From: Acidobacteriota bacterium
GTDB taxonomy: Bacteria > Acidobacteriota > Thermoanaerobaculia > Gp7-AA8
Assembly: GCA_021325515.1 (NCBI GenBank)
Contig: JAJPHC010000013.1
Span: 312,001-376,000, forward strand
Direction of reading: 5' to 3'
DNA length: 64,000 nt
Part shown: positions 1 through 64,000 of the stretch, piece after piece
How the letters are laid out: each line of letters starts with the position of its first letter
Position numbering within the stretch: the stretch's first letter is position 1
Notes under the pieces: model-generated
Databases searched by the model: none
What the model was told of the DNA's origin: nothing
The model's input: only the letters and a program-made list of their open reading frames with translations
Program-made: the position numbers and the translations under genes

Positions 1-780
1 TCGATGTTCGAGAATGCCGGCGTACTCGATCCGCAGTTTGCGCTCTCGTATGCGGCGATCGCCCACACCTGCGCGCAGTATCACTATCACTACGACCGCG
101 ATCAGCGCTGGATCGACCGCGCGCTGGCGGCCAGCCGCCGTGCGAGCGCAATCGCGCCGAACGCGCCGGAAGTGCTCGTCGCCGAGAGCTGGATCACGTA
201 TGCCGAGGGGCGATACGACGACGCGGTCGAAACGGTGCGCAAGGCCATCGCGATGAAGGCCGACTGCGAAGGCGCGTACTACCTCCTCGGCCGCGCGCTG
301 TTCAGCGCCGGACGATTCCAGGAACTGCTCGACATCGCGGAGAGCGCCATCGCCGCCTCGGGTGAGGACTACAACATCTACGTCCCCGTGCACAACGCGA
401 TCAAGGCGCTGTCGAAGACCGACATGTCGCGCATCTTCGTGCAGCGCCGGATTCAGGTGTTCGAAGCGCATCTGAAGAAGATTCCGGAGGATGCGCGCGC
501 GCGCGTGCTGCTCGCGGTCGACTACGCGGAGCTGGGGCACGTCGAGGACGCGATGCGCGAGGCCAACCTCGCGCTGGAGTTGCGCTCGAACGAATCGATG
601 GTGCTCTACAACCTTGCCTGCCTCTTCTGCCGCCTGCAGAAGAAGGAGGAGGCCATGGATGCGCTGCGGAAGTCGTGGCAGGCGGGGTATCGCGATGCGG
701 TGTGGACGCGGCGCGACACCGACCTCGACCTGCTCCACGATGTGCCGGAGTTCAACCGGCTGTATCCGCCCCAGGAGTGA
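1..780 (+). CDS. TPR-repeat protein, C-terminal part (5' end outside window)
   Basis: The reading frame is already open at base 1, so the ATG at base 4 is probably internal and the gene starts upstream. The visible 258 residues are helical and contain TPR-like units, with the usual Ala/Gly/Leu/Tyr spacing, for example near residues 50-115 and 165-220. Proteins ending this way in acidobacteria often carry an N-terminal Ser/Thr kinase or a transcriptional regulator/cyclase domain. That part is not visible, so no activity can be assigned beyond a protein-protein interaction role. It is followed closely by the MEDS-domain gene on the same strand. Confidence 0.75.
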   Translation, partial: SMFENAGVLDPQFALSYAAIAHTCAQYHYHYDRDQRWIDRALAASRRASAIAPNAPEVLVAESWITYAEGRYDDAVETVRKAIAMKADCEGAYYLLGRALFSAGRFQELLDIAESAIAASGEDYNIYVPVHNAIKALSKTDMSRIFVQRRIQVFEAHLKKIPEDARARVLLAVDYAELGHVEDAMREANLALELRSNESMVLYNLACLFCRLQKKEEAMDALRKSWQAGYRDAVWTRRDTDLDLLHDVPEFNRLYPPQE

Positions 781-792
781 GCACCGGTCGGC

Positions 793-1515
793 GTGAATTG
801 TGCATGTCCCGAGGGCATGCCGACATCACCCCGCATCCAGTACCAGCAAGGCGATCACATCTGTACGCTCTACAACGATCGCGACGAACAGCTCGCGGCC
901 GCGATCGAATACCTTCGCGGCGGCTTAAGCCGCGGGGAGCGATGCCTTTACGTCTGCTGCGAGCACACGCCGGACGAGTTTCGTGAAGGGCTGCGGGCGG
1001 CCGGGATCGACGTCGCTGCGGAAGAGGCGCGCGGGGCACTGCTGCTCCTGACGAAGCACGATGGCCATCTCAAGGGCGGCTCATTCGATCCCGACAAGAT
1101 GATCACGATGCTGCATGGTGCGGTGCAGGATGCGCTCGATGCAGGCTTCGCGGGGCTGTGTGCGGCCGGCGACATGTCGTGGCTGCTCGACGAGGCCGAC
1201 GGCTCGGACCGCATCGCCGAGTACGAGGCGAAGCTCAATGCCTTCTATCCGACATCGAAGGCGCTCGGCCTCTGTCTCTACAATCGCAACCGGCTGCCGC
1301 CGGAAACGCTCGACCACTCGCTCGCGACGCATCCGCACGTCCGAGTCGACGGCAACATCCTGCTCGAGAATCCGTTTTACGAACCGATCGAGAAGGCATC
1401 GTTCCGCAAGTACGCCGGAAACCTCAAGGAGAAGCTCGAGTGGCTGAGGTCGGCGCTCGCGAGTCTCTTCGCCGGTGACAAGACCGCGGAACCGTTGCCT
1501 TTGCGCGTCAAGTGA
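793..1515 (+). CDS. MEDS-domain (DcmR-type sensory) protein
   Basis: This 240-residue protein matches the MEDS/DcmR sensory domain. The conserved opening GDHICTLYND is followed by a stretch resembling the KaiC/RecA core without Walker motifs. It also has the typical region with Cys-Cys-Glu-His (residues about 53-58) and the block ending in LCLYNRNRLPPE. MEDS domains are thought to sense small molecules or redox state and usually occur with histidine kinases or as anti-anti-sigma partners. Here the domain stands alone. The start is GTG at 793; an in-frame ATG at 817 would lose only eight non-conserved residues and is equally possible. The 3' end overlaps the convergent hydroxylase gene by 8 bases. 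Confidence 0.75.
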   Translation: MNCACPEGMPTSPRIQYQQGDHICTLYNDRDEQLAAAIEYLRGGLSRGERCLYVCCEHTPDEFREGLRAAGIDVAAEEARGALLLLTKHDGHLKGGSFDPDKMITMLHGAVQDALDAGFAGLCAAGDMSWLLDEADGSDRIAEYEAKLNAFYPTSKALGLCLYNRNRLPPETLDHSLATHPHVRVDGNILLENPFYEPIEKASFRKYAGNLKEKLEWLRSALASLFAGDKTAEPLPLRVK

Positions 1516-2377
1516 GCGTGGCTCTCGCCGGGGCAGGCTCGCGCGTCTGCAGTGTGCCGTCGCTGCGATGAAAGTCGCGACGCTGGCGAAGGAAAGGCAT
1601 CGCGAGAATGCGGCCGAGAGTCACGTCGCGCGGATCCTGATACGCCGGCACGCCGATCGTGATCTCGCTCTGCGGAACCGAAAGCAGAATGGTTCCGTGC
1701 AGATAGTCCCATGCTGACAGCAGGCTGGACCAGTTGCTGTCGGTCTCACTGAGATGATCGGAGTGATGGATGCCGTGCATGCGCGGCGTCACGATGACGC
1801 GCACCAGCCAGCGTTCCAGGCGAATCGGCAATTCGATGTTGGCGTGATGAAAGAGGATCGACACGAACAGCACGAGCTGCCAGAGCCAGAGCTCGCGTGC
1901 CGTTACGCCGAGGAGCAGGACCTGCAGCGCGCGATAGAGGATCGAGAGCGCATGCTCGCCAAAATGGAAGCGCAGAGCGGTCGAGCTGTCGAGATCGCGG
2001 TCGACGTGATGCACGACGTGGAAGCGCCACAGAAAAGCGACGCGATGGCTGAGAAAGTGCCAGATCCAGAGCGTGTAGTCGAGCAGCAGAACGCCGAGGA
2101 TCAGATGCAGTGAGCCTCGAATGCGGGTGAGGTTGAGCAGTCCTGCGTGATGCTCCGCGACCCAGGCCGTGACCGGCGTCAGGAGCGGCGCCGTGAAGAG
2201 AGTGGCCAGCGCGAGCGCGATGCCGCCGGTGGTTAGATTGCGCGCGGTGCGGCGCAGCTTCGATTCGCGAGCGCGGCGCAGCGGCCGGAGCCGCTCGAGC
2301 AGCAGCATCGCCGCGAACGTGCCGGCGATCACGGCGGCGGTGATCAGTTGCGGTCTTGCCGGCAGCGCGATCGCCAT
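1508..2377 (-). CDS. Fatty acid hydroxylase / sterol desaturase family membrane protein
   Basis: A di-iron membrane hydroxylase of 289 residues. Its histidine clusters are in the family order: H107-x3-H111 in WHFLSHR, H120-x2-HH124, HH177-178, and H201-x2-HH205 near the C-terminal side. Four or five hydrophobic helices surround them. Members insert hydroxyl groups or double bonds into lipids; the substrate cannot be read from the sequence. It is the last gene of a minus-strand group with the GDT1-like and thioesterase-like genes, separated from the GDT1-like gene by 4 bases. The C-terminal 30 residues are polar and probably cytoplasmic. Confidence 0.85.
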   Translation of the reverse strand: MAIALPARPQLITAAVIAGTFAAMLLLERLRPLRRARESKLRRTARNLTTGGIALALATLFTAPLLTPVTAWVAEHHAGLLNLTRIRGSLHLILGVLLLDYTLWIWHFLSHRVAFLWRFHVVHHVDRDLDSSTALRFHFGEHALSILYRALQVLLLGVTARELWLWQLVLFVSILFHHANIELPIRLERWLVRVIVTPRMHGIHHSDHLSETDSNWSSLLSAWDYLHGTILLSVPQSEITIGVPAYQDPRDVTLGRILAMPFLRQRRDFHRSDGTLQTREPAPARATLT

Positions 2378-2381
2378 CTCG

Positions 2382-2654
2382 TCACCGCGATGCGATCGTC
2401 CAGGCGCCGATGGCGATGAAACCGATGCCGGCCACGATCTTCAGCGTGGCAGGGGAGATGAGCCGCTCGAGCTGCGCACCCACGAGCACGCCGATCGCCG
2501 CGGCGAGAGTCAGCGCGAGAGCCGACCCGCCGAAGACCGCCCACTTGCTCGTCTCTTTCTCCGACGCGAAGAGCATCGTTGCGAGCTGCGTCTTGTCGCC
2601 GATCTCCGCGAGAAAGACGGTCACGAATACGGAAGAGAACGTTTTCCAGAGCAT
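2382..2654 (-). CDS. GDT1/TMEM165 (UPF0016) family single-domain cation transporter
   Basis: A 90-residue membrane protein with one copy of the family signature, E17-I-G-D20-K21-T, followed by two more hydrophobic segments. The family (MneA/Mnx, Gdt1, TMEM165) exports Mn2+ or exchanges Ca2+/Mn2+ across membranes. Most members contain two such halves, about 190-200 residues. This one is a single half and would have to form a homodimer or pair with a second half encoded elsewhere. The gene lies between the hydroxylase and a DUF4442 gene in a compact minus-strand group. No metal-responsive riboswitch is visible upstream. Confidence 0.85.
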   Translation of the reverse strand: MLWKTFSSVFVTVFLAEIGDKTQLATMLFASEKETSKWAVFGGSALALTLAAAIGVLVGAQLERLISPATLKIVAGIGFIAIGAWTIASR

Positions 2655-2666
2655 GGAGGAATGATT

Positions 2667-3158
2667 TCACACCTCGCTCTGCTGAGACGCAGGCTGCGGC
2701 CGGCGCCGTGTTCGGATGCTGAGAAGTTTTTCGCAACTGGCAGCGATCTCTCCGGCGGCATCCACCAGATCGACGGTGAATTGATATTCAGCCTTCCCGT
2801 TGCGGGCCACCATCGCCCGGATCTCGTCCACAACCTCGTCGCGCACCGTGAACGTGGCGTGCAGAGTCCCGCGTCCCGGCCGCCGGAAGCGGATAGCTGC
2901 GGCTTTGTCCCACACCTCATAGTCCGGCCCGAGCTTCTTGATCAGCATGATCATGTACATCGGATCGAGCGCGCCGTACATGCTCCCGCCGAAGATCGTT
3001 CCGACGTAGTTCCGCGTTCTCCAGTTCAGCGGCAGACGAACCCGCACCTCGGACCAGTCGCCCGCGATGTAAGTAACCCGCCCGCCAGTCCCGCGATACG
3101 CCGGAAACCAATTGAAGCCCCAGCGCATCAAGCGCGTCCGCCACGACTCGGCCATCAC
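2667..3158 (-). CDS. DUF4442 hotdog-fold thioesterase-like protein
   Basis: A 163-residue protein resembling the DUF4442 hotdog group. It has a WFPAYRGTGGRV-like opening, a central helix with the NYVGTIFGGSMYGALDP motif, and a beta-rich second half. Hotdog proteins of this type are presumed acyl-CoA or acyl-carrier thioesterases, and a role in lipid metabolism fits the neighbouring hydroxylase. The start codon could be GTG (3158) or the next codon ATG (3155). An AACAAT hexamer lies 7 bases before the ATG. The C-terminal 20 residues are basic and Gln/Pro-rich and probably disordered. Confidence 0.75.
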   Translation of the reverse strand: MMAESWRTRLMRWGFNWFPAYRGTGGRVTYIAGDWSEVRVRLPLNWRTRNYVGTIFGGSMYGALDPMYMIMLIKKLGPDYEVWDKAAAIRFRRPGRGTLHATFTVRDEVVDEIRAMVARNGKAEYQFTVDLVDAAGEIAASCEKLLSIRTRRRPQPASQQSEV

Positions 3159-3177
3159 CAGGATTGTTGCACGGGAC

Positions 3178-3290
3178 GAGCGAGTGATGAGTGATGAGTG
3201 ATGAGTGATTAGTGACGAGTGATGAGTGATGAGTGATGAGTGACGAGTGATGAGTAGTGCTGAGTGCTGAGTGCTGAGTGCTGAGTGCCA
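3178..3290. repeat. Tandem GAGTGATGA-type microsatellite
   Basis: About 110 bases consist of imperfect 7-8 base units (GTGATGA, then GTGCTGA) with occasional substitutions. It separates the divergent DUF4442 gene and the metallopeptidase gene. There is no spacer structure, so it is not CRISPR-like. It could be a slippage-prone tract that changes the spacing of the divergent promoters. Confidence 0.85.
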
Positions 3291-3349
3291 TCACACCACC
3301 GCGAGCCCGCGTACCCGCGCGACCACGCGCCCCCACGGCCTTCCGCTGA

Positions 3350-3355
3350 TACGAT
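3350..3355 (+). promoter_or_regulatory. -10-like hexamer TACGAT, 8 bases before the TTG start of the metallopeptidase gene
   Basis: TACGAT fits the TANNNT pattern seen before many starts in this window. The 8-base distance to TTG at 3364 and the absence of an SD sequence suggest a leaderless message and support the rare start codon. Confidence 0.4.
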
Positions 3356-3363
3356 GATCGCGC

Positions 3364-4380
3364 TTGAAGCGCCACTCCTGGGAAGACCTCGCCGACAAGG
3401 AACTGCTGAAGGTTCGCCTGCGCGATCTGCATGTGCGCATCGAAGGAACCTGGATCGAGGATTGTCTTGCCGAGCTGTATGAGGAGCTGGAGCGGCGCGA
3501 CATCCGCTTCCGACCCCATGCCTGGCTTTCCAACGAGTGGTTCGTTCCGGATGACATCCCCGGCATCGCCATTCCCTTCTACCTCGCCCATCCGCGGCTC
3601 ATCAAGCTGGAGCGGAAGCAGATGCTGGAAGCGGAAGGCGGCACGCGTGTCGAGATGATGAAGATCCTCCGGCACGAGTGCGGGCATGCGCTGGACAACG
3701 CATACCTCCTCGCCGCGGACAGCGAGCGGCAGGAGCTCTTCGGCAAATCATCGAAGCGCTATCCCGAGCACTATCGTCCGAATCCGGCGAGCCGGCGGTA
3801 CGTGCGGCACCTGCGCCTCTATTACGCGCAGAGCCATCCGCTGGAAGATTTCGCAGAGACGTTCGCCGTGATCCTCGCCGCGCAACATGAGGGATGGCGC
3901 AAGCGATACGAAGGCTGGCCGGCGCTGCGCAAACTGGAGTATGTCGATGCGTTGCTCGAAGGGCTGCGCGGCAAGCGCCCCGTCGTGAAGAATCGCGGCC
4001 GCGTCGATCCCCTCTCCGCGCTGACGATGACCCTCGGCGAGTACTACGACGACAAACATCAGCGCTACATGGCGAGCTATCCCGACATCTACGATCGCGA
4101 CCTGCGGCGTCTCTTCTCGGACGATCCGCGGCACGCGAAGCGCGAGCTCGCGTCGCGTTTCCTGCGGCGCAACCGCGCGGAGATCCGGAGGATCGTCTCG
4201 GAGTGGACGGGTGAATACGAGTTCACCCTCAATCACGTGCTCAAGGACATGATCGGCCGCAGCCGCGAGCTGAAGCTGCGGGTCGCGAGGCCGGAGTCGC
4301 GCCTCAAGATCGACTTCGCCATTCTGCTCGCAATCAAGACCATGGATTTTCACTACAGCCGCAACTGGTTCGCCCTATGA
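3364..4380 (+). CDS. Putative zinc-binding metallopeptidase
   Basis: This 338-residue protein has the zinc motif H104-E105-C-G-H108 followed by ALDNAY, and a later EDFAETF segment (residues 161-167) that could supply the third zinc ligand. It belongs to the group annotated as putative zinc-binding metallopeptidase. No signal peptide is present, so it is probably cytoplasmic. The N-terminal 80 residues hold a conserved WLSNEWFVPDD-type block. The start is TTG: no ATG/GTG precedes the conserved region and a TACGAT element lies just upstream. Its TGA stop overlaps the ATG of the ATP-grasp gene (ATGA), so the two are translationally coupled and probably act together. The substrate is unknown. Confidence 0.7.
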   Translation: MKRHSWEDLADKELLKVRLRDLHVRIEGTWIEDCLAELYEELERRDIRFRPHAWLSNEWFVPDDIPGIAIPFYLAHPRLIKLERKQMLEAEGGTRVEMMKILRHECGHALDNAYLLAADSERQELFGKSSKRYPEHYRPNPASRRYVRHLRLYYAQSHPLEDFAETFAVILAAQHEGWRKRYEGWPALRKLEYVDALLEGLRGKRPVVKNRGRVDPLSALTMTLGEYYDDKHQRYMASYPDIYDRDLRRLFSDDPRHAKRELASRFLRRNRAEIRRIVSEWTGEYEFTLNHVLKDMIGRSRELKLRVARPESRLKIDFAILLAIKTMDFHYSRNWFAL

Positions 4381-5384
4381 AACGCCTCCGCGTAGCCGTT
4401 CTCACTCATCCGACGCTCGTCCCGCCCGAGAGCCGCGAGGGATACAGCGAGCAGGAGGCGCACGTCTGGAAGACGGAATTCGATGTCGTCGCGACGCTGC
4501 GCGAGCTTGGCCACGACGTGCGCGTGCTCCCTGTTGCCAACGAGCTGACGCTGATTCGCGAGACGGTCGAGCAGTGGAAGCCCGACATCTTCTTCAATCT
4601 CCTCGAGGAGTTCCTCGGCCGGCAGGAGTTCGATCATCACGTCGTCAGCTTTCTCGAGCTGATGCAGGTGCCGTACACCGGATGCCACACGCGCGGCCTG
4701 ATCCTGGCACGCGACAAGGCGCTGTCGAAGAAGCTGCTTGCCTATCACCATCTGCTCGTGCCGAAGTTCGCGGTGTTTCCTCGCGATCGCCGCGTCGTGC
4801 GGCCGAAGGCGCTCGAGTTTCCGCTGATCGTCAAGAGCCTGGTCAAGGAATCGTCGCTCGGCATTTCGCAGGCGTCGATCGTCGACAACGACGAGAAGCT
4901 GCGCGATCGCGTCGCGTTCATCCATCAGCGCATCGGATCGGATGCGATCGCGGAGCAGTACATCGACGGCCGCGAGCTGTACGCGGGAATGATGGGCAAC
5001 GCGCGCGTCGACGTGCTGCCGGTGTGGGAGCTGCTGTTCGAGAATCTTCCGCCGGGCGCAGCGCGCATCGCGACCGCGCACGTGAAGCACAATCCGGACT
5101 ATCAGGAGCGGCGCGGAATCTTTCAGCAGGCGGCGGAGGATCTGACGCCGGCGCTGCGGCAGCAGGTGATCAACACCTCGCGCCGCATCGCCAGAATCCT
5201 CGACCTCGATGGCTACAACCGCATCGACTACCGATTGTCGGAGGATGGGAAGCTGTATTTTCTGGAAGCGAATCCGAATCCCGATCTCGCCGCCAGCGAA
5301 GAATTCGCGAGCGCGGCGGAAGCGGCAGGGTGGTCGTATCCGGAGTTGATCGAGCGCATCCTCCGCCTCGGGCTCAAGCGCTGA
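4377..5384 (+). CDS. ATP-grasp ligase, D-Ala-D-Ala ligase-like
   Basis: This 335-residue protein resembles D-alanine-D-alanine ligase. It has an N-terminal Rossmann-like part (residues 1-95), a central ATP-binding part with a PLIVKSLVKESSLGIS stretch, and a C-terminal metal-binding signature in which E297, N299 and N301 precede Pro-Asp. ATP-grasp ligases of this kind join a carboxylate to an amine through an acyl phosphate. True Ddl enzymes are near other murein genes; this one is coupled to a metallopeptidase, and the N-terminal dipeptide-binding loop is not clearly conserved. A role in making or modifying a peptide-like product is more likely than cell-wall D-Ala-D-Ala. Its last 11 bases overlap the convergent YfhO-like gene. 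Confidence 0.8.
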   Translation: MKRLRVAVLTHPTLVPPESREGYSEQEAHVWKTEFDVVATLRELGHDVRVLPVANELTLIRETVEQWKPDIFFNLLEEFLGRQEFDHHVVSFLELMQVPYTGCHTRGLILARDKALSKKLLAYHHLLVPKFAVFPRDRRVVRPKALEFPLIVKSLVKESSLGISQASIVDNDEKLRDRVAFIHQRIGSDAIAEQYIDGRELYAGMMGNARVDVLPVWELLFENLPPGAARIATAHVKHNPDYQERRGIFQQAAEDLTPALRQQVINTSRRIARILDLDGYNRIDYRLSEDGKLYFLEANPNPDLAASEEFASAAEAAGWSYPELIERILRLGLKR

Positions 5385-7701
5385 GCGGCATCGCGCGTCT
5401 CCGCGTCAGCCCGATGATGCAGAGCGCGAGTGCTGCAATCGAGAGTGCGACGCCGCTCTTCCACCCTGGTGCTGCGTATGCGAAGCGAATCGTGTGCGCG
5501 CCCGGAGGGACTTCGACGGCGCGGAACGCGTAGTTCGCAGGGAGGATCGGCGCCGGACGGCCATCGATCGACGCGGACCATCCGCTCATGTTGCTCTCCG
5601 AACAGACGAGCAGGCCGGCGCGAGCAGTCTCGACGCGAATCGTCACGTCGTTGAGTCCGAGCTTCACGAGCTGCGGTACGGCATCGGAGCCGGGAGTCGA
5701 AGGGAAGTGCGGCGCATGTTCGACGAAGACGCTTCCGGGAGGCAATGCCGGAAGCCGGTCGAGCGCCTGCTTCGCGCCGGCGACTTCGTACTGTGACGTG
5801 AACATGTATCGCGGCTGCGTTCTGCGCCGCACGAGATGCATGTAATCGTCTGCGAACAGCGTGTCGTATCCGCGGCGCGCGGCCTCCGCGAGATTCGCGC
5901 TGTCGCTGGAGACGATCGCGAAGTATTCGATGTTCGCGGCGTCGAGCACGCGCTCCGGCGGAATGCGCGTCGACTCGCGGAGGATGATGTCGGGAATCGG
6001 CCCGAAATACCGGCGGTACAACTCGTACACGCGCGGCGACGCGGTCAGGATGGAGTCGAGAGTCGGGATGCCAAAGACCGACTCGGTGTTCGCCGGAAAA
6101 ATCGGCATCGGCAGCACGCGCCCTCCGCTGTTCCGCGCGAGCATCAACTCGATGTAGTGCGGCGGCTGCGACCAGTGGTCCCATCGGCGCGGACGCGGGT
6201 AGACGCTGTTGCCGACGCCTTCCGCCGCGAGCACCGTCAGCGCGAGTGCGGCGGCGATGCGCCACTGCGGCCGCTGCTGCACGATCCACCACAGCACCGC
6301 CGAAAGAATCAGCAGCGTGAAGAGCAGCCGCCAGTCGGCGAGCCAGCGCGCTCCGTTCGGATGCGCGGCGATTCGCGCTCGCGTAACGATGCGCAGGCCG
6401 GTCAGCCATGCCGCGAGCATCGAAGCGCTGACGAGCAGCGTCCACCTCTTCGCGCGGCCGCTCAGCAATGCATCCACGCCGAGCGCGGCGAGGAGCGCGA
6501 CTCCGTAAGCGATCGCGATCCCGAGGTAGGAGGCGTAGTGAAAATTCCGCAGAAGAGGGACGCGTGCGATCCACTGCAGCGGCGGCAACCCGAGGAGCTT
6601 CATCGTCGCGAAAATCGCGGCGAGAATCGCGGTGAGCTGCAGTGTGCGCGCGCGTGCATGTGCCGCGCGGTTCAGCGCGCCGATGCCCGCGAGGAACAAC
6701 GCGACGATGCCGGTGTAGTACATGTGCTGCCCGAGCTCGAAGCCGGCAGGAGGATTCGCGTAGGTGCTCACGCCGCCGTAGATCCGTGCCGAGAGAATCT
6801 GCGGGAGCAGTTGCCGCGGCAGCACCTGCTCGGCCGCGTGGCTGTAGTAATCGCGGATCTGCGTCGTCTCCGCCATCAACTGGATGGCGGGCAGATACAC
6901 GAACGCTACGAGCGCCAGCGCGAGCGACGCGCCGGCGAGGAACCATCCGGCGGTTCGCATCGACGTCCGTGATGCGATCAGATAGAGAACTGCGATTCCG
7001 AAGATCTGCAGGAGAACCGGCGGGAACGTTGCCGTGGCCACGAACGCGAATGCGAGCGCCAGTTGTGCTGCGCGCCGCGGTCCGGGCTGTTCGATGAGCC
7101 GTGCGGTGACGAGCAGAGGCAGCGAGAACAACGCGACCGGCTGCCCGATCACGCAGGGCGCGGTCAGGATGACGGCGCCGGAGAGCATGAACGCGATCGC
7201 GCCCGCGAGCGCCGCCGGCCAGTGCTCGACGTGCCGCCGGAGAAAGAACCAGGTGAGCACGCCCGAGCAGAGGATCAGCGCGAGGATGTAGAGATTCAGG
7301 ATCAGCCGCCCGCTTCCGAGCAGCGCGACGAGAAGCGAGGGAGGGAACAGATACGCCGGCACGAGCGACGCGAACGAAGGTGTGCCGCCGCCGAGGTACG
7401 GGTCCCAGAAGGGGAACTCGCCGCGGCGAAGACTGCGATGGAGAAACTCGCGCGAGGGATCGGTCTGCATCACGGCCGATGCGACATCTCTGAAATTCGG
7501 ATAGAGCGTGAAGCCGCGGCTCGTCCACTCCTCGATCGGCACCGGGTTCGGTCCGCGCATCCGGTAATCGAGCGGATTGTGGCTGTCGCTGACGACGAGC
7601 GAGCGTCCGCCGAACAGGATGTTGGCGAAGGAGAGGATGACGAGCAACGCGAGCAGCGAGGTGACGATCCAGTCTTCGCGCCGGCGGTCGTTACTCTGCA
7701 T
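5374..7701 (-). CDS. YfhO-like polytopic membrane protein
   Basis: About 775 residues with an N-terminal transmembrane helix, a loop with DSHNPLDYRM, and some 12 further hydrophobic helices. A large extracytoplasmic C-terminal domain follows, then a final helix before a basic tail (RRRA). The layout and the C-terminal block (MSGWSASIDGRPA, then a VEVPPGAHTIRF stretch) match bacterial YfhO-type proteins of the GT-C superfamily, implicated in glycosylating lipids or teichoic acids in Firmicutes. I chose ATG 7701 instead of the upstream TTG at 7743: a TACTAT hexamer sits 6 bases before 7701, and 7743 overlaps the divergent promoter. The exact substrate is unknown. Confidence 0.8.
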   Translation of the reverse strand: MQSNDRRREDWIVTSLLALLVILSFANILFGGRSLVVSDSHNPLDYRMRGPNPVPIEEWTSRGFTLYPNFRDVASAVMQTDPSREFLHRSLRRGEFPFWDPYLGGGTPSFASLVPAYLFPPSLLVALLGSGRLILNLYILALILCSGVLTWFFLRRHVEHWPAALAGAIAFMLSGAVILTAPCVIGQPVALFSLPLLVTARLIEQPGPRRAAQLALAFAFVATATFPPVLLQIFGIAVLYLIASRTSMRTAGWFLAGASLALALVAFVYLPAIQLMAETTQIRDYYSHAAEQVLPRQLLPQILSARIYGGVSTYANPPAGFELGQHMYYTGIVALFLAGIGALNRAAHARARTLQLTAILAAIFATMKLLGLPPLQWIARVPLLRNFHYASYLGIAIAYGVALLAALGVDALLSGRAKRWTLLVSASMLAAWLTGLRIVTRARIAAHPNGARWLADWRLLFTLLILSAVLWWIVQQRPQWRIAAALALTVLAAEGVGNSVYPRPRRWDHWSQPPHYIELMLARNSGGRVLPMPIFPANTESVFGIPTLDSILTASPRVYELYRRYFGPIPDIILRESTRIPPERVLDAANIEYFAIVSSDSANLAEAARRGYDTLFADDYMHLVRRRTQPRYMFTSQYEVAGAKQALDRLPALPPGSVFVEHAPHFPSTPGSDAVPQLVKLGLNDVTIRVETARAGLLVCSESNMSGWSASIDGRPAPILPANYAFRAVEVPPGAHTIRFAYAAPGWKSGVALSIAALALCIIGLTRRRAMPLSA

Positions 7702-7707
7702 CGCGCG

Positions 7708-7713
7708 ATAGTA
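7708..7713 (-). promoter_or_regulatory. -10-like TACTAT, 6 bases before the YfhO-like start
   Basis: The hexamer is read on the minus strand. No SD sequence lies between it and ATG 7701, so the mRNA would be leaderless. Confidence 0.4.
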
Positions 7714-7738
7714 ACGGGGACGTCTCGTGACGTGCGAG

Positions 7739-7744
7739 TACAAT
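7739..7744 (+). promoter_or_regulatory. -10-like TACAAT upstream of the PhnD-like gene
   Basis: TACAAT lies 22 bases before ATG 7767. That leaves room for a short leader carrying the GAGG (7758-7761) ribosome-binding site. It also argues against the in-frame ATG at 7743, which overlaps it. Confidence 0.4.
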
Positions 7745-7766
7745 GAGCTGTCGTTGCGAGGTCATC

Positions 7767-8582
7767 ATGACGAACGTCAGGCAGTTGCTCTCCCTCCTCC
7801 TGTTCGTCTGCGCTGCGGCTTCTCTCGCGGCGGCGGAGAACAAGCTCACCCTCGGCGTCACCGACGCGTCGCAGGCTCTCGCGGAGAAGGATTTCGCCGC
7901 GCTCCTCGTACACATGAACGCGGCGCCCGATCTCAAGGTCGCGATCCGCGCCTATCCGACGTATGACGCGCTCGCTGATGCCTTGCGCGAGAAGAAGGTC
8001 GACGTCGCGGTTCTCGGAGCGGTGAAGTATGTCGAGGCACACGACAGCTTCGGCGCAGTTCCGCTCGTGAGCGAGGGAGGGAAGGTGACGACGGTCATCT
8101 TCGTCAGGAAAGACTCTCCGATCACTTCGCCCGCGCAACTGAAGGGAAAGAAGGTGGCGTTCGGATACGAGGACTCGACCTCCACGTATCTGATGCCGCT
8201 TCTTCTTCTCTCGAAATATCACGTCGCCGTGCAGGAACTGGCGAAGTCCGGCTTCCTCGGATCGCAGCAGGACAAGATCATCGATGCGGTGCTCAGCGGT
8301 GAATACGATGCGGGCGCCGTCGTCGCGCCGGTGTTCGATCGCTATGCCGACAAGATCCGGGCGCTGGAACGATCGGAGCCGTTTCCCGGCGGGCCGGTGG
8401 TGGTGAATCGCGATTTCGACGTGGCGCTGGCGCAGCGGATTTCACAGTTGTTCGTCGCCTTCAAGGCGACGGACGCGCAGCGCAATCAGCGCTTCGCCCA
8501 CGGAGCCACGCTGATCACCGACACGGATTTCAACAAGATCCGATTCCTCTGCAAGGTGCTCTTCCACAAGACCTACCACTAG
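7767..8582 (+). CDS. PhnD-like ABC transporter substrate-binding protein
   Basis: About 271 residues from ATG 7767. A signal peptide (basic start, Leu-rich core, cleavage after SLAAA) is followed by a type 2 periplasmic-binding fold. It resembles phosphate/phosphite/phosphonate-binding PhnD proteins, with the VFVRKDSPI-type strand, LKGKKVAFGYEDSTSTYL and the DAVLSGEYDAGAV segment. No permease or ATPase gene is adjacent, so it may work with a distant transporter or as the sensory partner of a signalling protein, as orphan PhnD-like proteins often do. The start is fixed by GAGG 5 bases upstream. The gene is divergent from the YfhO-like gene. Confidence 0.8.
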   Translation: MTNVRQLLSLLLFVCAAASLAAAENKLTLGVTDASQALAEKDFAALLVHMNAAPDLKVAIRAYPTYDALADALREKKVDVAVLGAVKYVEAHDSFGAVPLVSEGGKVTTVIFVRKDSPITSPAQLKGKKVAFGYEDSTSTYLMPLLLLSKYHVAVQELAKSGFLGSQQDKIIDAVLSGEYDAGAVVAPVFDRYADKIRALERSEPFPGGPVVVNRDFDVALAQRISQLFVAFKATDAQRNQRFAHGATLITDTDFNKIRFLCKVLFHKTYH

Positions 8583-8589
8583 AGGTTAG

Positions 8590-8610
8590 GGACGAGCTCT
8601 CAGCTTGTCC
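8590..8610. repeat. Palindromic repeat, family C, between convergent genes
   Basis: GGACGAGCT - CTC - AGCTTGTCC forms a 9-bp stem. It lies between the PhnD-like stop and the stop of the GSCFA gene, whose last codon and stop fall inside it. Related copies are at 18192, 37114 and 57776. It may act as a bidirectional terminator, but it lacks a T tract. Confidence 0.7.
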
Positions 8611-9601
8611 TGTCGTCGACGACCGTCGAGCGCAGCAGATCGAAGATGCGATCGACGGTTGGGCGCCTGACATGGCGTCCGTCGCTCCTCAGCGTGTGCG
8701 GGTTGTACGCGAGTGCCATTTCGAACGAGGGGAAGTACCAGACGCGCGGAACGGTGTGCGTGATGCGGTCCGCAACGGCGCGCAGCACGCTCTTGGCGGC
8801 GAACGACTGCGTGATCGCGTTGTCTCCGCAGAACGTCGCGTAGCTGGCGACGGGGCTGACGGTGAGCACGATATCGAGATCGGGGTTCAGGTCGCGCAGG
8901 CGGCGCAGGGACTCTTCCATCCAGGAGACGTTGTCTTCGAATGAGAAGACTCGCGGCTCGAAGCGCTCGAGATCCGCTTCGGGCCGCCGGGCCCAGACGA
9001 GATCCGACTGCCGTTCCACCCACGCTTCGTTCTGTCCCAGTGTGATGAAGAGCACGCGCGCGGCGGCGAAGGCGTTGCGCGATGCGTGGCGGTGGGCGCG
9101 AATCGCCGCCGCGGCCTCTTCGCGCGATGCATGACATCCGGCCTCCGGCTCGCGCAGGGGATCGAACCAGCCGGCGGCCGAGTGCTCGACGGGCATCGCG
9201 AAGTCCTGCGTGGAGTAGAGGACGATCTGCCGGAAGGCGGGAATCGTGTAGACACGTCCCCAATTCGCGGAAGCGGGAAAGCTGTCCGATTCCGCGGCGA
9301 CGTAATTGAAGCCCTCGTCGCGCATGCACGTCGCAAATTCATCGGCGAAGCACGAGCCGAGCGATGCCACGGGAGTGCCGCGCCGGATCACGAGACCCTG
9401 GAGCTGCGCGGTGGCCGCGTCGCGCAGCGCATCGTAGAAGTTGTGCGCATGCGGATACACCTGCGCCGGCGATAGCCCGAGGTGCGGAAGGCCGCGATGG
9501 GGCCGGGCACGCCGGCGGAGGACAAACTCCTCGATTCGCTCGCGAATGCGCCGCTGCGTCCTGCGCGGAAGGAGGCCGAGGAGTGCTCTGGTGAGTTTCA
9601 T
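8600..9601 (-). CDS. GSCFA-domain protein
   Basis: About 333 residues from ATG 9601. The signature G-S-C-F-A lies in ASLGSCFADEFA and is followed by WGRVYTIPAFRQI. Later blocks are ITLGQNEAWVE and VLTVSPVASYATF, ending with a histidine in the RSDGRHVRRP segment. GSCFA proteins are related to SGNH/GDSL esterases and are presumed carbohydrate-ester hydrolases or transferases acting on surface polysaccharide. No signal peptide is visible, only a basic N-terminus, so the cellular location is unclear. The stop overlaps a palindromic repeat shared with the convergent gene. Confidence 0.8.
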   Translation of the reverse strand: MKLTRALLGLLPRRTQRRIRERIEEFVLRRRARPHRGLPHLGLSPAQVYPHAHNFYDALRDAATAQLQGLVIRRGTPVASLGSCFADEFATCMRDEGFNYVAAESDSFPASANWGRVYTIPAFRQIVLYSTQDFAMPVEHSAAGWFDPLREPEAGCHASREEAAAAIRAHRHASRNAFAAARVLFITLGQNEAWVERQSDLVWARRPEADLERFEPRVFSFEDNVSWMEESLRRLRDLNPDLDIVLTVSPVASYATFCGDNAITQSFAAKSVLRAVADRITHTVPRVWYFPSFEMALAYNPHTLRSDGRHVRRPTVDRIFDLLRSTVVDDRTS

Positions 9602-9804
9602 GGGAATCGCGCGGCTGCGGATCATCTCACCGCCTGCGAATTTTCAATCGAAATTGCGATTTTTTCCGAGGTTTACTTCGATGGAGTAGGGCTTCGTACT
9701 CTTCGATCATGCTGGATGCGTAGACTGGAGAGGTTGATTGTCGGTGTGTTCAATGCCGAAAACGTGCAGGCTTTCTCAGACGCTCGGCAGCCGGAGGCAT
9801 GACT

Positions 9805-10338
9805 ATGCGAATGATTCTCAAGCGAATGATTCTGCTCTCGCCGCTTGCGGTGTTGCTGGCTGCAGCGTGCCAGACAACACAACCTTTGCCGGAGAGAGTG
9901 CTCCCCAAGCCAGACACTCTTGTAACGGACCAGGTTGGAATTCTCTCGCCTGAAGAAGTGAGTAACCTCACGAATGACCTTCGCGCTCTCGAGAAAGACA
10001 AACTTGCTCAAGCAGTCATTTACATCGTGCCGGCATTGCCCGCCGGTGAGGGCATGGAGGAACTTACTCTGCGCTCAGTCAACAGTTGGGGTTTAGGGCG
10101 CAGGCGTGTGAACGACGGACTCGCCATTTTTGTGTTCAAAGCCGACCGCAAGATCCGCATCGAGCTCGGCTCCGGCCTCGAGGCTGCGATCTCCAGCGCC
10201 GAAGCCAAAGCGGTGATCGATGAAGAATTGGCACCTGAGTTCCGCAAGAACAATTACGCGGAGGGCCTGCGGAGAGCGGTCGCACGACTGCGCCAACTGC
10301 TGATTGAACATCGCTCGACGTTGATACGACGCGAGTGA
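9805..10338 (+). CDS. TPM-domain lipoprotein (YgcG/TPM phosphatase-like)
   Basis: About 177 residues with a lipoprotein signal peptide (lipobox L-A-A-A-C) and a TPM domain: D-x-V-G-I-L-S-P-E-E near the N-terminus, then a QAVIYIVPAL strand, and the hallmark NSWGLGRRRVNDGLAIFVFKADRKIRIELG-like region (described, not quoted in full). The family includes the plant PSII repair protein TLP18.3, YgcG, and proteins attached to the membrane facing outwards. Here it would be an outer or periplasmic lipoprotein. The SD GGAGG at 9793-9797 favours ATG 9805 over the ATG at 9799, which is only one base away from the SD. Confidence 0.8.
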   Translation: MRMILKRMILLSPLAVLLAAACQTTQPLPERVLPKPDTLVTDQVGILSPEEVSNLTNDLRALEKDKLAQAVIYIVPALPAGEGMEELTLRSVNSWGLGRRRVNDGLAIFVFKADRKIRIELGSGLEAAISSAEAKAVIDEELAPEFRKNNYAEGLRRAVARLRQLLIEHRSTLIRRE

Positions 10339-10545
10339 CGAAGCGCAAGGCTCTGTAATGAAGAACGTTGATCGTCAACGATAGAAGTTAGCAGACGTCA
10401 ATGCATCACAGCTGGCCAACGTGGGCAAGCGGACAGAAACGGATCGAAATCGAGCGGTCAGCAATCGGCGCGCCGCGCGGCTGAAGGATGAATGCCGTTC
10501 ACGAAGCAAGCGATCGAAGGGTTCGTCGGCGAGGAATTCGGCCAC
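10339..10545. other. Intergenic stretch without recognisable gene
   Basis: About 200 bases between the TPM gene and the tRNA terminator. I see no conserved ORF, RNA motif or repeat here. Confidence 0.5.
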
Positions 10546-10584
10546 AAACAAGAACGCCGCTCGGTCTGACTAACCTGAGCGGCG
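10546..10584 (-). terminator. Rho-independent terminator of tRNA-Val
   Basis: Read on the minus strand, an 8-bp perfect stem (CGCCGCTC / GAGCGGCG) with an inner GGT/ACC extension is followed by TTCTTGTTT. It begins 17 bases after the tRNA 3' end. Confidence 0.8.
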
Positions 10585-10601
10585 TGAGGGGGATGCGTTG
10601 G

Positions 10602-10674
10602 TAGGCGCTAGCGGACTCGAACCGCTGACCCCCACCGTGTGAAGGTGATGCTCTACCGACTGAGCTAAGCGCCT
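10602..10674 (-). tRNA. tRNA-Val(CAC)
   Basis: A 73-base cloverleaf without encoded CCA. It has a 7-bp acceptor stem (AGGCGCT/AGCGCCT), a 4-bp D stem (GCTC/GAGC), and an anticodon stem TCACC/GGTGG with loop TTCACAC giving anticodon CAC (10639-10641). The T stem is AGCGG/CCGCT with loop TTCGAGT. The discriminator base is A. It has its own promoter and terminator. Confidence 0.97.
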
Positions 10675-10703
10675 GTGGATCTCTGTCAACGAACGACGCC
10701 TGC

Positions 10704-10732
10704 ATCCTATTTCCCGGCCGTTCTCCCGTCAA
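10704..10732 (-). promoter_or_regulatory. Sigma-70-type promoter of tRNA-Val
   Basis: TTGACG (10732-10727) and TAGGAT (10709-10704) are separated by exactly 17 bases. Initiation about 7 bases downstream would give a leader of roughly 20 bases before the tRNA. Confidence 0.8.
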
Positions 10733-10736
10733 CCGC

Positions 10737-10742
10737 TAGAAT
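10737..10742 (+). promoter_or_regulatory. -10-like TAGAAT, 9 bases before the response-regulator start
   Basis: TAGAAT followed by nine bases and ATG 10752, with no SD, predicts a leaderless mRNA. It lies back to back with the -35 of the tRNA promoter. Confidence 0.45.
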
Positions 10743-10751
10743 CGCTCTCAC

Positions 10752-11432
10752 ATGTCCTCTCGCGTCCTCATCGTCGAGGATGAGCTGGTCACGCGGCATC
10801 TTCTCGCGCGCCTTCTGGAAACCGAAGGCCATCGCGTCAGCGCGGTCTCCAATGCCGCGGCCGCGGAGGCCTCGCTCCTTCGCGAGAAGTTCGATCTCAT
10901 CCTGCTCGACCTGATGCTCGGCAGCGACGACGGCCTCACGCTGCTGCGCCGTATTCGCGGCAAGCAGAGCGCGCCGATCATCATCATCAGCGCCAAAGGA
11001 GAGTCGGCCGACGTCGTCACCGGCCTCGAGCTCGGCGCCGATGACTACGTCGTCAAGCCGTTCAACGTCGACGTGCTGATCGCGCGGCTGCGCGTTCACC
11101 TGCGCCGCGCCGCCGGCCGCCGCACCGAACCGGATGAGCAGATCCGCGCCGGCAGGATCACCATCGATCCCGGCCTGCGCGACGCGCTCGTCGATGACCG
11201 CGCCGCCGGCCTCACACAGAAGGAGTTTCAGCTCCTGCAGCTCCTCGCCTCCCGCCGCGGCCGCGCCGTGCCGCGCGAGGAGATCTCGGACGTCCTCTTC
11301 GACGGCGAGATCCGCTCCGAGAAAATCCTCGCTGTCTACATTCGCCGGCTGCGCGAGAAGATCGAATCCGATCCGGAGAATCCGGAGCTGATCCACACGG
11401 TCCGCGGTTTCGGATACCGATTCGGAAGCTGA
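10752..11432 (+). CDS. OmpR/PhoB-family response regulator
   Basis: A 226-residue DNA-binding response regulator. The N-terminal receiver has the acidic pocket E9-D10, phospho-acceptor D53, S80 and K102 in VVKPF. The C-terminal winged helix (about residues 130-226) has LTQKEFQLLQLLA and the recognition part LAVYIRRLREKIE, ending VRGFGYRF. All catalytic receiver residues are intact. No kinase of the classical EnvZ type is adjacent. The likely phosphate source is the hybrid kinase two genes downstream, or an unlinked kinase. It is the first gene of the signalling cluster and is separated by 57 bases from the next gene. Confidence 0.92.
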   Translation: MSSRVLIVEDELVTRHLLARLLETEGHRVSAVSNAAAAEASLLREKFDLILLDLMLGSDDGLTLLRRIRGKQSAPIIIISAKGESADVVTGLELGADDYVVKPFNVDVLIARLRVHLRRAAGRRTEPDEQIRAGRITIDPGLRDALVDDRAAGLTQKEFQLLQLLASRRGRAVPREEISDVLFDGEIRSEKILAVYIRRLREKIESDPENPELIHTVRGFGYRFGS

Positions 11433-11489
11433 CCTTTTTCATCCGCGTGTAAGCGCCGCTTAAACTTCTCTTAACCATGAGGGTGCATC

Positions 11490-12158
11490 GTGTCCCTCAT
11501 GCAGACGACGCTCCCCCGCTACATCGTTCACTGTCACACCTGCCGCCTCGCCTTTGATGCGCTCGCTGCCGCATGGTGCGACTGCGTCACCAAATCGCGC
11601 AGCCTCGTCTGCCCGCACTGCAGCCGATGTTTCTGCGATGCGCCCGCCGTCTATGGCCGCACATTCTGGGGCGACGCTCCTCCATCGATGTGGGAGCGCC
11701 GGACGCAGTACCGCGAATCGCAGGTCCGGCCCCGGCCGTCCCCGCCGTCCGCAACCCCGCGGATCCGGCCGCTCGTGCTGGTCGTCGATGATGATACGGA
11801 TGTTCTCGCGATCGCCAGCGGCTCCGTTGCGGAACTGGGCTACGGTGTGCTCGCCGCAAGCTCGGCGGAGGAAGCGCTCGACCTTGCGAGACAATATCAA
11901 CCGGATCTAGTCCTCACGGACGCCCTGATGCCGAAGATCGATGGCCGCGAGATGTGCAGGCGAATCAAGAACACTCCCGAACTTGCCGCCACGCGCGTCA
12001 TCATCATGAGCGCTGTGTACAAGTCGAGCCGCTACCTGACCGAGGCGACGCGCACGTTCGGCGCGGATGGATTCGTCGTCAAGCCGCTGAAGCTCGAGAA
12101 CCTCCACCGCGTGCTCAGGACGCACCTCCCTGCGCCGCTTCGGGGAGATGCGCCGTGA
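11490..12158 (+). CDS. Response regulator with N-terminal Cys-rich (zinc-ribbon-like) region
   Basis: A 222-residue protein. The first 50 residues hold eight cysteines as C15-x2-C18, C30-x-C32, C41-x2-C44 and C47-x-C49, suggesting one or two zinc sites. A proline-rich linker (about 80-92) leads to a receiver domain with D100-D101-D102, phospho-acceptor D144 and a lysine in VVKPL. There is no output domain, so signalling must go through the Cys-rich part or by phosphotransfer. The start is GTG 11490 or ATG 11499. Its TGA overlaps the GTG of the hybrid kinase (GTGA). Such a zinc-ribbon plus receiver arrangement is uncommon. Confidence 0.8.
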   Translation: MSLMQTTLPRYIVHCHTCRLAFDALAAAWCDCVTKSRSLVCPHCSRCFCDAPAVYGRTFWGDAPPSMWERRTQYRESQVRPRPSPPSATPRIRPLVLVVDDDTDVLAIASGSVAELGYGVLAASSAEEALDLARQYQPDLVLTDALMPKIDGREMCRRIKNTPELAATRVIIMSAVYKSSRYLTEATRTFGADGFVVKPLKLENLHRVLRTHLPAPLRGDAP

Positions 12159-15100
12159 TCGAAGCGGTGATTCCTCCCGATGAGGAGCGCCGTCTCGATG
12201 TGCTGCGCTCGTATGAAGTACTCGATACCGCTCCCGAGAAGGAGTTCGATGACATCACGCGTCTCGCCGCGCTGTTCTGCGACGTGCCCATTGCACTCGT
12301 GAGTCTGGTGGACCGCCACCGCCAATGGTTCAAGTCGCGCTTCGGGCTGAGCGCTCCGGAGACGCCGCGCGACATCGCCTTCTGCTCCCACGCGATTCTC
12401 GGAACGGCGCCGCTGATCGTCGGCGACGCGCTGCAGGACGAGCGCTTTCACGACAACCCGCTCGTCGCCGGCGATCCTCTGATTCGCTTCTATGCCGGCG
12501 CGCCGCTCAGTGCGCCGAGCGGAGAACGGATCGGCACGCTGTGCGTCATCGACCGCAAGCCTCGTGCGCTGACCGCGGAGCAACTGGAAGGACTCGAGTC
12601 GCTGGCGCGGCACGTGGTCGCATACCTGGAACTGCGGCGGCAGAGCGCACGGCTCGCGCGGATGACGCGCACGCTCTCCGAATCCGAAGACCGCTTCCGT
12701 CTCCTCAGCGATGCCGCGCCGGTCGGTATCTATCTCGCCACACGCGATGGCCAGAGGGTGTACGCGAACCCGGCGTGGGGTGAGATCTCCGGCCAGTCTT
12801 CGAATCTCGGCCTCGGCCTCGCGTGGCTCGACGCGATTCATCCCGGCGATCGCGCGCGCGTCGTCGATGCGTGGAAAGCCGCAGTCGATGAGAATCGCGA
12901 CTTCCACGCCGAGTTTCGTTTCGTGCTCCCCGACGGCACCGAACGATACGTCGTCTCCCGCGCCCGCCGCGCCGATGCCGAGCATTGGGTGGGAGCCTCC
13001 AGCGACATCACGCAGCGGCGCGCAGTGGAGGTGGCCCTCGCGGAGAGCGAACAGCAGCTGCGCCTCGTGATGCAGGGGAGCACCGACGGTTACTACGACT
13101 GGAACGTGGCGACGGGCCGCATGCAGATCAGCGGACGCGGGGCCAGCATGCTCGGATACGAAGCGAGCGAGATCGTGCCGCACATCGATTCCTGGAAAGA
13201 TCTCATGCATCCCGACGATCTGCCGCAGGTGATGCGCGCCCTCGATCAGCATTTCGAGGGACGCACGGAGAACTACGAGAGCAAGTACCGGCTGCGCACG
13301 AAGCAGGGCAACTGGAAGTGGATCCTCGATCGCGGCAAAGCGGTCTCGCGCGATGCGGACGGCAAGCCGCTCCGCGTCGCCGGCACGCATATGGACATCG
13401 ACGAGAAGAAGCGTGCCGAGGAGATGCTCGACCGTTTCTTCTCGCTCTCGATCGAGATGCTCTGCGTGGCAGGCCTCGACGGTTACTTCAAGCGCGTCAA
13501 CCCCGCATTCGAGAAGATCCTCGGCTATTCGACGGCGGAGCTGCTGACGCGTCCGTTTCTCGATCTCGTTCATCCCGAGGATCGTGAATCGACGATCAGG
13601 GAGATGGAAAAACTCGGCGCCGGAGAAATGACGCTGCGATTCGAGAATCGCTATCTCTGCGCGGACGGCTCGGTGCGCTGGATCGCATGGACCGCTTCGC
13701 CTTACGTCGAAGAGGGATTGATCTACGCGGCCGGCCGCGACGTCACCGAAGCGAAGCTCACGGCCCAGACGCTGGCGGAGAGCGAGGATCGTTATCGCGA
13801 TCTCTTCGAGAACGCGACGGATCTGATTCAGTCGCTGACGCCCGACGGAAAGTTCCTCTACGTCAACCGCGCGTGGCTGCAGACGCTCGGCTACTCGAAA
13901 GAGGAAGTCGGCCGGCTGAACATGTTCGATGTCGTCGATCCGTCGTGCGGCGAGCATTTCCAGCGGCTGCTCGCCGGCGAGAAATTGAACAACGTCGTCA
14001 CCGAGCTGCGAACGAAAAGCGGTGAGAGGCGGATCGTCGAAGGCAACGTCAGTTGCCGGTTCGAGAACGGCCGTGCGGTGTCGACGCGCGGAATCTTCCG
14101 CGACATCACGGTAAGCCGTTCCGCGGAGGAAGAACTGCTGCGCTCGCACGAGGCGCTGCGCGCGCGCGAGTCGGCGATGCGCTCGATCATCGCCAGCTCG
14201 CTCAGCGGGATCGTCACGCTGTCGCGATCGGGCAGCATCGCCTCCGTCAACGCCGCCGCGGAGCGCATCCTCGGCTACAGGGAAGAAGAGCTGCTGGGGC
14301 GCGATGTCATCTCGCTGCTGCCCGAGCCGCCGGCGGACATCCCCGAGTTTCAGCGGCGCAGCGTTGACGCCTCGCTGGGACGCGTGACGGAGTGGTCCGT
14401 GCGCCGCGGCGATGGCCGCATCATCACCGTGGAGCTCGCGCTCTTTGAATTCGAGACGGCCGAGGGCAAGCAGCTCGCGGGCAACATCCAGGACGTCTCC
14501 GAACGTCGTGAAGTGGAGCGGATGAAACGCGAGTTCATCGCGACGGTGAGCCATGAACTGCGCACGCCTCTGACTTCGATCCGCGGCTCGCTCGATCTCC
14601 TGAAGGGAGGCGTCTTCGGCCAGCTTCCGCCCGGCGCCGAAGAAGCGGCGACCATCGCGCTGCGCAATACCGCGCGGTTGATCACGCTCATCAATGACAT
14701 TCTCGATCTCGAGCGGCTGGACAGCGGGAAGCTTGAGCTTCACTTCGGACGCGCCGACGCGGGGGCAATGATGCTGGCGGCAGTGGAGGCGGTGCGCGCC
14801 TTTGCCGTGCAGAACGATGTGAGGATCGACGTGCAGCCGTCGGCAGAAACCGTCCGCGCAGATGCCGACCGCATCGTTCAGGTGCTGGTCAACCTGTTGT
14901 CGAATGCGGTGAAGTTCTCCGCGCCGGGCTCGGCCGTCCGACTCGACGCGCGCCAGGAAGATGGCGAGATCATCTTTCGCGTCGAGGATCACGGGCGAGG
15001 CATTCCTCATGATTACCTGCAGCGGATCTTCGATCGATTCCAGCAGGTGGAGTCGTCCGACTCACGGACGAAGGGCGGCAGCGGCCTCGGGCTCGCGATC

Positions 15101-15931
15101 TGCAAGGCGATCGTCGAGCAGCACAACGGATCGATCGGTGTCATCAGCGAGGAGGGTAGTGGGAGTGTGTTCTGGGTTCGGCTTCCGCTCGACTTCAAGC
15201 CGGCGACCGGTGTTCGCATCGGGCTCTTCAGCTCGTCGTCCGACGGAAGCTCGCTCGGGAGGCTGCTCCATCGCGAAGGGCACGAGGTGTTGCTGCTGCA
15301 AACGTGGCGCGAAGTCCGCGCCGCGGGACAGGAGCAATCCGTCATGATGCTGGTCGTCGATCTCGCCGATGACGCCGAGGCCGGCGATCTCTTGAGCCGT
15401 CTGCGCAGCGCGCAGGCGGATCGTCCGATCCCGATCATCGTCGTCGCACCTTCGATCGATGCGATTCGCAGCTTCGATGACAACATGACCGTCTTCGTGC
15501 CGCGCGGGCGTGAGCGCGAGCTGCTCGACGCCGTTCGCGATTTCGTCCAGGACCGCGGACGCCCCGACGTGCTGATCGTGGAAGACGATTTCGCGCTGCT
15601 GAACGTGTTGCAGAAGCGGCTCGCCGCGGATGAGTTGCTCGTCCGCGTCGCCCGCACCGGAGGGGCTGCCGTGGCGATGGCGCGCAAGGCGGCACCGAAG
15701 CTGATGGTGCTCGACATCAACCTGCCGGACATCGACGGCTTCGACGTCGTGTCGATTCTGCACCGTGACGAAAAGCTGCGGACGATGCCGCTGCTCGTCT
15801 ACACCGGACGGGATCTCGATGCGGCGGAGCGCGGGCGGCTAACCCTCGGACCTACGCGGTTCATGACGAAAGCCGCGAACGGCGGCCACGATTTCCGTGA
15901 CGCCGTGCTGGAAATGCTGGAGCGATCATGA
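12155..15931 (+). CDS. Hybrid sensor histidine kinase: GAF, five PAS, HisKA, HATPase, two receivers
   Basis: About 1258 residues from the GTG that overlaps the previous stop. Order: GAF domain (residues about 5-165, YEVLDTAPEKEFDDITRLA opening), five PAS/PAC units (about 175-780), a HisKA dimerisation helix with phospho-acceptor H800 (SHELRTP), a HATPase_c domain (N box in NLLSNAVKFS, GSGLGLAI), a first receiver-like domain that lacks the acidic pocket, and a final receiver with D1187 in LDINLPDIDG. There are no transmembrane helices, so it senses cytoplasmic signals. The degenerate first receiver is probably structural. With the downstream receiver and HPT proteins it can form a multistep phosphorelay. 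Confidence 0.9.
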   Translation: MIEAVIPPDEERRLDVLRSYEVLDTAPEKEFDDITRLAALFCDVPIALVSLVDRHRQWFKSRFGLSAPETPRDIAFCSHAILGTAPLIVGDALQDERFHDNPLVAGDPLIRFYAGAPLSAPSGERIGTLCVIDRKPRALTAEQLEGLESLARHVVAYLELRRQSARLARMTRTLSESEDRFRLLSDAAPVGIYLATRDGQRVYANPAWGEISGQSSNLGLGLAWLDAIHPGDRARVVDAWKAAVDENRDFHAEFRFVLPDGTERYVVSRARRADAEHWVGASSDITQRRAVEVALAESEQQLRLVMQGSTDGYYDWNVATGRMQISGRGASMLGYEASEIVPHIDSWKDLMHPDDLPQVMRALDQHFEGRTENYESKYRLRTKQGNWKWILDRGKAVSRDADGKPLRVAGTHMDIDEKKRAEEMLDRFFSLSIEMLCVAGLDGYFKRVNPAFEKILGYSTAELLTRPFLDLVHPEDRESTIREMEKLGAGEMTLRFENRYLCADGSVRWIAWTASPYVEEGLIYAAGRDVTEAKLTAQTLAESEDRYRDLFENATDLIQSLTPDGKFLYVNRAWLQTLGYSKEEVGRLNMFDVVDPSCGEHFQRLLAGEKLNNVVTELRTKSGERRIVEGNVSCRFENGRAVSTRGIFRDITVSRSAEEELLRSHEALRARESAMRSIIASSLSGIVTLSRSGSIASVNAAAERILGYREEELLGRDVISLLPEPPADIPEFQRRSVDASLGRVTEWSVRRGDGRIITVELALFEFETAEGKQLAGNIQDVSERREVERMKREFIATVSHELRTPLTSIRGSLDLLKGGVFGQLPPGAEEAATIALRNTARLITLINDILDLERLDSGKLELHFGRADAGAMMLAAVEAVRAFAVQNDVRIDVQPSAETVRADADRIVQVLVNLLSNAVKFSAPGSAVRLDARQEDGEIIFRVEDHGRGIPHDYLQRIFDRFQQVESSDSRTKGGSGLGLAICKAIVEQHNGSIGVISEEGSGSVFWVRLPLDFKPATGVRIGLFSSSSDGSSLGRLLHREGHEVLLLQTWREVRAAGQEQSVMMLVVDLADDAEAGDLLSRLRSAQADRPIPIIVVAPSIDAIRSFDDNMTVFVPRGRERELLDAVRDFVQDRGRPDVLIVEDDFALLNVLQKRLAADELLVRVARTGGAAVAMARKAAPKLMVLDINLPDIDGFDVVSILHRDEKLRTMPLLVYTGRDLDAAERGRLTLGPTRFMTKAANGGHDFRDAVLEMLERS

Positions 15932-16290
15932 GAGTGCTGATCATCGATGACGAAGAGGACGTGCGGCGGATTGCGGTCCTGAGCCTTGTGAATGTAGGGA
16001 AGATGGAAGTGATCGAGGCCGCGAACGGAATGGATGGGGTGGAGAAGGCCCGCGATGCGCAACCCGACGCGATTCTGCTCGACGTGATGATGCCGTCGAT
16101 GGATGGACCGGCGACGCTTGCCGCGCTGCGCGAAGAGGAATCCACACGGCATATTCCGGTCGTCTTCGTCACGGCTCGCGCGATGTCTTCCGAGCTTTCG
16201 AGGCTGCGCAGCCTCGGTGCACAGGGTGTGCTGACGAAGCCGTTCAACGCGATGACGCTGCCCGATGACCTGAGGGCGATTCTGTCATGA
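15928..16290 (+). CDS. Single-domain CheY-like response regulator
   Basis: A 120-residue stand-alone receiver: D7-D8 acidic pair, phospho-acceptor D52 in LLDVMMPSMDG, T82 and K104 in LTKPF. It overlaps the hybrid kinase and the following GGDEF gene by ATGA on each side, so expression is coupled. It could act as a phosphate shuttle between the hybrid kinase and the HPT domains encoded next door. Confidence 0.92.
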   Translation: MRVLIIDDEEDVRRIAVLSLVNVGKMEVIEAANGMDGVEKARDAQPDAILLDVMMPSMDGPATLAALREEESTRHIPVVFVTARAMSSELSRLRSLGAQGVLTKPFNAMTLPDDLRAILS

Positions 16291-18191
16291 GCGAGCCTGC
16301 GTGGAAGGTCGATGCAAAGCGGAGGTATTACGTGTCACTTCCTGCCAAGACGAAGCTCCTTCGCGAGCTCGGCAAAGATCTCGCGGCCTTTCCCGATGAC
16401 CTGCATCGCGACGCGCTGCACTCGGCATTTCACAGGATCCACGGATCCGCCGGGAGCTATGACTGCGATGAGCTGGGGAGAATCGCGGCGGAAGGGGAAC
16501 GTCTCACTTGCGAGGATCTCACGGCTCCCGTTCTGGAGCGCATCCGCGGGACGATCGACGCGTTCGATGCAGAGGTGCAGCGGCTCATCTCCGAGGGTCC
16601 AGAGACGCTGCACCGGGCTCGGATTCTGATTGTCGAGGACGACGACGTCACCGCAACGCTGCTGCAGGAGATTCTTGAGCGCGAGGGTCTGTCTACGCAA
16701 CGCGCCGCAACGCATGGTGAAGCGGTGGCGGCGATCGAGCTGGCTCCTCCTCAGGCGGCGATCATCGATCTAACGCTCGGCAGCACCTCGGCCCTCGACC
16801 TGCTGGACCGCGTCTGGCCGCGCGCCGTGCCGATGATCGTGATCAGCGCCGACAAGGCATTCGAGACGAAACTCGAGGCCGTCCGCCGCGGATGTGCGGC
16901 GTACTTCACCAAGCCGGTCGAGTGGGAAGAGCTCGTGCGGAAAGTGCGCGCGGTGCTCGAGCCCGGCCTGCAGGTACGCGGCAGCCGGATTCTCATCGTG
17001 GAGGACGATCCCGATCAGATCGCCTATCTGACCCCGATTCTCGAACGCGCCGGACACACCGTGGCGCCGTGCAACGACGTGGCGACAGTCGAAGAGCGGC
17101 TGGCGTCCTTCGATCCCGATCTCATCATCCTCGATGTGAAGCTTCCAATTGCATCCGGACACGACATCGCCCGCTATCTGCGGCAGCAGGAGCGCTATGC
17201 GGCCGTGCCGATTCTGTTTCTCACCGCACTGGAGGGCTCGGGCGTGGAGACACAGGCCATCGCCGCCGGCGGAGACGACTTTCTTCGCAAACCTGTGTCG
17301 CCGGAGATGCTGCTGACCTCAGTCGATTCGAGGCTCCTCCGCGCCGGCCGTTTGAAAACGATGCTGGAACGCGATCCGCTGACGGGACTGCTCACCCACC
17401 GCAGTCTTGTCGAGCGAATCGCGAACACCGTCGCGCTGAAGCAGCGCAACGCATCGCTGGTGTTCAGCCTGGTCATGATCGATGTCGATTTCTTCAAGCG
17501 CGTCAACGATACGTATGGGCACCTCACCGGCGATCACGTGTTGTCCTCGCTCGGATCGTTCCTGCTGCACCATCTCCGGGGAACGGATCTCGTCGGCCGC
17601 TATGGAGGGGAAGAGTTCGGCGTGATTCTGGCGGCTCCGCCGGAGCAGGCAGTGGAGGTCATGCGCAATCTGCTTCGCGAATTTTCGGCGGTGACGCATC
17701 GTAGCGACGACGGCGTCGAATTTCATGTTTCGTTCACCGCCGGCGTCGCGGGACTCGAAGCGTTGATGAGCGCCGAGGAGTGGAAGCTGACTGCGGACCG
17801 CGCGTTGTTGGAGGGGAAGCGTGCGGGCCGGAAGCAGGTCATCCTCGCGCAGCGCGATGAGAGTCTGTTCGACGATGCGGTGCTCGCGCCGCTGCGGGAG
17901 CTCGAGAAGCGATCGGGTGTGCCGATCATCGCCGAGCTGACGACGCTGTTTCTGGAGACGCTTCCGCAGCGGGTGGAGAGCATGCAGCGGGGGCTTGCTG
18001 CCGGCGATGCCAAAGCGATCGAACATGCCGCGCACGCATTCCGGAGCGCATCGGGGAACATCGGGGCGAGGAATCTCGCGGCATTGTGCGGAGAGCTAGA
18101 GACCGCGGCCGCTCGCGGTCTCGTGGATGAGGCGCTCGTCGGAAAGGTTCTGAGCGAGTCGGCGCGCGTGCAGCAGGCGCTGCGCGTGTAG
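16287..18191 (+). CDS. HPT-REC-REC-GGDEF-HPT protein (probable diguanylate cyclase)
   Basis: A 634-residue protein. N-terminal HPT with H49 (the usual Lys after it is H52), receiver 1 with D161, receiver 2 with D283, GGDEF domain with the active motif G440-GEEF and the inhibitory I-site R431-G-T-D434 at PleD spacing, then a C-terminal HPT with H583 followed by FRSASG. The order REC-REC-GGEEF resembles PleD but is bracketed by two HPT modules. Both receivers keep Asp and Lys. It should make cyclic di-GMP under control of phosphorelay input and be feedback-inhibited. It is the last gene of a four-gene overlapping set. Confidence 0.88.
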   Translation: MSEPAWKVDAKRRYYVSLPAKTKLLRELGKDLAAFPDDLHRDALHSAFHRIHGSAGSYDCDELGRIAAEGERLTCEDLTAPVLERIRGTIDAFDAEVQRLISEGPETLHRARILIVEDDDVTATLLQEILEREGLSTQRAATHGEAVAAIELAPPQAAIIDLTLGSTSALDLLDRVWPRAVPMIVISADKAFETKLEAVRRGCAAYFTKPVEWEELVRKVRAVLEPGLQVRGSRILIVEDDPDQIAYLTPILERAGHTVAPCNDVATVEERLASFDPDLIILDVKLPIASGHDIARYLRQQERYAAVPILFLTALEGSGVETQAIAAGGDDFLRKPVSPEMLLTSVDSRLLRAGRLKTMLERDPLTGLLTHRSLVERIANTVALKQRNASLVFSLVMIDVDFFKRVNDTYGHLTGDHVLSSLGSFLLHHLRGTDLVGRYGGEEFGVILAAPPEQAVEVMRNLLREFSAVTHRSDDGVEFHVSFTAGVAGLEALMSAEEWKLTADRALLEGKRAGRKQVILAQRDESLFDDAVLAPLRELEKRSGVPIIAELTTLFLETLPQRVESMQRGLAAGDAKAIEHAAHAFRSASGNIGARNLAALCGELETAAARGLVDEALVGKVLSESARVQQALRV

Positions 18192-18212
18192 GACAAGCTC
18201 CCGGCTTGTCGT
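18188..18212. repeat. Palindromic repeat, family C, after the GGDEF gene
   Basis: GACAAGC - TCCCG - GCTTGTC (18192-18210) in a TAGGACA...TGTCGTAC context. The outer ends match those of the family A repeats, although the arms differ. Confidence 0.65.
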
Positions 18213-18217
18213 ACGCT
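18212..18217 (+). promoter_or_regulatory. -10-like TACGCT, 8 bases before ATG 18226
   Basis: TANNNT element immediately after the family C palindrome. No SD lies before the start, so the mRNA is predicted to be leaderless. Confidence 0.35.
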
Positions 18218-18225
18218 TCCCTCGA

Positions 18226-19236
18226 ATGAAACGCATTCTCAACGCGGCTCTCGCGGCATCCGCTGCCGCCATCGTCGAGCGCGAGCTGATTGCCGCGCCT
18301 CGCCATCGTGGGCCGCAAAGCGCTCATTTCGACGGCCGCCGCTTTCACAACTTCGAACGCGGCGAGCATGGCGGCGGCGCGTTTCTCAAATGGCAGCTCA
18401 CACGGAACAACGGCTACTGGCGCGAATGGATCGATGATCCGCCCGGTCCTCCGCCGCCGCGGCGCGTGGGCCGCGGCAGCATGCGCGTGACGTTCATCAA
18501 TCATTCGACGCTGCTGCTGCAACTGGACGAGCTCAACATCCTGACGGATCCGATCTGGTCGGAGCGCTGCTCGCCGTTCGCCTGGGCCGGACCGAAGCGC
18601 CATCGCGTGCCGGGCATCCGCTTCGCCGATCTGCCGCCGGTCGACCTCGTCCTCATCAGCCACAATCATTACGATCATCTCGACCTGCCGACGCTGCACG
18701 CGCTGCGGCGCAGTCACCGGCCGCGATTCATCGTGCCGATCGGCAATGAGCTGCTGCTGCGCAAACATGGCATCCGCAATGTGGTGGCGCTCGACTGGTG
18801 GGAGTCGCACGAGCAGATCACGCTCGTACCGTCGCGCCACTTCTGTTCGCGAGGACTGAGCGATCGCGACGCGACGCTCTGGGGCGGCTTCATCGTCCGC
18901 GGCACATCGGGCAGCGCGTACTTCGCCGGCGATACAGGATGGGGCGTGCACCTCGAAGAGATCGCGGCACGCTGCTCGCCGATCCGCCTGGCGATGTTAC
19001 CCATCGGCGCTTACCTGCCGCGCTGGTTCATGGCGCCGATGCACATGTCGCCTGACGAAGCGGTGCGCGCGCATCAGGTGCTGAAAGCGGCGACCTCCGT
19101 GCCGATGCACTACGGCACATTCAACCTCGGCGACGATGGAGAGCTCGAGCCCATCGATGACCTGCGGCGTGCGCTCGCCGCAGCAGGCAATCCGAATGTC
19201 GTCGTGCTCGAACATGGCGAAGGGAGAGACGTCTGA
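18226..19236 (+). CDS. Metallo-beta-lactamase-fold hydrolase, NAPE-PLD-like
   Basis: A 336-residue protein with the zinc motif H-N-H-Y-D-H in LVLISHNHYDHLD, a downstream FAGDTGWG motif (metal-bridging Asp) and a late MHYGTF histidine. The N-terminal region with HFDGRRFHNFE and FLKWQLTR-like blocks is typical of the NAPE-PLD/UlaG-like group. These enzymes hydrolyse phosphodiester or lactone bonds; eukaryotic NAPE-PLD releases N-acylethanolamines from phospholipid. The first 25 residues are weakly hydrophobic with alanines, perhaps a signal or membrane anchor. Its stop shares one base with the next start (TGATG), so the two are coupled. Confidence 0.85.
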   Translation: MKRILNAALAASAAAIVERELIAAPRHRGPQSAHFDGRRFHNFERGEHGGGAFLKWQLTRNNGYWREWIDDPPGPPPPRRVGRGSMRVTFINHSTLLLQLDELNILTDPIWSERCSPFAWAGPKRHRVPGIRFADLPPVDLVLISHNHYDHLDLPTLHALRRSHRPRFIVPIGNELLLRKHGIRNVVALDWWESHEQITLVPSRHFCSRGLSDRDATLWGGFIVRGTSGSAYFAGDTGWGVHLEEIAARCSPIRLAMLPIGAYLPRWFMAPMHMSPDEAVRAHQVLKAATSVPMHYGTFNLGDDGELEPIDDLRRALAAAGNPNVVVLEHGEGRDV

Positions 19237-19613
19237 TGCGTCTGCACCAGTCGATTGGCGGCGTGACTCACGGGATCATCGACTATCTCATGGTCATCAT
19301 CCTCGGGATCGGTCCGGGAGTTGCCGGCTTCAGCGGCAGGCAGGCGTGGTTCTGTTATCTCTTCGCGTTCCTGCTGCTCGCGTTGACCGTCTGCACACGT
19401 TTCCCGCCCGGCATTTTCCGGATCGTGCGGCTGCCGTTGCACGGGGTCATCGAGACACTGCTCGCCATCCTGATGATCGTGCTGCCGTGGATCGCGAACT
19501 TTTCCCGCGGCGTGCTCTCGCGGAATTTCTTCGTCGCGGTGGGGCTGCTGCTGGCCGTCATCTCGGCGTTGACGGATTTTCGCGGAGTGCGCGGCGAGGT
19601 CCCTCACCCCTGA
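19236..19613 (+). CDS. Small four-helix membrane protein of unknown function
   Basis: A 125-residue protein with four hydrophobic segments (about 14-32, 36-54, 64-86 and 92-112) and a short polar tail. I do not recognise a characterised family, though the spacing recalls small SPW/DoxX-like membrane proteins. It is translationally coupled to the NAPE-PLD-like gene, so a linked membrane or lipid role is plausible but unproven. The end of the gene runs into a CCCTCACCCC-rich tract. Confidence 0.6.
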   Translation: MRLHQSIGGVTHGIIDYLMVIILGIGPGVAGFSGRQAWFCYLFAFLLLALTVCTRFPPGIFRIVRLPLHGVIETLLAILMIVLPWIANFSRGVLSRNFFVAVGLLLAVISALTDFRGVRGEVPHP

Positions 19614-19648
19614 CCCCTCTCCCCGCGTTGCGGGGCGAGGGGGACGGT

Positions 19649-19870
19649 TCACTTTTTCTTCGAGCTCTTTTTCGAGCTGCTCTTCTTCGAAGATTTCTTC
19701 GACGGCACCTTGCCGCCTTCGCGCCGCGCTTCCGACAGGCCGATGGCGATCGCCTGTTTGCGGCTCGTCACTTTCTTGCCCGTGCTCCCGCTCTTCAGCG
19801 TGCCGCGCTTCTTCTCGTGCATCGCCTTCTCGACCTTCTCCGAAGCCTTCTTCCCATATTTCGACGCCAT
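19649..19870 (-). CDS. Small Lys-rich protein, DUF6496-like
   Basis: 73 residues: a conserved N-terminal half (MASKYGKKASEKVEKAMHE, then GTLKSGSTGKKV and SRKQAIAIGLSEARR) and a C-terminal run of Ser-Ser-Lys-Lys repeats. This matches the DUF6496 family of small basic proteins common in environmental bacteria. The tail resembles histone H1-like and other nucleic-acid-condensing tails. DNA or RNA binding is an inference. It is monocistronic on the minus strand. Confidence 0.75.
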   Translation of the reverse strand: MASKYGKKASEKVEKAMHEKKRGTLKSGSTGKKVTSRKQAIAIGLSEARREGGKVPSKKSSKKSSSKKSSKKK

Positions 19871-19921
19871 TGCAGATCCTCCTGCACAGCAAAGTGTGCA
19901 AGAGGCGTGCGTGATGCGGGA

Positions 19922-20989
19922 TCACTGTTCGATGTAGAAAGTGCGCGCCATCACCGTCACGTTGCGGCGATTCACATCGACCTCGATCCTGTGCGTCCCC
20001 GGCGTGCTCTTCTCCGGCTTGCGCACTTCGAGCTCGTAGTGTCCCTGCAGCGCGCGCTCGAGCATGTCGAACGCCAACTGCGGGAAGTGATAGGTGCTCG
20101 CGTAGAAGCCGCCTGTGTCTTTCGCGCCTGTGGCGAGTCCGACGGCGAGGTCGTGATAGTCGGCCATGGTGATGTCGAGCGCGAAGACCGTGGTGCGTGC
20201 GGACTCGAGGACGTAGCGCGCGATCGGATATTCGGGGCGCATCACGACCTTCTGACCGAGGCGCTCGCCGAGTCCCCAGCCGATGAGGATCAGCGACTTC
20301 GGCCCGGGGATCGAGCGGAGCGCATTGCCGAGGATGATGAGGCCCTGCTCGGAGGAGGTGGCCTTCTTCATTTCGTCGCGATCGAGATGCGTGCGCAACG
20401 AAGGGTTAGGCACGACGGGGGGAGGAGGAGGCTCATCGGTCGCCAGTGCATCGCGCACGGCGTTCTTGATGCGCGCTCTGTCATTCGTGAAATCGAGACG
20501 GAACTTCAGGTGGGAGTCGAACTGCAGGACGGCAACTTTGTCCTCAGGCTCCAGCGAATCGATGAGCTGATCGGCGTTGTCGAGGATGTGCATCTGCCCG
20601 CCGATGCGCACCGCGTTGCGCGCGAAATCGGTCTGGATGAAGAGCACGAGGAGGCGGCCCGCCGGAGCCGGCTGTTTGTCGGGATCGAGACTCTCGCTCT
20701 GCGTTCCGAGCGATGCGAGCCCGCGCGCCGCCGCGGTCTCCGGAATCCATTCGACGGACTCCACCTTCGCAGGCTTGCCGTCGATGCGAACCCGGAAATC
20801 GCTCAGGTCGAGATCGCTGATGGCGTCGCCGTGATCGTCGGTCACACGCGCGTCGACGATGACGCGCTCGACCGACATCTTTTCGCTGACCTGGGCGTGA
20901 GCGTGGAGAGGCGGAAGGCAGCAGAGAGCAGAGAGCAGACTGCCGATCCACCACCTGCCGGGTGCTGTCTGCTGTCTGCTGCCTGTCAT
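19922..20989 (-). CDS. VWFA-related protein (acidobacterial family)
   Basis: A 355-residue secreted protein. The signal-peptide-like start (SLLSALCCLPPLHAHAQ) precedes a beta-rich segment with VDARVTDDHGDAISDLDLSDFRV-like text (here summarised), characteristic of the VWFA-related domain found mainly in Acidobacteriota. A von Willebrand A fold follows with hydrophobic strands and FIQTDFARN. The classical MIDAS DxSxS is not intact, so metal-dependent adhesion is doubtful. The N-terminal codons coincide with a CTGTCTGCTG repeat tract. It is divergent from the M64 peptidase and shares a bidirectional -10 element with it. Confidence 0.85.
   Translation of the reverse strand: MTGSRQQTAPGRWWIGSLLSALCCLPPLHAHAQVSEKMSVERVIVDARVTDDHGDAISDLDLSDFRVRIDGKPAKVESVEWIPETAAARGLASLGTQSESLDPDKQPAPAGRLLVLFIQTDFARNAVRIGGQMHILDNADQLIDSLEPEDKVAVLQFDSHLKFRLDFTNDRARIKNAVRDALATDEPPPPPVVPNPSLRTHLDRDEMKKATSSEQGLIILGNALRSIPGPKSLILIGWGLGERLGQKVVMRPEYPIARYVLESARTTVFALDITMADYHDLAVGLATGAKDTGGFYASTYHFPQLAFDMLERALQGHYELEVRKPEKSTPGTHRIEVDVNRRNVTVMARTFYIEQ
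20911..20988. repeat. CTGTCTGCTG/GCAGAGAGCA repeat tract at a signal-peptide coding region
   Basis: Short imperfect repeats of CTG(T/C)CTG with an inverted relation (GCAGCAGAGAGCAGAGAGCAG against CTGTCTGCTGTCTGCTGCC, both within the tract). Read on the minus strand they encode the start and hydrophobic core of the VWFA-related signal peptide. Related tracts occur at 35296-35332 and 36596-36617. Confidence 0.55.
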
Positions 20990-20995
20990 GCATCG

Positions 20996-21005
20996 AGTCT
21001 ACAAT
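20996..21005. promoter_or_regulatory. Bidirectional -10 element (AGTCTACAAT)
   Basis: TAGACT on the minus strand (21001-20996) and TACAAT on the plus strand (21000-21005) share their central TA. Each lies 6 bases from a start codon (ATG 20989 minus, ATG 21012 plus). Both messages would be leaderless. Confidence 0.55.
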
Positions 21006-21011
21006 TCCTCC

Positions 21012-22421
21012 ATGCGTCCAATCCGATTCATTCTCGCAACACTTCTGTTTGCGTCCTCAGCCTTTGCCACGCACTTCGATGATTTGTTTCTCGACAAGAC
21101 GATGCGCGTCGACTACTTCCATACGGGGAATCGCGGCGAAGAGATCGTTGCGCTCGATCGCGTCGTGTCGGACGGCCCGTGGCCCGGCTCCCGTACGCAT
21201 CTCGTCGACACCACGAACCTCGGCAACTACTACTTCGAGGTCATCGACCGCGCGACGAATCAGGTGATCTATTCGCGCGGCTTCGCATCGGTGTTCGGCG
21301 AGTGGGTGACGACGGACGAGGCGAAGGAGAAGGCCGGGACGTTCACGGAGTCGATCCGCTTTCCCTGGCCGCGCAAACCGGTGCAGGTCGTGATGAAGAA
21401 GCGCGACAAGGAGAATGCGTTTCAGCAGCTCTGGTCGACGCTGATCGATCCGGAGTCGCGCTTCGTGAACAAGTCGGATCTGAAGCCGATCGGGAAAGTG
21501 TGGACCGTGTTCGAGAACGGACCGGCGTCGGAGAAGGTCGATCTGCTGATCATCGGCGAGGGCTACACCGAGGCCGAGCTGCCGAAGTTTCACAGGGACG
21601 TGCAGCGCCTCAGCGCGAAGCTGTTCGAGACCGAGCCGTTCAAGTCGCACAGGAAGTCGTTCAACGTTCGCGCGATCGATCTGCCGGCGGGCGCGAGCGG
21701 CGTGCATCGCCCGCGCACACGCGATGACCGGCGGACGGCGATCAGCACCGAATACAACATCTTCGATTCGGAGCGCTATGTGCTGACGAAGGACAATCGC
21801 GCATTGCGCGATGTCGCTTCAGCCGCGCCGTACGATTTTCTCGAAGTGCTCGTGAACGAGAAGCAGTACGGCGGCGGCGGAATCTTCAACGACCAGGCGA
21901 CGGCGGCCGTCGACACCGGATTCGCGGAGTATGTGTTCGTGCACGAGTTCGGACATCACTTCGCCGGACTCGCCGACGAGTACTACACGTCCGATGTCGC
22001 GTACGAGACCGGCGGCGAGCATCCCGAGCCGTGGGAGCCGAACATCACCGCCGACGGCCGGCACCCGAAGTGGGCGGAGATGGTGGACAAGGATGTGCCG
22101 CTGCCGACGCCGTGGGACAAGGAAGAGTTCGAGAAACACAGCCGCGAGATTCAGGCGCGCCGCCGCAAGCTGCGCGCGGAGAATCGCCCGGAGACGGAGA
22201 TGGATGCGCTCTTCCGCGAAGAGCAGGTGTGGGAGACGAAGTTCCTCGATCACGATCAGAAGTACGCCGGCAAAGTGGGCGCATTCGAAGGCGCCGGCTA
22301 CGAAGCGAAGGGACTCTATCGCCCGCAGACCGACTGCATCATGTTCACGCGCGATGAGGTCGGATTCTGCAAAGTGTGTCAACGTGCGATCGTGAAGATC
22401 ATCGACTGGTACTCGGAGTAG
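21012..22421 (+). CDS. IgA peptidase M64 family metallopeptidase
   Basis: About 469 residues from ATG 21012, which begins a clean signal peptide (RPIRFILATLLFASSAFA). An N-terminal beta domain (about 20-170) is followed by the peptidase domain. That carries the zinc motif H-E-F-G-H-H-F-A-G-L-A-D-E-Y-Y, in which the HExxH histidines and the downstream Asp/Glu are those of the M64/metzincin-like family. Members were first described from Bacteroides/Clostridium IgA peptidases, but in soil bacteria the substrate is unknown. The C-terminal FCKVCQR segment has two cysteines. An in-frame ATG at 20988 overlaps the divergent gene and is less likely. Confidence 0.88.
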   Translation: MRPIRFILATLLFASSAFATHFDDLFLDKTMRVDYFHTGNRGEEIVALDRVVSDGPWPGSRTHLVDTTNLGNYYFEVIDRATNQVIYSRGFASVFGEWVTTDEAKEKAGTFTESIRFPWPRKPVQVVMKKRDKENAFQQLWSTLIDPESRFVNKSDLKPIGKVWTVFENGPASEKVDLLIIGEGYTEAELPKFHRDVQRLSAKLFETEPFKSHRKSFNVRAIDLPAGASGVHRPRTRDDRRTAISTEYNIFDSERYVLTKDNRALRDVASAAPYDFLEVLVNEKQYGGGGIFNDQATAAVDTGFAEYVFVHEFGHHFAGLADEYYTSDVAYETGGEHPEPWEPNITADGRHPKWAEMVDKDVPLPTPWDKEEFEKHSREIQARRRKLRAENRPETEMDALFREEQVWETKFLDHDQKYAGKVGAFEGAGYEAKGLYRPQTDCIMFTRDEVGFCKVCQRAIVKIIDWYSE

Positions 22422-22440
22422 GGAAGGCGTCAGCAAAAGG

Positions 22441-22525
22441 GTCCCATCCGTCCCATCGGTCCCATCCGTCCCATTCTCGTTCATGGGACGGATGGGACGG
22501 ATAGGACCGATGGGACGGATGGGAC
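22441..22525. repeat. Inverted array of 9-base GGGACGGAT units, family B
   Basis: Four units of GTCCCATCC/GTCCCATCG (22441-22474) are followed after 7 bases by five units in the opposite direction (22482-22525). This can form a long hairpin at the 3' end of the M64 peptidase gene. A second copy is at 38911-39007. Spacerless units rule out CRISPR. Confidence 0.85.
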
Positions 22526-22550
22526 ACCGCCCTCCCTTCCAGGGATTTTC

Positions 22551-23525
22551 GTGTTCAAAGAGAGGTATGACTTCTGGCGCGGTGAGATGAGTCTCATCGA
22601 TCCACAGCCGGTACCGGCTGATGGTGAAGTGCGTCATGCCGCCCGCACGTTTGCCGCGGCCGATGCGTCGCGGCGCGCCGAAATGCGCGACGACATGAGC
22701 ATGAACGACTTCTACGCGCTGCTCACGTTCGCGCAGCGCGCGTCGGTGTTCGCGATGCGCTCGAGTGATCCGGCGTGGATCGTCGACGCGCTGCATTCGG
22801 TGGCGGTCGTCGACTCCGGACGGATCGACGAGCGCGACATCCCGCTGACGCTCAGCATCGTCCACCACGCCGCGGAGCGCATCGGCATGGACACGCGCAA
22901 GCGGTTCGAGGCGGCGGCGGCGCTGGCCGAAAAACGTCCGGCGGAATTGATCCGCTCCTTCGTCCGCGGCGAAGAAAAGTACAAGGACCTCCGCACTTCA
23001 TGGGGCCATGACGAGATCGTGACGCCGCACGGCGTCGGCATCATCACGCGCGAGTTCAGCCCGTACCAGCCGTCGAAGGACATGGCCTCGCTCGCGGTGA
23101 AGATCGCGATGCTCGTCAGAGCGGACCGTTACGTGCCGTCCTCCGTCTCGATTGCGTCGAAGCTGCCGTCGATGTGGTTTCGCACGGACGACGAGACGGG
23201 ACTGCAGGCCCTGCTGCGCCATGTTCGCGCGGGGCTGACCGTGCAGGCATTGCTGCTTCCGACTCTCCGGCCGGTGCACGAGATGCAGACGCTCTGCGTC
23301 TTCGTCGTCGAGACCGAGGAGGGAGGGACGTCGGAGCAGTTGATGCGCATCGCGTCGACGCATCCGCCGCGTGAAGAGGCGCGGATCGCGATGCGCGAGG
23401 GTGACGTCTTCTGCATGGTCATCGAACATGCGGTGTGGGAGGAAGCCGCGCCGTTCGAGACTGCGGAAACGCTGTCGCGCTTCCGCGAGCCGATCAGCGT
23501 GCTCCTGCGCGAGTACTCACACTAA
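22551..23525 (+). CDS. Conserved-looking protein of unknown function
   Basis: 324 residues from GTG 22551 (ATG 22587 is an alternative). I do not recognise the family. It is predicted soluble and alpha-helical in the first half, with a VTPHGVGIITREFSPYQPSKDMASLAVKIA-like stretch (summarised) in the middle and a beta-rich last third containing TLCVFVVETEEGG. It has no signal peptide and no transmembrane segment. Base composition and codon use match the neighbours. It converges with the VirJ-like gene, overlapping it by 4 bases, and starts just after the family B repeat. Confidence 0.65.
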   Translation: MFKERYDFWRGEMSLIDPQPVPADGEVRHAARTFAAADASRRAEMRDDMSMNDFYALLTFAQRASVFAMRSSDPAWIVDALHSVAVVDSGRIDERDIPLTLSIVHHAAERIGMDTRKRFEAAAALAEKRPAELIRSFVRGEEKYKDLRTSWGHDEIVTPHGVGIITREFSPYQPSKDMASLAVKIAMLVRADRYVPSSVSIASKLPSMWFRTDDETGLQALLRHVRAGLTVQALLLPTLRPVHEMQTLCVFVVETEEGGTSEQLMRIASTHPPREEARIAMREGDVFCMVIEHAVWEEAAPFETAETLSRFREPISVLLREYSH

Positions 23526-24208
23526 TCCGCGTTCGCCGCGTCGACGATCGCTTCCACGATCGCTTTGTAATTGCCGGCGAAGTGATGTGCCCCTTTTGTC
23601 TTCACGACCGTCGCGAGCGAAGGGTCCAGTGACTTGCAGAGCGTGTCCTTCTCCTTCTCGCCGTAGACGCAGAGGATCCTCTGGCCGCGCAGCTTCTCGA
23701 TTTCGGGCAGCACGGGATGTTGTGTTTCCTTCGGGTGATAGAACGGAACCCAGCTCGCGTGATAGCGGAAGTCGATCGTTGGCTCGAGGCCGAGGAGTGC
23801 GATGAGGTCGATGTCGGCGCGGAGGTCGGGCGCAAGACGGTTTGCCATGAACGGCAGCACGTCCGCCCCGCGCGAGTAGCCGATGAGGATCACCTGCTTC
23901 CGATGCCACGCGACCTGGTAGTGGCGGATGGTCCGCTCGAGCGCGCACGCCGATTCTTCCGGCGTGCGCAGTTCTCGGAAGTAGTCGGGCGAAAGAAAAC
24001 CGACGACGGCGACGCCATGCTCGTGCAGGTGTTTCTTCAGGCGGTCATCGATGAGGCGCCAGCCGCCGTCGCCTGTGATGACGACCGCGAGCGTGTCGCC
24101 GGCGTTCTTCGTCGGAAACGCGCGCAGCGGAAGCCCGGTCGTATCGACGCGCGCATCGCAGGGCGCGCCTGCGGTGATCGCCGCCGCGAGCAGAAGAGCC
24201 TGAATCAC
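23522..24208 (-). CDS. virJ: VirJ/AcvB-type alpha/beta hydrolase (distal copy)
   Basis: 228 residues: short hydrophobic N-terminus, then the VirJ fold with VVITGDGGW near the start, nucleophile elbow G-Y-S112-R-G-A-D and the late KGAHHF histidine. AcvB/VirJ proteins of Agrobacterium are periplasmic, and AcvB hydrolyses lysyl-phosphatidylglycerol. This gene overlaps the paralogous upstream gene by ATGA and is third in an operon headed by mprF, so turnover of aminoacylated phosphatidylglycerol is the most likely job. All three catalytic features are present. It and its neighbour are single-domain, whereas AcvB has two domains. Confidence 0.85.
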   Translation of the reverse strand: MIQALLLAAAITAGAPCDARVDTTGLPLRAFPTKNAGDTLAVVITGDGGWRLIDDRLKKHLHEHGVAVVGFLSPDYFRELRTPEESACALERTIRHYQVAWHRKQVILIGYSRGADVLPFMANRLAPDLRADIDLIALLGLEPTIDFRYHASWVPFYHPKETQHPVLPEIEKLRGQRILCVYGEKEKDTLCKSLDPSLATVVKTKGAHHFAGNYKAIVEAIVDAANAD

Positions 24209-24846
24209 GGCAACTCGTCCATGATGATGTGCGCGAGCTTCTCGTAGCCGCCGTCGAAATGATGCGCGCCTTTCATCGCGACGACGCGCACGTTGGGCTG
24301 CACGAGTCCGTTGCAGAGCGATTCCTTGTCGTCCTCGCCCCAGAGGCAGAGCACCTTCGCCGCGCGCACCTTCGCCAGCTCAGGACCGACTGCGATGCCG
24401 CTCTTCTTGTCGCGCAACCAGTCGCTCATGTGGAACTCGAACTCGACGGTGGGGCTCGGGCCCAGCAGTGCGACGAGGCGAATCTTCGATTGCACCGCGG
24501 CAGGCATGCGATGAATCATCGCCGGCAGCACATCCGCGCCGCGCGAGTAGCCGATCAGCAGAACGCGCGGCTTGTTCCATTTCGTCGAGTACGCTGTGAT
24601 GATCGATTCGAGATCGCGCGCCGCGACATCGGGCGTCTTCTTCGTCCAGAAGTACTGAAGGGCATTCAGCCCGGCTACCGGCATGCCGTTGTCCGCGAGT
24701 GTGCGCGCGATCGATTTGTCGATCGCTGCCCAGCCTCCGTCGCCGGAAACGAGGACGACCATCGTGTCGGATGTGCCCCTGGTGACCGGAACTTCGACGA
24801 GAGGAAGGGAAAGCGTTGCCGCGAGGAGCAGGTTCATCCCGAGCAT
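24205..24846 (-). CDS. virJ: VirJ/AcvB-type alpha/beta hydrolase (proximal copy)
   Basis: 213 residues, paralogous to the next gene. It has VVLVSGDGGWAAIDK, nucleophile elbow G-Y-S101-R-G-A-D and MKGAHHFDGGY. The N-terminus is a probable signal peptide (NLLLAATLSLPL). It lies 62 bases after mprF and overlaps the distal virJ copy by 4 bases. Two tandem single-domain VirJ proteins may together do what two-domain AcvB does, or may discriminate between aminoacyl groups. The assignment as phospholipid hydrolase rests on family knowledge and on the mprF linkage. Confidence 0.85.
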   Translation of the reverse strand: MLGMNLLLAATLSLPLVEVPVTRGTSDTMVVLVSGDGGWAAIDKSIARTLADNGMPVAGLNALQYFWTKKTPDVAARDLESIITAYSTKWNKPRVLLIGYSRGADVLPAMIHRMPAAVQSKIRLVALLGPSPTVEFEFHMSDWLRDKKSGIAVGPELAKVRAAKVLCLWGEDDKESLCNGLVQPNVRVVAMKGAHHFDGGYEKLAHIIMDELP

Positions 24847-24908
24847 CGCGAGGGATCAACGGAGCAGGAGGCAGGATTATGCCGCGAGGGCAAGTGCAAA
24901 GCGCGAAA

Positions 24909-27455
24909 TCACTTCGCGACCACGCCGCGCAATCCGCCCGCGATCAGCGCGGCGAGATTCGTCAGGATGCGCGGGAGTGCGAGACCTCCGGGGGATGCGA
25001 GATACGTCGGCTGCCACTCGGGATCGAATTTTTCCTTGTATTGGCGCAGGCCCTGGAAGTTGTAGAAGTCTTCGCCGAACCGATAGGCGAGCGCGCCGAC
25101 ACGGTTCCACAGCGTGCCGAGCGAGCGGTTCTCGAGGCCTGACAGCGGGGCCATGCCGAGGTTGAACCAGCGGTAGCCTTCCTGCGCGCCCCACACCATC
25201 AACTGCGCGAACATGTAGTCCATCACGCCGGCCGGTGCATCGAGTGCGTGGCGCATCAGATCGACCGAGAGCTCTTCCTTCTCCGCACTCGTCCAGATGT
25301 TGGAGAAGGCGACGATGCGGCCCTCGCGCCTGACGACTGCGATCGGGAATTGCCGCACATATTCTTCCGCGAAGAAACCGAGCGAGAAGCCTTTCTCGCG
25401 CGCTTTCTTTTCGGAGAGCCAGGCGTCGGAGATCGTTCTCAACTGCGGGAGGATCGATGCGGCGTCGTGAATGATCTCGAAGGAGCAGCTCTCGCTCTCG
25501 ACGCGGCGCATCATCTTGCGCATCCACTTGCGCGAGCCGCCTTCGAGTGAGAAGCCGGTGAGCTTCACGCGCGCCTCTTCGCCGATCTTCAGGAGAGTCA
25601 GCCCGAGATCGAGATAGAGATGGAGATTCTCGCGCTGCACTTCATAGAAGACGGTCCATCCCGCATGCAGATCGCACAGCTCGCGGAACTTCCAGATGAG
25701 CTCCGTCTTTTCCTCTTCCGTTCCGATCGGATCGCCCATCGCGATCCAGCTTCGTCCTTCGACGCCGTACATGATGAATCCTCGGCCGCTGTCGCTGAAG
25801 AGGAACGGCTTGTCGCCGAGCAGCGCGAGGTTCGTCTGGCTGTTTTTGTCGGTGGCGACGATCGCGCGCGCTTTCTCGATTTCCTCGATCGTCGGCGGCT
25901 CGTGGTCCGGCGACGCGGGGCGCATCAGCCTGCGGATCGCGATCAGCATCAGCATGCCGAGCACGCCGACCGACGCGCGAAGAAAGCGCGGTGCGTCGCC
26001 GCGCCGCAGCGAGAACTGCCACCAGAGATCGTGCGAATACTCGACGTGCTTGTAGCTGAAGAAGCCGAGCCACGCGGCGGAGATGAGCACGAGCGCGATC
26101 GCGGTGATCCAGCCCGGGCCGAAGCTCTCGTTGGCGAGCGAGGCCTTGCGGTAGAAGTGCCGCCGCGACGCGAGCAGGCCGGTCAGCATCACCGTGAGGA
26201 TGATCGCCTCTTCGTAGTCGAGTCCCTTGAAAATCTGGAAGCCGATCGACGCGAAGAGGACGAACACCGTCATCTGGTAGGCGGCATCGAGCCGGCGCTG
26301 CAGGCCGCGCGCGAGCACGAGCAGCGCGGCGCCGGCGAGCGAGCCGAAGAAGTGAGAGAACTCGACGACCGGCAGCGGAAGAAAGAAGATGCGGTGCGGA
26401 AGCGTGGGCGTCGCGCCGGAGAAGAGCATGACCGCGCCGCCGATGAAGATCATCGACGAGAGAAGGTGCGGTGCGATGCCCGGCGCCCAGCGGCCGAAGA
26501 TCTTCGCGACCCGGCGCACGCCTTCGCGCCGCTCCATCACTTCGTGAATCGCAAGGAGCAGCGTCGCGAGGATCAGCGGCAGGAGGTAGTAGATCGCGCG
26601 GAACGCCACGAGTGCGCCGAGGATTGCGCCGGCCGAGTAGAACTGGCCGAGGAAGACGAGGATGACGGCTTCGAAGATGCCGAGGCCACCGGGGATGTTC
26701 GATACGACGCCGGCGATCTGCGCGAGGAGAAAGATGCCGAGGAAGTGGATGAACGTGAGGGGCAGCCGATCGGGCAGAAGGATGTAGAGCACCGCCGCCG
26801 CGAGCGTCCAGTCCAGCGACGAGATCGCCGCCTGCGCGAAGAACACACGCGGCGCAGGAAGCTCGAACTCCCATTGGCGGAGTCGCAGCGGCTCCCGCCG
26901 CAGCGCGATCCAGAGGAGATAGGCCGCCGCCGGAATCACCATCAGCATGCCGATGAGCCGCACCGAGTGAATCGGAAGGTGAATCGACGGCGGGACGTTC
27001 GGCGGCGCAAAGATGAAGACCACGCCGCCCAGCAGGACGAATCCCAGCCAGAAGCTGACGGTGCAGAAGGCGATCACTTTCGCGATCTCGACTGCGGTGA
27101 GGCGCCACGCGGTGTAGAGGCGGTAACGGAGTGAACCGCCGACGACACCGGAGAGTCCGACCGTGTTGTTGAAGGCGTAGCCGATGAACGATGCGAGTGC
27201 GATACGCGGATAGGAGAGCGGATGGCGGATGTAGCGGAACGCGAGTGCGTCGTAGCCCGTCATCGTGAGGTAGCCGAGGATGGTGAGAAGGATCGAGAGG
27301 GCGAGCTGATCGCCGGGCAGCGTGCGGACGTAGGCCATCACATCGCGATAGCGATAGTGGGCCAGCGTCTGTTGGAGCACGCGCAGCGCGACGGCGAAGA
27401 GCGCCAGCACGATGAGCGGCTTGAGAAACGGCATGAGCCGTCTGAGTCGGTGCAC
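24909..27455 (-). CDS. mprF: MprF-like aminoacyl-phosphatidylglycerol synthase/flippase
   Basis: 848 residues, the usual length. The N-terminal two thirds hold about 13 transmembrane helices forming the flippase/UPF0104 region (conserved NNTVGLSGVVGGSLRYR and NIPGGLGIFEA blocks). The cytoplasmic C-terminus from about residue 530 is the DUF2156 synthase domain, with GFSLGFFAEEY, VVRREGRIVAFSNIW and the ending WFNLGMAPLSGLENR. It transfers Lys or Ala from tRNA to phosphatidylglycerol and flips the product outwards, lowering surface charge and sensitivity to cationic peptides. The start is GTG with TACAAT 7 bases upstream. Two VirJ-type hydrolases follow in the operon. Confidence 0.92.
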   Translation of the reverse strand: MHRLRRLMPFLKPLIVLALFAVALRVLQQTLAHYRYRDVMAYVRTLPGDQLALSILLTILGYLTMTGYDALAFRYIRHPLSYPRIALASFIGYAFNNTVGLSGVVGGSLRYRLYTAWRLTAVEIAKVIAFCTVSFWLGFVLLGGVVFIFAPPNVPPSIHLPIHSVRLIGMLMVIPAAAYLLWIALRREPLRLRQWEFELPAPRVFFAQAAISSLDWTLAAAVLYILLPDRLPLTFIHFLGIFLLAQIAGVVSNIPGGLGIFEAVILVFLGQFYSAGAILGALVAFRAIYYLLPLILATLLLAIHEVMERREGVRRVAKIFGRWAPGIAPHLLSSMIFIGGAVMLFSGATPTLPHRIFFLPLPVVEFSHFFGSLAGAALLVLARGLQRRLDAAYQMTVFVLFASIGFQIFKGLDYEEAIILTVMLTGLLASRRHFYRKASLANESFGPGWITAIALVLISAAWLGFFSYKHVEYSHDLWWQFSLRRGDAPRFLRASVGVLGMLMLIAIRRLMRPASPDHEPPTIEEIEKARAIVATDKNSQTNLALLGDKPFLFSDSGRGFIMYGVEGRSWIAMGDPIGTEEEKTELIWKFRELCDLHAGWTVFYEVQRENLHLYLDLGLTLLKIGEEARVKLTGFSLEGGSRKWMRKMMRRVESESCSFEIIHDAASILPQLRTISDAWLSEKKAREKGFSLGFFAEEYVRQFPIAVVRREGRIVAFSNIWTSAEKEELSVDLMRHALDAPAGVMDYMFAQLMVWGAQEGYRWFNLGMAPLSGLENRSLGTLWNRVGALAYRFGEDFYNFQGLRQYKEKFDPEWQPTYLASPGGLALPRILTNLAALIAGGLRGVVAK

Positions 27456-27462
27456 CGCGGGG

Positions 27463-27468
27463 ATTGTA
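27463..27468 (-). promoter_or_regulatory. -10-like TACAAT, 7 bases before the mprF start
   Basis: Read on the minus strand, TACAAT lies 7 bases before GTG 27455 with no SD, so a leaderless mprF operon message is predicted. Confidence 0.45.
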
Positions 27469-27552
27469 TGTGACCGGAGTCAGGCAACAGGGGCGTATGG
27501 GCGCTGGGGTGCTGGGGCGCCGGGGCGCCTGCCTGCTAAACTCAGGCGGTCC

Positions 27553-28065
27553 ATGTCCGTCACCTTTGTCGCCGGCTCTGCCGCGGACGTGTTTCCCGCA
27601 GACTTTGCGCGCGCGGTCGATGCGGAGTTGCGGAAACGCTTTGCTCTGCCGGACGGCGGTGGGGAGGCGTGGCGCTCGGACGCAGTCGATCCGAGCGGAT
27701 GGCATCAGCTGCAGGCGCTGGCGAAGTCGATGGTGGGCGCCCCCTCTTCTCAGTTCATCCACGTCGAGGCGTATCAGATGGTGTGGGTGCCTGCGCTGCT
27801 CGCGCAGGTGGAGCATGTCGCGATTCCCAATGCCGCCGATCCGCTGCAGGTCGGCAGTCTCCCTGCGCTGCTCGAAGAGCTGCGCGTGTACGCCGGCGCC
27901 GCGTCGCTCCCGACGGATGACGTCGAGCTGATGGAGCTCGCCGCGCACTACCTCGAAGACGATCTGTCCTTCGACAAGGATCTCGACACGCAGACCTACG
28001 TGCAGTTCATGATGGCTGCGAAGCAGGCGAGTGCACGCGGCCAGGCGTTGTGGATTGCGAACTAG
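27553..28065 (+). CDS. Unknown protein, 170 residues
   Basis: The ATG at 27553 begins MSVTFVAGSAADVFP. The upstream in-frame part runs through a GGGCGCTGGGGTGC repeat and is unlikely to be coding. The protein is soluble, rich in Ala/Val/Leu and acidic near its C-terminus (YLEDDLSFDKDLDTQTYVQF). I recognise no family or motif. A TAAACT hexamer lies 11 bases before the ATG. It converges with the thioredoxin-reductase-like gene, with 10 bases between the stops. Confidence 0.6.
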   Translation: MSVTFVAGSAADVFPADFARAVDAELRKRFALPDGGGEAWRSDAVDPSGWHQLQALAKSMVGAPSSQFIHVEAYQMVWVPALLAQVEHVAIPNAADPLQVGSLPALLEELRVYAGAASLPTDDVELMELAAHYLEDDLSFDKDLDTQTYVQFMMAAKQASARGQALWIAN

Positions 28066-28075
28066 TTCGCTCGTT

Positions 28076-28993
28076 CTAGACTCTTCGCGACGGCGGCAGC
28101 AGCGACTTGTTGATCGCGATCGCCGCGATCGCGCCATCGGCCGCTGAGGTGACGGCGAGCTGCGACCCGGGCGCGAGATCGCCGATCGCATACACGCCTT
28201 CGACGCTCGTCTCCTTGTACTGGTCGACTTCGATGCACGGCTGCGGATCGAGCACGCGGCACCCCAGCTCTTCGGCGAGCGTACAACTGCGCACCGTTCC
28301 GATCGAGAAGAAGAGCGCGTCGACCGGCACGCGCTCGCCGGTCTCGAGCACAGCATGTTTGACGCGGTCGCCTTCGCCCGTCAGCGCGATGATCTTCTCG
28401 TCCTTCACAGCGATTCCTTCCGCGAGAAGCTTCGAGGTCTCTTCCTTCGTGAAGTGGCGCTCCTCGCCATGAACGAAGATCGTCAGCTCATTCGTCCATT
28501 GCAGGAGCTTCAGCGCCATCCCGGCCGCGCGGGTCGCATGGCCGATCACGCCGACGCGCAGGCCGGTCACCTCGTATCCATCGCAATCGGGGCAGTGATA
28601 GACGCTGCCCGGATAGAAGTCCGTGATGTTGGGAACGCCGGGGACGAGATCGCGCACGCCGTAAGCGAGAACGACGCGGCGCGCGCGAAGAGAACCGGAC
28701 GTCGTCGTAAGGCAGAACTGATCTCCGCTCCGCTCGATCCGTTCGACCGTGCAATCGCAGATCTCCACGCCGGCCGCTTCGGCTTCCTCGCGCCCGCGGC
28801 GGCGAAGCTCCGCCGGAGGAATGTTGTGCTGTCCGATGAAGCCGTGAATCGCGCGCGATGCGTAGTTGCGCGGTTTGCCGTTGTCACAGAGCAGCACGCG
28901 AAGACGGTAGCGGCCGAGAAAGATGGCGCAGGTCAGGCCGGCAGGCCCGCCGCCGATGATGACGCAGTCGTAGATCGAATTCGTGTCGGGCAT
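28076..28993 (-). CDS. Thioredoxin-reductase-like FAD/NAD(P)-dependent oxidoreductase
   Basis: 305 residues from ATG 28993. N-terminal FAD-binding GGGPAGL (residues 14-20), the redox-active pair C134-P-D-C137, a VGVIGHATRAAG-type NADPH-binding loop and the C-terminal FAD motif with YAIGD. The layout is that of TrxB-type low-molecular-weight reductases. The NADPH loop has GHATRA instead of the usual GxGxxA, and the tail does not look like TrxB, so the partner may not be thioredoxin. Upstream in-frame codons overlap the CAP gene and are not needed. It is the last gene of the operon with CAP and the NtrY-like kinase. Confidence 0.85.
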   Translation of the reverse strand: MPDTNSIYDCVIIGGGPAGLTCAIFLGRYRLRVLLCDNGKPRNYASRAIHGFIGQHNIPPAELRRRGREEAEAAGVEICDCTVERIERSGDQFCLTTTSGSLRARRVVLAYGVRDLVPGVPNITDFYPGSVYHCPDCDGYEVTGLRVGVIGHATRAAGMALKLLQWTNELTIFVHGEERHFTKEETSKLLAEGIAVKDEKIIALTGEGDRVKHAVLETGERVPVDALFFSIGTVRSCTLAEELGCRVLDPQPCIEVDQYKETSVEGVYAIGDLAPGSQLAVTSAADGAIAAIAINKSLLPPSRRV

Positions 28994-29009
28994 CTGCGGA
29001 GCTGTTTGC

Positions 29010-29951
29010 TCAACGCATGCCGCCGCCGCCGGAGAGCAGGATCGGTTCGCTGTTCGACGGGCGATCGACGCGGATCGAAACGTTCGTCGCCGGGATCGCT
29101 TCCCGGTCATCGGCTTTCTTCACCCACACGACGATGGTGTAGATGCCCGGGCCGTCGGTGAACGGAACGGCGAAGTTGAAACCGCTCTGGCCGTGCAGCG
29201 CGTAATCGCGGCGGCGGTCGGGGAGCGAATAGGTCTCGATCATGTTGGCCGTGATCGGCGAGATCGGCTGCGGCATCGGCTCGTAGTGAACGCTGATCGC
29301 ATCGACGACGTAGCCGTGCGCGGCGCGTCCGGCAGCGACGATCCTGTCGGAAGTCATCGCGGCGTGCGGCGGCCGCGCCGTCCAGGAGATGTAGCGCCGG
29401 ATGAATTCCTGCGTGAGCCGGAACTCGCCGCCGCTCCACGCGAGGCCAATGCCGACATGCGTCGCGTTCGGATCGAGAATGGTGCGGCGATGGCCGTCAT
29501 GCGGCGCGGACTCCGACATCATCGCCTCTTCGGAACGGCGGATCATTTCGTACAACGCGCGATCGCTGAAGCGATACGACGCCGACCACGCCGCGGCGTT
29601 CTCGCTCACGCCGTCGCTGCCGCCGGCGAACGAGTAGCGCATGTACGGCGCCTGGCCGTCGGTCGTGAAGTGGCCCGTCGTGCCGTTGCGAAGCTGGGCG
29701 CGGCAGTATTCATCCGCGAGCGACGACGTCCACGAGTCGAGCTCGACGGGGCGAAGCCCGTGCGCCTTGCGATCGCTGTTGATCAGGCGAAGAAACTCCT
29801 GCCGCAGCGTGAGCCGCGTCTCCTCGGCGCGGCTGGCGCCGAGCGCGACGGAGGCCGCGAGGACCATGAGGCCGAAGACGGGAAAACGCTTCATCTGCTT
29901 GGCCAACATAGTAATCCCAGCGTTCTTTCTCACGCGCCTTTCGCCCTTCAT
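29010..29951 (-). CDS. Secreted CAP/SCP-domain protein
   Basis: 313 residues. A signal peptide (core [18 protein letters not shown], start about residue 20) is followed by a CAP domain with [17 protein letters not shown], a GHF histidine, SENAAAW and HDGHRRTIL, the second conserved His. A C-terminal beta domain of about 100 residues follows. The ATG at 29951 overlaps the kinase stop (ATGA), giving an unusually long basic region before the signal peptide; ATG 29909 or 29894 would give a shorter one. Bacterial CAP proteins are extracytoplasmic and often of unknown function. Genetic coupling to a sensor kinase suggests an envelope-stress or surface role. Confidence 0.82.
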
Positions 29952-32900
29952 CGCAACGGCAGCTCGATCACCACTCGGAATCCCTTCTCGAGATTCTCGG
30001 CGCGCACGCTGCCGCCGTGCTCTTCGATCGCCTTGCGGGCGATTGCAAGGCCGAGGCCGGTGCCGGTCGACTTGGTGGAGAAGTAGGGGTCGAAAATCTT
30101 CGGCAGGAGCTCGGGCGATACTCCCGGGCCGTCGTCTTCAATCGCGATCACAGCTTGCGAGCCGGCGCCATGACTGCTCAATTGCACGTGGCCGCGCGGC
30201 GCGGCCTGCAGCGCGTTCTCGATGAGATTCGCGATGGCGCCGCGCAGGAGGCGCGCGTCCCCCGAGTAGTTCGCGGGAGTGGATGGATCGATCGCGGCGC
30301 GGAACTCGATGCCGCGCTCTTCGCTCGCTTCGTAGTCGTTCGCGATGTCCTGCAGCAGCCGCCGGAGATCGATCGGCTTGCGCCGCACCTGCCGCAGCGA
30401 TGCGTAGTCGCTGAACTCCTTCGACGTCTCTCGCAGCGTCACCACCTGGCGAAGAATGTTGTCGACTGCGGCGCGCACGACCTGCGGCAGCGATGGATCT
30501 TCGCGGTCGGCAACGGCGCGCAGATGTTCGGCCGTGAGTTGGATCGGCGTCAGCGGATTCTTGATCTCGTGTGCGACCTGGCGCGCCATCTCGCCCCACG
30601 CTTCGAGCCGGTTGGAGCGGAGGATCTCCGTGACGTCCTCCGCGATCACCATCTCTTCGTCGCTGTCGGGGAGGGGAATGATGGAGACGCGGAACGTGCG
30701 CGGATTCCCGTCGATCTCCAGCTCGATCTCACTCGACTCGATGCGATCGGGATGATGGCGCACGAGGAGCTCGACGATCGCCGGCGGCAATTCGGCCGAT
30801 GGAAAGATGCGCCGCGCCGTCATGTTCATCGTCCCCGCCTGCTTCTTTCGATCGAGGACGACGACCGCGGCGTTGATGTTCTCGAGAAGCGTCTGCAGCC
30901 GGTCGCGCTCATGGCGAAGATCGCTCTGCTGCCGGCGGATCGACTGCGCCATGTCGCGGAACGTCGTGACGAGCAGGCCGATGTCGGGATCGGCCGGCGC
31001 ACGCAGCTCGACGTCGAAGTCTCCGCGCGCGACTGCGCGGGCTCCGGCGACCAGACTCTGCACAGGACGCGTGACGCTGCGCGCCGTGCGGAACGCGACG
31101 GCGATCGAACCGATCACGATGAAGACGAGGAGCATGTAGATCGTCGTCGCCAGATCGTTGACCTGTGCCTCGATCTGTTTTCCCTGCACGATGAATGGGA
31201 GAGCGAGCGTGAAGTTGTGTCCCTTCGCCAGGCGGATCGGGCTGTAGATCTCGACATACTGCGTGGGGCCGGCGTGCCGCACGGCGCGGAAGATCTGTTT
31301 GCCGCCGACGACGATGGCCGAGTAGACATCGCCCGGCAGCCGCTCCGACTCGACATGCGCGGCGAAGAGATCGCGCCGGCTCGATGCGATCAACTGATCG
31401 CCTCGATAGAGATGCAGATCGTGCCCGATGACGCGCGCCAGCCAGCTGAAGATCTCGTCGTCGAGCACTTCTTCCGGCGTCTGCGCGTTCGTCGACGCGA
31501 GGTAATCCTCGATCACGCGTTGCGCGGCAGTGAGCGCGGTCTGTCCGCGATCGACATACTCGGCCTCGAGGCGCGAGGCGAGATAGGCGCGGACGAACAG
31601 CACGAAGATCACCAGCGGTACGACGACGACGGCCGTGAGATAGAGCGCGGTGCGCGCGCGGAAGCCGAGGCCGGCGGGCGTGCGGCGCAGGACGGCGAGC
31701 AGCGAGGGGATCGAGCGGATGAAGATCACGAGCACGGAAGCGGCGATCGCCCAGATCACCACGCCGCCCGCGCCGCGCACGTTCTGCGCGAACGTCGGAA
31801 CGGCGAGCGGGAATGCGAACAGAGTGTTGTCCGTGCGCCGCAGGTAGATCGCCGACGCATCGTCGAGAGGACCGTTCACCCAGACCCCGCGTCCCGGTTT
31901 GATCGTCGAGAAATAGACCGAAGGACTCTGCGGAAGGCGGATGCTCGTCGCGCCGTGCACATTGCCATCGGGATCGAACACCGCCGGCTCGCGTTGCGGG
32001 CGCAATCCCGTGGAGAGATCCTCCCCGGTGCCGCCTTCGAAAAAGTCATGGTAGATGTCGGCGAACGACGTCGCCCCCGGATCCGCCGGATTCACCACGT
32101 GCACGCTTCCTCGGGCGATCGTCGTGCCGAAGGCCGTGACGTCGAAGTCGTGATGCAGAAGCACGCGCGTGAGGCTTCCGATCTGCAGCACTTCGCGCCC
32201 CACCTGCGGCCCGCGCTCGTTGAACTGCGGAAGGCCGACGCCGAAGCGGCTGATGAGATTTCCGGTGAAGTCGTCGCTCACGGTGATGACCGCAGGAATG
32301 CGCCAGCGCGAGAGATCGGAGCGCAGCCAGAGCGCATACGCGAGATCCTCGAGATTCATCCGGCGGTAGTCGTCGGGCAGGAGGCTGCTGAGCTCCGTGC
32401 GGGAGAACTCGTTGTGCAGCGTGTCTTCGATCATGATCCGCAACTGGCTCGCTTCGCCGGCGACGAGCGGTGCGTACGTTTCGCTGATGAATCGCTGCGC
32501 GCTTTCGCGCTCGAACATCTGCGCCGGAATCCAGACCGCGAGACCGCAGAGCACGGCCGTGATGAGCATGCGCAGCGCGGGATGCGGCGCGTTGTCGCGC
32601 CACTCCCAGACGCGTCCGAGACGGAGCACGGCGAGCGCGAGCACCAGCAGCGACGCGAGCAGAACGGCCTGCGCCGCGGACGAGGGGAGAATGTGCTCCG
32701 GGATCGACGAGACGCGCGAGTTGTCGACGAGGTTGCGGACGAGAACGATGTAGCCGGCACCTGCGGCGACGGCGGCCGCGAGACGAAGCAGCCGGAATCG
32801 CGACGTCCGCGTGATGATGAAGACGATCGCAAGGATTGCGAGCGACGTCGCGAGAAGGTCGAACGGCGATTTCGTGAACGGCCCGAGCAGACGGGAACCG

Positions 32901-33721
32901 TAGATGTCGAAGCGGAACAGGTGGCCGGGGTCGTCGTGAATCTGCAGCGGCAGCAGCGCCAGCCGGGCGGCGATGATGAGAAGGAGTGAGAACGCGAGGC
33001 CGGCTGTGCTGGTGAAGCGCTTCCGGCCGAGGATCATCAGAGTGATCGCGCCGATGGAGAGGAGCGCGACGGCGGCATTCGTCGCATTCATGCGCGTCGC
33101 ATCGAGGACGTCGCGTTTGGCGCGCGGCGTGATGTCGATCCAGAGATCGCCGTCCGGCCTGCGCTGAATGAGCTGGCGGATGGTGCCCGGCTCCTGCCGC
33201 AGGTAACCGGCGTGGAAGACTGCGCCGCTCGTCCATTGCGGATCCTTCGGATGGACCGAGCTGGTGCCGCCCGGCACATTCGGGACGCGCTTGAAAGTCT
33301 CGACGACGTAGCGGCCCGCCACGCGCGTCCGGATGATGTAGAGATTCGTCGCGTCGAAGCCGAAGGTCTTGGTCGCGCCGCTGCGCAGTTCCTCTCCCCA
33401 CCACGCGAGAAGATCGCCCTCCGGCGTGCGGATGCGCGCGCCGCGCGTGCGGGACGCCGGCATTTCTTCGCGCAGCAGATTGAAGAGCTCTGCTTCGGTG
33501 GGCGGACGCTTCAGCGATGCGATGCGGCTCTCGATGCGATCGCCGGCCGCGTCGAGCTGCGCTTCGACACTCGCGATCCGCTCGCGAACATAGCCGACGT
33601 CATCGCGAATGTGGCCGGCGGAGCGGGTGGAGAAGGAGGAGTCGATGAGGCGGAGCGCGATCTGCGCACCGCCTTCGATCAGGCCGGCAAGGAGAAGGAA
33701 GAGAACGGCGAGACGTCGCAA
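29948..33721 (-). CDS. NtrY-type membrane sensor histidine kinase (orphan)
   Basis: 1257 residues. One N-terminal helix and an extracytoplasmic domain (about 25-205) lead to six further helices (about 210-410). A second long extracytoplasmic domain (about 415-650), two helices, a third domain and a final helix follow, then HAMP, a PAS domain, HisKA with H1051 in [15 protein letters not shown] and a HATPase_c domain ending in [12 protein letters not shown]. The catalytic part is like NtrY, but the sensor region is far larger than usual. No NtrX-type regulator is nearby. It follows the NTF2-like gene after 12 bases and overlaps the CAP gene. Confidence 0.88.
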
Positions 33722-33733
33722 TCGCGACTCACT

Positions 33734-34171
33734 CTACTTGCTCGCCGACCGAATCGACACCACCGACCAGCGGTCTCCCTTGTTCCGCAGCGTCACGTAG
33801 AGATCGCGCGTCTCCGGCTTTCCGTTGACGGAGATCGTCCATCCCGCGGTGATGTGGTACTGACCTTCCGCACTCACCTTGCGCGCGCTGTGCTGCTCGA
33901 ACGAGGCAGGGTGCACTTTGTTGAAGAGGCCATCGAGCAGATACGCGGCCTGATCGCGGCCGAAGAAACCGCTCTGCTCGACGAGTCCCGGGAACTGCAG
34001 CATGACCTGATCACCGTCACCGATGCCGGCAACGATGGCCTGTGAGTCCCCACTGCCGAAGCCGCGGGTGAGGTTCGACATTGCGGTGTCGAGGTCCTTG
34101 AACTGGGCCGATGCGATCACCGGGATGAACATCAGCGCGAACGCCGCCGCCATTCTCGTGAAGACTTTCAT
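33734..34171 (-). CDS. Secreted NTF2-like protein, DUF4783-like
   Basis: 145 residues from ATG 34171, fixed by AGGA 6 bases upstream. The signal peptide (AAAFALMFIPVIASAQ) precedes an NTF2-like alpha+beta domain with FGSGDSQAI, FFGRDQAAYLL and a terminal RWSVVSIRS strand. It resembles DUF4783, a family mostly seen in Bacteroidetes. It is the first gene of the kinase operon, so it could be the periplasmic ligand-binding partner or a regulated target of the kinase; this is inferred from position only. Confidence 0.7.
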   Translation of the reverse strand: MKVFTRMAAAFALMFIPVIASAQFKDLDTAMSNLTRGFGSGDSQAIVAGIGDGDQVMLQFPGLVEQSGFFGRDQAAYLLDGLFNKVHPASFEQHSARKVSAEGQYHITAGWTISVNGKPETRDLYVTLRNKGDRWSVVSIRSASK

Positions 34172-34213
34172 GCTGTTCCTCATGGTTAACGTAACCTCGG
34201 TGTGTGAGCGATT

Positions 34214-34219
34214 ATTCTA
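34214..34219 (-). promoter_or_regulatory. -10-like TAGAAT of the NTF2-like/kinase operon
   Basis: TAGAAT on the minus strand lies about 42 bases before ATG 34171. This is one of the few genes here with a real leader and an SD. No convincing -35 is visible. Confidence 0.4.
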
Positions 34220-34225
34220 AACAAT

Positions 34226-34894
34226 TCAGTAGTTTAGGTGTGGTGAAACGAGGTCGGATCGTCCTGTTTCGAGGCCGCGCCTCCGAGCCTCATCCATGAA
34301 GTCATCGGGAGGCGGTGCGACTACGCGAAGCGGTTGATTCGACATGGGATGTGTCATCACGAGCTCGGCCGCGTGCAACATCGGACGCGCGGCGTTCCTC
34401 TCTCCATAGAGCCAGTCGCCTGCCAACGGATGGCCGATCGACGCGAGATGCACGCGAATCTGATGCGTCCTGCCGGTTTCGAGAAGGACGTCGAGCAGCG
34501 AGCCGTTCAGGCGCGCCTCGATCGGATCCACATGCGTCACCGCGCGCTTGCCCTCGTCGCGCACGGCGAACTTGATGGCGCCGATGCGCGCGAGCGGCGC
34601 GTCGATCGTCTGCCGCTGTGCGAGCCGGCCTTCGCACAACGCGAGGTAACGCTTGCGAATCCGCTTCGTCTCGAACTGCCGCGTGAGCCTGGCGTTGATG
34701 TCGGAACGCTTCGAGAAGAACATCACGCCGCTCGTGCCGCGATCCAGCCGCTGCATGAGGAACAGCGGCCCGCATCGCTCCATCATCATCTCCAGCAGCA
34801 CAGGCTCCTCCGCGTCATACGCGCGCTGCACGATGAGACCCGCCGGCTTGTTCACGAAGACGAGAGCGTCGTCCTCGTAGAGGAGCTCGATCAT
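34226..34894 (-). CDS. RluA-family pseudouridine synthase
   Basis: 222 residues. Motif II reads M-Q48-R-L-D51-R-G-T-S-G, with catalytic Asp D51 present but Gln in place of the usual His. LETGRTHQIRVHLA and a GDWLYGE block follow. These enzymes isomerise uridine in rRNA or tRNA. There is no S4 RNA-binding domain, consistent with RluA/TruC-type short members. It is the last gene of a moaB-namZ-cupin-rluA run on the minus strand. Confidence 0.9.
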   Translation of the reverse strand: MIELLYEDDALVFVNKPAGLIVQRAYDAEEPVLLEMMMERCGPLFLMQRLDRGTSGVMFFSKRSDINARLTRQFETKRIRKRYLALCEGRLAQRQTIDAPLARIGAIKFAVRDEGKRAVTHVDPIEARLNGSLLDVLLETGRTHQIRVHLASIGHPLAGDWLYGERNAARPMLHAAELVMTHPMSNQPLRVVAPPPDDFMDEARRRGLETGRSDLVSPHLNY

Positions 34895-34927
34895 GAGAGG
34901 CAGCAGCCAGCGCGCCGGCGGGATCGG

Positions 34928-35347
34928 TTACTCAACTTTGTGCAGCTCCCATGGGCCCATGCAGGTGAGCTGCAGTACCGATTCTTCAGGGATCGAGAGG
35001 TAGTGGTGCATGTTCGGCGGATTGACGTAGAAGCCGCCGGCGCTGAAGGCCGTGGTCTTCTTTTCGTCGACGTTGTCGCCGAACCCGACGAGCACTTTGC
35101 CGCTGATGACCGTCACGCGCTCGTCGCGCGGATGCCAGTGGGGAGGGATGACGGTGCCCGGGGGGAGCTTGATGCGCATTGTGAACATGCCTTCGGCTTT
35201 CGGATCGCCCTCGAGGATTGCGATCTTCGCCCCTTTCGGCAGCGTCGATGGCGCGTCTTTCCATTCGACGCTGGTGATCTGGATCTGGGCCAGGCAACTG
35301 AGGACAGGCAACAGGCAGCAGGCGAAGAAAGCGAGGCGAGTGCGCAT
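34928..35347 (-). CDS. Secreted cupin-domain protein
   Basis: 139 residues with a Cys-rich signal peptide (FFACCLLPVLSCLAQ; a VLSC lipobox is possible) and a cupin fold. PGTVIPPHWHPRDERVTVISGK gives the HxH...E metal motif (described in part) and PNMHHYL gives the second histidine. Extracytoplasmic cupins of this type are common in acidobacteria and have no settled role. The signal-peptide codons overlap a CTGCCTGTTGCCTG repeat. It lies between namZ and rluA. Confidence 0.8.
   Translation of the reverse strand: MRTRLAFFACCLLPVLSCLAQIQITSVEWKDAPSTLPKGAKIAILEGDPKAEGMFTMRIKLPPGTVIPPHWHPRDERVTVISGKVLVGFGDNVDEKKTTAFSAGGFYVNPPNMHHYLSIPEESVLQLTCMGPWELHKVE
35296..35332. repeat. CAGGCAACAGGCAGCAGG-type tract within the cupin signal peptide
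   Basis: Short CTG-CCT-GTT units, read on the minus strand, encode the signal peptide core. The tract is related to those at 20911-20988 and 36596-36617. Confidence 0.45.
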
Positions 35348-35408
35348 GGCGCATTATCCATCGCGCGTCTCGCTTGTTGACGGGCTGCGGGCGAGGATGT
35401 CCGTTCCG

Positions 35409-36593
35409 CTAATCGGTCGAGCGGTAGAGGAGGAACTCCTCGCGAGTTCTCGCGAACGCTCGCAGCTGCTCTTCCCACTCCGCGACCCAGTCGTCGACGT
35501 TGCCATTCGATTCGACGATCTCGCGAAAGCGCGAGCTGCCGGCGAGGAGGTCGATCGCCAGGCGATCGGAAACGAACTCGTACGTCTCGCGCCTCCAGTC
35601 GAACTGCTCCGGATCGAGATCGTGCGCGATCTTCACGCACCAGAGTCCCGTGCGATACGGCTCGAAGGCGCCGCGGTTCGTTACGTGCAGCTCGACTCCT
35701 CCGCACACTTTTCCGGCGTGCTTCTGGAATTGCGGGAGGAAGTAGTGCGGCCGGAAACGGACTCCGGGCAATTCGAGCGAGTTCAGGCGATCCGCCAGCC
35801 TGAATGGATTCAGCCACGGCGCTCCGAAGAACTCGAACGGATGCGTGGTGCCGCGTCCTTCGCTGAGGTTCGTTCCTTCGATGAGGCACATGCCGGGATA
35901 GACCGTCGCGGTGTACACCGTCGGCATGTTCGGCGACGGGATCACCCAGGCCAGGCCGGTGTCGCCCCACCACATGCCGCGCCGCCATCCGCGCATCGGC
36001 ACGACCGTGAGATCGCACCTAAGATGAAAGACTTCGTTGAAGTAGCGCGCGAGCTCGCCCGCCGTCATTCCGTGGCGCGTCGGGAGCGGGAACATGCCGA
36101 CGAAGCTCGAGTACTTCTCTTCACGGATGTTGCCCTCGAGGTGATAGCCGTCGATCGGATTCGGGCGATCGAGCACGATGACTTTCAAGCCGAGCGGCGC
36201 CGCTTCGCGCATGCAGATCGCCATCGTGTAGATGAACGTGTAGTAACGCGAGCCGATGTCCTGCAGATCGACGACGAGCGCATCGAGGGTCTTGAGAACG
36301 TCGCGGCGCGGAACGAGATCCTGCTCGCTGCGGCCATACAGCGAATAGACCGGCAGGCCGGTGACGGGATCGGCGGAATGGTCGACATGGGCCATGTCCT
36401 GCGCCTCGCCCCAGATGCCGTGCTCCGGGCCGAAGAGCGCGGTGAGCTTCCATCCGCGGCCTGCGTTGAGCAGGCGCACCGCGTGCTGCAGATCGGAGGC
36501 AACAGCGCTTTGATTGGTGACGAGTCCGATCTTGCGGCCGAGGATGGGAGCGGGTTCGTCGAGGAGAACTTCGAGACCGGGTTGTACGTGCAT
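35409..36593 (-). CDS. namZ: DUF1343/NamZ-type exo-beta-N-acetylmuramidase
   Basis: 394 residues. It opens with GLEVLLDEP and KIGLVTNQSA, then LFGPEHGIWGEAQDMAHV, VVDLQDIGSRYYTF and the SEGRGTTHPFEFFGAPW block, all hallmarks of DUF1343. Bacillus NamZ removes terminal MurNAc from peptidoglycan fragments (family GH171). Most secreted members have a signal peptide; none is visible here and upstream codons hit the moaB stop, so this copy should be cytoplasmic and act on imported muropeptides or recycle its own wall. The gap to moaB is 24 bases. Confidence 0.87.
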   Translation of the reverse strand: MHVQPGLEVLLDEPAPILGRKIGLVTNQSAVASDLQHAVRLLNAGRGWKLTALFGPEHGIWGEAQDMAHVDHSADPVTGLPVYSLYGRSEQDLVPRRDVLKTLDALVVDLQDIGSRYYTFIYTMAICMREAAPLGLKVIVLDRPNPIDGYHLEGNIREEKYSSFVGMFPLPTRHGMTAGELARYFNEVFHLRCDLTVVPMRGWRRGMWWGDTGLAWVIPSPNMPTVYTATVYPGMCLIEGTNLSEGRGTTHPFEFFGAPWLNPFRLADRLNSLELPGVRFRPHYFLPQFQKHAGKVCGGVELHVTNRGAFEPYRTGLWCVKIAHDLDPEQFDWRRETYEFVSDRLAIDLLAGSSRFREIVESNGNVDDWVAEWEEQLRAFARTREEFLLYRSTD

Positions 36594-36595
36594 TC

Positions 36596-36617
36596 TCAGA
36601 CAGCAGGCAGCAGGCGG
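36596..36617. repeat. CAGACAGCAGGCAGCAGG tract between moaB and namZ
   Basis: Fills the whole intergenic gap. It is related to the tracts that encode signal peptides at 20911-20988 and 35296-35332. Confidence 0.5.
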
Positions 36618-37085
36618 TCAGGCATGCTGCGTGTTTCCTTCCAGTAGTTGAAGTGCGTGCGGAATCAACGGAAGAACGGCTTCGAGATTCTCCGTTGCGC
36701 CGCGCACGCTTCCGGGGAGATTCACGACCAGTGCCGGGCCGCGAGTCGCGGCCTGCGCGCGAGAGAGTGCGGCCATGGGAGCGGTGCGGCGCATCGTCTC
36801 GCCGAAGCCGGGGATCACGCGCTCGCAGACGCGCAGCGTCGCTTCGGGCGTGACATCGCGGGCGGCGATGCCGGTGCCGCCTGTGGTGACGACGAGCCGG
36901 ATGCCGCCGGCGGTCGCGTTCTCGATCGCCGTTGCGATCGCGTCGACCTCATCGGGAACGACGATGATGGCGTCGACTTCGCAGCCGTTCGCCAGGAGCA
37001 GATCGCGCACCGCGGGGCCGGAGCGATCTTCGCGCTCGCCGCGCGAAGCAGCGTCGCTGCAGGTGATGACGCGGGCGCGAATCAT
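36618..37085 (-). CDS. moaB: MoaB/Mog-family molybdenum cofactor protein
   Basis: 155 residues from ATG 37085. The molybdopterin-binding fold is shown by ITCSDAASRG, VTTGGTGIAARDVTPEA and VVNLPGSVRGATENL. MoaB/Mog proteins adenylylate molybdopterin before metal insertion. No other moa/moe gene is nearby, so it serves a pathway encoded elsewhere. A TACAAT element 9 bases before ATG predicts a leaderless message. The gene is divergent from queA and heads the namZ-cupin-rluA run. Confidence 0.9.
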   Translation of the reverse strand: MIRARVITCSDAASRGEREDRSGPAVRDLLLANGCEVDAIIVVPDEVDAIATAIENATAGGIRLVVTTGGTGIAARDVTPEATLRVCERVIPGFGETMRRTAPMAALSRAQAATRGPALVVNLPGSVRGATENLEAVLPLIPHALQLLEGNTQHA

Positions 37086-37094
37086 TGCCCGCGT

Positions 37095-37100
37095 ATTGTA
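37095..37100 (-). promoter_or_regulatory. -10-like TACAAT, 9 bases before moaB
   Basis: On the plus strand the overlapping TATGGT (37099-37104) shares the TA and could serve queA, giving the same ANNNTANNNT layout as at 20996 and 57116. Confidence 0.45.
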
Positions 37101-37113
37101 TGGTGCGGGTGTC

Positions 37114-37162
37114 GGACAACCTCTCGGGTTGTCCACTCCGGCGAGCTGAGAGCTTGTCCTGC
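37114..37162. repeat. Palindromic repeat, family C, in the queA leader
   Basis: GGACAACC - TCTCG - GGTTGTCC (37114-37134) is an 8-bp stem, followed by a second degenerate unit GAGCTGAGAGCTTGTCC. If transcribed, it lies in the queA 5' leader. Confidence 0.65.
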
Positions 37163-37166
37163 ACGT

Positions 37167-38201
37167 ATGCGTCGAACCGACTTTTCCTACGATCTTCCTC
37201 AAGAGCTCATCGCGCAGGAGCCGCGGCCGCGCGGACGGTCGCGGATGATGGTGGTGACGCCGGGCGCCCCGGTGGAGCACGACTCGTTCGCGAATTTTCC
37301 GGAACGGCTCGATCCGCGCGACGTGCTCGTCATCAACGACACGCGCGTCATTCCGGCGCGGCTCTATGCCGAGCCGAAGGGACAGATGAAGAAACCGATC
37401 GAGCTGCTGCTGACGCGGCAACTCGACGAGTCGATGTGGGAGGCGTGGTGCAAGCCGGCGAAGCGTGTGCGCGTTGGCGATTCGCTTCGATTCTCTCCGC
37501 TGCTGACGGCGGCCGTGATGGACAAGCGCGCCGACGGGACGATCGTCGCGCGGTTCGAAGGACCGGCCGAGGAGCTGGAGCGGGTCGGTGTGCCGCCGCT
37601 GCCGCCGTACATCGCGCGTGAGACGCCGCGCGAGAGCGACAAGGAGTCGTATCAGACGGTGTACGCGGCGGAGCGCGGCGCGATTGCCGCGCCGACCGCG
37701 GGTCTGCACTTCACGCCGGAGATTCTCGACCGGATCGCCGCGCGCGGAATCGACATCATCCGCATCACGCTCCACGTAGGCCTCGGGACCTTCAAGCCGG
37801 TGAAGGTGGACGACATCGCCGAGCACCGGATGGACTCCGAGCGCTACACGATTTCCGAAGCGGCGGCGGCGTCGCTGAATCGCGCGCTCGCGGAACAGCG
37901 CTCGATCGTGGCGGTGGGGACGACGTCGGTGCGCACGCTGGAGAGTGCGATTCGTGCCGGCGATGGCAGCTTTCGCGCGGGATCGGCGGAGACCTCGATC
38001 TTCATCACGCCGGGCTTCGAGTTTCGCGCGGTCGACAAGATGTTGACCAATTTCCATCTGCCGGAGTCGACGCTGATCATGCTGGTGTCGGCCTTCGCCG
38101 GCATGGAGACGATCCGCAATGCGTACGCGGCGGCGATCGCGGAGAAGTATTTCTTTTACAGTTACGGCGATTGCATGCTGCTCGCGAGGCAGCCGGCCTG
38201 A
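37167..38201 (+). CDS. queA: tRNA preQ1 34 S-adenosylmethionine ribosyltransferase-isomerase
   Basis: 344 residues, full length. YDLPQELIAQEP near the N-terminus, DVLVINDTRVIPARL, PTAGLHFTPEIL, VGLGTFKPV and TNFHLPESTLIMLVSAFAG are the QueA signatures. It transfers and rearranges the ribose of AdoMet onto 7-aminomethyl-7-deazaguanine at tRNA position 34, the penultimate step of queuosine synthesis. No tgt or queG is adjacent in the window. The ATG at 37167 follows the family C palindrome. Confidence 0.95.
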   Translation: MRRTDFSYDLPQELIAQEPRPRGRSRMMVVTPGAPVEHDSFANFPERLDPRDVLVINDTRVIPARLYAEPKGQMKKPIELLLTRQLDESMWEAWCKPAKRVRVGDSLRFSPLLTAAVMDKRADGTIVARFEGPAEELERVGVPPLPPYIARETPRESDKESYQTVYAAERGAIAAPTAGLHFTPEILDRIAARGIDIIRITLHVGLGTFKPVKVDDIAEHRMDSERYTISEAAAASLNRALAEQRSIVAVGTTSVRTLESAIRAGDGSFRAGSAETSIFITPGFEFRAVDKMLTNFHLPESTLIMLVSAFAGMETIRNAYAAAIAEKYFFYSYGDCMLLARQPA

Positions 38202-38205
38202 CCCC

Positions 38206-38541
38206 TCACCAGTAGCCGGTCGTGATCTCACAATCGCCGCACACGATCGCCTGACACGCCAGCCGTTCCTCGGGGGCGAGACCCCGCTGTTCCGAGACGC
38301 GGCGCTCGATGGTCGTCGGTTCGTCGAGATTCTCCGCGCCGTTCACGACCCGGACGCGGCAGCGCGCACAGATTCCGATGCCGCCGCAGGAATTGCCAAG
38401 CGGCGCCCCCGCTCTCCGGGCGACGTCGAGCAGCGTCTCGTCGCGATGGGCCGGGGCGGCGAGGCCGAGCGGACTGAATGTCACGATTCTTGACGAGGTG
38501 TTCACAGGATCTTCGCGACACGCCAGGAAACTTCGGCGCAC
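38206..38541 (-). CDS. [2Fe-2S] ferredoxin
   Basis: 111 residues from GTG 38541 (GTG 38505 gives 99). The cluster ligands are C52-x5-C58-x2-C61-x34-C96, in NSCGGIGICARC and LACQAIV. This spacing is that of plant-type or chlorosome-type ferredoxins used as electron carriers for oxidoreductases. The C-terminus has extra cysteines (C101, C104). No partner reductase is adjacent. It converges with queA, with 4 bases between them. Confidence 0.88.
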   Translation of the reverse strand: MRRSFLACREDPVNTSSRIVTFSPLGLAAPAHRDETLLDVARRAGAPLGNSCGGIGICARCRVRVVNGAENLDEPTTIERRVSEQRGLAPEERLACQAIVCGDCEITTGYW

Positions 38542-38578
38542 GATTGACGTCTATTAGAGCAGACGTTTGGAGGACATG

Positions 38579-38908
38579 ATGAATGCCACGGATGAAACGA
38601 AACTCGCGGAACTGATCGTCAGTGTGCTGCCGGAGGGGAGCGTGGTGCGGGTCTGCAGCGACGATCGGGAATCGGTTCGTTATGCCGTGCGCGACGGAAA
38701 TCTGAAGCTCCGCTCCGTGATTCTTCGCCGCGCGTCGCTGCGGCGGCTGCTCCACGATCCGATCGGATTCGTGAAGGTCGAGTATCTGCAGCGCGAACTG
38801 AAGAAGGCCGCGAAACAAAGCCGGGAATTCAACTATCCGCGGCCGACGCGGCTGCACCGGCCGGCGGTAGTCCCGGAGCGAATGCGGGCGATGGCGGGGA
38901 TTTTTTAA
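38579..38908 (+). CDS. Unknown small protein, 109 residues
   Basis: Start ATG 38579, chosen because GGAGG (38569-38573) lies 5 bases upstream; an ATG at 38576 is too close. The protein is basic in its second half (RRASLRRLL, KKAAKQSRE) and has no recognised domain. The gene ends at a family B repeat. It may bind nucleic acid, judged only by charge. Confidence 0.6.
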   Translation: MNATDETKLAELIVSVLPEGSVVRVCSDDRESVRYAVRDGNLKLRSVILRRASLRRLLHDPIGFVKVEYLQRELKKAAKQSREFNYPRPTRLHRPAVVPERMRAMAGIF

Positions 38909-38910
38909 TG

Positions 38911-39007
38911 GATGGGACTGATGGGACGGATGGGACGGATAGGACGGATGGGTTGCCTCCCATCGGTCCCATCCGTCCCATCGGTCCCATCCGTCCTATC
39001 CGTCCCA
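38911..39007. repeat. Inverted array of 9-base GGGACGGAT units, family B (second copy)
   Basis: Units of GATGGGACG-type read forwards from 38911 to 38952, then after a short loop in reverse from 38959 to 39007. It lies between the unknown 109-residue gene and the Lrp gene, 50 bases before the latter. Confidence 0.85.
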
Positions 39008-39057
39008 CCCTCACTCAACCTTCAATTCGAAGGTTCCAATCTTGATCTAGCGTCGAA

Positions 39058-39078
39058 ATGACGGTAAACTACCGTCAT
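39058..39078. promoter_or_regulatory. 9-bp perfect dyad, probable Lrp operator over its own -10 and start
   Basis: ATGACGGTA - AAC - TACCGTCAT is a perfect inverted repeat ending in the ATG of the Lrp gene. TAAACT (39065-39070), the likely -10, lies inside it, so bound regulator would block transcription. Autorepression is usual for Lrp/AsnC proteins. Confidence 0.7.
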
Positions 39079-39553
39079 GTCTGTCGATCTGGATGATCTC
39101 GACCGCCGCATCGTCTCCCTCCTCCTCCAGGATGGGCGGACTCCTGCTGCGCAGATCGCCGATCGCATCGGGCTTTCCCGGCCTGCCGTCGCCGACCGTA
39201 TCGAGAAGCTCGAAAAGCTCGGCGTCATCCGCGGGATCACCGTCGTCGTCGATCCCGAAGCGATGGGCCGCCGTGTCACGGCATTCGTGGCAGCGCGCGG
39301 CGTGCACACGCTCACTGCGAAAGCGGCGAAGCTGTTTCGCTCGATCATCGCCGATGACGAAGTCCTCGAAGCGCACACCGTCGCCGGCGACGACTGCTAT
39401 CTGCTGAAGGTCCGGACGGACTCGATCGCGTCGCTCAACACGCTCGTCGGAAAATTGACTGCGCCTCCGCTGTCGCTGAACACACGCACGACGATCGTGA
39501 TGCAGACGCACTGCGAGAAAGTCGGCGGCATCGTGCTCGGAGATGCGTCATGA
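39077..39553 (+). CDS. Lrp/AsnC-family transcriptional regulator
   Basis: 158 residues. N-terminal winged HTH (LDDLDRRIVSLLLQDGRTPAAQIADRIGLS-type start, summarised; recognition part around residues 35-50) and a C-terminal RAM domain with TVAGDDCYLLKV, which binds amino-acid effectors and mediates octamer assembly. Its stop overlaps the EamA exporter start (ATGA), a common regulator-exporter pairing, suggesting that it senses an amino acid and controls its efflux. It has a perfect dyad over its own start. Confidence 0.92.
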   Translation: MSVDLDDLDRRIVSLLLQDGRTPAAQIADRIGLSRPAVADRIEKLEKLGVIRGITVVVDPEAMGRRVTAFVAARGVHTLTAKAAKLFRSIIADDEVLEAHTVAGDDCYLLKVRTDSIASLNTLVGKLTAPPLSLNTRTTIVMQTHCEKVGGIVLGDAS

Positions 39554-40506
39554 AGCGCGCGCAGGTTCTGGCGTACGTCGCTTTCGGCGTCGTCTGCCTC
39601 GTCTGGGGAACGACGTACCTCGCGATTCGCATCGCGGTGGAGACCGTTCCGCCGCTGCTGCTCACCGGCATTCGCTACACGGTCGCCGGTTTGATCATGC
39701 TGACGATCACGCTCCTGCGCGGCGAGCGTCTGCCGCGCGATCGCCGCACCCTCGGCGAGCTCGCGCTGATCGGCGCGCTCATGGTCGGCGGCGGCAACCT
39801 CGCCGTCGTCTGGGCCGAGCAATACGTGCCGAGCGGCATGGCGGCGCTGCTCGTTGCTACGGCGCCGTTCTGGGCCGCGATCCTCGAAGCCGTGCGGAAG
39901 AATGGAGAGCACATCGGTCCGCGCCGCGGCGCCGGGATGCTCGTCGGCTTCATCGGAGTCGCACTGCTCGTGACTCCCAGCGGTGCCGGCCATCACTTCG
40001 CGCCGGGATTCCTCGCCGGCGCGCTCGTGATCCAGCTCGGATCGCTCTGCTGGCAGTACGGCATGGTGCGTGGCAAACATTTTCTGCACGGAGTGTCGAT
40101 GATGCCTTCGGCAACGCTGCAGATGCTCATCGGCGGAGTCCTGGTTACGATCGTCGGACTCGCGATCGGTGAAGGCTCGCGCCTGACCTTCACATCGCGC
40201 TCCCTCGGCGGCCTCGCGTATCTCACGATCTTCGGATCGGTGATCGCCTACACCTCGTTCGTCTACGCGCTGGGGCACATGCGGGCGACGAGTCTCTCGC
40301 TCTACGCCTACGTGAATCCCGCCGTCGCCGTCGTTCTCGGCGCCGCCATCCTCAACGAGCAACTGACGCTGCTGTCGATCGTCGCGATGGTCGTCATCCT
40401 GGCCGGAGTCGCGATCGTGCAGATGGCGAAAGGCGCTGACGCTCCTGCGGAGCGGGCGCCAGGCGCTGGGCGCGAGGCGCAGACGCTCCTGCGGAGCGGG
40501 CGCTAG
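39550..40506 (+). CDS. EamA/DMT-family exporter
   Basis: 318 residues with ten hydrophobic helices in two EamA halves (VWGTTYLAIRIAVETVPP in the first, GSVIAYTSFVYALGHMRATSLSLYAYVNP in the second, described in part). RhtA/YdcZ-type relatives export amino acids or other metabolites. It is translationally coupled to the Lrp gene. The last 25 residues (APAERAPGAG and so on) and the stop are encoded by the first units of a tandem repeat, so the native end was probably extended by the repeat. Confidence 0.9.
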   Translation: MKRAQVLAYVAFGVVCLVWGTTYLAIRIAVETVPPLLLTGIRYTVAGLIMLTITLLRGERLPRDRRTLGELALIGALMVGGGNLAVVWAEQYVPSGMAALLVATAPFWAAILEAVRKNGEHIGPRRGAGMLVGFIGVALLVTPSGAGHHFAPGFLAGALVIQLGSLCWQYGMVRGKHFLHGVSMMPSATLQMLIGGVLVTIVGLAIGEGSRLTFTSRSLGGLAYLTIFGSVIAYTSFVYALGHMRATSLSLYAYVNPAVAVVLGAAILNEQLTLLSIVAMVVILAGVAIVQMAKGADAPAERAPGAGREAQTLLRSGR

Positions 40507-40697
40507 GCGCAGGCGCGAGGCGCAGACGCTCCTGCGGAGCGGGCGCTAGGCGCTGGGCGCGAGGCGCATGGGACAGGCGAGTTTTCTGATGCCGACGAGC
40601 ATTGGTGCTTTTCGCGATCACGCGTTTCTGGCGACGCAGCTACCCGCGCCCAGCGCCTAGCGCCTCGCGCCAGCGCCGTAAGGCGCCCAGCGCCGCT
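40438..40697. repeat. 44-base tandem units with an inverted counterpart, family D
   Basis: Units beginning GACGCTCCTGCGGAGCGGG start at 40438, 40482 and 40525, joined by GGCGCTAGGCGC/CTGGGCGCGAGG pieces. After about 70 unique bases, CGCCCAGCGCCTAGCGCCTCGCGCC and a similar stretch run in reverse (40645-40697; described in pieces). The tract covers the EamA C-terminus and the gap to the DHH gene. Confidence 0.8.
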
Positions 40698-41622
40698 ACC
40701 CGTCCTGCTTGCACTGCTCGATGATCTCGCGGATCTTCTCTTCGGCTCCCGCGACGGCGAGCTGGCAGGTGCCGGCTCCGCGGTGGCCGCCGCCGCCGTA
40801 GCGATCCATCAGTTTGCCGACATCCGTCTTCGATGTCCGGTTGAAGATCGAGTGGCCGAGGGCGCAGACGACGAACTCGCCCTTCTTGCCGTCGAAGACG
40901 CGTACCTGAATGTTCTGCTCGGGGAACATCGTGTAGATCAGGAAGCGGTTGCCAGTGGGCATCTCGCCGAGGCCGCGCAGATCGGTCACGATCACGTTGC
41001 CTTCGACGCGTGAGTGCTCCTGCATCACACGCTTGAACTTTTCCTGACCTTCGAAGTAGCGGTCGATGCGCTCCTTCACGTCCGGTTGCGCGAGGATCTC
41101 GTCGACGGACATCGTCGGAATCCACTCGACCATCTTCATCATGAGCTCGCGATTGCTCACGCGATAGCTGTGGTAATAGGCGAGGCCGGTGCGCGGATCC
41201 ATCACGTACGAGAGGAGGATCCAGCCCGTCGGGCTCACGACGTCTTCGTGAGAGAGTTGCGCGGAGTCGGACTTGTCGACGGATTCGAGCAGCGCGTCGT
41301 ACTTTGCGAGCTTCGCCCCTTCGCCCTTCTCCTTGTAGTAGTTGTAGACGACGCGTGCGGCCGACGGCGCGACTTCGAAGCGGCCTTTGAAATCGGTATG
41401 GCCGACATCGTTGCGCACCGCTTCGCTGGAGTGATGATCGAACCAGAGACCCACGGCAGGGACGTAGGGGAGGTTCGTCAGGATGTCGTCCGGGCCAACC
41501 GAGATCTTGCCGTCCTGCACATCTTTCGGGTGCACGAACTCGATCTTGTCGATGTTCGCCACTTCCCTGAGCAGGACTGCGCAGACGAGTCCGTCGAAAT
41601 CGGAACGGGTGATCAGCCGCAT
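40696..41622 (-). CDS. DHH-superfamily phosphoesterase (exopolyphosphatase-like)
   Basis: 308 residues. RSDFDGLVCAVLL (D8, D10), WFDHHSSE with the DHH triad and the C-terminal DHHA1 motif GGGGHRGAGTC are intact. Relatives hydrolyse polyphosphate ends, oligoribonucleotides or cyclic dinucleotides. The GGDEF protein at 16.3-18.2 kb makes c-di-GMP turnover conceivable, but nothing in this sequence shows specificity. A TAGAAT element and an AGGAG SD precede the ATG. It is monocistronic. Confidence 0.85.
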   Translation of the reverse strand: MRLITRSDFDGLVCAVLLREVANIDKIEFVHPKDVQDGKISVGPDDILTNLPYVPAVGLWFDHHSSEAVRNDVGHTDFKGRFEVAPSAARVVYNYYKEKGEGAKLAKYDALLESVDKSDSAQLSHEDVVSPTGWILLSYVMDPRTGLAYYHSYRVSNRELMMKMVEWIPTMSVDEILAQPDVKERIDRYFEGQEKFKRVMQEHSRVEGNVIVTDLRGLGEMPTGNRFLIYTMFPEQNIQVRVFDGKKGEFVVCALGHSIFNRTSKTDVGKLMDRYGGGGHRGAGTCQLAVAGAEEKIREIIEQCKQDG

Positions 41623-41663
41623 CGTGATACTCCTGTGAAAAATTTCGCGGATTCTATCCCACG

Positions 41664-42365
41664 ATGACGCGCCTGATCGTGATCTGCTCGATGGCTCTCG
41701 CAGCAGCAGCCCTGTTTGACGCCGCGACGGAGCCGAAGCAGCTCGCCGCGAGACTCGGCTCCGCCCCTGTCGTCGTCGAGCTCTTTACATCGCAGGGATG
41801 TTCCTCCTGCCCTCCGGCAGACGAGCTCCTCGGAACCATCGCGCGCGACTCCGCGCTGCGCGGCCACGTCATTCCTCTCGCCTTTCACGTCGACTACTGG
41901 AACCGCCTCGGCTGGCGCGATCCCTTTTCATCGGCGGAGTGGTCGCAGCGCCAGGCTCTCTACGTCCGTTCATTCGGATTGAGCGGCGCGTATACGCCGC
42001 AGGCGGTGGTGAATGGTTCCCATGAGCTCGTCGGGTCGAGCGCAGGAGCACTCTTCGCGGCGATCGAGAAGGAGTCGAAGCGGACGCCTGTCGCGTCGCT
42101 TCGCATCGCGGATGGCATGGTCGACGTCGATTCCCCGCGCGCGCTGGAGCTCATCGCTCTCGCAGTCGATGAATCGCAGACGACGAAGGTTGCGCGTGGA
42201 GAAAACGGCGGCCGCACTCTGGTGAACTACGCGATCGTGAAGAAACTCGTCCGTCTGGGATCCGTGCAGGGCCATGTCCAGCAGCAGTTGCCGGAGGGAA
42301 CGTCCGTCGTGCTGCTGCAGGACGCGAAGACGATGCGGATCGAGACTGCTGCAGCCGCGCGTTAG
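41664..42365 (+). CDS. DUF1223 thioredoxin-like secreted protein
   Basis: 233 residues. A signal peptide-like start (LIVICSMALAAAALFDA) is followed by VVELFTSQGCSSCPPADELL, the CSSC thioredoxin-like motif of DUF1223, and YTPQAVVNG (a cis-Pro-type loop). DUF1223 proteins are periplasmic thiol-disulfide candidates. A second hairpin-like GGACGAGACGTCC sequence lies after the gene. It is divergent from the DHH gene. Confidence 0.85.
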   Translation: MTRLIVICSMALAAAALFDAATEPKQLAARLGSAPVVVELFTSQGCSSCPPADELLGTIARDSALRGHVIPLAFHVDYWNRLGWRDPFSSAEWSQRQALYVRSFGLSGAYTPQAVVNGSHELVGSSAGALFAAIEKESKRTPVASLRIADGMVDVDSPRALELIALAVDESQTTKVARGENGGRTLVNYAIVKKLVRLGSVQGHVQQQLPEGTSVVLLQDAKTMRIETAAAAR

Positions 42366-42400
42366 TTTGCCGGCGAGCGGACGAGACGTCCGGCTGCACC

Positions 42401-44449
42401 TTAGTGTTTCTGCTGTTGCAGGTATTGCGAGAAATCGTCGATGGACGAGGGTTGCCGGCGCGCCGATGTCAGCGCGGCGCTTGCGCCGTCATGATCGATT
42501 GCGATGGCGGCATTCACTTCGCGAAGCGCGGAGGCGATGTCCTGCTTCGAGAGATACGCCAGCGCGAGGTAGACGTGCGGCTCTGGCGATTTCGGCCGCT
42601 CCTTCGCCGCCGCATCGAATTGTGCGATCGCGCCGTTGTCGTCGTTCATCCGCGACAGCAGCGCGCCGAGGTTCATGCGGACGTCGTACTGGTGAGGATC
42701 TTGGCGGAGCGCTTCGTTGTATTCGGCGAGCGCCTCCTGATCGCGCCCCGCGCGCGCCAGCATCGCCGCGAGATCGTTGTGCGTCTCGGGCGACGTGGGA
42801 TTCGCACGCATCGCTTCGCGGTAGAGGGCGATGGCCTCGTCCGAATTTCCCTTCGCCGCCGCGAGTGCCGCGCGCGTCGCCGTGTCGGCTTTCAATGCGA
42901 CGGCCTTTTCCAGAATCGGAATCGCTTCCTCGCGCCGGCCGGACGACAGCAGATACCTGCCGAGCGAACGGTAGGCGTCGACGCCGTTGGGATTGCGCGC
43001 GATTGCATCGCGCAGCTCCTGCTCGGAAGCCGTCGTATTGCCCGACGCCGCCAGCGCCGAGCCCAATCCGTTGCGCGCCAGCTCGTCGTTGGGATTCAGC
43101 TCGAGTGCCGCGCGAAATTCGCCGGCTGCCTCATCGAACTGCTTCTTCTCGAGCAGCGCGAGACCGAGAAACGTGTGTGCGATGCGATTGCGCTCCGTCA
43201 CCTCGAGGGAATGGCGAAACAGCGTCTCGCTGTCCTGCCAGTATCGGGTCTGCAGACAGGCGAGAATCGTGAGGGCAAGAACCGCGATCACCGCAATCGC
43301 GCGCAACGCCTCCCGCTGCGTGATGAAGTCTGCGGCGAGCCACACGAGAGCGAACGTCAGTCCGGCAGTCGGCAGATACGTGTAGCGATCGGCCATCGAT
43401 TGCGAGCCGATCTGCACGAGGCCGATCACCGGCACCAGCATCCCGATGTACCAGAGCCAGCCGATCAGCAGATACCGGTGGCGCTTGCGCATCGCCCACG
43501 CGATCGCGGTGACCGCGAGCAGCAGCAGCGCGCAGAAGAAGACATCGCTCGTGGAGAGGACCGTTCGCAGCGGATACGGATTCGCCAGGTGCAGCGGCCA
43601 GAGCATCTTGCCGATGTAGGCGACATACGAGATCACCGCGTTCGCGATGCGCGCCGCGGGAGAGACGAGCTGCGTCGACGCGATCGCTTCGATCTTCTGC
43701 TGCGTCAGGAACGTGGTCCCGAGACCCGGAATCAACACGAGGAAGAAGGGGATCTTCTCGATGACGCTGCGCTTGAGATCGAAGCGATTGAGCGGCCAGT
43801 AATCGAGAAGGATGAGGACGAAGGGCAGGGTGACGATCATGCCTTTCGCCATCAGACCGGCGGCGAACATTGCCACGGCGGCGACGTAGGGACCGCGCTT
43901 CCGGCTCTCCACCCATCGTGCGTAAAACCAGATCGCCAGGAAGAAGAAAAGCGCGCAGAGAACGTCCTTCCGCTCCGAGACCCACGCCACCGATTCCACG
44001 CGCAGCGGATGCACGGCGAAGAGCGCCGCCGCGGCAGCGCTGCGCCAGAGGAACTTCGTCGTCCGGAAGAGAAAGAAGAAGAGCAGCAGGGTCGAGGCGA
44101 TGTGCAGCGCGACATTCGCGAAAAGCATCGGCGCCGCGTGTACGCCGAAGAGCGTGACGTCTGCCAGATAGCTCCACCATGTCAGCGGATGCCAGTTCGG
44201 CGCGAATGCAGTCAGCGACCAGCGGAGCGCACTCGCCGTGAAGCCCGACTTCACGTGCGCGTTGTTCGTGATGTACTGATCGTCGTCGTAATTGAGGAAC
44301 TGATGCGAGTAGACCTGCGCGTAAATGAGCGCGATGAGAATCACGAGTCCCGCGCAGATCGGGAGGATGAGCTTCGACTCATCGACGGGCGGCTTCACCG
44401 GCTCCGCTGCAGGCGGCACGGTCTTCAGACGGGTTGAACGTTTTCCCAC
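42401..44449 (-). CDS. TMTC-like polytopic glycosyltransferase with TPR domain
   Basis: 682 residues from GTG 44449. Ten to eleven helices occupy the first 400 residues with the GT-C signature area NYDDDQYI, FHPLTWWSY-like NWHPLTWWSYL and VHPLRVESVAWVSERKDVL. The C-terminal 280 residues hold seven TPR units. This is the bacterial analogue of TMTC proteins, which mannosylate cadherins in animals. Acceptor and donor here are unknown. A TAGAAT element 9 bases before the start predicts a leaderless message. Confidence 0.87.
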   Translation of the reverse strand: MGKRSTRLKTVPPAAEPVKPPVDESKLILPICAGLVILIALIYAQVYSHQFLNYDDDQYITNNAHVKSGFTASALRWSLTAFAPNWHPLTWWSYLADVTLFGVHAAPMLFANVALHIASTLLLFFFLFRTTKFLWRSAAAAALFAVHPLRVESVAWVSERKDVLCALFFFLAIWFYARWVESRKRGPYVAAVAMFAAGLMAKGMIVTLPFVLILLDYWPLNRFDLKRSVIEKIPFFLVLIPGLGTTFLTQQKIEAIASTQLVSPAARIANAVISYVAYIGKMLWPLHLANPYPLRTVLSTSDVFFCALLLLAVTAIAWAMRKRHRYLLIGWLWYIGMLVPVIGLVQIGSQSMADRYTYLPTAGLTFALVWLAADFITQREALRAIAVIAVLALTILACLQTRYWQDSETLFRHSLEVTERNRIAHTFLGLALLEKKQFDEAAGEFRAALELNPNDELARNGLGSALAASGNTTASEQELRDAIARNPNGVDAYRSLGRYLLSSGRREEAIPILEKAVALKADTATRAALAAAKGNSDEAIALYREAMRANPTSPETHNDLAAMLARAGRDQEALAEYNEALRQDPHQYDVRMNLGALLSRMNDDNGAIAQFDAAAKERPKSPEPHVYLALAYLSKQDIASALREVNAAIAIDHDGASAALTSARRQPSSIDDFSQYLQQQKH

Positions 44450-44458
44450 GCGGCGCGG

Positions 44459-44464
44459 ATTCTA
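44459..44464 (-). promoter_or_regulatory. -10-like TAGAAT, 9 bases before the TMTC-like start
   Basis: Read on the minus strand, with no SD before GTG 44449. The same CCGCTAGAATCCGCG context occurs before acs. Confidence 0.45.
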
Positions 44465-44504
44465 GCGGAAGAGCCGATCGTGACCATGAAGATGGATGCC
44501 TGTG

Positions 44505-44510
44505 TAGAAT
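44505..44510 (+). promoter_or_regulatory. -10-like TAGAAT, 6 bases before threonine dehydratase
   Basis: The element is followed by CGGGCG and ATG 44517, leaving no room for an SD. Confidence 0.45.
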
Positions 44511-44516
44511 CGGGCG

Positions 44517-45482
44517 ATGGCCGCGATTCCACCGCCCGTTCGTCCGATTACGCTCAACGAGATTCGCGCCGCGCGCGAGCGCATCCGCGATGTCGCGATC
44601 CGCACGCCGCTCATCCCGCTGCTGCATGGAACCGGCGCACCGGAGATCTGGCTGAAGCTGGAGAATCTCCAGCCGATCAACGCATTCAAGATCCGCGGCG
44701 CTGCGAATGCCGTCGCGATGCTCGACGCCGACGCGAAGGCGAAAGGTGTCTGGACGATCAGCGCCGGAAACGCCGGACAGGGCGTTGCGTACGCAGCGCG
44801 CGAGGCAGGGATTCCCTGCACCGTGGTCGTAATTGAGACGGCGCCGGAGACGAAGATCGAACGGATGCGATTGCTCGGCGCGAAGCTCGTGCGCGCACCG
44901 TTCGATGCCTGCTGGATGGCGATGGAAGCGCGCGAGTTTCCCGGAGTGGAAGGGACGTTCATTCATCCCTTCGACGATCAGGATTTCGTCACCGGTAACG
45001 CGACGCTCGGACTCGAGATCATGGAGGATCTTCCGAACGTCCACACCGTGGTGACCGCGATCGGCGGCGGCGGGTTGATCTCCGGCGTCGGCAGCGCGAT
45101 TCGCGCTCTCGCGCCCGATGTCCGCATCCTCGGCGCCGAGCCGGAGACCGCGGCGCCGGGCTCTGTTTCCTTCGCGGCCGGCGAGCCGCGCGTCTTCGAA
45201 GGATGGCAGGCCTCGTTCGTCGATGGCGCCGGAGGCAAGAGCATCTTCCCGCGGATGTGGGAGCGGATGCGCGATGTCGTCGACGGCTCGATCGTCGTCT
45301 CTCTCGACGAGGTGCGGCGTGCGATGCGCATCGTCGCCGAGAAGACGCGCGTCATCGCGGAAGGAGCCGGCGCTCTCGGTGTCGCGGCCGCGCTGTCGGG
45401 ACGTGCGGGCGATGGTCCCATCGTCGCCGTCGTGTCGGGCGGAAACATCGACCTGAAGAAGTTCGCAGAGCTGATTCTGTGA
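44517..45482 (+). CDS. PLP-dependent threonine/serine dehydratase
   Basis: 321 residues. The PLP lysine is K58 in NAFKIRGA, with the AGNAGQG loop and the GGGGLISGVG phosphate-binding loop further on. There is no C-terminal ACT regulatory domain, so it resembles catabolic TdcB or serine racemase-like enzymes and is probably not feedback-inhibited by isoleucine. It deaminates threonine or serine to 2-oxobutyrate or pyruvate. It is followed directly by a family A repeat. Confidence 0.88.
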   Translation: MAAIPPPVRPITLNEIRAARERIRDVAIRTPLIPLLHGTGAPEIWLKLENLQPINAFKIRGAANAVAMLDADAKAKGVWTISAGNAGQGVAYAAREAGIPCTVVVIETAPETKIERMRLLGAKLVRAPFDACWMAMEAREFPGVEGTFIHPFDDQDFVTGNATLGLEIMEDLPNVHTVVTAIGGGGLISGVGSAIRALAPDVRILGAEPETAAPGSVSFAAGEPRVFEGWQASFVDGAGGKSIFPRMWERMRDVVDGSIVVSLDEVRRAMRIVAEKTRVIAEGAGALGVAAALSGRAGDGPIVAVVSGGNIDLKKFAELIL

Positions 45483-45483
45483 T

Positions 45484-45567
45484 GTGTAGGACAGGCGCCC
45501 TCGCCTGTCCACCGGCGCCCTCGCCTGTCCGCTTGTGCACCGACAGGCGAGGGCGCCTGTCCTACAC
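45484..45567. repeat. Family A inverted palindromic repeat (REPIN-like), with internal duplication
   Basis: GTGTAGGACAGGCGCC and CTCGCCTGTC (45484-45509) are mirrored at 45542-45567, with an extra copy of GGCGCCCTCGCCTGTCC between them. It lies between convergent genes, and the iron-permease stop begins at its last base. Other copies: 49187-49246 and 63738-63834. Confidence 0.9.
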
Positions 45568-46037
45568 TACGCCTTCCTCTTCCTTCGATCCTTCTTGAAG
45601 TTGTGGCGCGCCTCGGCTTCTTCGATGGAATGCGACACTTTCAGATCGACGTCGCGTTTCGCCATCTCCGCAAGCCGGCGATAGTGAATGTGCAGGACGC
45701 GCAGATCTTCCTCGGATAGATCTTCGATCGAGATCAGGCGGTTGCTCGCTCCTTCGAGTGCGGCGACGATCTCATTCAGCTTCAATTGCAGCGCGAGCGA
45801 TTCCTTGTTCTGAGAGCGCTGAATCAGAAAGACCATCAGGAACGTGACGATCGTCGTTCCGGTGTTGATGACGAGCTGCCACGTATCGGAGAAGTGGAAG
45901 AGAGGGCCGGTGACCAGCCACACGATGATCGTTCCGGCGGCGAAGAGAAAGCCGGTCGTGGAGCCTGTCCAGTTCGTGACGCGCGTTGCGAGGCGGGAGA
46001 GTCCTCCATCGCGTTCCCTATGACGACGATCGTGCAT
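45567..46037 (-). CDS. Low-affinity iron permease-like small membrane protein
   Basis: 156 residues with two hydrophobic helices (about 26-46 and 52-72). They contain the TGSTTGFLFA and DTWQLVINTGTTIVTFLMVFLIQ-type family motifs. A cytoplasmic tail with IEDLSEEDL and a basic end follows. The family is named for fungal Fet4, but the bacterial members are half-size and metal transport is unproven. The stop codon is taken from the repeat. Confidence 0.8.
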   Translation of the reverse strand: MHDRRHRERDGGLSRLATRVTNWTGSTTGFLFAAGTIIVWLVTGPLFHFSDTWQLVINTGTTIVTFLMVFLIQRSQNKESLALQLKLNEIVAALEGASNRLISIEDLSEEDLRVLHIHYRRLAEMAKRDVDLKVSHSIEEAEARHNFKKDRRKRKA

Positions 46038-46073
46038 CGCCGTCCAGTCCGTTCATGGACGATGCCACATCGT

Positions 46074-46667
46074 CTACTTGAGAGTCGGCATGTGCACGGC
46101 GGTGGACGGCGGCTGCGGCCAATCGCGGCGCGTGATCATCTGCGCGAGCGGCGTCTCGATGACGGGAACCTGGATGCCGGCGACGGTCGCCTTTTGTGCG
46201 GTCGGGCGAGGCTTGTCGATCTTCGCGGCGGTGCGCACCTCGATCGTCTTCGGATCGGCGACGCCGATCGTCCCATCCTTCTTCAGGATGATGCCGGGCA
46301 CGAGCACGTCCGCGTTCCCCGGAATGTTGTTGAGCACCAGCTTCGCCGATGGAATCGAAGGGGGGACGCTGAACTCGATCGTGATGTTTCCGGGCGGCAC
46401 GTCGAGAAGAATGAACGAACCGTTCTCCGCGACTCCGCCGGACACATAGGGCGCACCGTCGACCCAGACGTTCGTCGCCTGGAAGAGCGCGGTCTTGCGG
46501 GCGGCTTCGGTCTCGACCGTGCGATACGTCCCGTTGTCGGAGCCTTCTGCGTCGGCAATCCAGCCGCGAATCGAGGTGGGCTCCTTGCTGACGACGGGGC
46601 CTTTTGGCTCATCTGGTCCGCAGGCCAGCAGTGCCAATGGAATCATGAAGATGGCGAGCCGCTTCAT
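46074..46667 (-). CDS. Predicted lipoprotein of unknown function
   Basis: 197 residues from ATG 46667: lipoprotein signal (IFMIPLALLAC, lipobox LLAC) and a beta-rich domain with ILLDVPPGNITIEFSVPP, resembling a carboxypeptidase-regulatory or transthyretin-like fold. Longer upstream reading is excluded because TACGCT lies 8 bases before the ATG and the region is the promoter zone of the divergent amidase. Envelope-located; function unknown. Confidence 0.7.
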   Translation of the reverse strand: MKRLAIFMIPLALLACGPDEPKGPVVSKEPTSIRGWIADAEGSDNGTYRTVETEAARKTALFQATNVWVDGAPYVSGGVAENGSFILLDVPPGNITIEFSVPPSIPSAKLVLNNIPGNADVLVPGIILKKDGTIGVADPKTIEVRTAAKIDKPRPTAQKATVAGIQVPVIETPLAQMITRRDWPQPPSTAVHMPTLK

Positions 46668-46675
46668 CCGCTGGA

Positions 46676-46681
46676 AGCGTA
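46676..46681 (-). promoter_or_regulatory. -10-like TACGCT, 8 bases before the lipoprotein start
   Basis: TANNNT pattern with no SD. A GATAAT (46690-46695) 12 bases before the amidase ATG faces the other way. Confidence 0.35.
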
Positions 46682-46707
46682 CCACGTGCGATAATCCGCC
46701 TGCCTCG

Positions 46708-48255
46708 ATGAAGCGACTCATCCTCCTCGGACTCCTTTCGATTTTCGCAGCAGCCACCATCGTCGTTGCGCAGTCGACGACGCAGGCCACGCTGCGAACG
46801 CAGACCGGCGACAAGCCTGTCGCAATCGCTCGCCAGGGCGGGCAGACGTACTTCTCTGCGGAAGACGTCGCGGCGGCACTCGGTGGAAGCGTGGCTGCCG
46901 ATGCTCACGGCTTTCGCGTCACGATCAACAACAACGTGGCGGCGTTCGGTCCGGACAGCCGCTTCGGAGTCGTGCGTGATGATCTGATCGAAATGCCGGC
47001 GCCGCCGGTCGTCATCGACAACCGGCCGTTCGTCACGATGCAGTTCTTTCAGGGATTTCTGGCGAAGACCGCGGATCTCGATGTGGTGTGGGACGAGCGC
47101 GCGCGTCTGCTGTCGATCCGGCCGCTGCAGCACACCATCGTCGGCGTGCAGGTCTCGGTGACCAATGTTCAGGGCACGTCGAAAATCGTCTTCACGCTGA
47201 GCCAGAACGCCGGTTATGCGATCGTGAAAGAGCAGTCGGCGTACACGATCCGGTTTGCGGCGCAGATCCGTCCGCCGTTCGCTGAGCAGGCGTACGAAGA
47301 TCAGAACGTCGCGAAGATTTCGTTTGCGGGGACGGACGCGCGCATTCAGTTGACCGGCGCGGACGTCGTGGGCGACGCGTACAAGCTCGAGAATCCGTAC
47401 CGCGTCGTGCTCGATGTGCGGAAGACATCGCCGGGCCCGGCTGCGCCTTCTGTGCCGCTGGCGCCGAAGTCCGTCGAGCCGTCCGGGATCCACACGATCG
47501 TGATCGATCCGGGACATGGCGGCAAGGACATCGGTGCGACGGGGCCGGGTGGTCTGCTCGAGAAAGATGCGACGCTTGCCGTTGCCAACAAGCTCGCGGC
47601 GGCACTCGCGGTGAAGCTCGGTGCGCGTGTGATTCTCACGCGTGAAGACGACAGCGTCGTGTCGCTCGATCAGCGCACGGCGGTGGCGAATCAGTACAAG
47701 GCCGATCTGTTTCTCTCCGTGCACATGAATGCCTCGACGGGCAAGGGCGCGCACGGCTCCGAGGTGTATTTCCTCTCCGCGGACGCGTCGGATGATCTGG
47801 CGAAGAAAGCGGCCGATGCGGAGAACCAGTCGACGTCGGGGCATGCCGACACGCAGAGCGATCTGAAACTGATCCTGTGGGATCTCGCGCAGCAGGAGTA
47901 TCTCGCCGAGTCGAGCCGCTTCGCGCAGTCGATTCAGGAAGAGATGAACGCACTCGCCGGAATTCAGAATCGCGGCATCAAGCAGGCGCCGTTCAAGGTG
48001 CTCGTCGGCGCGACGATGCCGGCCGCGCTGGTCGAGGTCGCATTCATCTCGAATCCGGATGAAGAGGCGAAGATCCGGAACGAGCAGTTCCAGAACACCG
48101 TCGTCGACGCGCTGACGCGCGCGGTGCAGCGATACAAGAACGATTACGAGGCACGCATCGGCATTGCCCAACCAGCCGCTGCACCCGGACCGGCGGCGAC
48201 GCCTGCGCAGCCTCCTGCGACGCAGACGACGGGCACCGCGAGGACGGGAACCTAG
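46708..48255 (+). CDS. amiC: AMIN-domain N-acetylmuramoyl-L-alanine amidase
   Basis: 515 residues. Signal peptide (ILLGLLSIFAAATIVVAQ), an N-terminal copper-amine-oxidase-like/AMIN region (about 20-245) that targets peptidoglycan, and a C-terminal Amidase_3 domain. In it the zinc ligands are in IVIDPGHGGKD and FLSVHMNAS, and the late ALVEVAFISNP carries the catalytic Glu. It cleaves the amide between MurNAc and the stem peptide, as in cell separation. The gene shares one base (TAGTG) with the GerMN gene. The Pro/Ala/Thr-rich tail is probably disordered. Confidence 0.9.
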   Translation: MKRLILLGLLSIFAAATIVVAQSTTQATLRTQTGDKPVAIARQGGQTYFSAEDVAAALGGSVAADAHGFRVTINNNVAAFGPDSRFGVVRDDLIEMPAPPVVIDNRPFVTMQFFQGFLAKTADLDVVWDERARLLSIRPLQHTIVGVQVSVTNVQGTSKIVFTLSQNAGYAIVKEQSAYTIRFAAQIRPPFAEQAYEDQNVAKISFAGTDARIQLTGADVVGDAYKLENPYRVVLDVRKTSPGPAAPSVPLAPKSVEPSGIHTIVIDPGHGGKDIGATGPGGLLEKDATLAVANKLAAALAVKLGARVILTREDDSVVSLDQRTAVANQYKADLFLSVHMNASTGKGAHGSEVYFLSADASDDLAKKAADAENQSTSGHADTQSDLKLILWDLAQQEYLAESSRFAQSIQEEMNALAGIQNRGIKQAPFKVLVGATMPAALVEVAFISNPDEEAKIRNEQFQNTVVDALTRAVQRYKNDYEARIGIAQPAAAPGPAATPAQPPATQTTGTARTGT

Positions 48256-48797
48256 TGCGCAGAGCGTCTCTCGTTGTCGCGCTCGCGCTGCTCGCAGCCG
48301 CGAGTGCATGCAGGAAGCCGCAGCCGCAGGCGAAGAACATTTCCGAGGCGAACAATGTCGCGATGCGGCCGGTGCGGCTCTACTTCGAGGATGGCAATTC
48401 TCTGCTGACCGCGGAGTTGCACAACCTGCCTCTGCCGGAGAATCCCGCGGCGGCGATTCCTCTCGTCGTGCGCGAGATGATGAAGGGGCCGGGCAATGCG
48501 AGCCTCGCCCGCCTCTTTCCGCCCGACACGATCGTCCGCGGCGCGTATCTGCTGCCGGATGGCACCGCGTTCGTCGACCTCGGCGGCGCCACGCTGCAGC
48601 AGGGTTGGGGCACGGGAACGCATGAAGAGTTGATGGCCGTCTTCTCGCTCGTGCAGACGGTCACGACGAACTTCGCCGAGGTCAAGAAAGTGCGGCTGCT
48701 GGTCAACGGAGAGCCGGCGGAAACGCTGGCGGGGCATGTGTGGCTCGGGCGGTCGTTGCGACCGATGGCGAGTCTGGTCGAGCCCGCTTCCCGCTGA
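48255..48797 (+). CDS. GerMN-domain lipoprotein
   Basis: 180 residues from the GTG that overlaps the amidase stop. Lipobox ASAC follows a hydrophobic core. The GerMN domain has VRLYFEDGNSLL, VVREMMKGP and NFAEVKKVRLLVNGEPAETLAGH. GerM in Bacillus sporulation and GerMN proteins elsewhere sit close to peptidoglycan amidases and septal complexes, which fits the coupled amidase gene. The protein is anchored outside the cytoplasm. Confidence 0.88.
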   Translation: MRRASLVVALALLAAASACRKPQPQAKNISEANNVAMRPVRLYFEDGNSLLTAELHNLPLPENPAAAIPLVVREMMKGPGNASLARLFPPDTIVRGAYLLPDGTAFVDLGGATLQQGWGTGTHEELMAVFSLVQTVTTNFAEVKKVRLLVNGEPAETLAGHVWLGRSLRPMASLVEPASR

Positions 48798-48952
48798 ATA
48801 TGGTCAGTAGTTTCCGAATGAGAACGGTCAACCTTCCAAAATTACCGACCGCCCGGTCTGGACCGAACGCTCGTTTTGTTCTAGACTGACGATGTTTCCA
48901 AATGCAACGGCTATCGCTAAGCGGGTCAATGGCTTGTAACGTTGCTGTTACA
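48798..48952. other. Lower-GC intergenic stretch, no gene seen
   Basis: About 155 bases between the GerMN stop and the small-RNA promoter, with visibly more A+T than the rest. CCGACCGCCCGGTCTGG (48846-48862) contains a short dyad. No ORF or known RNA motif is visible. Confidence 0.45.
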
Positions 48953-48983
48953 TTGAGAAATTTTTCACAATGTATGGGATAAT
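48953..48983 (+). promoter_or_regulatory. Candidate promoter of the small RNA
   Basis: TTGAGA (48953-48958) and GATAAT (48978-48983) are 19 bases apart, in an A/T-rich stretch. A start near 48990 is expected. Confidence 0.5.
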
Positions 48984-48989
48984 GCATTC

Positions 48990-49178
48990 GTATCAAAGAT
49001 AAAGGCATACTGGATGGGCAGGCGGGATTCGCTTCCGTAGTTACAACCTGCCAAAAGCAACATCCCTCTTGAACTCTTCTTTCAACCTTACCGATGTAAA
49101 AGCTCACCACCGAGCAGTTCCGCCCCGCCCAATCCAGTAGAAAGTCAACGGCCCCGCGAACGCGGGGCCGAATTGTTT
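48990..49178 (+). ncRNA. Candidate structured small RNA with two alternative folds
   Basis: About 190 bases framed by a promoter and a terminator, with no gene behind it. Fold 1: a long closing helix of TACTGGAT (49008-49015) with ATCCAGTA (49132-49139), continued by GGGC/GCCC and, past bulges, CGGGA (49023-49027) with TTCCG (49118-49122). Fold 2: GGATG (49012-49016) with CATCC (49061-49065), GGCAGG (49017-49022) with CCTGCC (49047-49052), and an inner CGGGA-TTCGC-TTCCG hairpin (49023-49037). The two are mutually exclusive. Hairpins at 49069-49085 (TTGAA/TTCAA) and 49102-49115 (GCTC/GAGC) fit fold 1. Length and closing helix recall 6S RNA, but I see no sequence signature of 6S, tmRNA, SRP or RNase P. 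Confidence 0.5.
49149..49178 (+). terminator. Rho-independent terminator after the small RNA
   Basis: A perfect 10-bp stem, CGGCCCCGCG / CGCGGGGCCG (49149-49170), with a two-base loop, or four if the closing pair opens. It is followed by AATTGTTT. The U tract is short. Confidence 0.75.
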
Positions 49179-49186
49179 GTGTGTGC

Positions 49187-49246
49187 GTGTAGGACAGGCG
49201 CCCTCGCCTGTCCTTTCGAAGACAGGCGAGGGCGCCTGTCCTACAC
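49187..49246. repeat. Family A inverted repeat, perfect 26-bp arms
   Basis: Arms 49187-49212 and 49221-49246 are perfect reverse complements around an 8-base spacer CTTTCGAA. Each arm contains its own shorter palindrome (GACAGGCG...CGCCTGTC). The holB stop codon (49241-49243) lies inside the right arm. Confidence 0.95.
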
Positions 49247-50035
49247 CAGTTCCGCGAGTGCCTGTTCGGCGAGCAGCCGTGCGTCGGCATTCACTCCGAG
49301 CCATCGGACTGCGGCGAGCATTCCATCTGCGGATGCGAGAATCTTCCTGCTCCCGCATCGCTCGCGCAGCGGTGCGAGCTCTTCGCTGCCTGCGGCGGCG
49401 TCGACGAGGATGCGGCCGGCGAGTGCCATCGCGCTTTTCACATCGTCCTCTCCCGCAATCACCGCGGCCGCGGTGAGCAGTGAAGCCGTCTCGCCCTTCG
49501 TTGCGAACTTCAGCAGCGCCGTCACGATTGCCTTCCGTAACTCGCGGTCGATCGCAACATCGCCCCCGACGTAGATCTGCTGGCAGCGCGACTTGATCGT
49601 CGGCAGCAGCAGGTCATACGCGCGCGTGAGGAGGATGAAGTACGTGTCGCGCGCCGGTTCCTCGAGCGTCTTGAGCATCGCATTCGAGCCGCCGGCGCTC
49701 AGCGCATCCGCCGGATCGATGATGAATACTTTTCCGCGGCCTTCGTACGGCCGCATCGTCGCGCCGGCAACGACGTCGCGCACCTGCTCGACCGAGATCA
49801 TCTTCCGCTCGCCGCCGACTTCGACGACGTGCACATCGGGATGCGATCGCTGCTCGATGCGCCGGCAGGCGGTGCAGCCGTCGCCCGTCGTGCCGTTGAG
49901 ACACTCGATCGTTTTCGCGATGCGCATCGCCGTTTCGCGCAAGGCATCCGGCGATGGGCCATGCAGGATCACGGCATGATGCAGCTCGCCGCGCTGTGCC
50001 GTCTCGACCAGCAACTCCGCCGCCGTCGCCGTCAT
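49241..50035 (-). CDS. holB: DNA polymerase III delta' subunit
   Basis: 264 residues. HHAVILHGPSPDALRE at a degenerate Walker A position, a cysteine cluster (C45, C54, C57) for zinc, SVEQVRDVV, KVFIIDPADALSAGGSNAMLKTLEEP and TIKSRCQQ are the clamp-loader AAA+ signatures of delta'. It is part of the complex that loads the beta clamp. It overlaps tmk by ATGA, the classic tmk-holB pair. The C-terminal 40 residues are Ala/Leu-rich, and the last codon and stop come from a family A repeat. Confidence 0.9.
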   Translation of the reverse strand: MTATAAELLVETAQRGELHHAVILHGPSPDALRETAMRIAKTIECLNGTTGDGCTACRRIEQRSHPDVHVVEVGGERKMISVEQVRDVVAGATMRPYEGRGKVFIIDPADALSAGGSNAMLKTLEEPARDTYFILLTRAYDLLLPTIKSRCQQIYVGGDVAIDRELRKAIVTALLKFATKGETASLLTAAAVIAGEDDVKSAMALAGRILVDAAAGSEELAPLRERCGSRKILASADGMLAAVRWLGVNADARLLAEQALAELV

Positions 50036-50619
50036 GCGAATGCCTCGCTCACCCGCTGCGCGACCTCATCCTCGGAACCCGAGGCGTCGATCACGATGTA
50101 GCGCTCCGGCTCTGCAGCGGCGAGTGCCAGATAGCCTTCGCGTACGCGGCGATAGAAGCGGATGTCTTCTGCCTCGAAGCGCAGTTCGTCGCCTCCGCGT
50201 CCGCGTGCGCGGCGCAGGCCGGTCTCTTCATCGATGTCGAAGAGCAGCGTCTTGTCAGGGCGCAGAGAGCCCGTCGCCCAGTCGTTGAGCGCGCGCAGCC
50301 GATCGAGGTCGATGAGCCGCCCGAAGCCCTGGTAGGCGAGCGTCGCGTCGACATAGCGATCGCAGAGTACGACGCGTCCCGCATCGAGCGCCGGCCTGAT
50401 CACTTCGACGACGTGCTGATGGCGCGACGCGGCGAAGAGAAACACCTCGGCGAGCGGATCGAGCTTCGAGCCCGCATCGAGCAGGATCGCGCGAATGCGG
50501 TCCGCGGTCGGCGTGCCGCCAGGTTCCTTTGTGATCAGCGGATCGTGATAGCGCTTCGCGAGCCGCCGCAGTTGCGTCGTCTTGCCTGAACCATCAATGC
50601 CTTCGAAGGTGATGAACAT
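50032..50619 (-). CDS. tmk: Thymidylate kinase
   Basis: 195 residues from ATG 50619. P-loop FEGIDGSGKTTQ, DRYVDATLAYQG with the DRY-type motif, and a LID region with RGRGGDELRFE. It phosphorylates dTMP to dTDP for DNA synthesis. The seven codons of the longer reading from 50640 precede the P-loop without conservation. It is coupled to holB by a 4-base overlap. Confidence 0.94.
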   Translation of the reverse strand: MFITFEGIDGSGKTTQLRRLAKRYHDPLITKEPGGTPTADRIRAILLDAGSKLDPLAEVFLFAASRHQHVVEVIRPALDAGRVVLCDRYVDATLAYQGFGRLIDLDRLRALNDWATGSLRPDKTLLFDIDEETGLRRARGRGGDELRFEAEDIRFYRRVREGYLALAAAEPERYIVIDASGSEDEVAQRVSEAFA

Positions 50620-50742
50620 CGGGCGCGAACGATGAATCATCGGCGCTTCGCAGTCAACCCGGCCGGCGATCCGGCGATCCGATCAGCACGCCTAACAATT
50701 GAGTGCACAACATGGCAGCATTATTTCGCTACCGCCGTCACA

Positions 50743-50771
50743 TTGACCCGACGCCGCGACGCTTCTAGAAT
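50743..50771 (+). promoter_or_regulatory. Sigma-70-type promoter upstream of the NHL/Ig giant protein
   Basis: TTGACC (50743-50748) and TAGAAT (50766-50771) have 17-base spacing. The position implies that translation starts downstream of about 50778. Confidence 0.6.
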
Positions 50772-53700
50772 TTTTCCCATCCTTAAACATTTTCGGGACC
50801 GCCTGGCTGTCCTTATTTTGTGTGCGATGGCACTGTGCGTTACACGTGCGTTTGCACAGACGATCTCCACGTTCGCTGGTGGTGGCAGCATCGAAGGGCG
50901 CGCGGCGACAGCTACGAGCATCGTTCCCGCGGGAATGACCGTTGCGCCGGACGGCACGCTGATCATCGCCGATGCCTTCAACAATCGAGTCGTGCGGATT
51001 GCGAACGGGAACATCAGTACAGTTGCTGGTAACGGCGCGTTGGGTGGTTTGGGCGACGGAGGACGTGCGACCGATGCCGAGCTCTCTGCACCTACGGCAG
51101 TCACGTACGATTCCCTCGGAAAACTGTACATCGCAGAACGTGACGGCAACCGCATTCGTGTCATCTCGAACGGTGTCATCTCGACCTGCGCCGGGCGCGG
51201 CACGCGCGGCTATTCGGGCGACGGCGGCAAAGCGGCGGAGGCGCAGTTCAACGCCCCTGCCGGATTGGCCTTCATCGATGGTGTCCTGTATGTGGCCGAC
51301 AGCGGCAACAACCGTGTGAGGAGAATCGACGCTGCGGGAAACGTAACGACGATCGCCGGTTCGGGCAACGCGAGCTACTCCGGCGATGGTGGACTCGCGA
51401 CGGCGGCGAGCCTCAATACTCCACAGAGTCTCGCGTTCGACGGAAACGGTGGTCTACTCGTCGCCGACAGCGGCAATAACCGCGTGCGACGGGTCGATCT
51501 GAAGTCGGGCCTGATCGACTTGCTTGCGGGGAATGGTGCGGCTTCGTTCTCGGGGGACGACAGGCCTGCGTCCGAGGCGTCGCTGCATCTTGCGGGAAGC
51601 GGTGCAATCGGATTGATTGCAGGTGTGGCTGCCGACAAAGCAGGCAACGTTTTCGTTGCCGACACGTTCAACTCCCGCGTGCGTCGCATCGACGCGGCGA
51701 CAAGGACCATCACAACCATTGCCGGCGATGGGACCTTCTGCTGCACGGCGAAGGGCGCTTTGCCGACGAGTACATCCTTCGGCTGGCCCACCGGACTTGC
51801 GATCGATCCATCCGGAACCGTCATCGTTGGTGTGCGCGCGGACGCGCTCGTACTCGCGGTGAGAGGAACCGTCGATGTCGTCGGTGGCAACCAGTCGATC
51901 GATGACATCGGCGACGGAATGCCTGCTACGGAGACGACGCTCAGTCAGCCAGCGGGCCTCCTTTTTGACCGCGCCGGCAATCTCTTGATCAGTGACAAGT
52001 TCAATTACCGCGTCCGCCGTGTGTCCGCGGCGTCGCACAAGATGGAGCCGGTCGCTGGCGCCGGTGGCCCGGCAGCGTACGCCGGCGATGGCGGTCCGGC
52101 GCTGCAGGCGAAGCTGTTTCAGCCGGACGGTCTGGCGATCGATGCACAGGGGAATCTCTACATTGCCGATGCGAACAATAATCGCGTTAGACGAGTGGCG
52201 ACGAACGGCATCATCTCGACGATTGCGGGCGAAGGTTCGAGTGGGGAATTCGGCGACAATGGTCCTGCCGCAAGTGCCGCGCTCAATACGGCGTCCGTTG
52301 GTGCTGCGGGTCTGGCGATCGATCCCAATGGTGATCTCGTCATCTCCGACTCCGGCAATAATCGTGTGCGGAAAGTCAGTCTCGCCAGCGGCATCATCAC
52401 CACGATTGCAGGTAATGGCGTCGCGGGCTACACGGGCGACAACGTCCCCGCGACGAGTGCATCGTTGAATCATCCGATCGGACTGGCGTATGACAGCGAA
52501 GGAAACCTGTTCATCGCGGACCGCGACAATCACCGCATCCGGAAGGTGACGCCAGCCGGCACGATCTCGACCGTCGCTGGCACCGGGGTGGCGGGATTCA
52601 GCGGCGATGCGGGGCCGGCAACGTCGGCGATGCTGAATCGTCCTTCCGATGTTCGCATCGCTACAAACGGGGATCTCTACATTGCCGATACGTTGAACTC
52701 ACGGATCCGGAGAGTGACCGCCGGCGTGATTGCAACGATCGCCGGCAGCTCACTCGTCGGTAATTACGCCGGTGACGGTGCGCGCGCGACAGCGGCAGGC
52801 CTCGACCTCCCAACGTCGATCGCCATTGATCAAGCCGGGAACGTCTACATTGCCGATTCTGCGTCGAAGCGAGTACGCGTCGTGACGTCCACATGTGTGC
52901 CGGTGGCTGCGCCAGCGCTCCTCGAGCCGGCGAACGGCGCGTCCGTGTCCGCGGCTCCCGCGTTGACGTGGAGCGCCGTCTCAGGCGCGCTGTCGTACGA
53001 CTTGTATGTCGACACCGTGTCGCCCCCCGCGAAGATCGTGGCCACGATTCCATCGAAGGGTGCGACGACTTACTCGTCCACTGCACCAGTGACGGCGGAC
53101 GGCGTCTATTACTGGATGGTCGCAGGCAATGGTGATGCGACATGCGTCGCGTCGCGGACGCCGTCGCCCGTGCAGTCGTTCACGATTCGATCGACTGCCA
53201 ATGGGATTGGTCCGGCCGGCGGTACTGTCACCACGACGGATGGAGACCAGATCCAGGTTCCTGCCGGAGCGCTCACCAGCTCGGCACCGGTGTCGATTAC
53301 ACCCGTCGCGCAGGCGAAGGTCGAACAGGACGCGGACTTCGCGTTCGCCGACTTTGATCTGAGCTTCATCAAAGCATTCGACATTCACATCGGATCGACG
53401 CTCGTGAAGCCCGCCTCATTGTCCATCGTGGATGCTGTCGGAGGGCACAGCGGCTCGCTCATGCTTCTGCGTTGGTCGAGAGATGTCGATGGTGACGGCG
53501 ACCCTGGATTCATCTTCACAGACATGGCCGCTGTCAGCGGGAATCGGTTGATCGCCGCGGGATCGAGTGACTATCCAGGGCTGACACAAGACGGCACGTA
53601 TGTCGTGGTTGAGTCGGCGACTCCGATAGGGTTCGTGGATGGAAGAATCATCGATCGTTCCGGGAATCCGCTGCCCGGCGCAGCCATCACCAGCTTCATG

Positions 53701-56208
53701 CTGCCAATCGTCTACGCCAGCGCGACTTCCGATGGCTCCTATACGCTTCCCGTCCTGGTATCGGCGAGTGGACGGCAGAGGGCGGTCCGTTCGGAGAGTC
53801 CATCACCGCCATTCTGGGTCGTAACGCTAGGCGCACACGCCACGAAAACAGGCTACGGCGTAGTGATTGCGCCAATGCCCGGGCCTGGAAAGCATGTCCG
53901 TGGGCCCGACTCAACGCCCGACCAGAGTGCCACTGTCCTTGCGGAAATAGGATGTTCAACAGAGACGGTCGAGCGGATCAACAAGCTGTCGGAGAGCGTG
54001 CTCGGGAAGGTGATCGAGTTCCTCAAGGATGTTGAATACGAGCCAGTGAAGTTCGATGAGCCGTCGAGTGTGGTGCTCGACTGCACCCAGCCGGACGCAC
54101 GGCTCGAAGCGAACCTGGAGCGGCAGGAAGAGGTCGCAAAAAAGACGATAAGTGACCGCCTGAAGAACTACTCATTCGCCGCAATCAAGCAGATCGCGCC
54201 ATTTTTCAAGCTGGACTTAAAGCTCGACCTTAAGAGCGTCGACGATCTCATTGCTTTCATCTGGAGCAAGACCGTTCCGCAATTCGTTACGGACGCGACG
54301 TCGATTTCCGGCGACCATAAACGACTGACGATAGATTTGTTTGCCTCCAGTGATGGTGGCCCGGCAGCCGTAGACGCAACGATCGTCTTTATCGGCGTGG
54401 GAGCCGAACTGACATATGAAGTGCAGGTCAACGCCACGCCCTCGACGCCGACACGTTGTCAATTAACGTTGAAGCGTCAGGTGAAAATACCATTCCGGGA
54501 TCTCGAATCCTTCGTCGATGCCGTCAAAGTGCGCCTGATTCCTGTAGGGCCCGGTTCAGTCAGGGTTACAGGCCTGAACCGCGGTTGTATCCCGCAGATT
54601 GAGTTCGCTGCGACGCCTCCGCTGATCGCTCGCGGCGGAATTTCGACACTCACCTGGTCTGTCACGAACGCGATCGGAAACCGTGTGTCCATCTCGGGCC
54701 TGGGGGACCGGCCGGCGAATGGATTCGAGAACGTATCTCCTCAGGTGACCACCGATTACGTGCTGACCGCGAGGGGGCGCGACAAGACGGTGAGCAAGAC
54801 GGCGACTGTGACGGTCGCTGCCCCTCCCACGGCGAGCCTCTCCGCGTTTCCCGGGACGATCAAGCCGGGACAGAAGTCGACGTTGACATGGATTACGACT
54901 GGCGCGACTTCCATCGCGATCGACGATCTGCCAGTACAACAAGTACCCGATGGCTTTATCGACGTCATGCCGGCGCAGACGACGACGTATACGCTTACGG
55001 CCCGCGGACCCGGCGGCGTTGCGACGGCGACGGCCACGATCTATGTCGAAGACGTTCCGCCGCCAGTGATTCAATTCGAGGCAAATCCACAGACGGTTTC
55101 GCCGGGCCAACCGGCGCTGCTGTCATGGACGACGACCTATGCGACAGCGGTCGCGATCACCGGTTTGGGCTCCCAACCGCTGAATGGCAGCGTCACGGTA
55201 GTTCCTGAAACGACGAGCAGCTACACGCTGTCAGCAACCGGACCGGGAGGCTCGTCGTTCGCAACCGTGCAAGTGACCGTTGCATCCATTGGCGTGCCGG
55301 TAATTTCGTCGTTCACGGCGGACCCGCAGGTCATCAGTCCCGGGCAGTCGTCGACATTGCGGTGGAGCACCACGGATACCGTCTCCGTCGCGATCAGCGG
55401 CGTCGGTTCCGGGCTGCCGGCGACCGGCTCGGCAACGGTGTTCCCGAACGTGACGACGACCTACACGCTGATCGCTACGGGCAAAGACGGTTCATCGACC
55501 CAGGCCAGCAGGACCGTCACCGTTGGCCAGACGAGCTCGAAGCCGCAGATCCTCAGTTTTGCGGCGAATCCACCGTCGATCAATGCCGGCCAGTCGAGTC
55601 GTCTGAGCTGGACTACCGCCAACGCTGCATCGGCCTATATCACGGGCGTCGGCAATGTGCCCGTGAACGGATATGTCGACGTACGCCCATCCACCACGAC
55701 GGCCTATTCGCTGACGATCAGCGGTTTCGACGGCAGTATCGTGCGCGACACCATCAACGTTACCGTGTCGGGCTCTTCGAATCAGGGCACGTACACCGGT
55801 TCGTTCAGCGGAACGACCACGATGACCAAGGGCGGGAGCGGCACGTGGGGCTGCCATTGGCGCTATACGGTCAGCGGTTCGGTAACCGCGAACGTGACCG
55901 GCAGCGGCCCTTACGGCGGCACCTTCACTTCGACCGGAACAGGCTCGGGTCCTCTGATTCAGCCTTCATCCGTGACCTGTGCGCCGCAGACGAGCCAGGC
56001 ATTCACCGTTACGGGTTCAATCTCCGGAAATTCGGGATCGATCACGGCGAGCGGAACAGACGCGAACGGGGGGTCGTACACGTTTTCCAACGGTACCTTC
56101 AGCAATGGAACCCTCACCGGTACTCTAACCATCAGTTGCAGCTGCTTTGAATCTCCGATCGTGACGACAGTCGTTCTTACCAAGGGAGGATCGGTCGGAC
56201 AGCCGTAG
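50743..56208 (+). CDS. Giant secreted protein: twelve NHL-type repeats, FN3-like, ZU5-like and five Ig-like repeats
   Basis: About 1820 residues. A signal peptide (LAVLILCAMALCVTRAFAQ) leads to twelve NHL-type units of about 50-60 residues (to roughly 52890), with the pattern xTIAGxGxxGxxGDGGPA...GLAxDxxGNLYIADxxNxRVRxV summarised here. Then come an FN3-like domain (52.9-53.2 kb), a ZU5-like GGTVTTTDGDQIQVPAGAL segment, a helical region (54.0-54.3 kb), five Ig-like repeats (54.6-55.8 kb, each with LTWxxTxA) and a Gly/Ser/Thr-rich end. Start uncertain: TTG 50743 is the first in-frame start giving a signal peptide, but it coincides with the promoter, so ATC 50779, CTG 50803 or TTG 50818 are possible. 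Function unknown; adhesion or carbohydrate binding is plausible. Confidence 0.8.
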   Translation: MTRRRDASRIFPILKHFRDRLAVLILCAMALCVTRAFAQTISTFAGGGSIEGRAATATSIVPAGMTVAPDGTLIIADAFNNRVVRIANGNISTVAGNGALGGLGDGGRATDAELSAPTAVTYDSLGKLYIAERDGNRIRVISNGVISTCAGRGTRGYSGDGGKAAEAQFNAPAGLAFIDGVLYVADSGNNRVRRIDAAGNVTTIAGSGNASYSGDGGLATAASLNTPQSLAFDGNGGLLVADSGNNRVRRVDLKSGLIDLLAGNGAASFSGDDRPASEASLHLAGSGAIGLIAGVAADKAGNVFVADTFNSRVRRIDAATRTITTIAGDGTFCCTAKGALPTSTSFGWPTGLAIDPSGTVIVGVRADALVLAVRGTVDVVGGNQSIDDIGDGMPATETTLSQPAGLLFDRAGNLLISDKFNYRVRRVSAASHKMEPVAGAGGPAAYAGDGGPALQAKLFQPDGLAIDAQGNLYIADANNNRVRRVATNGIISTIAGEGSSGEFGDNGPAASAALNTASVGAAGLAIDPNGDLVISDSGNNRVRKVSLASGIITTIAGNGVAGYTGDNVPATSASLNHPIGLAYDSEGNLFIADRDNHRIRKVTPAGTISTVAGTGVAGFSGDAGPATSAMLNRPSDVRIATNGDLYIADTLNSRIRRVTAGVIATIAGSSLVGNYAGDGARATAAGLDLPTSIAIDQAGNVYIADSASKRVRVVTSTCVPVAAPALLEPANGASVSAAPALTWSAVSGALSYDLYVDTVSPPAKIVATIPSKGATTYSSTAPVTADGVYYWMVAGNGDATCVASRTPSPVQSFTIRSTANGIGPAGGTVTTTDGDQIQVPAGALTSSAPVSITPVAQAKVEQDADFAFADFDLSFIKAFDIHIGSTLVKPASLSIVDAVGGHSGSLMLLRWSRDVDGDGDPGFIFTDMAAVSGNRLIAAGSSDYPGLTQDGTYVVVESATPIGFVDGRIIDRSGNPLPGAAITSFMLPIVYASATSDGSYTLPVLVSASGRQRAVRSESPSPPFWVVTLGAHATKTGYGVVIAPMPGPGKHVRGPDSTPDQSATVLAEIGCSTETVERINKLSESVLGKVIEFLKDVEYEPVKFDEPSSVVLDCTQPDARLEANLERQEEVAKKTISDRLKNYSFAAIKQIAPFFKLDLKLDLKSVDDLIAFIWSKTVPQFVTDATSISGDHKRLTIDLFASSDGGPAAVDATIVFIGVGAELTYEVQVNATPSTPTRCQLTLKRQVKIPFRDLESFVDAVKVRLIPVGPGSVRVTGLNRGCIPQIEFAATPPLIARGGISTLTWSVTNAIGNRVSISGLGDRPANGFENVSPQVTTDYVLTARGRDKTVSKTATVTVAAPPTASLSAFPGTIKPGQKSTLTWITTGATSIAIDDLPVQQVPDGFIDVMPAQTTTYTLTARGPGGVATATATIYVEDVPPPVIQFEANPQTVSPGQPALLSWTTTYATAVAITGLGSQPLNGSVTVVPETTSSYTLSATGPGGSSFATVQVTVASIGVPVISSFTADPQVISPGQSSTLRWSTTDTVSVAISGVGSGLPATGSATVFPNVTTTYTLIATGKDGSSTQASRTVTVGQTSSKPQILSFAANPPSINAGQSSRLSWTTANAASAYITGVGNVPVNGYVDVRPSTTTAYSLTISGFDGSIVRDTINVTVSGSSNQGTYTGSFSGTTTMTKGGSGTWGCHWRYTVSGSVTANVTGSGPYGGTFTSTGTGSGPLIQPSSVTCAPQTSQAFTVTGSISGNSGSITASGTDANGGSYTFSNGTFSNGTLTGTLTISCSCFESPIVTTVVLTKGGSVGQP

Positions 56209-57105
56209 CTACTCTGCCAGCCCGTCGCGCAACCCTCGCAGGTAGTGCTCGCGCATCAGCGTCTCGAACGCGTGATTGTTCGCGAGAAACCGGAATCGCT
56301 CACCCATGCGTGCCCGGCGGCGCATCCGCGCCAGCTGCTTCTCATCGGCCAGTTTCCGCGTCTCGAGCTCATGGACGCCGAGGAAGTGACCGAGCTCGGG
56401 ATGCTTGCTGTAGAAGATCGCGCCCGACTTGCCGACGGTGTACTGCCGCTTCGCGAAGGAGTCGATCGTCATCGGATGGTGATGCCGCGTGACCGCTTTC
56501 GCGTTGTAGCGAATCTTCAGGCCGAGATGATCGAGCCGGTAGGCGAGCTCGATGTCCTCCCACGCCGCCGATGGGAACGTCGTGTCGAACGGATGATCGG
56601 TCAGCAGTTGCCGGTCGATCGAGATGTTCGATGTGTAGAAGAAGTTGTACGGGATGATCTCGCCATCCCTAATCAGCTTGTAGCCGAATTGCAGACCGTA
56701 GTCGTTGATGTAATCCATGAACGCGGTGACGCGCCCGCCCTGCGGCCAGCCGGTGTAGCCGAGGCAGGCGAGCAGCGGATCGTCGTTGGACTCGCGATGA
56801 ATGCGCGCATGCTCCGCGAGAAAGCGCGGCTCGGGCACGGTGTCATCGCCGATGAAGATGACGAACTTTCCCTTCGCCAGCGACACGCCGTGATTGCGTG
56901 CGCGTCCCGGCCCGCCATTGGGCTGCGTACGAAACGCAATCCCTTTTCGCTGCGACATCACCCGCTCGGTATCGTCCTTCGAGCCGTCGTTGATGACGAT
57001 GACCTCGAACTCCGGCGCATCCTGTTGTGCCTCGAGCGCATCGAGCACACGAAGCAGCATATCGAGCCGGTTGTATGTCGGAACGACGACCGAGAAGTAG
57101 GGCAT
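56209..57105 (-). CDS. Family 2 glycosyltransferase
   Basis: 298 residues from ATG 57105. GT-A fold with YFSVVVPTYNRLDMLLRVLD at the N-terminus, VIVINDGSKDDT, the metal-binding FIGDDTVPEP and a TFPSAAWEDIELAYRLDHLG acceptor block. The C-terminus is basic. It would add a sugar to a surface polysaccharide or lipid carrier; donor and acceptor cannot be read. It shares a bidirectional -10 with the divergent PRAI-like gene, and its stop is next to that of the giant protein. Confidence 0.9.
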   Translation of the reverse strand: MPYFSVVVPTYNRLDMLLRVLDALEAQQDAPEFEVIVINDGSKDDTERVMSQRKGIAFRTQPNGGPGRARNHGVSLAKGKFVIFIGDDTVPEPRFLAEHARIHRESNDDPLLACLGYTGWPQGGRVTAFMDYINDYGLQFGYKLIRDGEIIPYNFFYTSNISIDRQLLTDHPFDTTFPSAAWEDIELAYRLDHLGLKIRYNAKAVTRHHHPMTIDSFAKRQYTVGKSGAIFYSKHPELGHFLGVHELETRKLADEKQLARMRRRARMGERFRFLANNHAFETLMREHYLRGLRDGLAE

Positions 57106-57115
57106 GAACGGGTTC

Positions 57116-57125
57116 AGTCTATCCT
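57116..57125. promoter_or_regulatory. Bidirectional -10 element (AGTCTATCCT)
   Basis: TAGACT on the minus strand (57121-57116) is 10 bases from ATG 57105, and TATCCT on the plus strand (57120-57125) is 9 bases from ATG 57135. They share the TA, exactly as at 20996-21005, and the first half AGTCTA is identical. Confidence 0.5.
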
Positions 57126-57134
57126 TTCGCAATC

Positions 57135-57785
57135 ATGATTCCGCGCGTCAAGATCTGCTGCATTGCGTCCGTCGACGAAGCCTGGATGGCCATTCGCGCC
57201 GGCGCTTCTGCGCTCGGACTCGTCTCCACAATGCCGAGCGGGCCGGGAGTGATTCCCTGGGAACGCATCGAAGAGATCGCGTCGGTTGTGCCGCCTCCGA
57301 TCGCGACATTCCTCCTGACCTGCAGCCAGGACGCGGCCGAGATCGTGGAACAGCAGCGCCGCTGCCGCACGAACACGATCCAGATCTGCGACCGGCTCAC
57401 CGCGGGGACGTATGACGAGATCCGGCGCGGCACGCCGGGTATCTCGCTCGTGCAGGTGATTCACGTCGCCGGCGAGGAGTCGGTGGAGGAGGCGCAGGAA
57501 GTGGCGCGTCATGTCGACGCCCTCCTGCTCGATTCCGGCAATCAGAAGCTCGCGGTGAAAGAGCTCGGCGGCACGGGGCGTACGCACGACTGGACGCTGT
57601 CGCGTCGGATTCGCGAGACGGTCGGTGTGCCGGTCTTTCTCGCCGGCGGACTCACTGCTGCGAATGTGAGGGACGCAGTCGATGCCGTTTCGCCGTTTGG
57701 CCTCGACCTCTGCAGCGGTGTTCGTACGGACGGCGCTCTGGACGAAGTGAAACTGAAGAATTTCTTCGCGGGGATGACGAGCTGA
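57135..57785 (+). CDS. Phosphoribosylanthranilate isomerase-like protein
   Basis: 216 residues with the beta/alpha-barrel pattern of TrpF. Catalytic C8 is in KICCI (KICGI in canonical TrpF), the Asp D133 is in LLLDS, and VFLAGGLTAANV and GLDLCSGVRT are the phosphate-binding loops. No other trp gene is in the window, so a different Amadori-type substrate is possible. It is near fabG and acs but divergent from a glycosyltransferase. The gene ends inside a family C palindrome. Confidence 0.8.
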   Translation: MIPRVKICCIASVDEAWMAIRAGASALGLVSTMPSGPGVIPWERIEEIASVVPPPIATFLLTCSQDAAEIVEQQRRCRTNTIQICDRLTAGTYDEIRRGTPGISLVQVIHVAGEESVEEAQEVARHVDALLLDSGNQKLAVKELGGTGRTHDWTLSRRIRETVGVPVFLAGGLTAANVRDAVDAVSPFGLDLCSGVRTDGALDEVKLKNFFAGMTS

Positions 57786-57794
57786 GAGCTCGTC
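57776..57794. repeat. Palindromic repeat, family C, between trpF-like and fabG
   Basis: GACGAGCT - GAG - AGCTCGTC is a perfect 8-bp stem between convergent genes, and the PRAI-like stop lies inside it. Confidence 0.65.
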
Positions 57795-58520
57795 CTACGC
57801 GCTCGCTCCGCCGTCGACGCTCAACACCTGTCCCGTGATTCCGCTCGCATCATCGCTGAGCAGGAACGCGATCGCCGCCGCCACTTCGTCGGCCTTCACC
57901 GCGCGGCGCATCGGGACCTGGCGGATCATCTCGCGCTTCATCTCTTCGTCGAGCGCAGCGACCATGTCGGTATCGACGAGTCCCGGCGCGACACAATTCA
58001 CTCGAATTCCGCTGCGTGCCGTCTCGCGTGCGAGCGAGCGGGTCATGGCGATCATGCCGCCCTTTGCCGCGGAGTAATTCGCCTGGCCGACGACGCCGTG
58101 CAGTCCCGACAACGAAGCGACATTGACGATCGCGCCGCGGCGCTGCTTCATCATGATGTTGAGCACCGCGCGGACCATGCCGAACGCGCCCGACAGATTC
58201 GTGGCGATCACTTCGTCCCACTGCTCGTCGGTCATGTGGTACGCGAGCGCATCGCGGCGGATGCCGGCGTTGTTGACGAGTGCGTCGATGGCGCCGAAGC
58301 GCGCCGCGACTTCCTCGACGACATCTCTTGCGGCGTCGCGGTTCCGGACGTCGGCATCGCAGGCGAGGATCCGCGCCGGATCCGACGCAACGAAATCCTG
58401 CGCAACATCGCGCGATGAGTTGTAGGTGAACGCGATGTTGTAGCCGTCCATCAGCAGACGCATCGCGGTCACGCGGCCGATGCCGCGCGTGCCGCCGGTG
58501 ATCAGTACCGTTCTGGCCAT
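57795..58520 (-). CDS. fabG: 3-oxoacyl-ACP reductase-like short-chain dehydrogenase
   Basis: 241 residues. NAD(P) motif T-G-G-T-R-G-I-G (8-15), NNAG (83-86), catalytic S136, Y149 and K153 in ANYSAAK, and the PGLVDTDM loop. It is the usual FabG length. It may serve fatty-acid synthesis or a related reduction (for example acetoacetyl-CoA reduction), as it follows acs by 9 bases on the same strand. Confidence 0.88.
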   Translation of the reverse strand: MARTVLITGGTRGIGRVTAMRLLMDGYNIAFTYNSSRDVAQDFVASDPARILACDADVRNRDAARDVVEEVAARFGAIDALVNNAGIRRDALAYHMTDEQWDEVIATNLSGAFGMVRAVLNIMMKQRRGAIVNVASLSGLHGVVGQANYSAAKGGMIAMTRSLARETARSGIRVNCVAPGLVDTDMVAALDEEMKREMIRQVPMRRAVKADEVAAAIAFLLSDDASGITGQVLSVDGGASA

Positions 58521-58529
58521 CGCGCGGCC

Positions 58530-60497
<1,968 letters not shown>

Positions 60498-60506
60498 GAT
60501 CCGCGG

Positions 60507-60512
60507 ATTCTA
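60507..60512 (-). promoter_or_regulatory. -10-like TAGAAT, 9 bases before acs
   Basis: Minus strand, in the context CCGCTAGAATCCGCG, identical to that before the TMTC-like gene. No SD is present. Confidence 0.5.
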
Positions 60513-60533
60513 GCGGCTTGGAATCGGAGACAT

Positions 60534-61703
60534 ATGAAAAAGCTGTTCGGTGGAATCGCTGTGGCCGTCGTTCTTCTTTGCGGTGCGATGTGGGTTGCCG
60601 GAGTCGCGGCGCATCGGGCATTCGATCCGAGACCATGGCCCGCGAATCTCGGTTTGCTCGCCGATGCTCCCGCTCACTTTCCGGATGTCGAGACGAATCC
60701 GGCGGCGCAGGCGCTGACGGAGCTCACACCTCCGCTCGGCTTCAGCATCACGCCGAAACTTCCCGCTCTGCAGCAGCCGAAGGTTGGCAACGACTGGGAA
60801 GCGATCAAGGAGCCGGTCAACAAGTACTTCCACGACGAGCTGGAGCGAACGAATGAGCAGATCGCGCCGCCGCCGGCGAATGTCGCCGCGTATCTCAACG
60901 ATCATCGCGCGCAGATCGATCGCGCCCGCGACCACATTCTCAACGCGGGGCCGATCGTCTGGGTGACGCACTTCAGGATGGGTGCGGATGCACCGCTTCC
61001 GAATCTCCTCGGCCAGATGAATCTGTCGAAGCTCCTGGCGGCGCGCGCGCTCATGAAGGCGAACGCCGGCGATGCGACCGCATGGGACGACCTGCATGCG
61101 ATCTGGCTGCTGGATCGGGAGCTGTGGCAGCGGCCTGAATTGATTTCACAACTGATCGCGCTGGCGGGCGCGCGGATGGTGAATGCGAGCGCCGCGAAGA
61201 TGCCGTTGCCGGCGCCGCAGTGGCTCGCCGAGATCCAGTCGTTCGATTACCGGCAGCATTTCGCAGCCTCGCATCAGGCAGAGGCGTACTTCATGACGCA
61301 CGAATGGAGGAAGGAGCCCGGCAGGTTCAAGGCGCTGCAGAGTCTCTATTTCGAGGTCGCAGCCAGCAGCGCGGCCGAGAAGATGCGTTCTCGCACGAAG
61401 GAGATGATGGAGACATCGAACTGCGATCTGTCGGCGGTCGCTCCGATGCAGCCCGATTCGTGGAACTTTCTCGAGAAGATGGCGCTGCCGAACTTCATCC
61501 CGGCCTGGCAGCGTCTCTATCGCTTCCGCGCGGAACTGGAGGCAACGCGAAATGCACTTGCGATTCGTAGCGGCCAGCGTCCTGCGACGGCGTCCGCGTG
61601 TGCGGACGGAACGTGGGCGGTGACGGCGTCGAGTGCGGTGTTCAGCCGCGAGCTCGCAGTGCCTTCGCAGAGTGTGAAGTATCCGCTCGCGTATCGCCGC
61701 TGA
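60534..61703 (+). CDS. Unknown secreted or membrane-anchored protein, 389 residues
   Basis: ATG 60534 with GGAG (60526-60529) 4 bases upstream. The first 25 residues are a signal peptide or anchor (VAVVLLCGAMWVAGVAA). The rest is soluble and helical, with a conserved-looking block ALMKANAGDATAWDDLHAIWLLDRELW that recalls helical-repeat periplasmic proteins. I know no family. It converges with purQ, with 4 bases between the stops. Confidence 0.65.
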   Translation: MKKLFGGIAVAVVLLCGAMWVAGVAAHRAFDPRPWPANLGLLADAPAHFPDVETNPAAQALTELTPPLGFSITPKLPALQQPKVGNDWEAIKEPVNKYFHDELERTNEQIAPPPANVAAYLNDHRAQIDRARDHILNAGPIVWVTHFRMGADAPLPNLLGQMNLSKLLAARALMKANAGDATAWDDLHAIWLLDRELWQRPELISQLIALAGARMVNASAAKMPLPAPQWLAEIQSFDYRQHFAASHQAEAYFMTHEWRKEPGRFKALQSLYFEVAASSAAEKMRSRTKEMMETSNCDLSAVAPMQPDSWNFLEKMALPNFIPAWQRLYRFRAELEATRNALAIRSGQRPATASACADGTWAVTASSAVFSRELAVPSQSVKYPLAYRR

Positions 61704-61707
61704 CGCG

Positions 61708-62403
61708 TTACACGCGCGCCAGACTCGCGACGATCGACTTGAAGATTCCGAGGCCGTCCGCATTGCCGAGCAGCTCCTCGGAGCATCGCTCGGGATGCGG
61801 CATCATCCCCAGTACATTGCGGGAGGCGTTGCAGATGCCGGCGATGTTGCGCGCCGATCCATTCGGATTCGCTTCACTCGTCATGCGGCCTTCGCCGTCG
61901 CAATAGCGGAAGATCACCTGGCGGTTGCGCTCGAGCTCATCGAGTGTCGCGTCGTCGGCGTAGTAGTTCCCCTCGCCGTGCGCGATCGGCACGCGGAGGA
62001 TCTGCCCGCGCTGCAACTCGGAGGTGAAAGGAGTGTCGGTTTCTTCCGTGCGGAGGAAGACATCGCGGCTGAGGAATCGCAGGTGCTCATTGCGCATCAG
62101 CGCGCCGGGGAGCAGGCCGACCTCGGTGAGAACCTGAAAGCCGTTGCAGATCCCGAACACGAGGCCGCCGTTTGCGGCGTGACGACGGATCGGCTCCATG
62201 ATCGGCGCGAACTTCGCGAGCGCGCCGGCGCGGAGATAGTCGCCGTAAGCGAAGCCGCCGGGGATGATTACGCAGTCTGCGCCTTTGAGGTCCGTCTCCT
62301 TGTGCCACAGCAGTTCGGCCTCGGCGCTGACGACGTTCTTCGCAACGTGCCACGCGTCGTGATCGCAGTTCGAGCCTGGAAGAATGACGATTCCGAATTT
62401 CAT
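61708..62403 (-). CDS. purQ: Phosphoribosylformylglycinamidine synthase subunit PurQ
   Basis: 231 residues. Glutamine amidotransferase with nucleophile C86 in [13 protein letters not shown], a [12 protein letters not shown] oxyanion block and the His/Glu pair in [11 protein letters not shown]. It supplies ammonia to PurL for FGAM synthesis. It is in the same minus-strand operon as purS, with a beta-propeller gene between them that overlaps it by ATGA. purL is not in view. Confidence 0.95.
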
Positions 62404-63482
62404 TTCGTGTTTGCTGTGCGGGGAACTTTGTAGATTGTAAGGTAGCCGGCGCGCTCCGTGACGGCCAGTGTGCTGCGGTCGCGATCATAGGCGATCGCGT
62501 ACGCGTCGACGCCGTACAACGACACCGGGTTTACCCGCCGGCTAGATGCCGTGAACGTCCCGCTGGCGGAGCAGCGGCGCTCGGCGTAGAGCAGCGTCTC
62601 GGGCGCCGCGAGCGCTGCGATCTGCGGCCCGCTCTTCTCCGGCAGGCAGATCTTCTGGCTGCTGACGAGATCGCCGAAGTCGATCGTGATCCGCATTTTT
62701 CCGTCGCCGGCGGATGCCATCTGCTTCGCGGATCGCGTGGCGATCGGCTTCTCGAACAGCGTGTCGTTCGCGATGGCGATGAGTGCCCGGTCGTTTGCGG
62801 CGAAGAGGGCAGCCTCGATCTTCTTGTCCGTCTGCAGCGGATCGCGCGCGATCTCGTTGAAGGTCTGCAGATCGTAGAAGACGACCGAAGTCGCCTTCGT
62901 GTCACCGAAGAGCTCCGGCCCGATGACCGCGAGGGTCGTGCCGCTGGACGAGACTGCAATCGCCATCGGATCTTCGAAGGGCAGCGTCTTCAGTTCCTTC
63001 TCGCCCCGCGCGTCGAAGATGTGCACGTGCCTGCCGAGGAGGAAGACGAAGCGGTTCCGGGGATCGGGGACGGCATCGCGGATCTGTTCCCCTTCCGTCG
63101 TGATCTCGCGAACGATCCTGAAGCTCGGGATCTCGAGGATCGATGCGGATTCGTCGCTGCCGTTCGCGATGTAGAGGAGCTTGCCGTCCGCACTCGTGCG
63201 CAGCGTGACGAGCTCTTTGGTCGATGCGATGTCGGGCGAATCGAGCACGAGCCTGTTCCGGATCGTGCCGGTCTTCGGATCGACGGCGATCACCGCCTGC
63301 GGCTGCGCGAGCCCGACATAGATGGTGCCGTCGTGTCCGACAGCGACACCATGCGGATCGCCTTCGACCGACCAGCGGTGAATGATCTTCTGATCGTGAG
63401 TGGGAACCGAAGGGAGCGTCTGCGGCTGCGCGAACGCCGCGGAACAGGTGAGCAGAGCCAGCCCGGCGAGACTACTCCTCAA
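62400..63482 (-). CDS. Secreted beta-propeller (YncE-like) protein inside the pur operon
   Basis: About 360 residues from TTG 63482, which overlaps the end of purS by 11 bases and gives a clean signal peptide ([17 protein letters not shown]). Repeats of [26 protein letters not shown] type, then [16 protein letters not shown] and [16 protein letters not shown], indicate a six- or seven-bladed propeller as in YncE/40-residue repeat proteins. The stop overlaps purQ (ATGA). A secreted propeller has no known part in purine synthesis, so it is either an insertion kept for expression coupling or a new partner. Confidence 0.72.
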
Positions 63483-63723
63483 TCGTGTAGGAGAAATGTT
63501 CAACGACGGTATTTGCGAGGAGCCTCTCACACATCTGACGAAGCTGCGATTCGACATGGTCTCGCGTCTGCCCACCAATGTCCGCAAGCGTAATTCGAAA
63601 CAGTTTGCCGACCCGCACATCTTCCACGCCTGCGAAACCCAGCGTGCTCAGCGAATGCTGAATGGCCTTCCCCTGCGGATCGAGAACGGATGGTTTGAGC
63701 TCGACGACGACCGTTGCCTTCAT
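63472..63723 (-). CDS. purS: Phosphoribosylformylglycinamidine synthase subunit PurS
   Basis: 83 residues: KATVVVELKPSVLDPQGKAIQHSL opening (described), DVRVGKLFRI, and an ANTVVEHF end, the small PurS fold that bridges PurL and PurQ. A TATGAT element 8 bases before the ATG suggests a leaderless operon message. Confidence 0.93.
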   Translation of the reverse strand: MKATVVVELKPSVLDPQGKAIQHSLSTLGFAGVEDVRVGKLFRITLADIGGQTRDHVESQLRQMCERLLANTVVEHFSYTIEE

Positions 63724-63731
63724 GTGCGGGA

Positions 63732-63737
63732 ATCATA
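63732..63737 (-). promoter_or_regulatory. -10-like TATGAT, 8 bases before purS
   Basis: Minus strand, no SD. The -35 region would lie inside the neighbouring family A repeat. Confidence 0.45.
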
Positions 63738-63834
63738 GTGTAGGACAGGCGCCCTCGCCTGTCGGGTTCCACGGAGGGACAGGCGGGGGCGCCTGTCGTA
63801 CACGGAGGGACAGGCGGGGGCGCCTGTCGTACAC
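63738..63834. repeat. Family A repeat with two tandem right arms
   Basis: The left arm (63738-63763) is followed by two right-arm copies with GGGGGCGCC instead of GAGGGCGCC (63778-63803 and 63809-63834), exactly 31 bases apart. It lies between purS and the truncated gene at the window end. Confidence 0.9.
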
Positions 63835-63835
63835 G

Positions 63836-64000
63836 TCAGAACAGCGCCATCTGGCCGGGAGGTGGCGGTGCAGGCGTGCGCGAGAGGCTGAAGAGTCCGG
63901 TCGCCTCGTACTGCTTCGCGACGGCCAGCTCGATCGGAGCGCCTGTGCGGCGCAGCAGGCGCGTCGCCATATCGCGCACGATCGACTCGTGGTTGTTCTT
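63836..64000 (-). CDS. C-terminal end of an unidentified protein (partial)
   Basis: 54 codons to a TGA at 63836-63838. The visible end is amphipathic (RDMATRLLRRTGAPIELA), then AKQYEATGLFSLSR, and a Pro-rich tail ending GQMALF. The tail ends like those of some DNA-metabolism proteins, but I cannot assign a family. The gene begins beyond the window. Confidence 0.5.
   Translation of the reverse strand, partial: KNNHESIVRDMATRLLRRTGAPIELAVAKQYEATGLFSLSRTPAPPPPGQMALF

Follow-up and report, generated by a model that had tools for sequence, protein, structure and literature searches.

The locus lies in a stretch of 64,000 nucleotides of acidobacterial DNA, referred to here as the window, and occupies an intergenic island (48900-49185) with a GC content of 0.43-0.45, compared with ~0.65 in its surroundings. 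According to named records, the host family comprises 'gp7' soil MAGs of the Acidobacteriota, class Thermoanaerobaculia. The island is bounded by a GerMN-domain gene and by holB, and no gene follows the element described below on its own (+) strand, holB being encoded on the opposite one. The features are as follows.

48255-48797: GerMN-domain gene (PF10646), upstream neighbour of the small RNA.
48935-48956, + strand: upstream element TTGTAACGTTGCTGTTACATTG, an 11-bp spaced repeat or imperfect dyad, TTGTNAC-N5-TGTTAC.
48953-48970, no strand assigned: putative Rex operator TTGAGAAATTTTTCACAA, an 18-bp dyad overlapping the -35 region and spacer, kept in relatives.
48978-48983, + strand: -10 element GATAAT, with an extended TG at 48975-48976, kept in relatives.
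~48990 to ~49178, + strand: predicted small RNA (sRNA) transcript of ~180 nt, its start placed from the -10 spacing.
49007-49140, + strand: structured core of ~134 nt, delimited by covariation and covariance model R1.
~49007-49035 with 49113-49140, + strand: closing rod, identified by covariation.
49069-49098, + strand: apical-loop stretch CCTCTTGAACTCTTCTTTCAACCTTACCG and its neighbours, pyrimidine-rich, predicted to pair with element T by complementarity.
49149-49170, + strand: intrinsic terminator CGGCCCCGCGAACGCGGGGCCG, a perfect 9-bp stem of G+C, followed in relatives by runs of thymines.
49241-50035, - strand: holB, on the other flank of the sRNA.
Elsewhere in the genome (G000:C59:9918-9936), - strand: the local copy of element T (L108/L144), flanked by purC and by a gene for a DUF4230 membrane protein.

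Directly 3' of the terminator sits one copy of a REP-like inverted repeat, AGGACAGGCG....CGCCTGTCCT, paired copies of which are found at 49188-49246, 45488-45563 and 63742-63830, with 7 matches in the window against 0.02 expected. Adjoining tmk, 50632-56208 encodes a predicted secreted protein that is very large (1858 aa) and carries many NHL-like repeats.

The initial annotation, made from the sequence of the window, proposed a stand-alone sRNA in a lower-GC island, with a promoter-like element, strong self-complementarity, a perfect terminator stem, no protein gene following and no known RNA family signature, and in all these respects it agrees with the present results. A blastn search with the sRNA element gave a single match per genome in 14 members of the host family, and covariance model R1, built from these 14 sequences, added a further family member (G005) and a distant syntenic copy in a genome of another family (G018; E 0.02); this last copy has a -10 element and a terminator of its own and likewise lies downstream of the GerMN gene. 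The element is thus single-copy and present in 15 of the 18 family genomes as well as in G018, its usual position in relatives being between the GerMN-domain gene and holB. Even with looser filters, no match was obtained in G001, G003 and G012, the latter two belonging to one genus, and outside the order the remaining genomes gave no match either (149 genomes of the class searched). A coding gene was considered and rejected, as the reading frames that start at the sole conserved ATG vary in length from 8 to 43 or more codons, and no frame is shared; a search of a phage collection for an origin of the element yielded no match. The conservation of promoter, rod, terminator and synteny in the 15 family genomes and G018 supports the candidate as a stand-alone sRNA gene.

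The predicted RNA is strongly folded: the segment 48990-49185 reaches -69.8 kcal/mol (z -4.6), a value equalled by none of 200 shuffled sequences. In the alignment of 14 sequences, 89% of the cells of the closing rod are paired, and two-sided changes occupy 17 cells compared with 6.9 +/- 2.0 expected, a count reached in 0 of 500 shuffles; when the rod is slid to other registers, every one is far worse. Rfam cmscan of the window and the locus returned no family at the gathering threshold, and the weak matches (E up to 10) lie off the sRNA, on the adjacent inverted repeat or in holB. The sRNA falls outside every Rfam family tested, RsaE/RoxS and 6S included.

Two features escaped the initial annotation: the operator at 48953-48970, where the reported promoter-like region begins, and the conserved loop at 49069-49098. 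The dyad TTGAGAAATTTTTCACAA is one base off the Rex consensus, TTGTGAAW4TTCACAA (PMC2883068), and the promoter block TTGTCACgTTGCTGTTACATTGAGAAAaTTTTCACAA...TGnGATAAT ranks among the best-conserved parts of the region. Perfect Rex-pattern sites occur exactly twice in the 5.38-Mb genome, at the sRNA promoter and 77 bp before the start of nuoB; weaker sites of this type include one preceding a nuoG-like gene. The genome has a single rex gene (NF003995, 9.8e-71), which follows nuoN without an intervening gene and closes the nuo cluster. The genomes of relatives usually contain two or three Rex-type sites, one of them at the sRNA, and the site upstream of nuoB was found in all four relatives checked (G001, G005, G007 and G009); in G001, where no sRNA was found, it is the only Rex-type site. 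On sequence grounds we infer that Rex binds the sRNA promoter. The upstream element TTGTAACGTTGCTGTTACATTG, which is kept in all aligned relatives and has a single site in the genome at 0 mismatches, is probably the site of a second transcription factor.

In other families of the class, Rex-type boxes precede an SdhC-like gene (G022, L127 1501-1518) and a cytochrome/Act-like gene (G023, L126 1501-1518), both genes identified by eye, suggesting that Rex may control other respiratory genes in those families.

The best-conserved internal stretch of the sRNA is the segment 49069-49098. When the complement of this loop (CGGTAAGRTTCAAAGAAGA) was used as a query, a second recurrent place emerged besides the sRNA itself, which we named T. 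It matches the loop complement over ~29 nt, at its predicted 5' end, and no conservation extends past ~35 nt. In every T locus an extended -10 element, TGNTANNNT, precedes T and reads in its direction, and T begins about 9-12 nt past it, so that a T RNA, predicted to start on the T strand shortly before CGGTAAGG, would open with the antisense of the loop. In several genomes, the present one among them, T adjoins purC, and in others an amidohydrolase-like gene or another gene; the genes that flank it usually read on the opposite strand. It precedes a DUF4230 gene (PF14014) in all T genomes but G009 and G016, lying in most genomes ~43-78 nt before the start codon. In G009 and G016 T stays at purC while the DUF4230 gene is elsewhere, which argues that T is a separate unit and disfavours its interpretation as a DUF4230 leader. 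G001 has T without a detected sRNA; G003 and G012, both without the sRNA, gave no T in the vicinity of purC or DUF4230, and in G018, the loop of which differs, there is no convincing T near either gene.

Complementarity between loop and T was recorded in 15 loop-bearing genomes. For scoring, the loop and T cores were cut manually out of the alignments. The score of the cognate pairs is 710, compared with 630 +/- 12 when T is permuted among genomes, and none of 20,000 permutations matches it; with one genome per genus, the corresponding values are 472 and 424 +/- 10. Changes on the two sides go together: this genome combines TTTCAACC in the loop, where relatives carry TTTGAATC, with GGCTGAAAG in T; G009 and G016 combine CTGCT with AGCAG; and G013 (genus g5) has CCGCTTG and CAAGCGG where the others have CCTCTTG and CAAGAGG. 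Unless the two are in physical contact or share a third partner, such co-evolution between loci that are not linked would be difficult to account for.

The second of these possibilities would not require T to be a transcript at all. T could be a same-sense sequence in the 3' UTR of purC or the 5' UTR of the DUF4230 gene that the sRNA mimics, a third partner, RNA or protein, recognising both. The usual orientation of the flanking genes and the short distance to most DUF4230 starts are compatible with this explanation, as is the lack of a conserved terminator at T. The retention of T by purC in G009 and G016 runs against it, and so does the promoter element that reads toward T in all loci. The imperfect positions of the loop:T pairing also speak for contact, since G-U outnumbers A-C by 29 to 13 (binomial p 0.02, indicative only, as the genomes are related), a bias more in keeping with RNAs that pair on precisely these strands than with a same-sense motif common to both loci. 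On balance we consider a T without a transcript rather unlikely.

Taken together, the conservation of the locus, the covariation of the rod, the Rex-type operator and the co-evolution of loop and T, as established by comparison of genomes, point to a trans-acting sRNA that is repressed by Rex and has an antisense or sponge RNA dedicated to it, an arrangement convergent with the RoxS/RosA system of Bacillus subtilis, and we hold this interpretation to be moderately probable. With regard to transcription of the two RNAs, binding of Rex, direction of control and mRNA targets, we infer the following sequence of events. When NAD+ is dominant, Rex would repress the sRNA; when NADH is high, Rex would leave the operator and the sRNA would be made along with complex I, encoded by the nuo operon. 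Through its exposed loop the sRNA would then base-pair with RNAs, so that respiratory or central metabolism would be readjusted. The T RNA would most likely bind and neutralise the sRNA as a sponge or anti-sRNA, or else would be its main target.

The search for such mRNA partners, which in a RoxS-type circuit would belong to central metabolism and pair close to the ribosome-binding site, covered 844 start regions (~22% of the genome, ~1.2 Mb) and gave none better than shuffled loops, and the complementarity of the nuoB and nuoG 5' regions to the loop is at background level. T may accordingly be the main partner; its pairing, by far the strongest, reaches -53 kcal/mol, where the background goes no lower than -42 kcal/mol. 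A further reading, that a dedicated, co-evolving trans-encoded RNA pair with one member under Rex and a ~29-nt contact between loop and 5' end evolved independently in Acidobacteriota, possibly with T as the only partner, appears to us evenly poised between acceptance and rejection.

The same results lend themselves to a closed two-RNA system, in which the Rex-controlled sRNA would act on T alone and thereby control antisense transcription into purC or other neighbours. The strength of the T pairing and the lack of an mRNA target above background are what this scenario would predict, but the gene next to T differs between genomes, so that local antisense control is not conserved, and we regard the scenario as quite unlikely.

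The initial annotation also described two mutually exclusive folds, a closing helix and an alternative hairpin, as the hallmark of a switching or 6S-like RNA; the former would be a metabolite- or protein-sensing RNA alternating between two states. Only the first helix withstands comparison: compensatory change in both helices would be expected of a two-state switch, and it is seen in the closing rod, while the conserved version of the alternative hairpin has covariation not above that of shuffles. Forcing its 6-bp core, GGCAGG/CCTGCC, costs 14 kcal/mol in the window, and with covariation lacking as well the reading of two exclusive folds is unsupported. The GGCAGG/CCTGCC complementarity is present in the window and several relatives, and in one of them (G014, L002) the alternative hairpin is predicted to be dominant; there is, on the other hand, no downstream gene for a switch to act on, and we consider this possibility highly improbable. 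The suggestion of a 6S-like RNA, which would bind RNA polymerase, is barely credible, as the length, the stand-alone ~180-nt gene and the long closing rod with a large internal opening do recall 6S RNA (RF00013), but the window has no RF00013 match (at gathering or with E up to 10), the genome encodes a genuine canonical 6S of its own on another contig (G000:C40:43576-43774, L016; 77.8 bits), the second fold is unsupported, and the best-conserved part is the pairing loop and not a central bubble.

Cis-encoded antisense pairs, such as those of type I toxin-antitoxin systems and of plasmid copy-number RNAs, have long, co-evolving complementarity in which a loop starts the pairing. The sRNA and T resemble them in being two candidate RNAs with long co-evolving complementarity, and differ in that the loci are separate, no toxin or replication gene is involved and one partner is under a Rex-type operator.

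Our search of the literature found no dedicated sRNA study in Acidobacteriota, and the Rex-repressed sRNA with its antisense partner, if confirmed, would give this phylum a defined sRNA family with a named regulator and a named RNA partner. The closest functional parallel is RoxS of B. subtilis, which is controlled by Rex and ResD and antagonised by the sponge RNA RosA (PMC5419742, PMC8216469). Like RoxS/RsaE of Bacillus and Staphylococcus with its sponge RosA, the acidobacterial element is a stand-alone sRNA with a Rex operator at the promoter, here recognised by its sequence, and a pyrimidine-rich pairing region. ResD is an OmpR-type factor, and the 11-bp spacing of the upstream element may mark a comparable second regulator site. 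A separate antisense or sponge RNA would be common to both systems, T being proposed for that role by its complementarity and co-evolution with the loop, and both circuits would include rex in the genome, here with further Rex boxes upstream of nuoB and of a nuoG-like gene. The differences are equally clear. The two systems belong to different phyla and are unrelated in sequence, RsaE giving no match in the Rfam cmscan (gathering and E up to 10); the sRNA described here is built, unlike RoxS/RsaE, as a long closing rod capped by a single apical loop; the contact with T is a near-perfect complementarity of ~29 nt, whereas RoxS and RosA meet through C-rich and G-rich motifs; and the Rex box of roxS is downstream of the transcription start, whereas the present one lies over the -35 region and spacer. 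If the proposed circuit is real, the design known from RoxS/RosA, in which Rex represses an sRNA that also has a separate antisense decoy, would have arisen twice in distant phyla, and two such origins would suggest that an RNA layer on complex I and NADH sensing is a recurrent solution.
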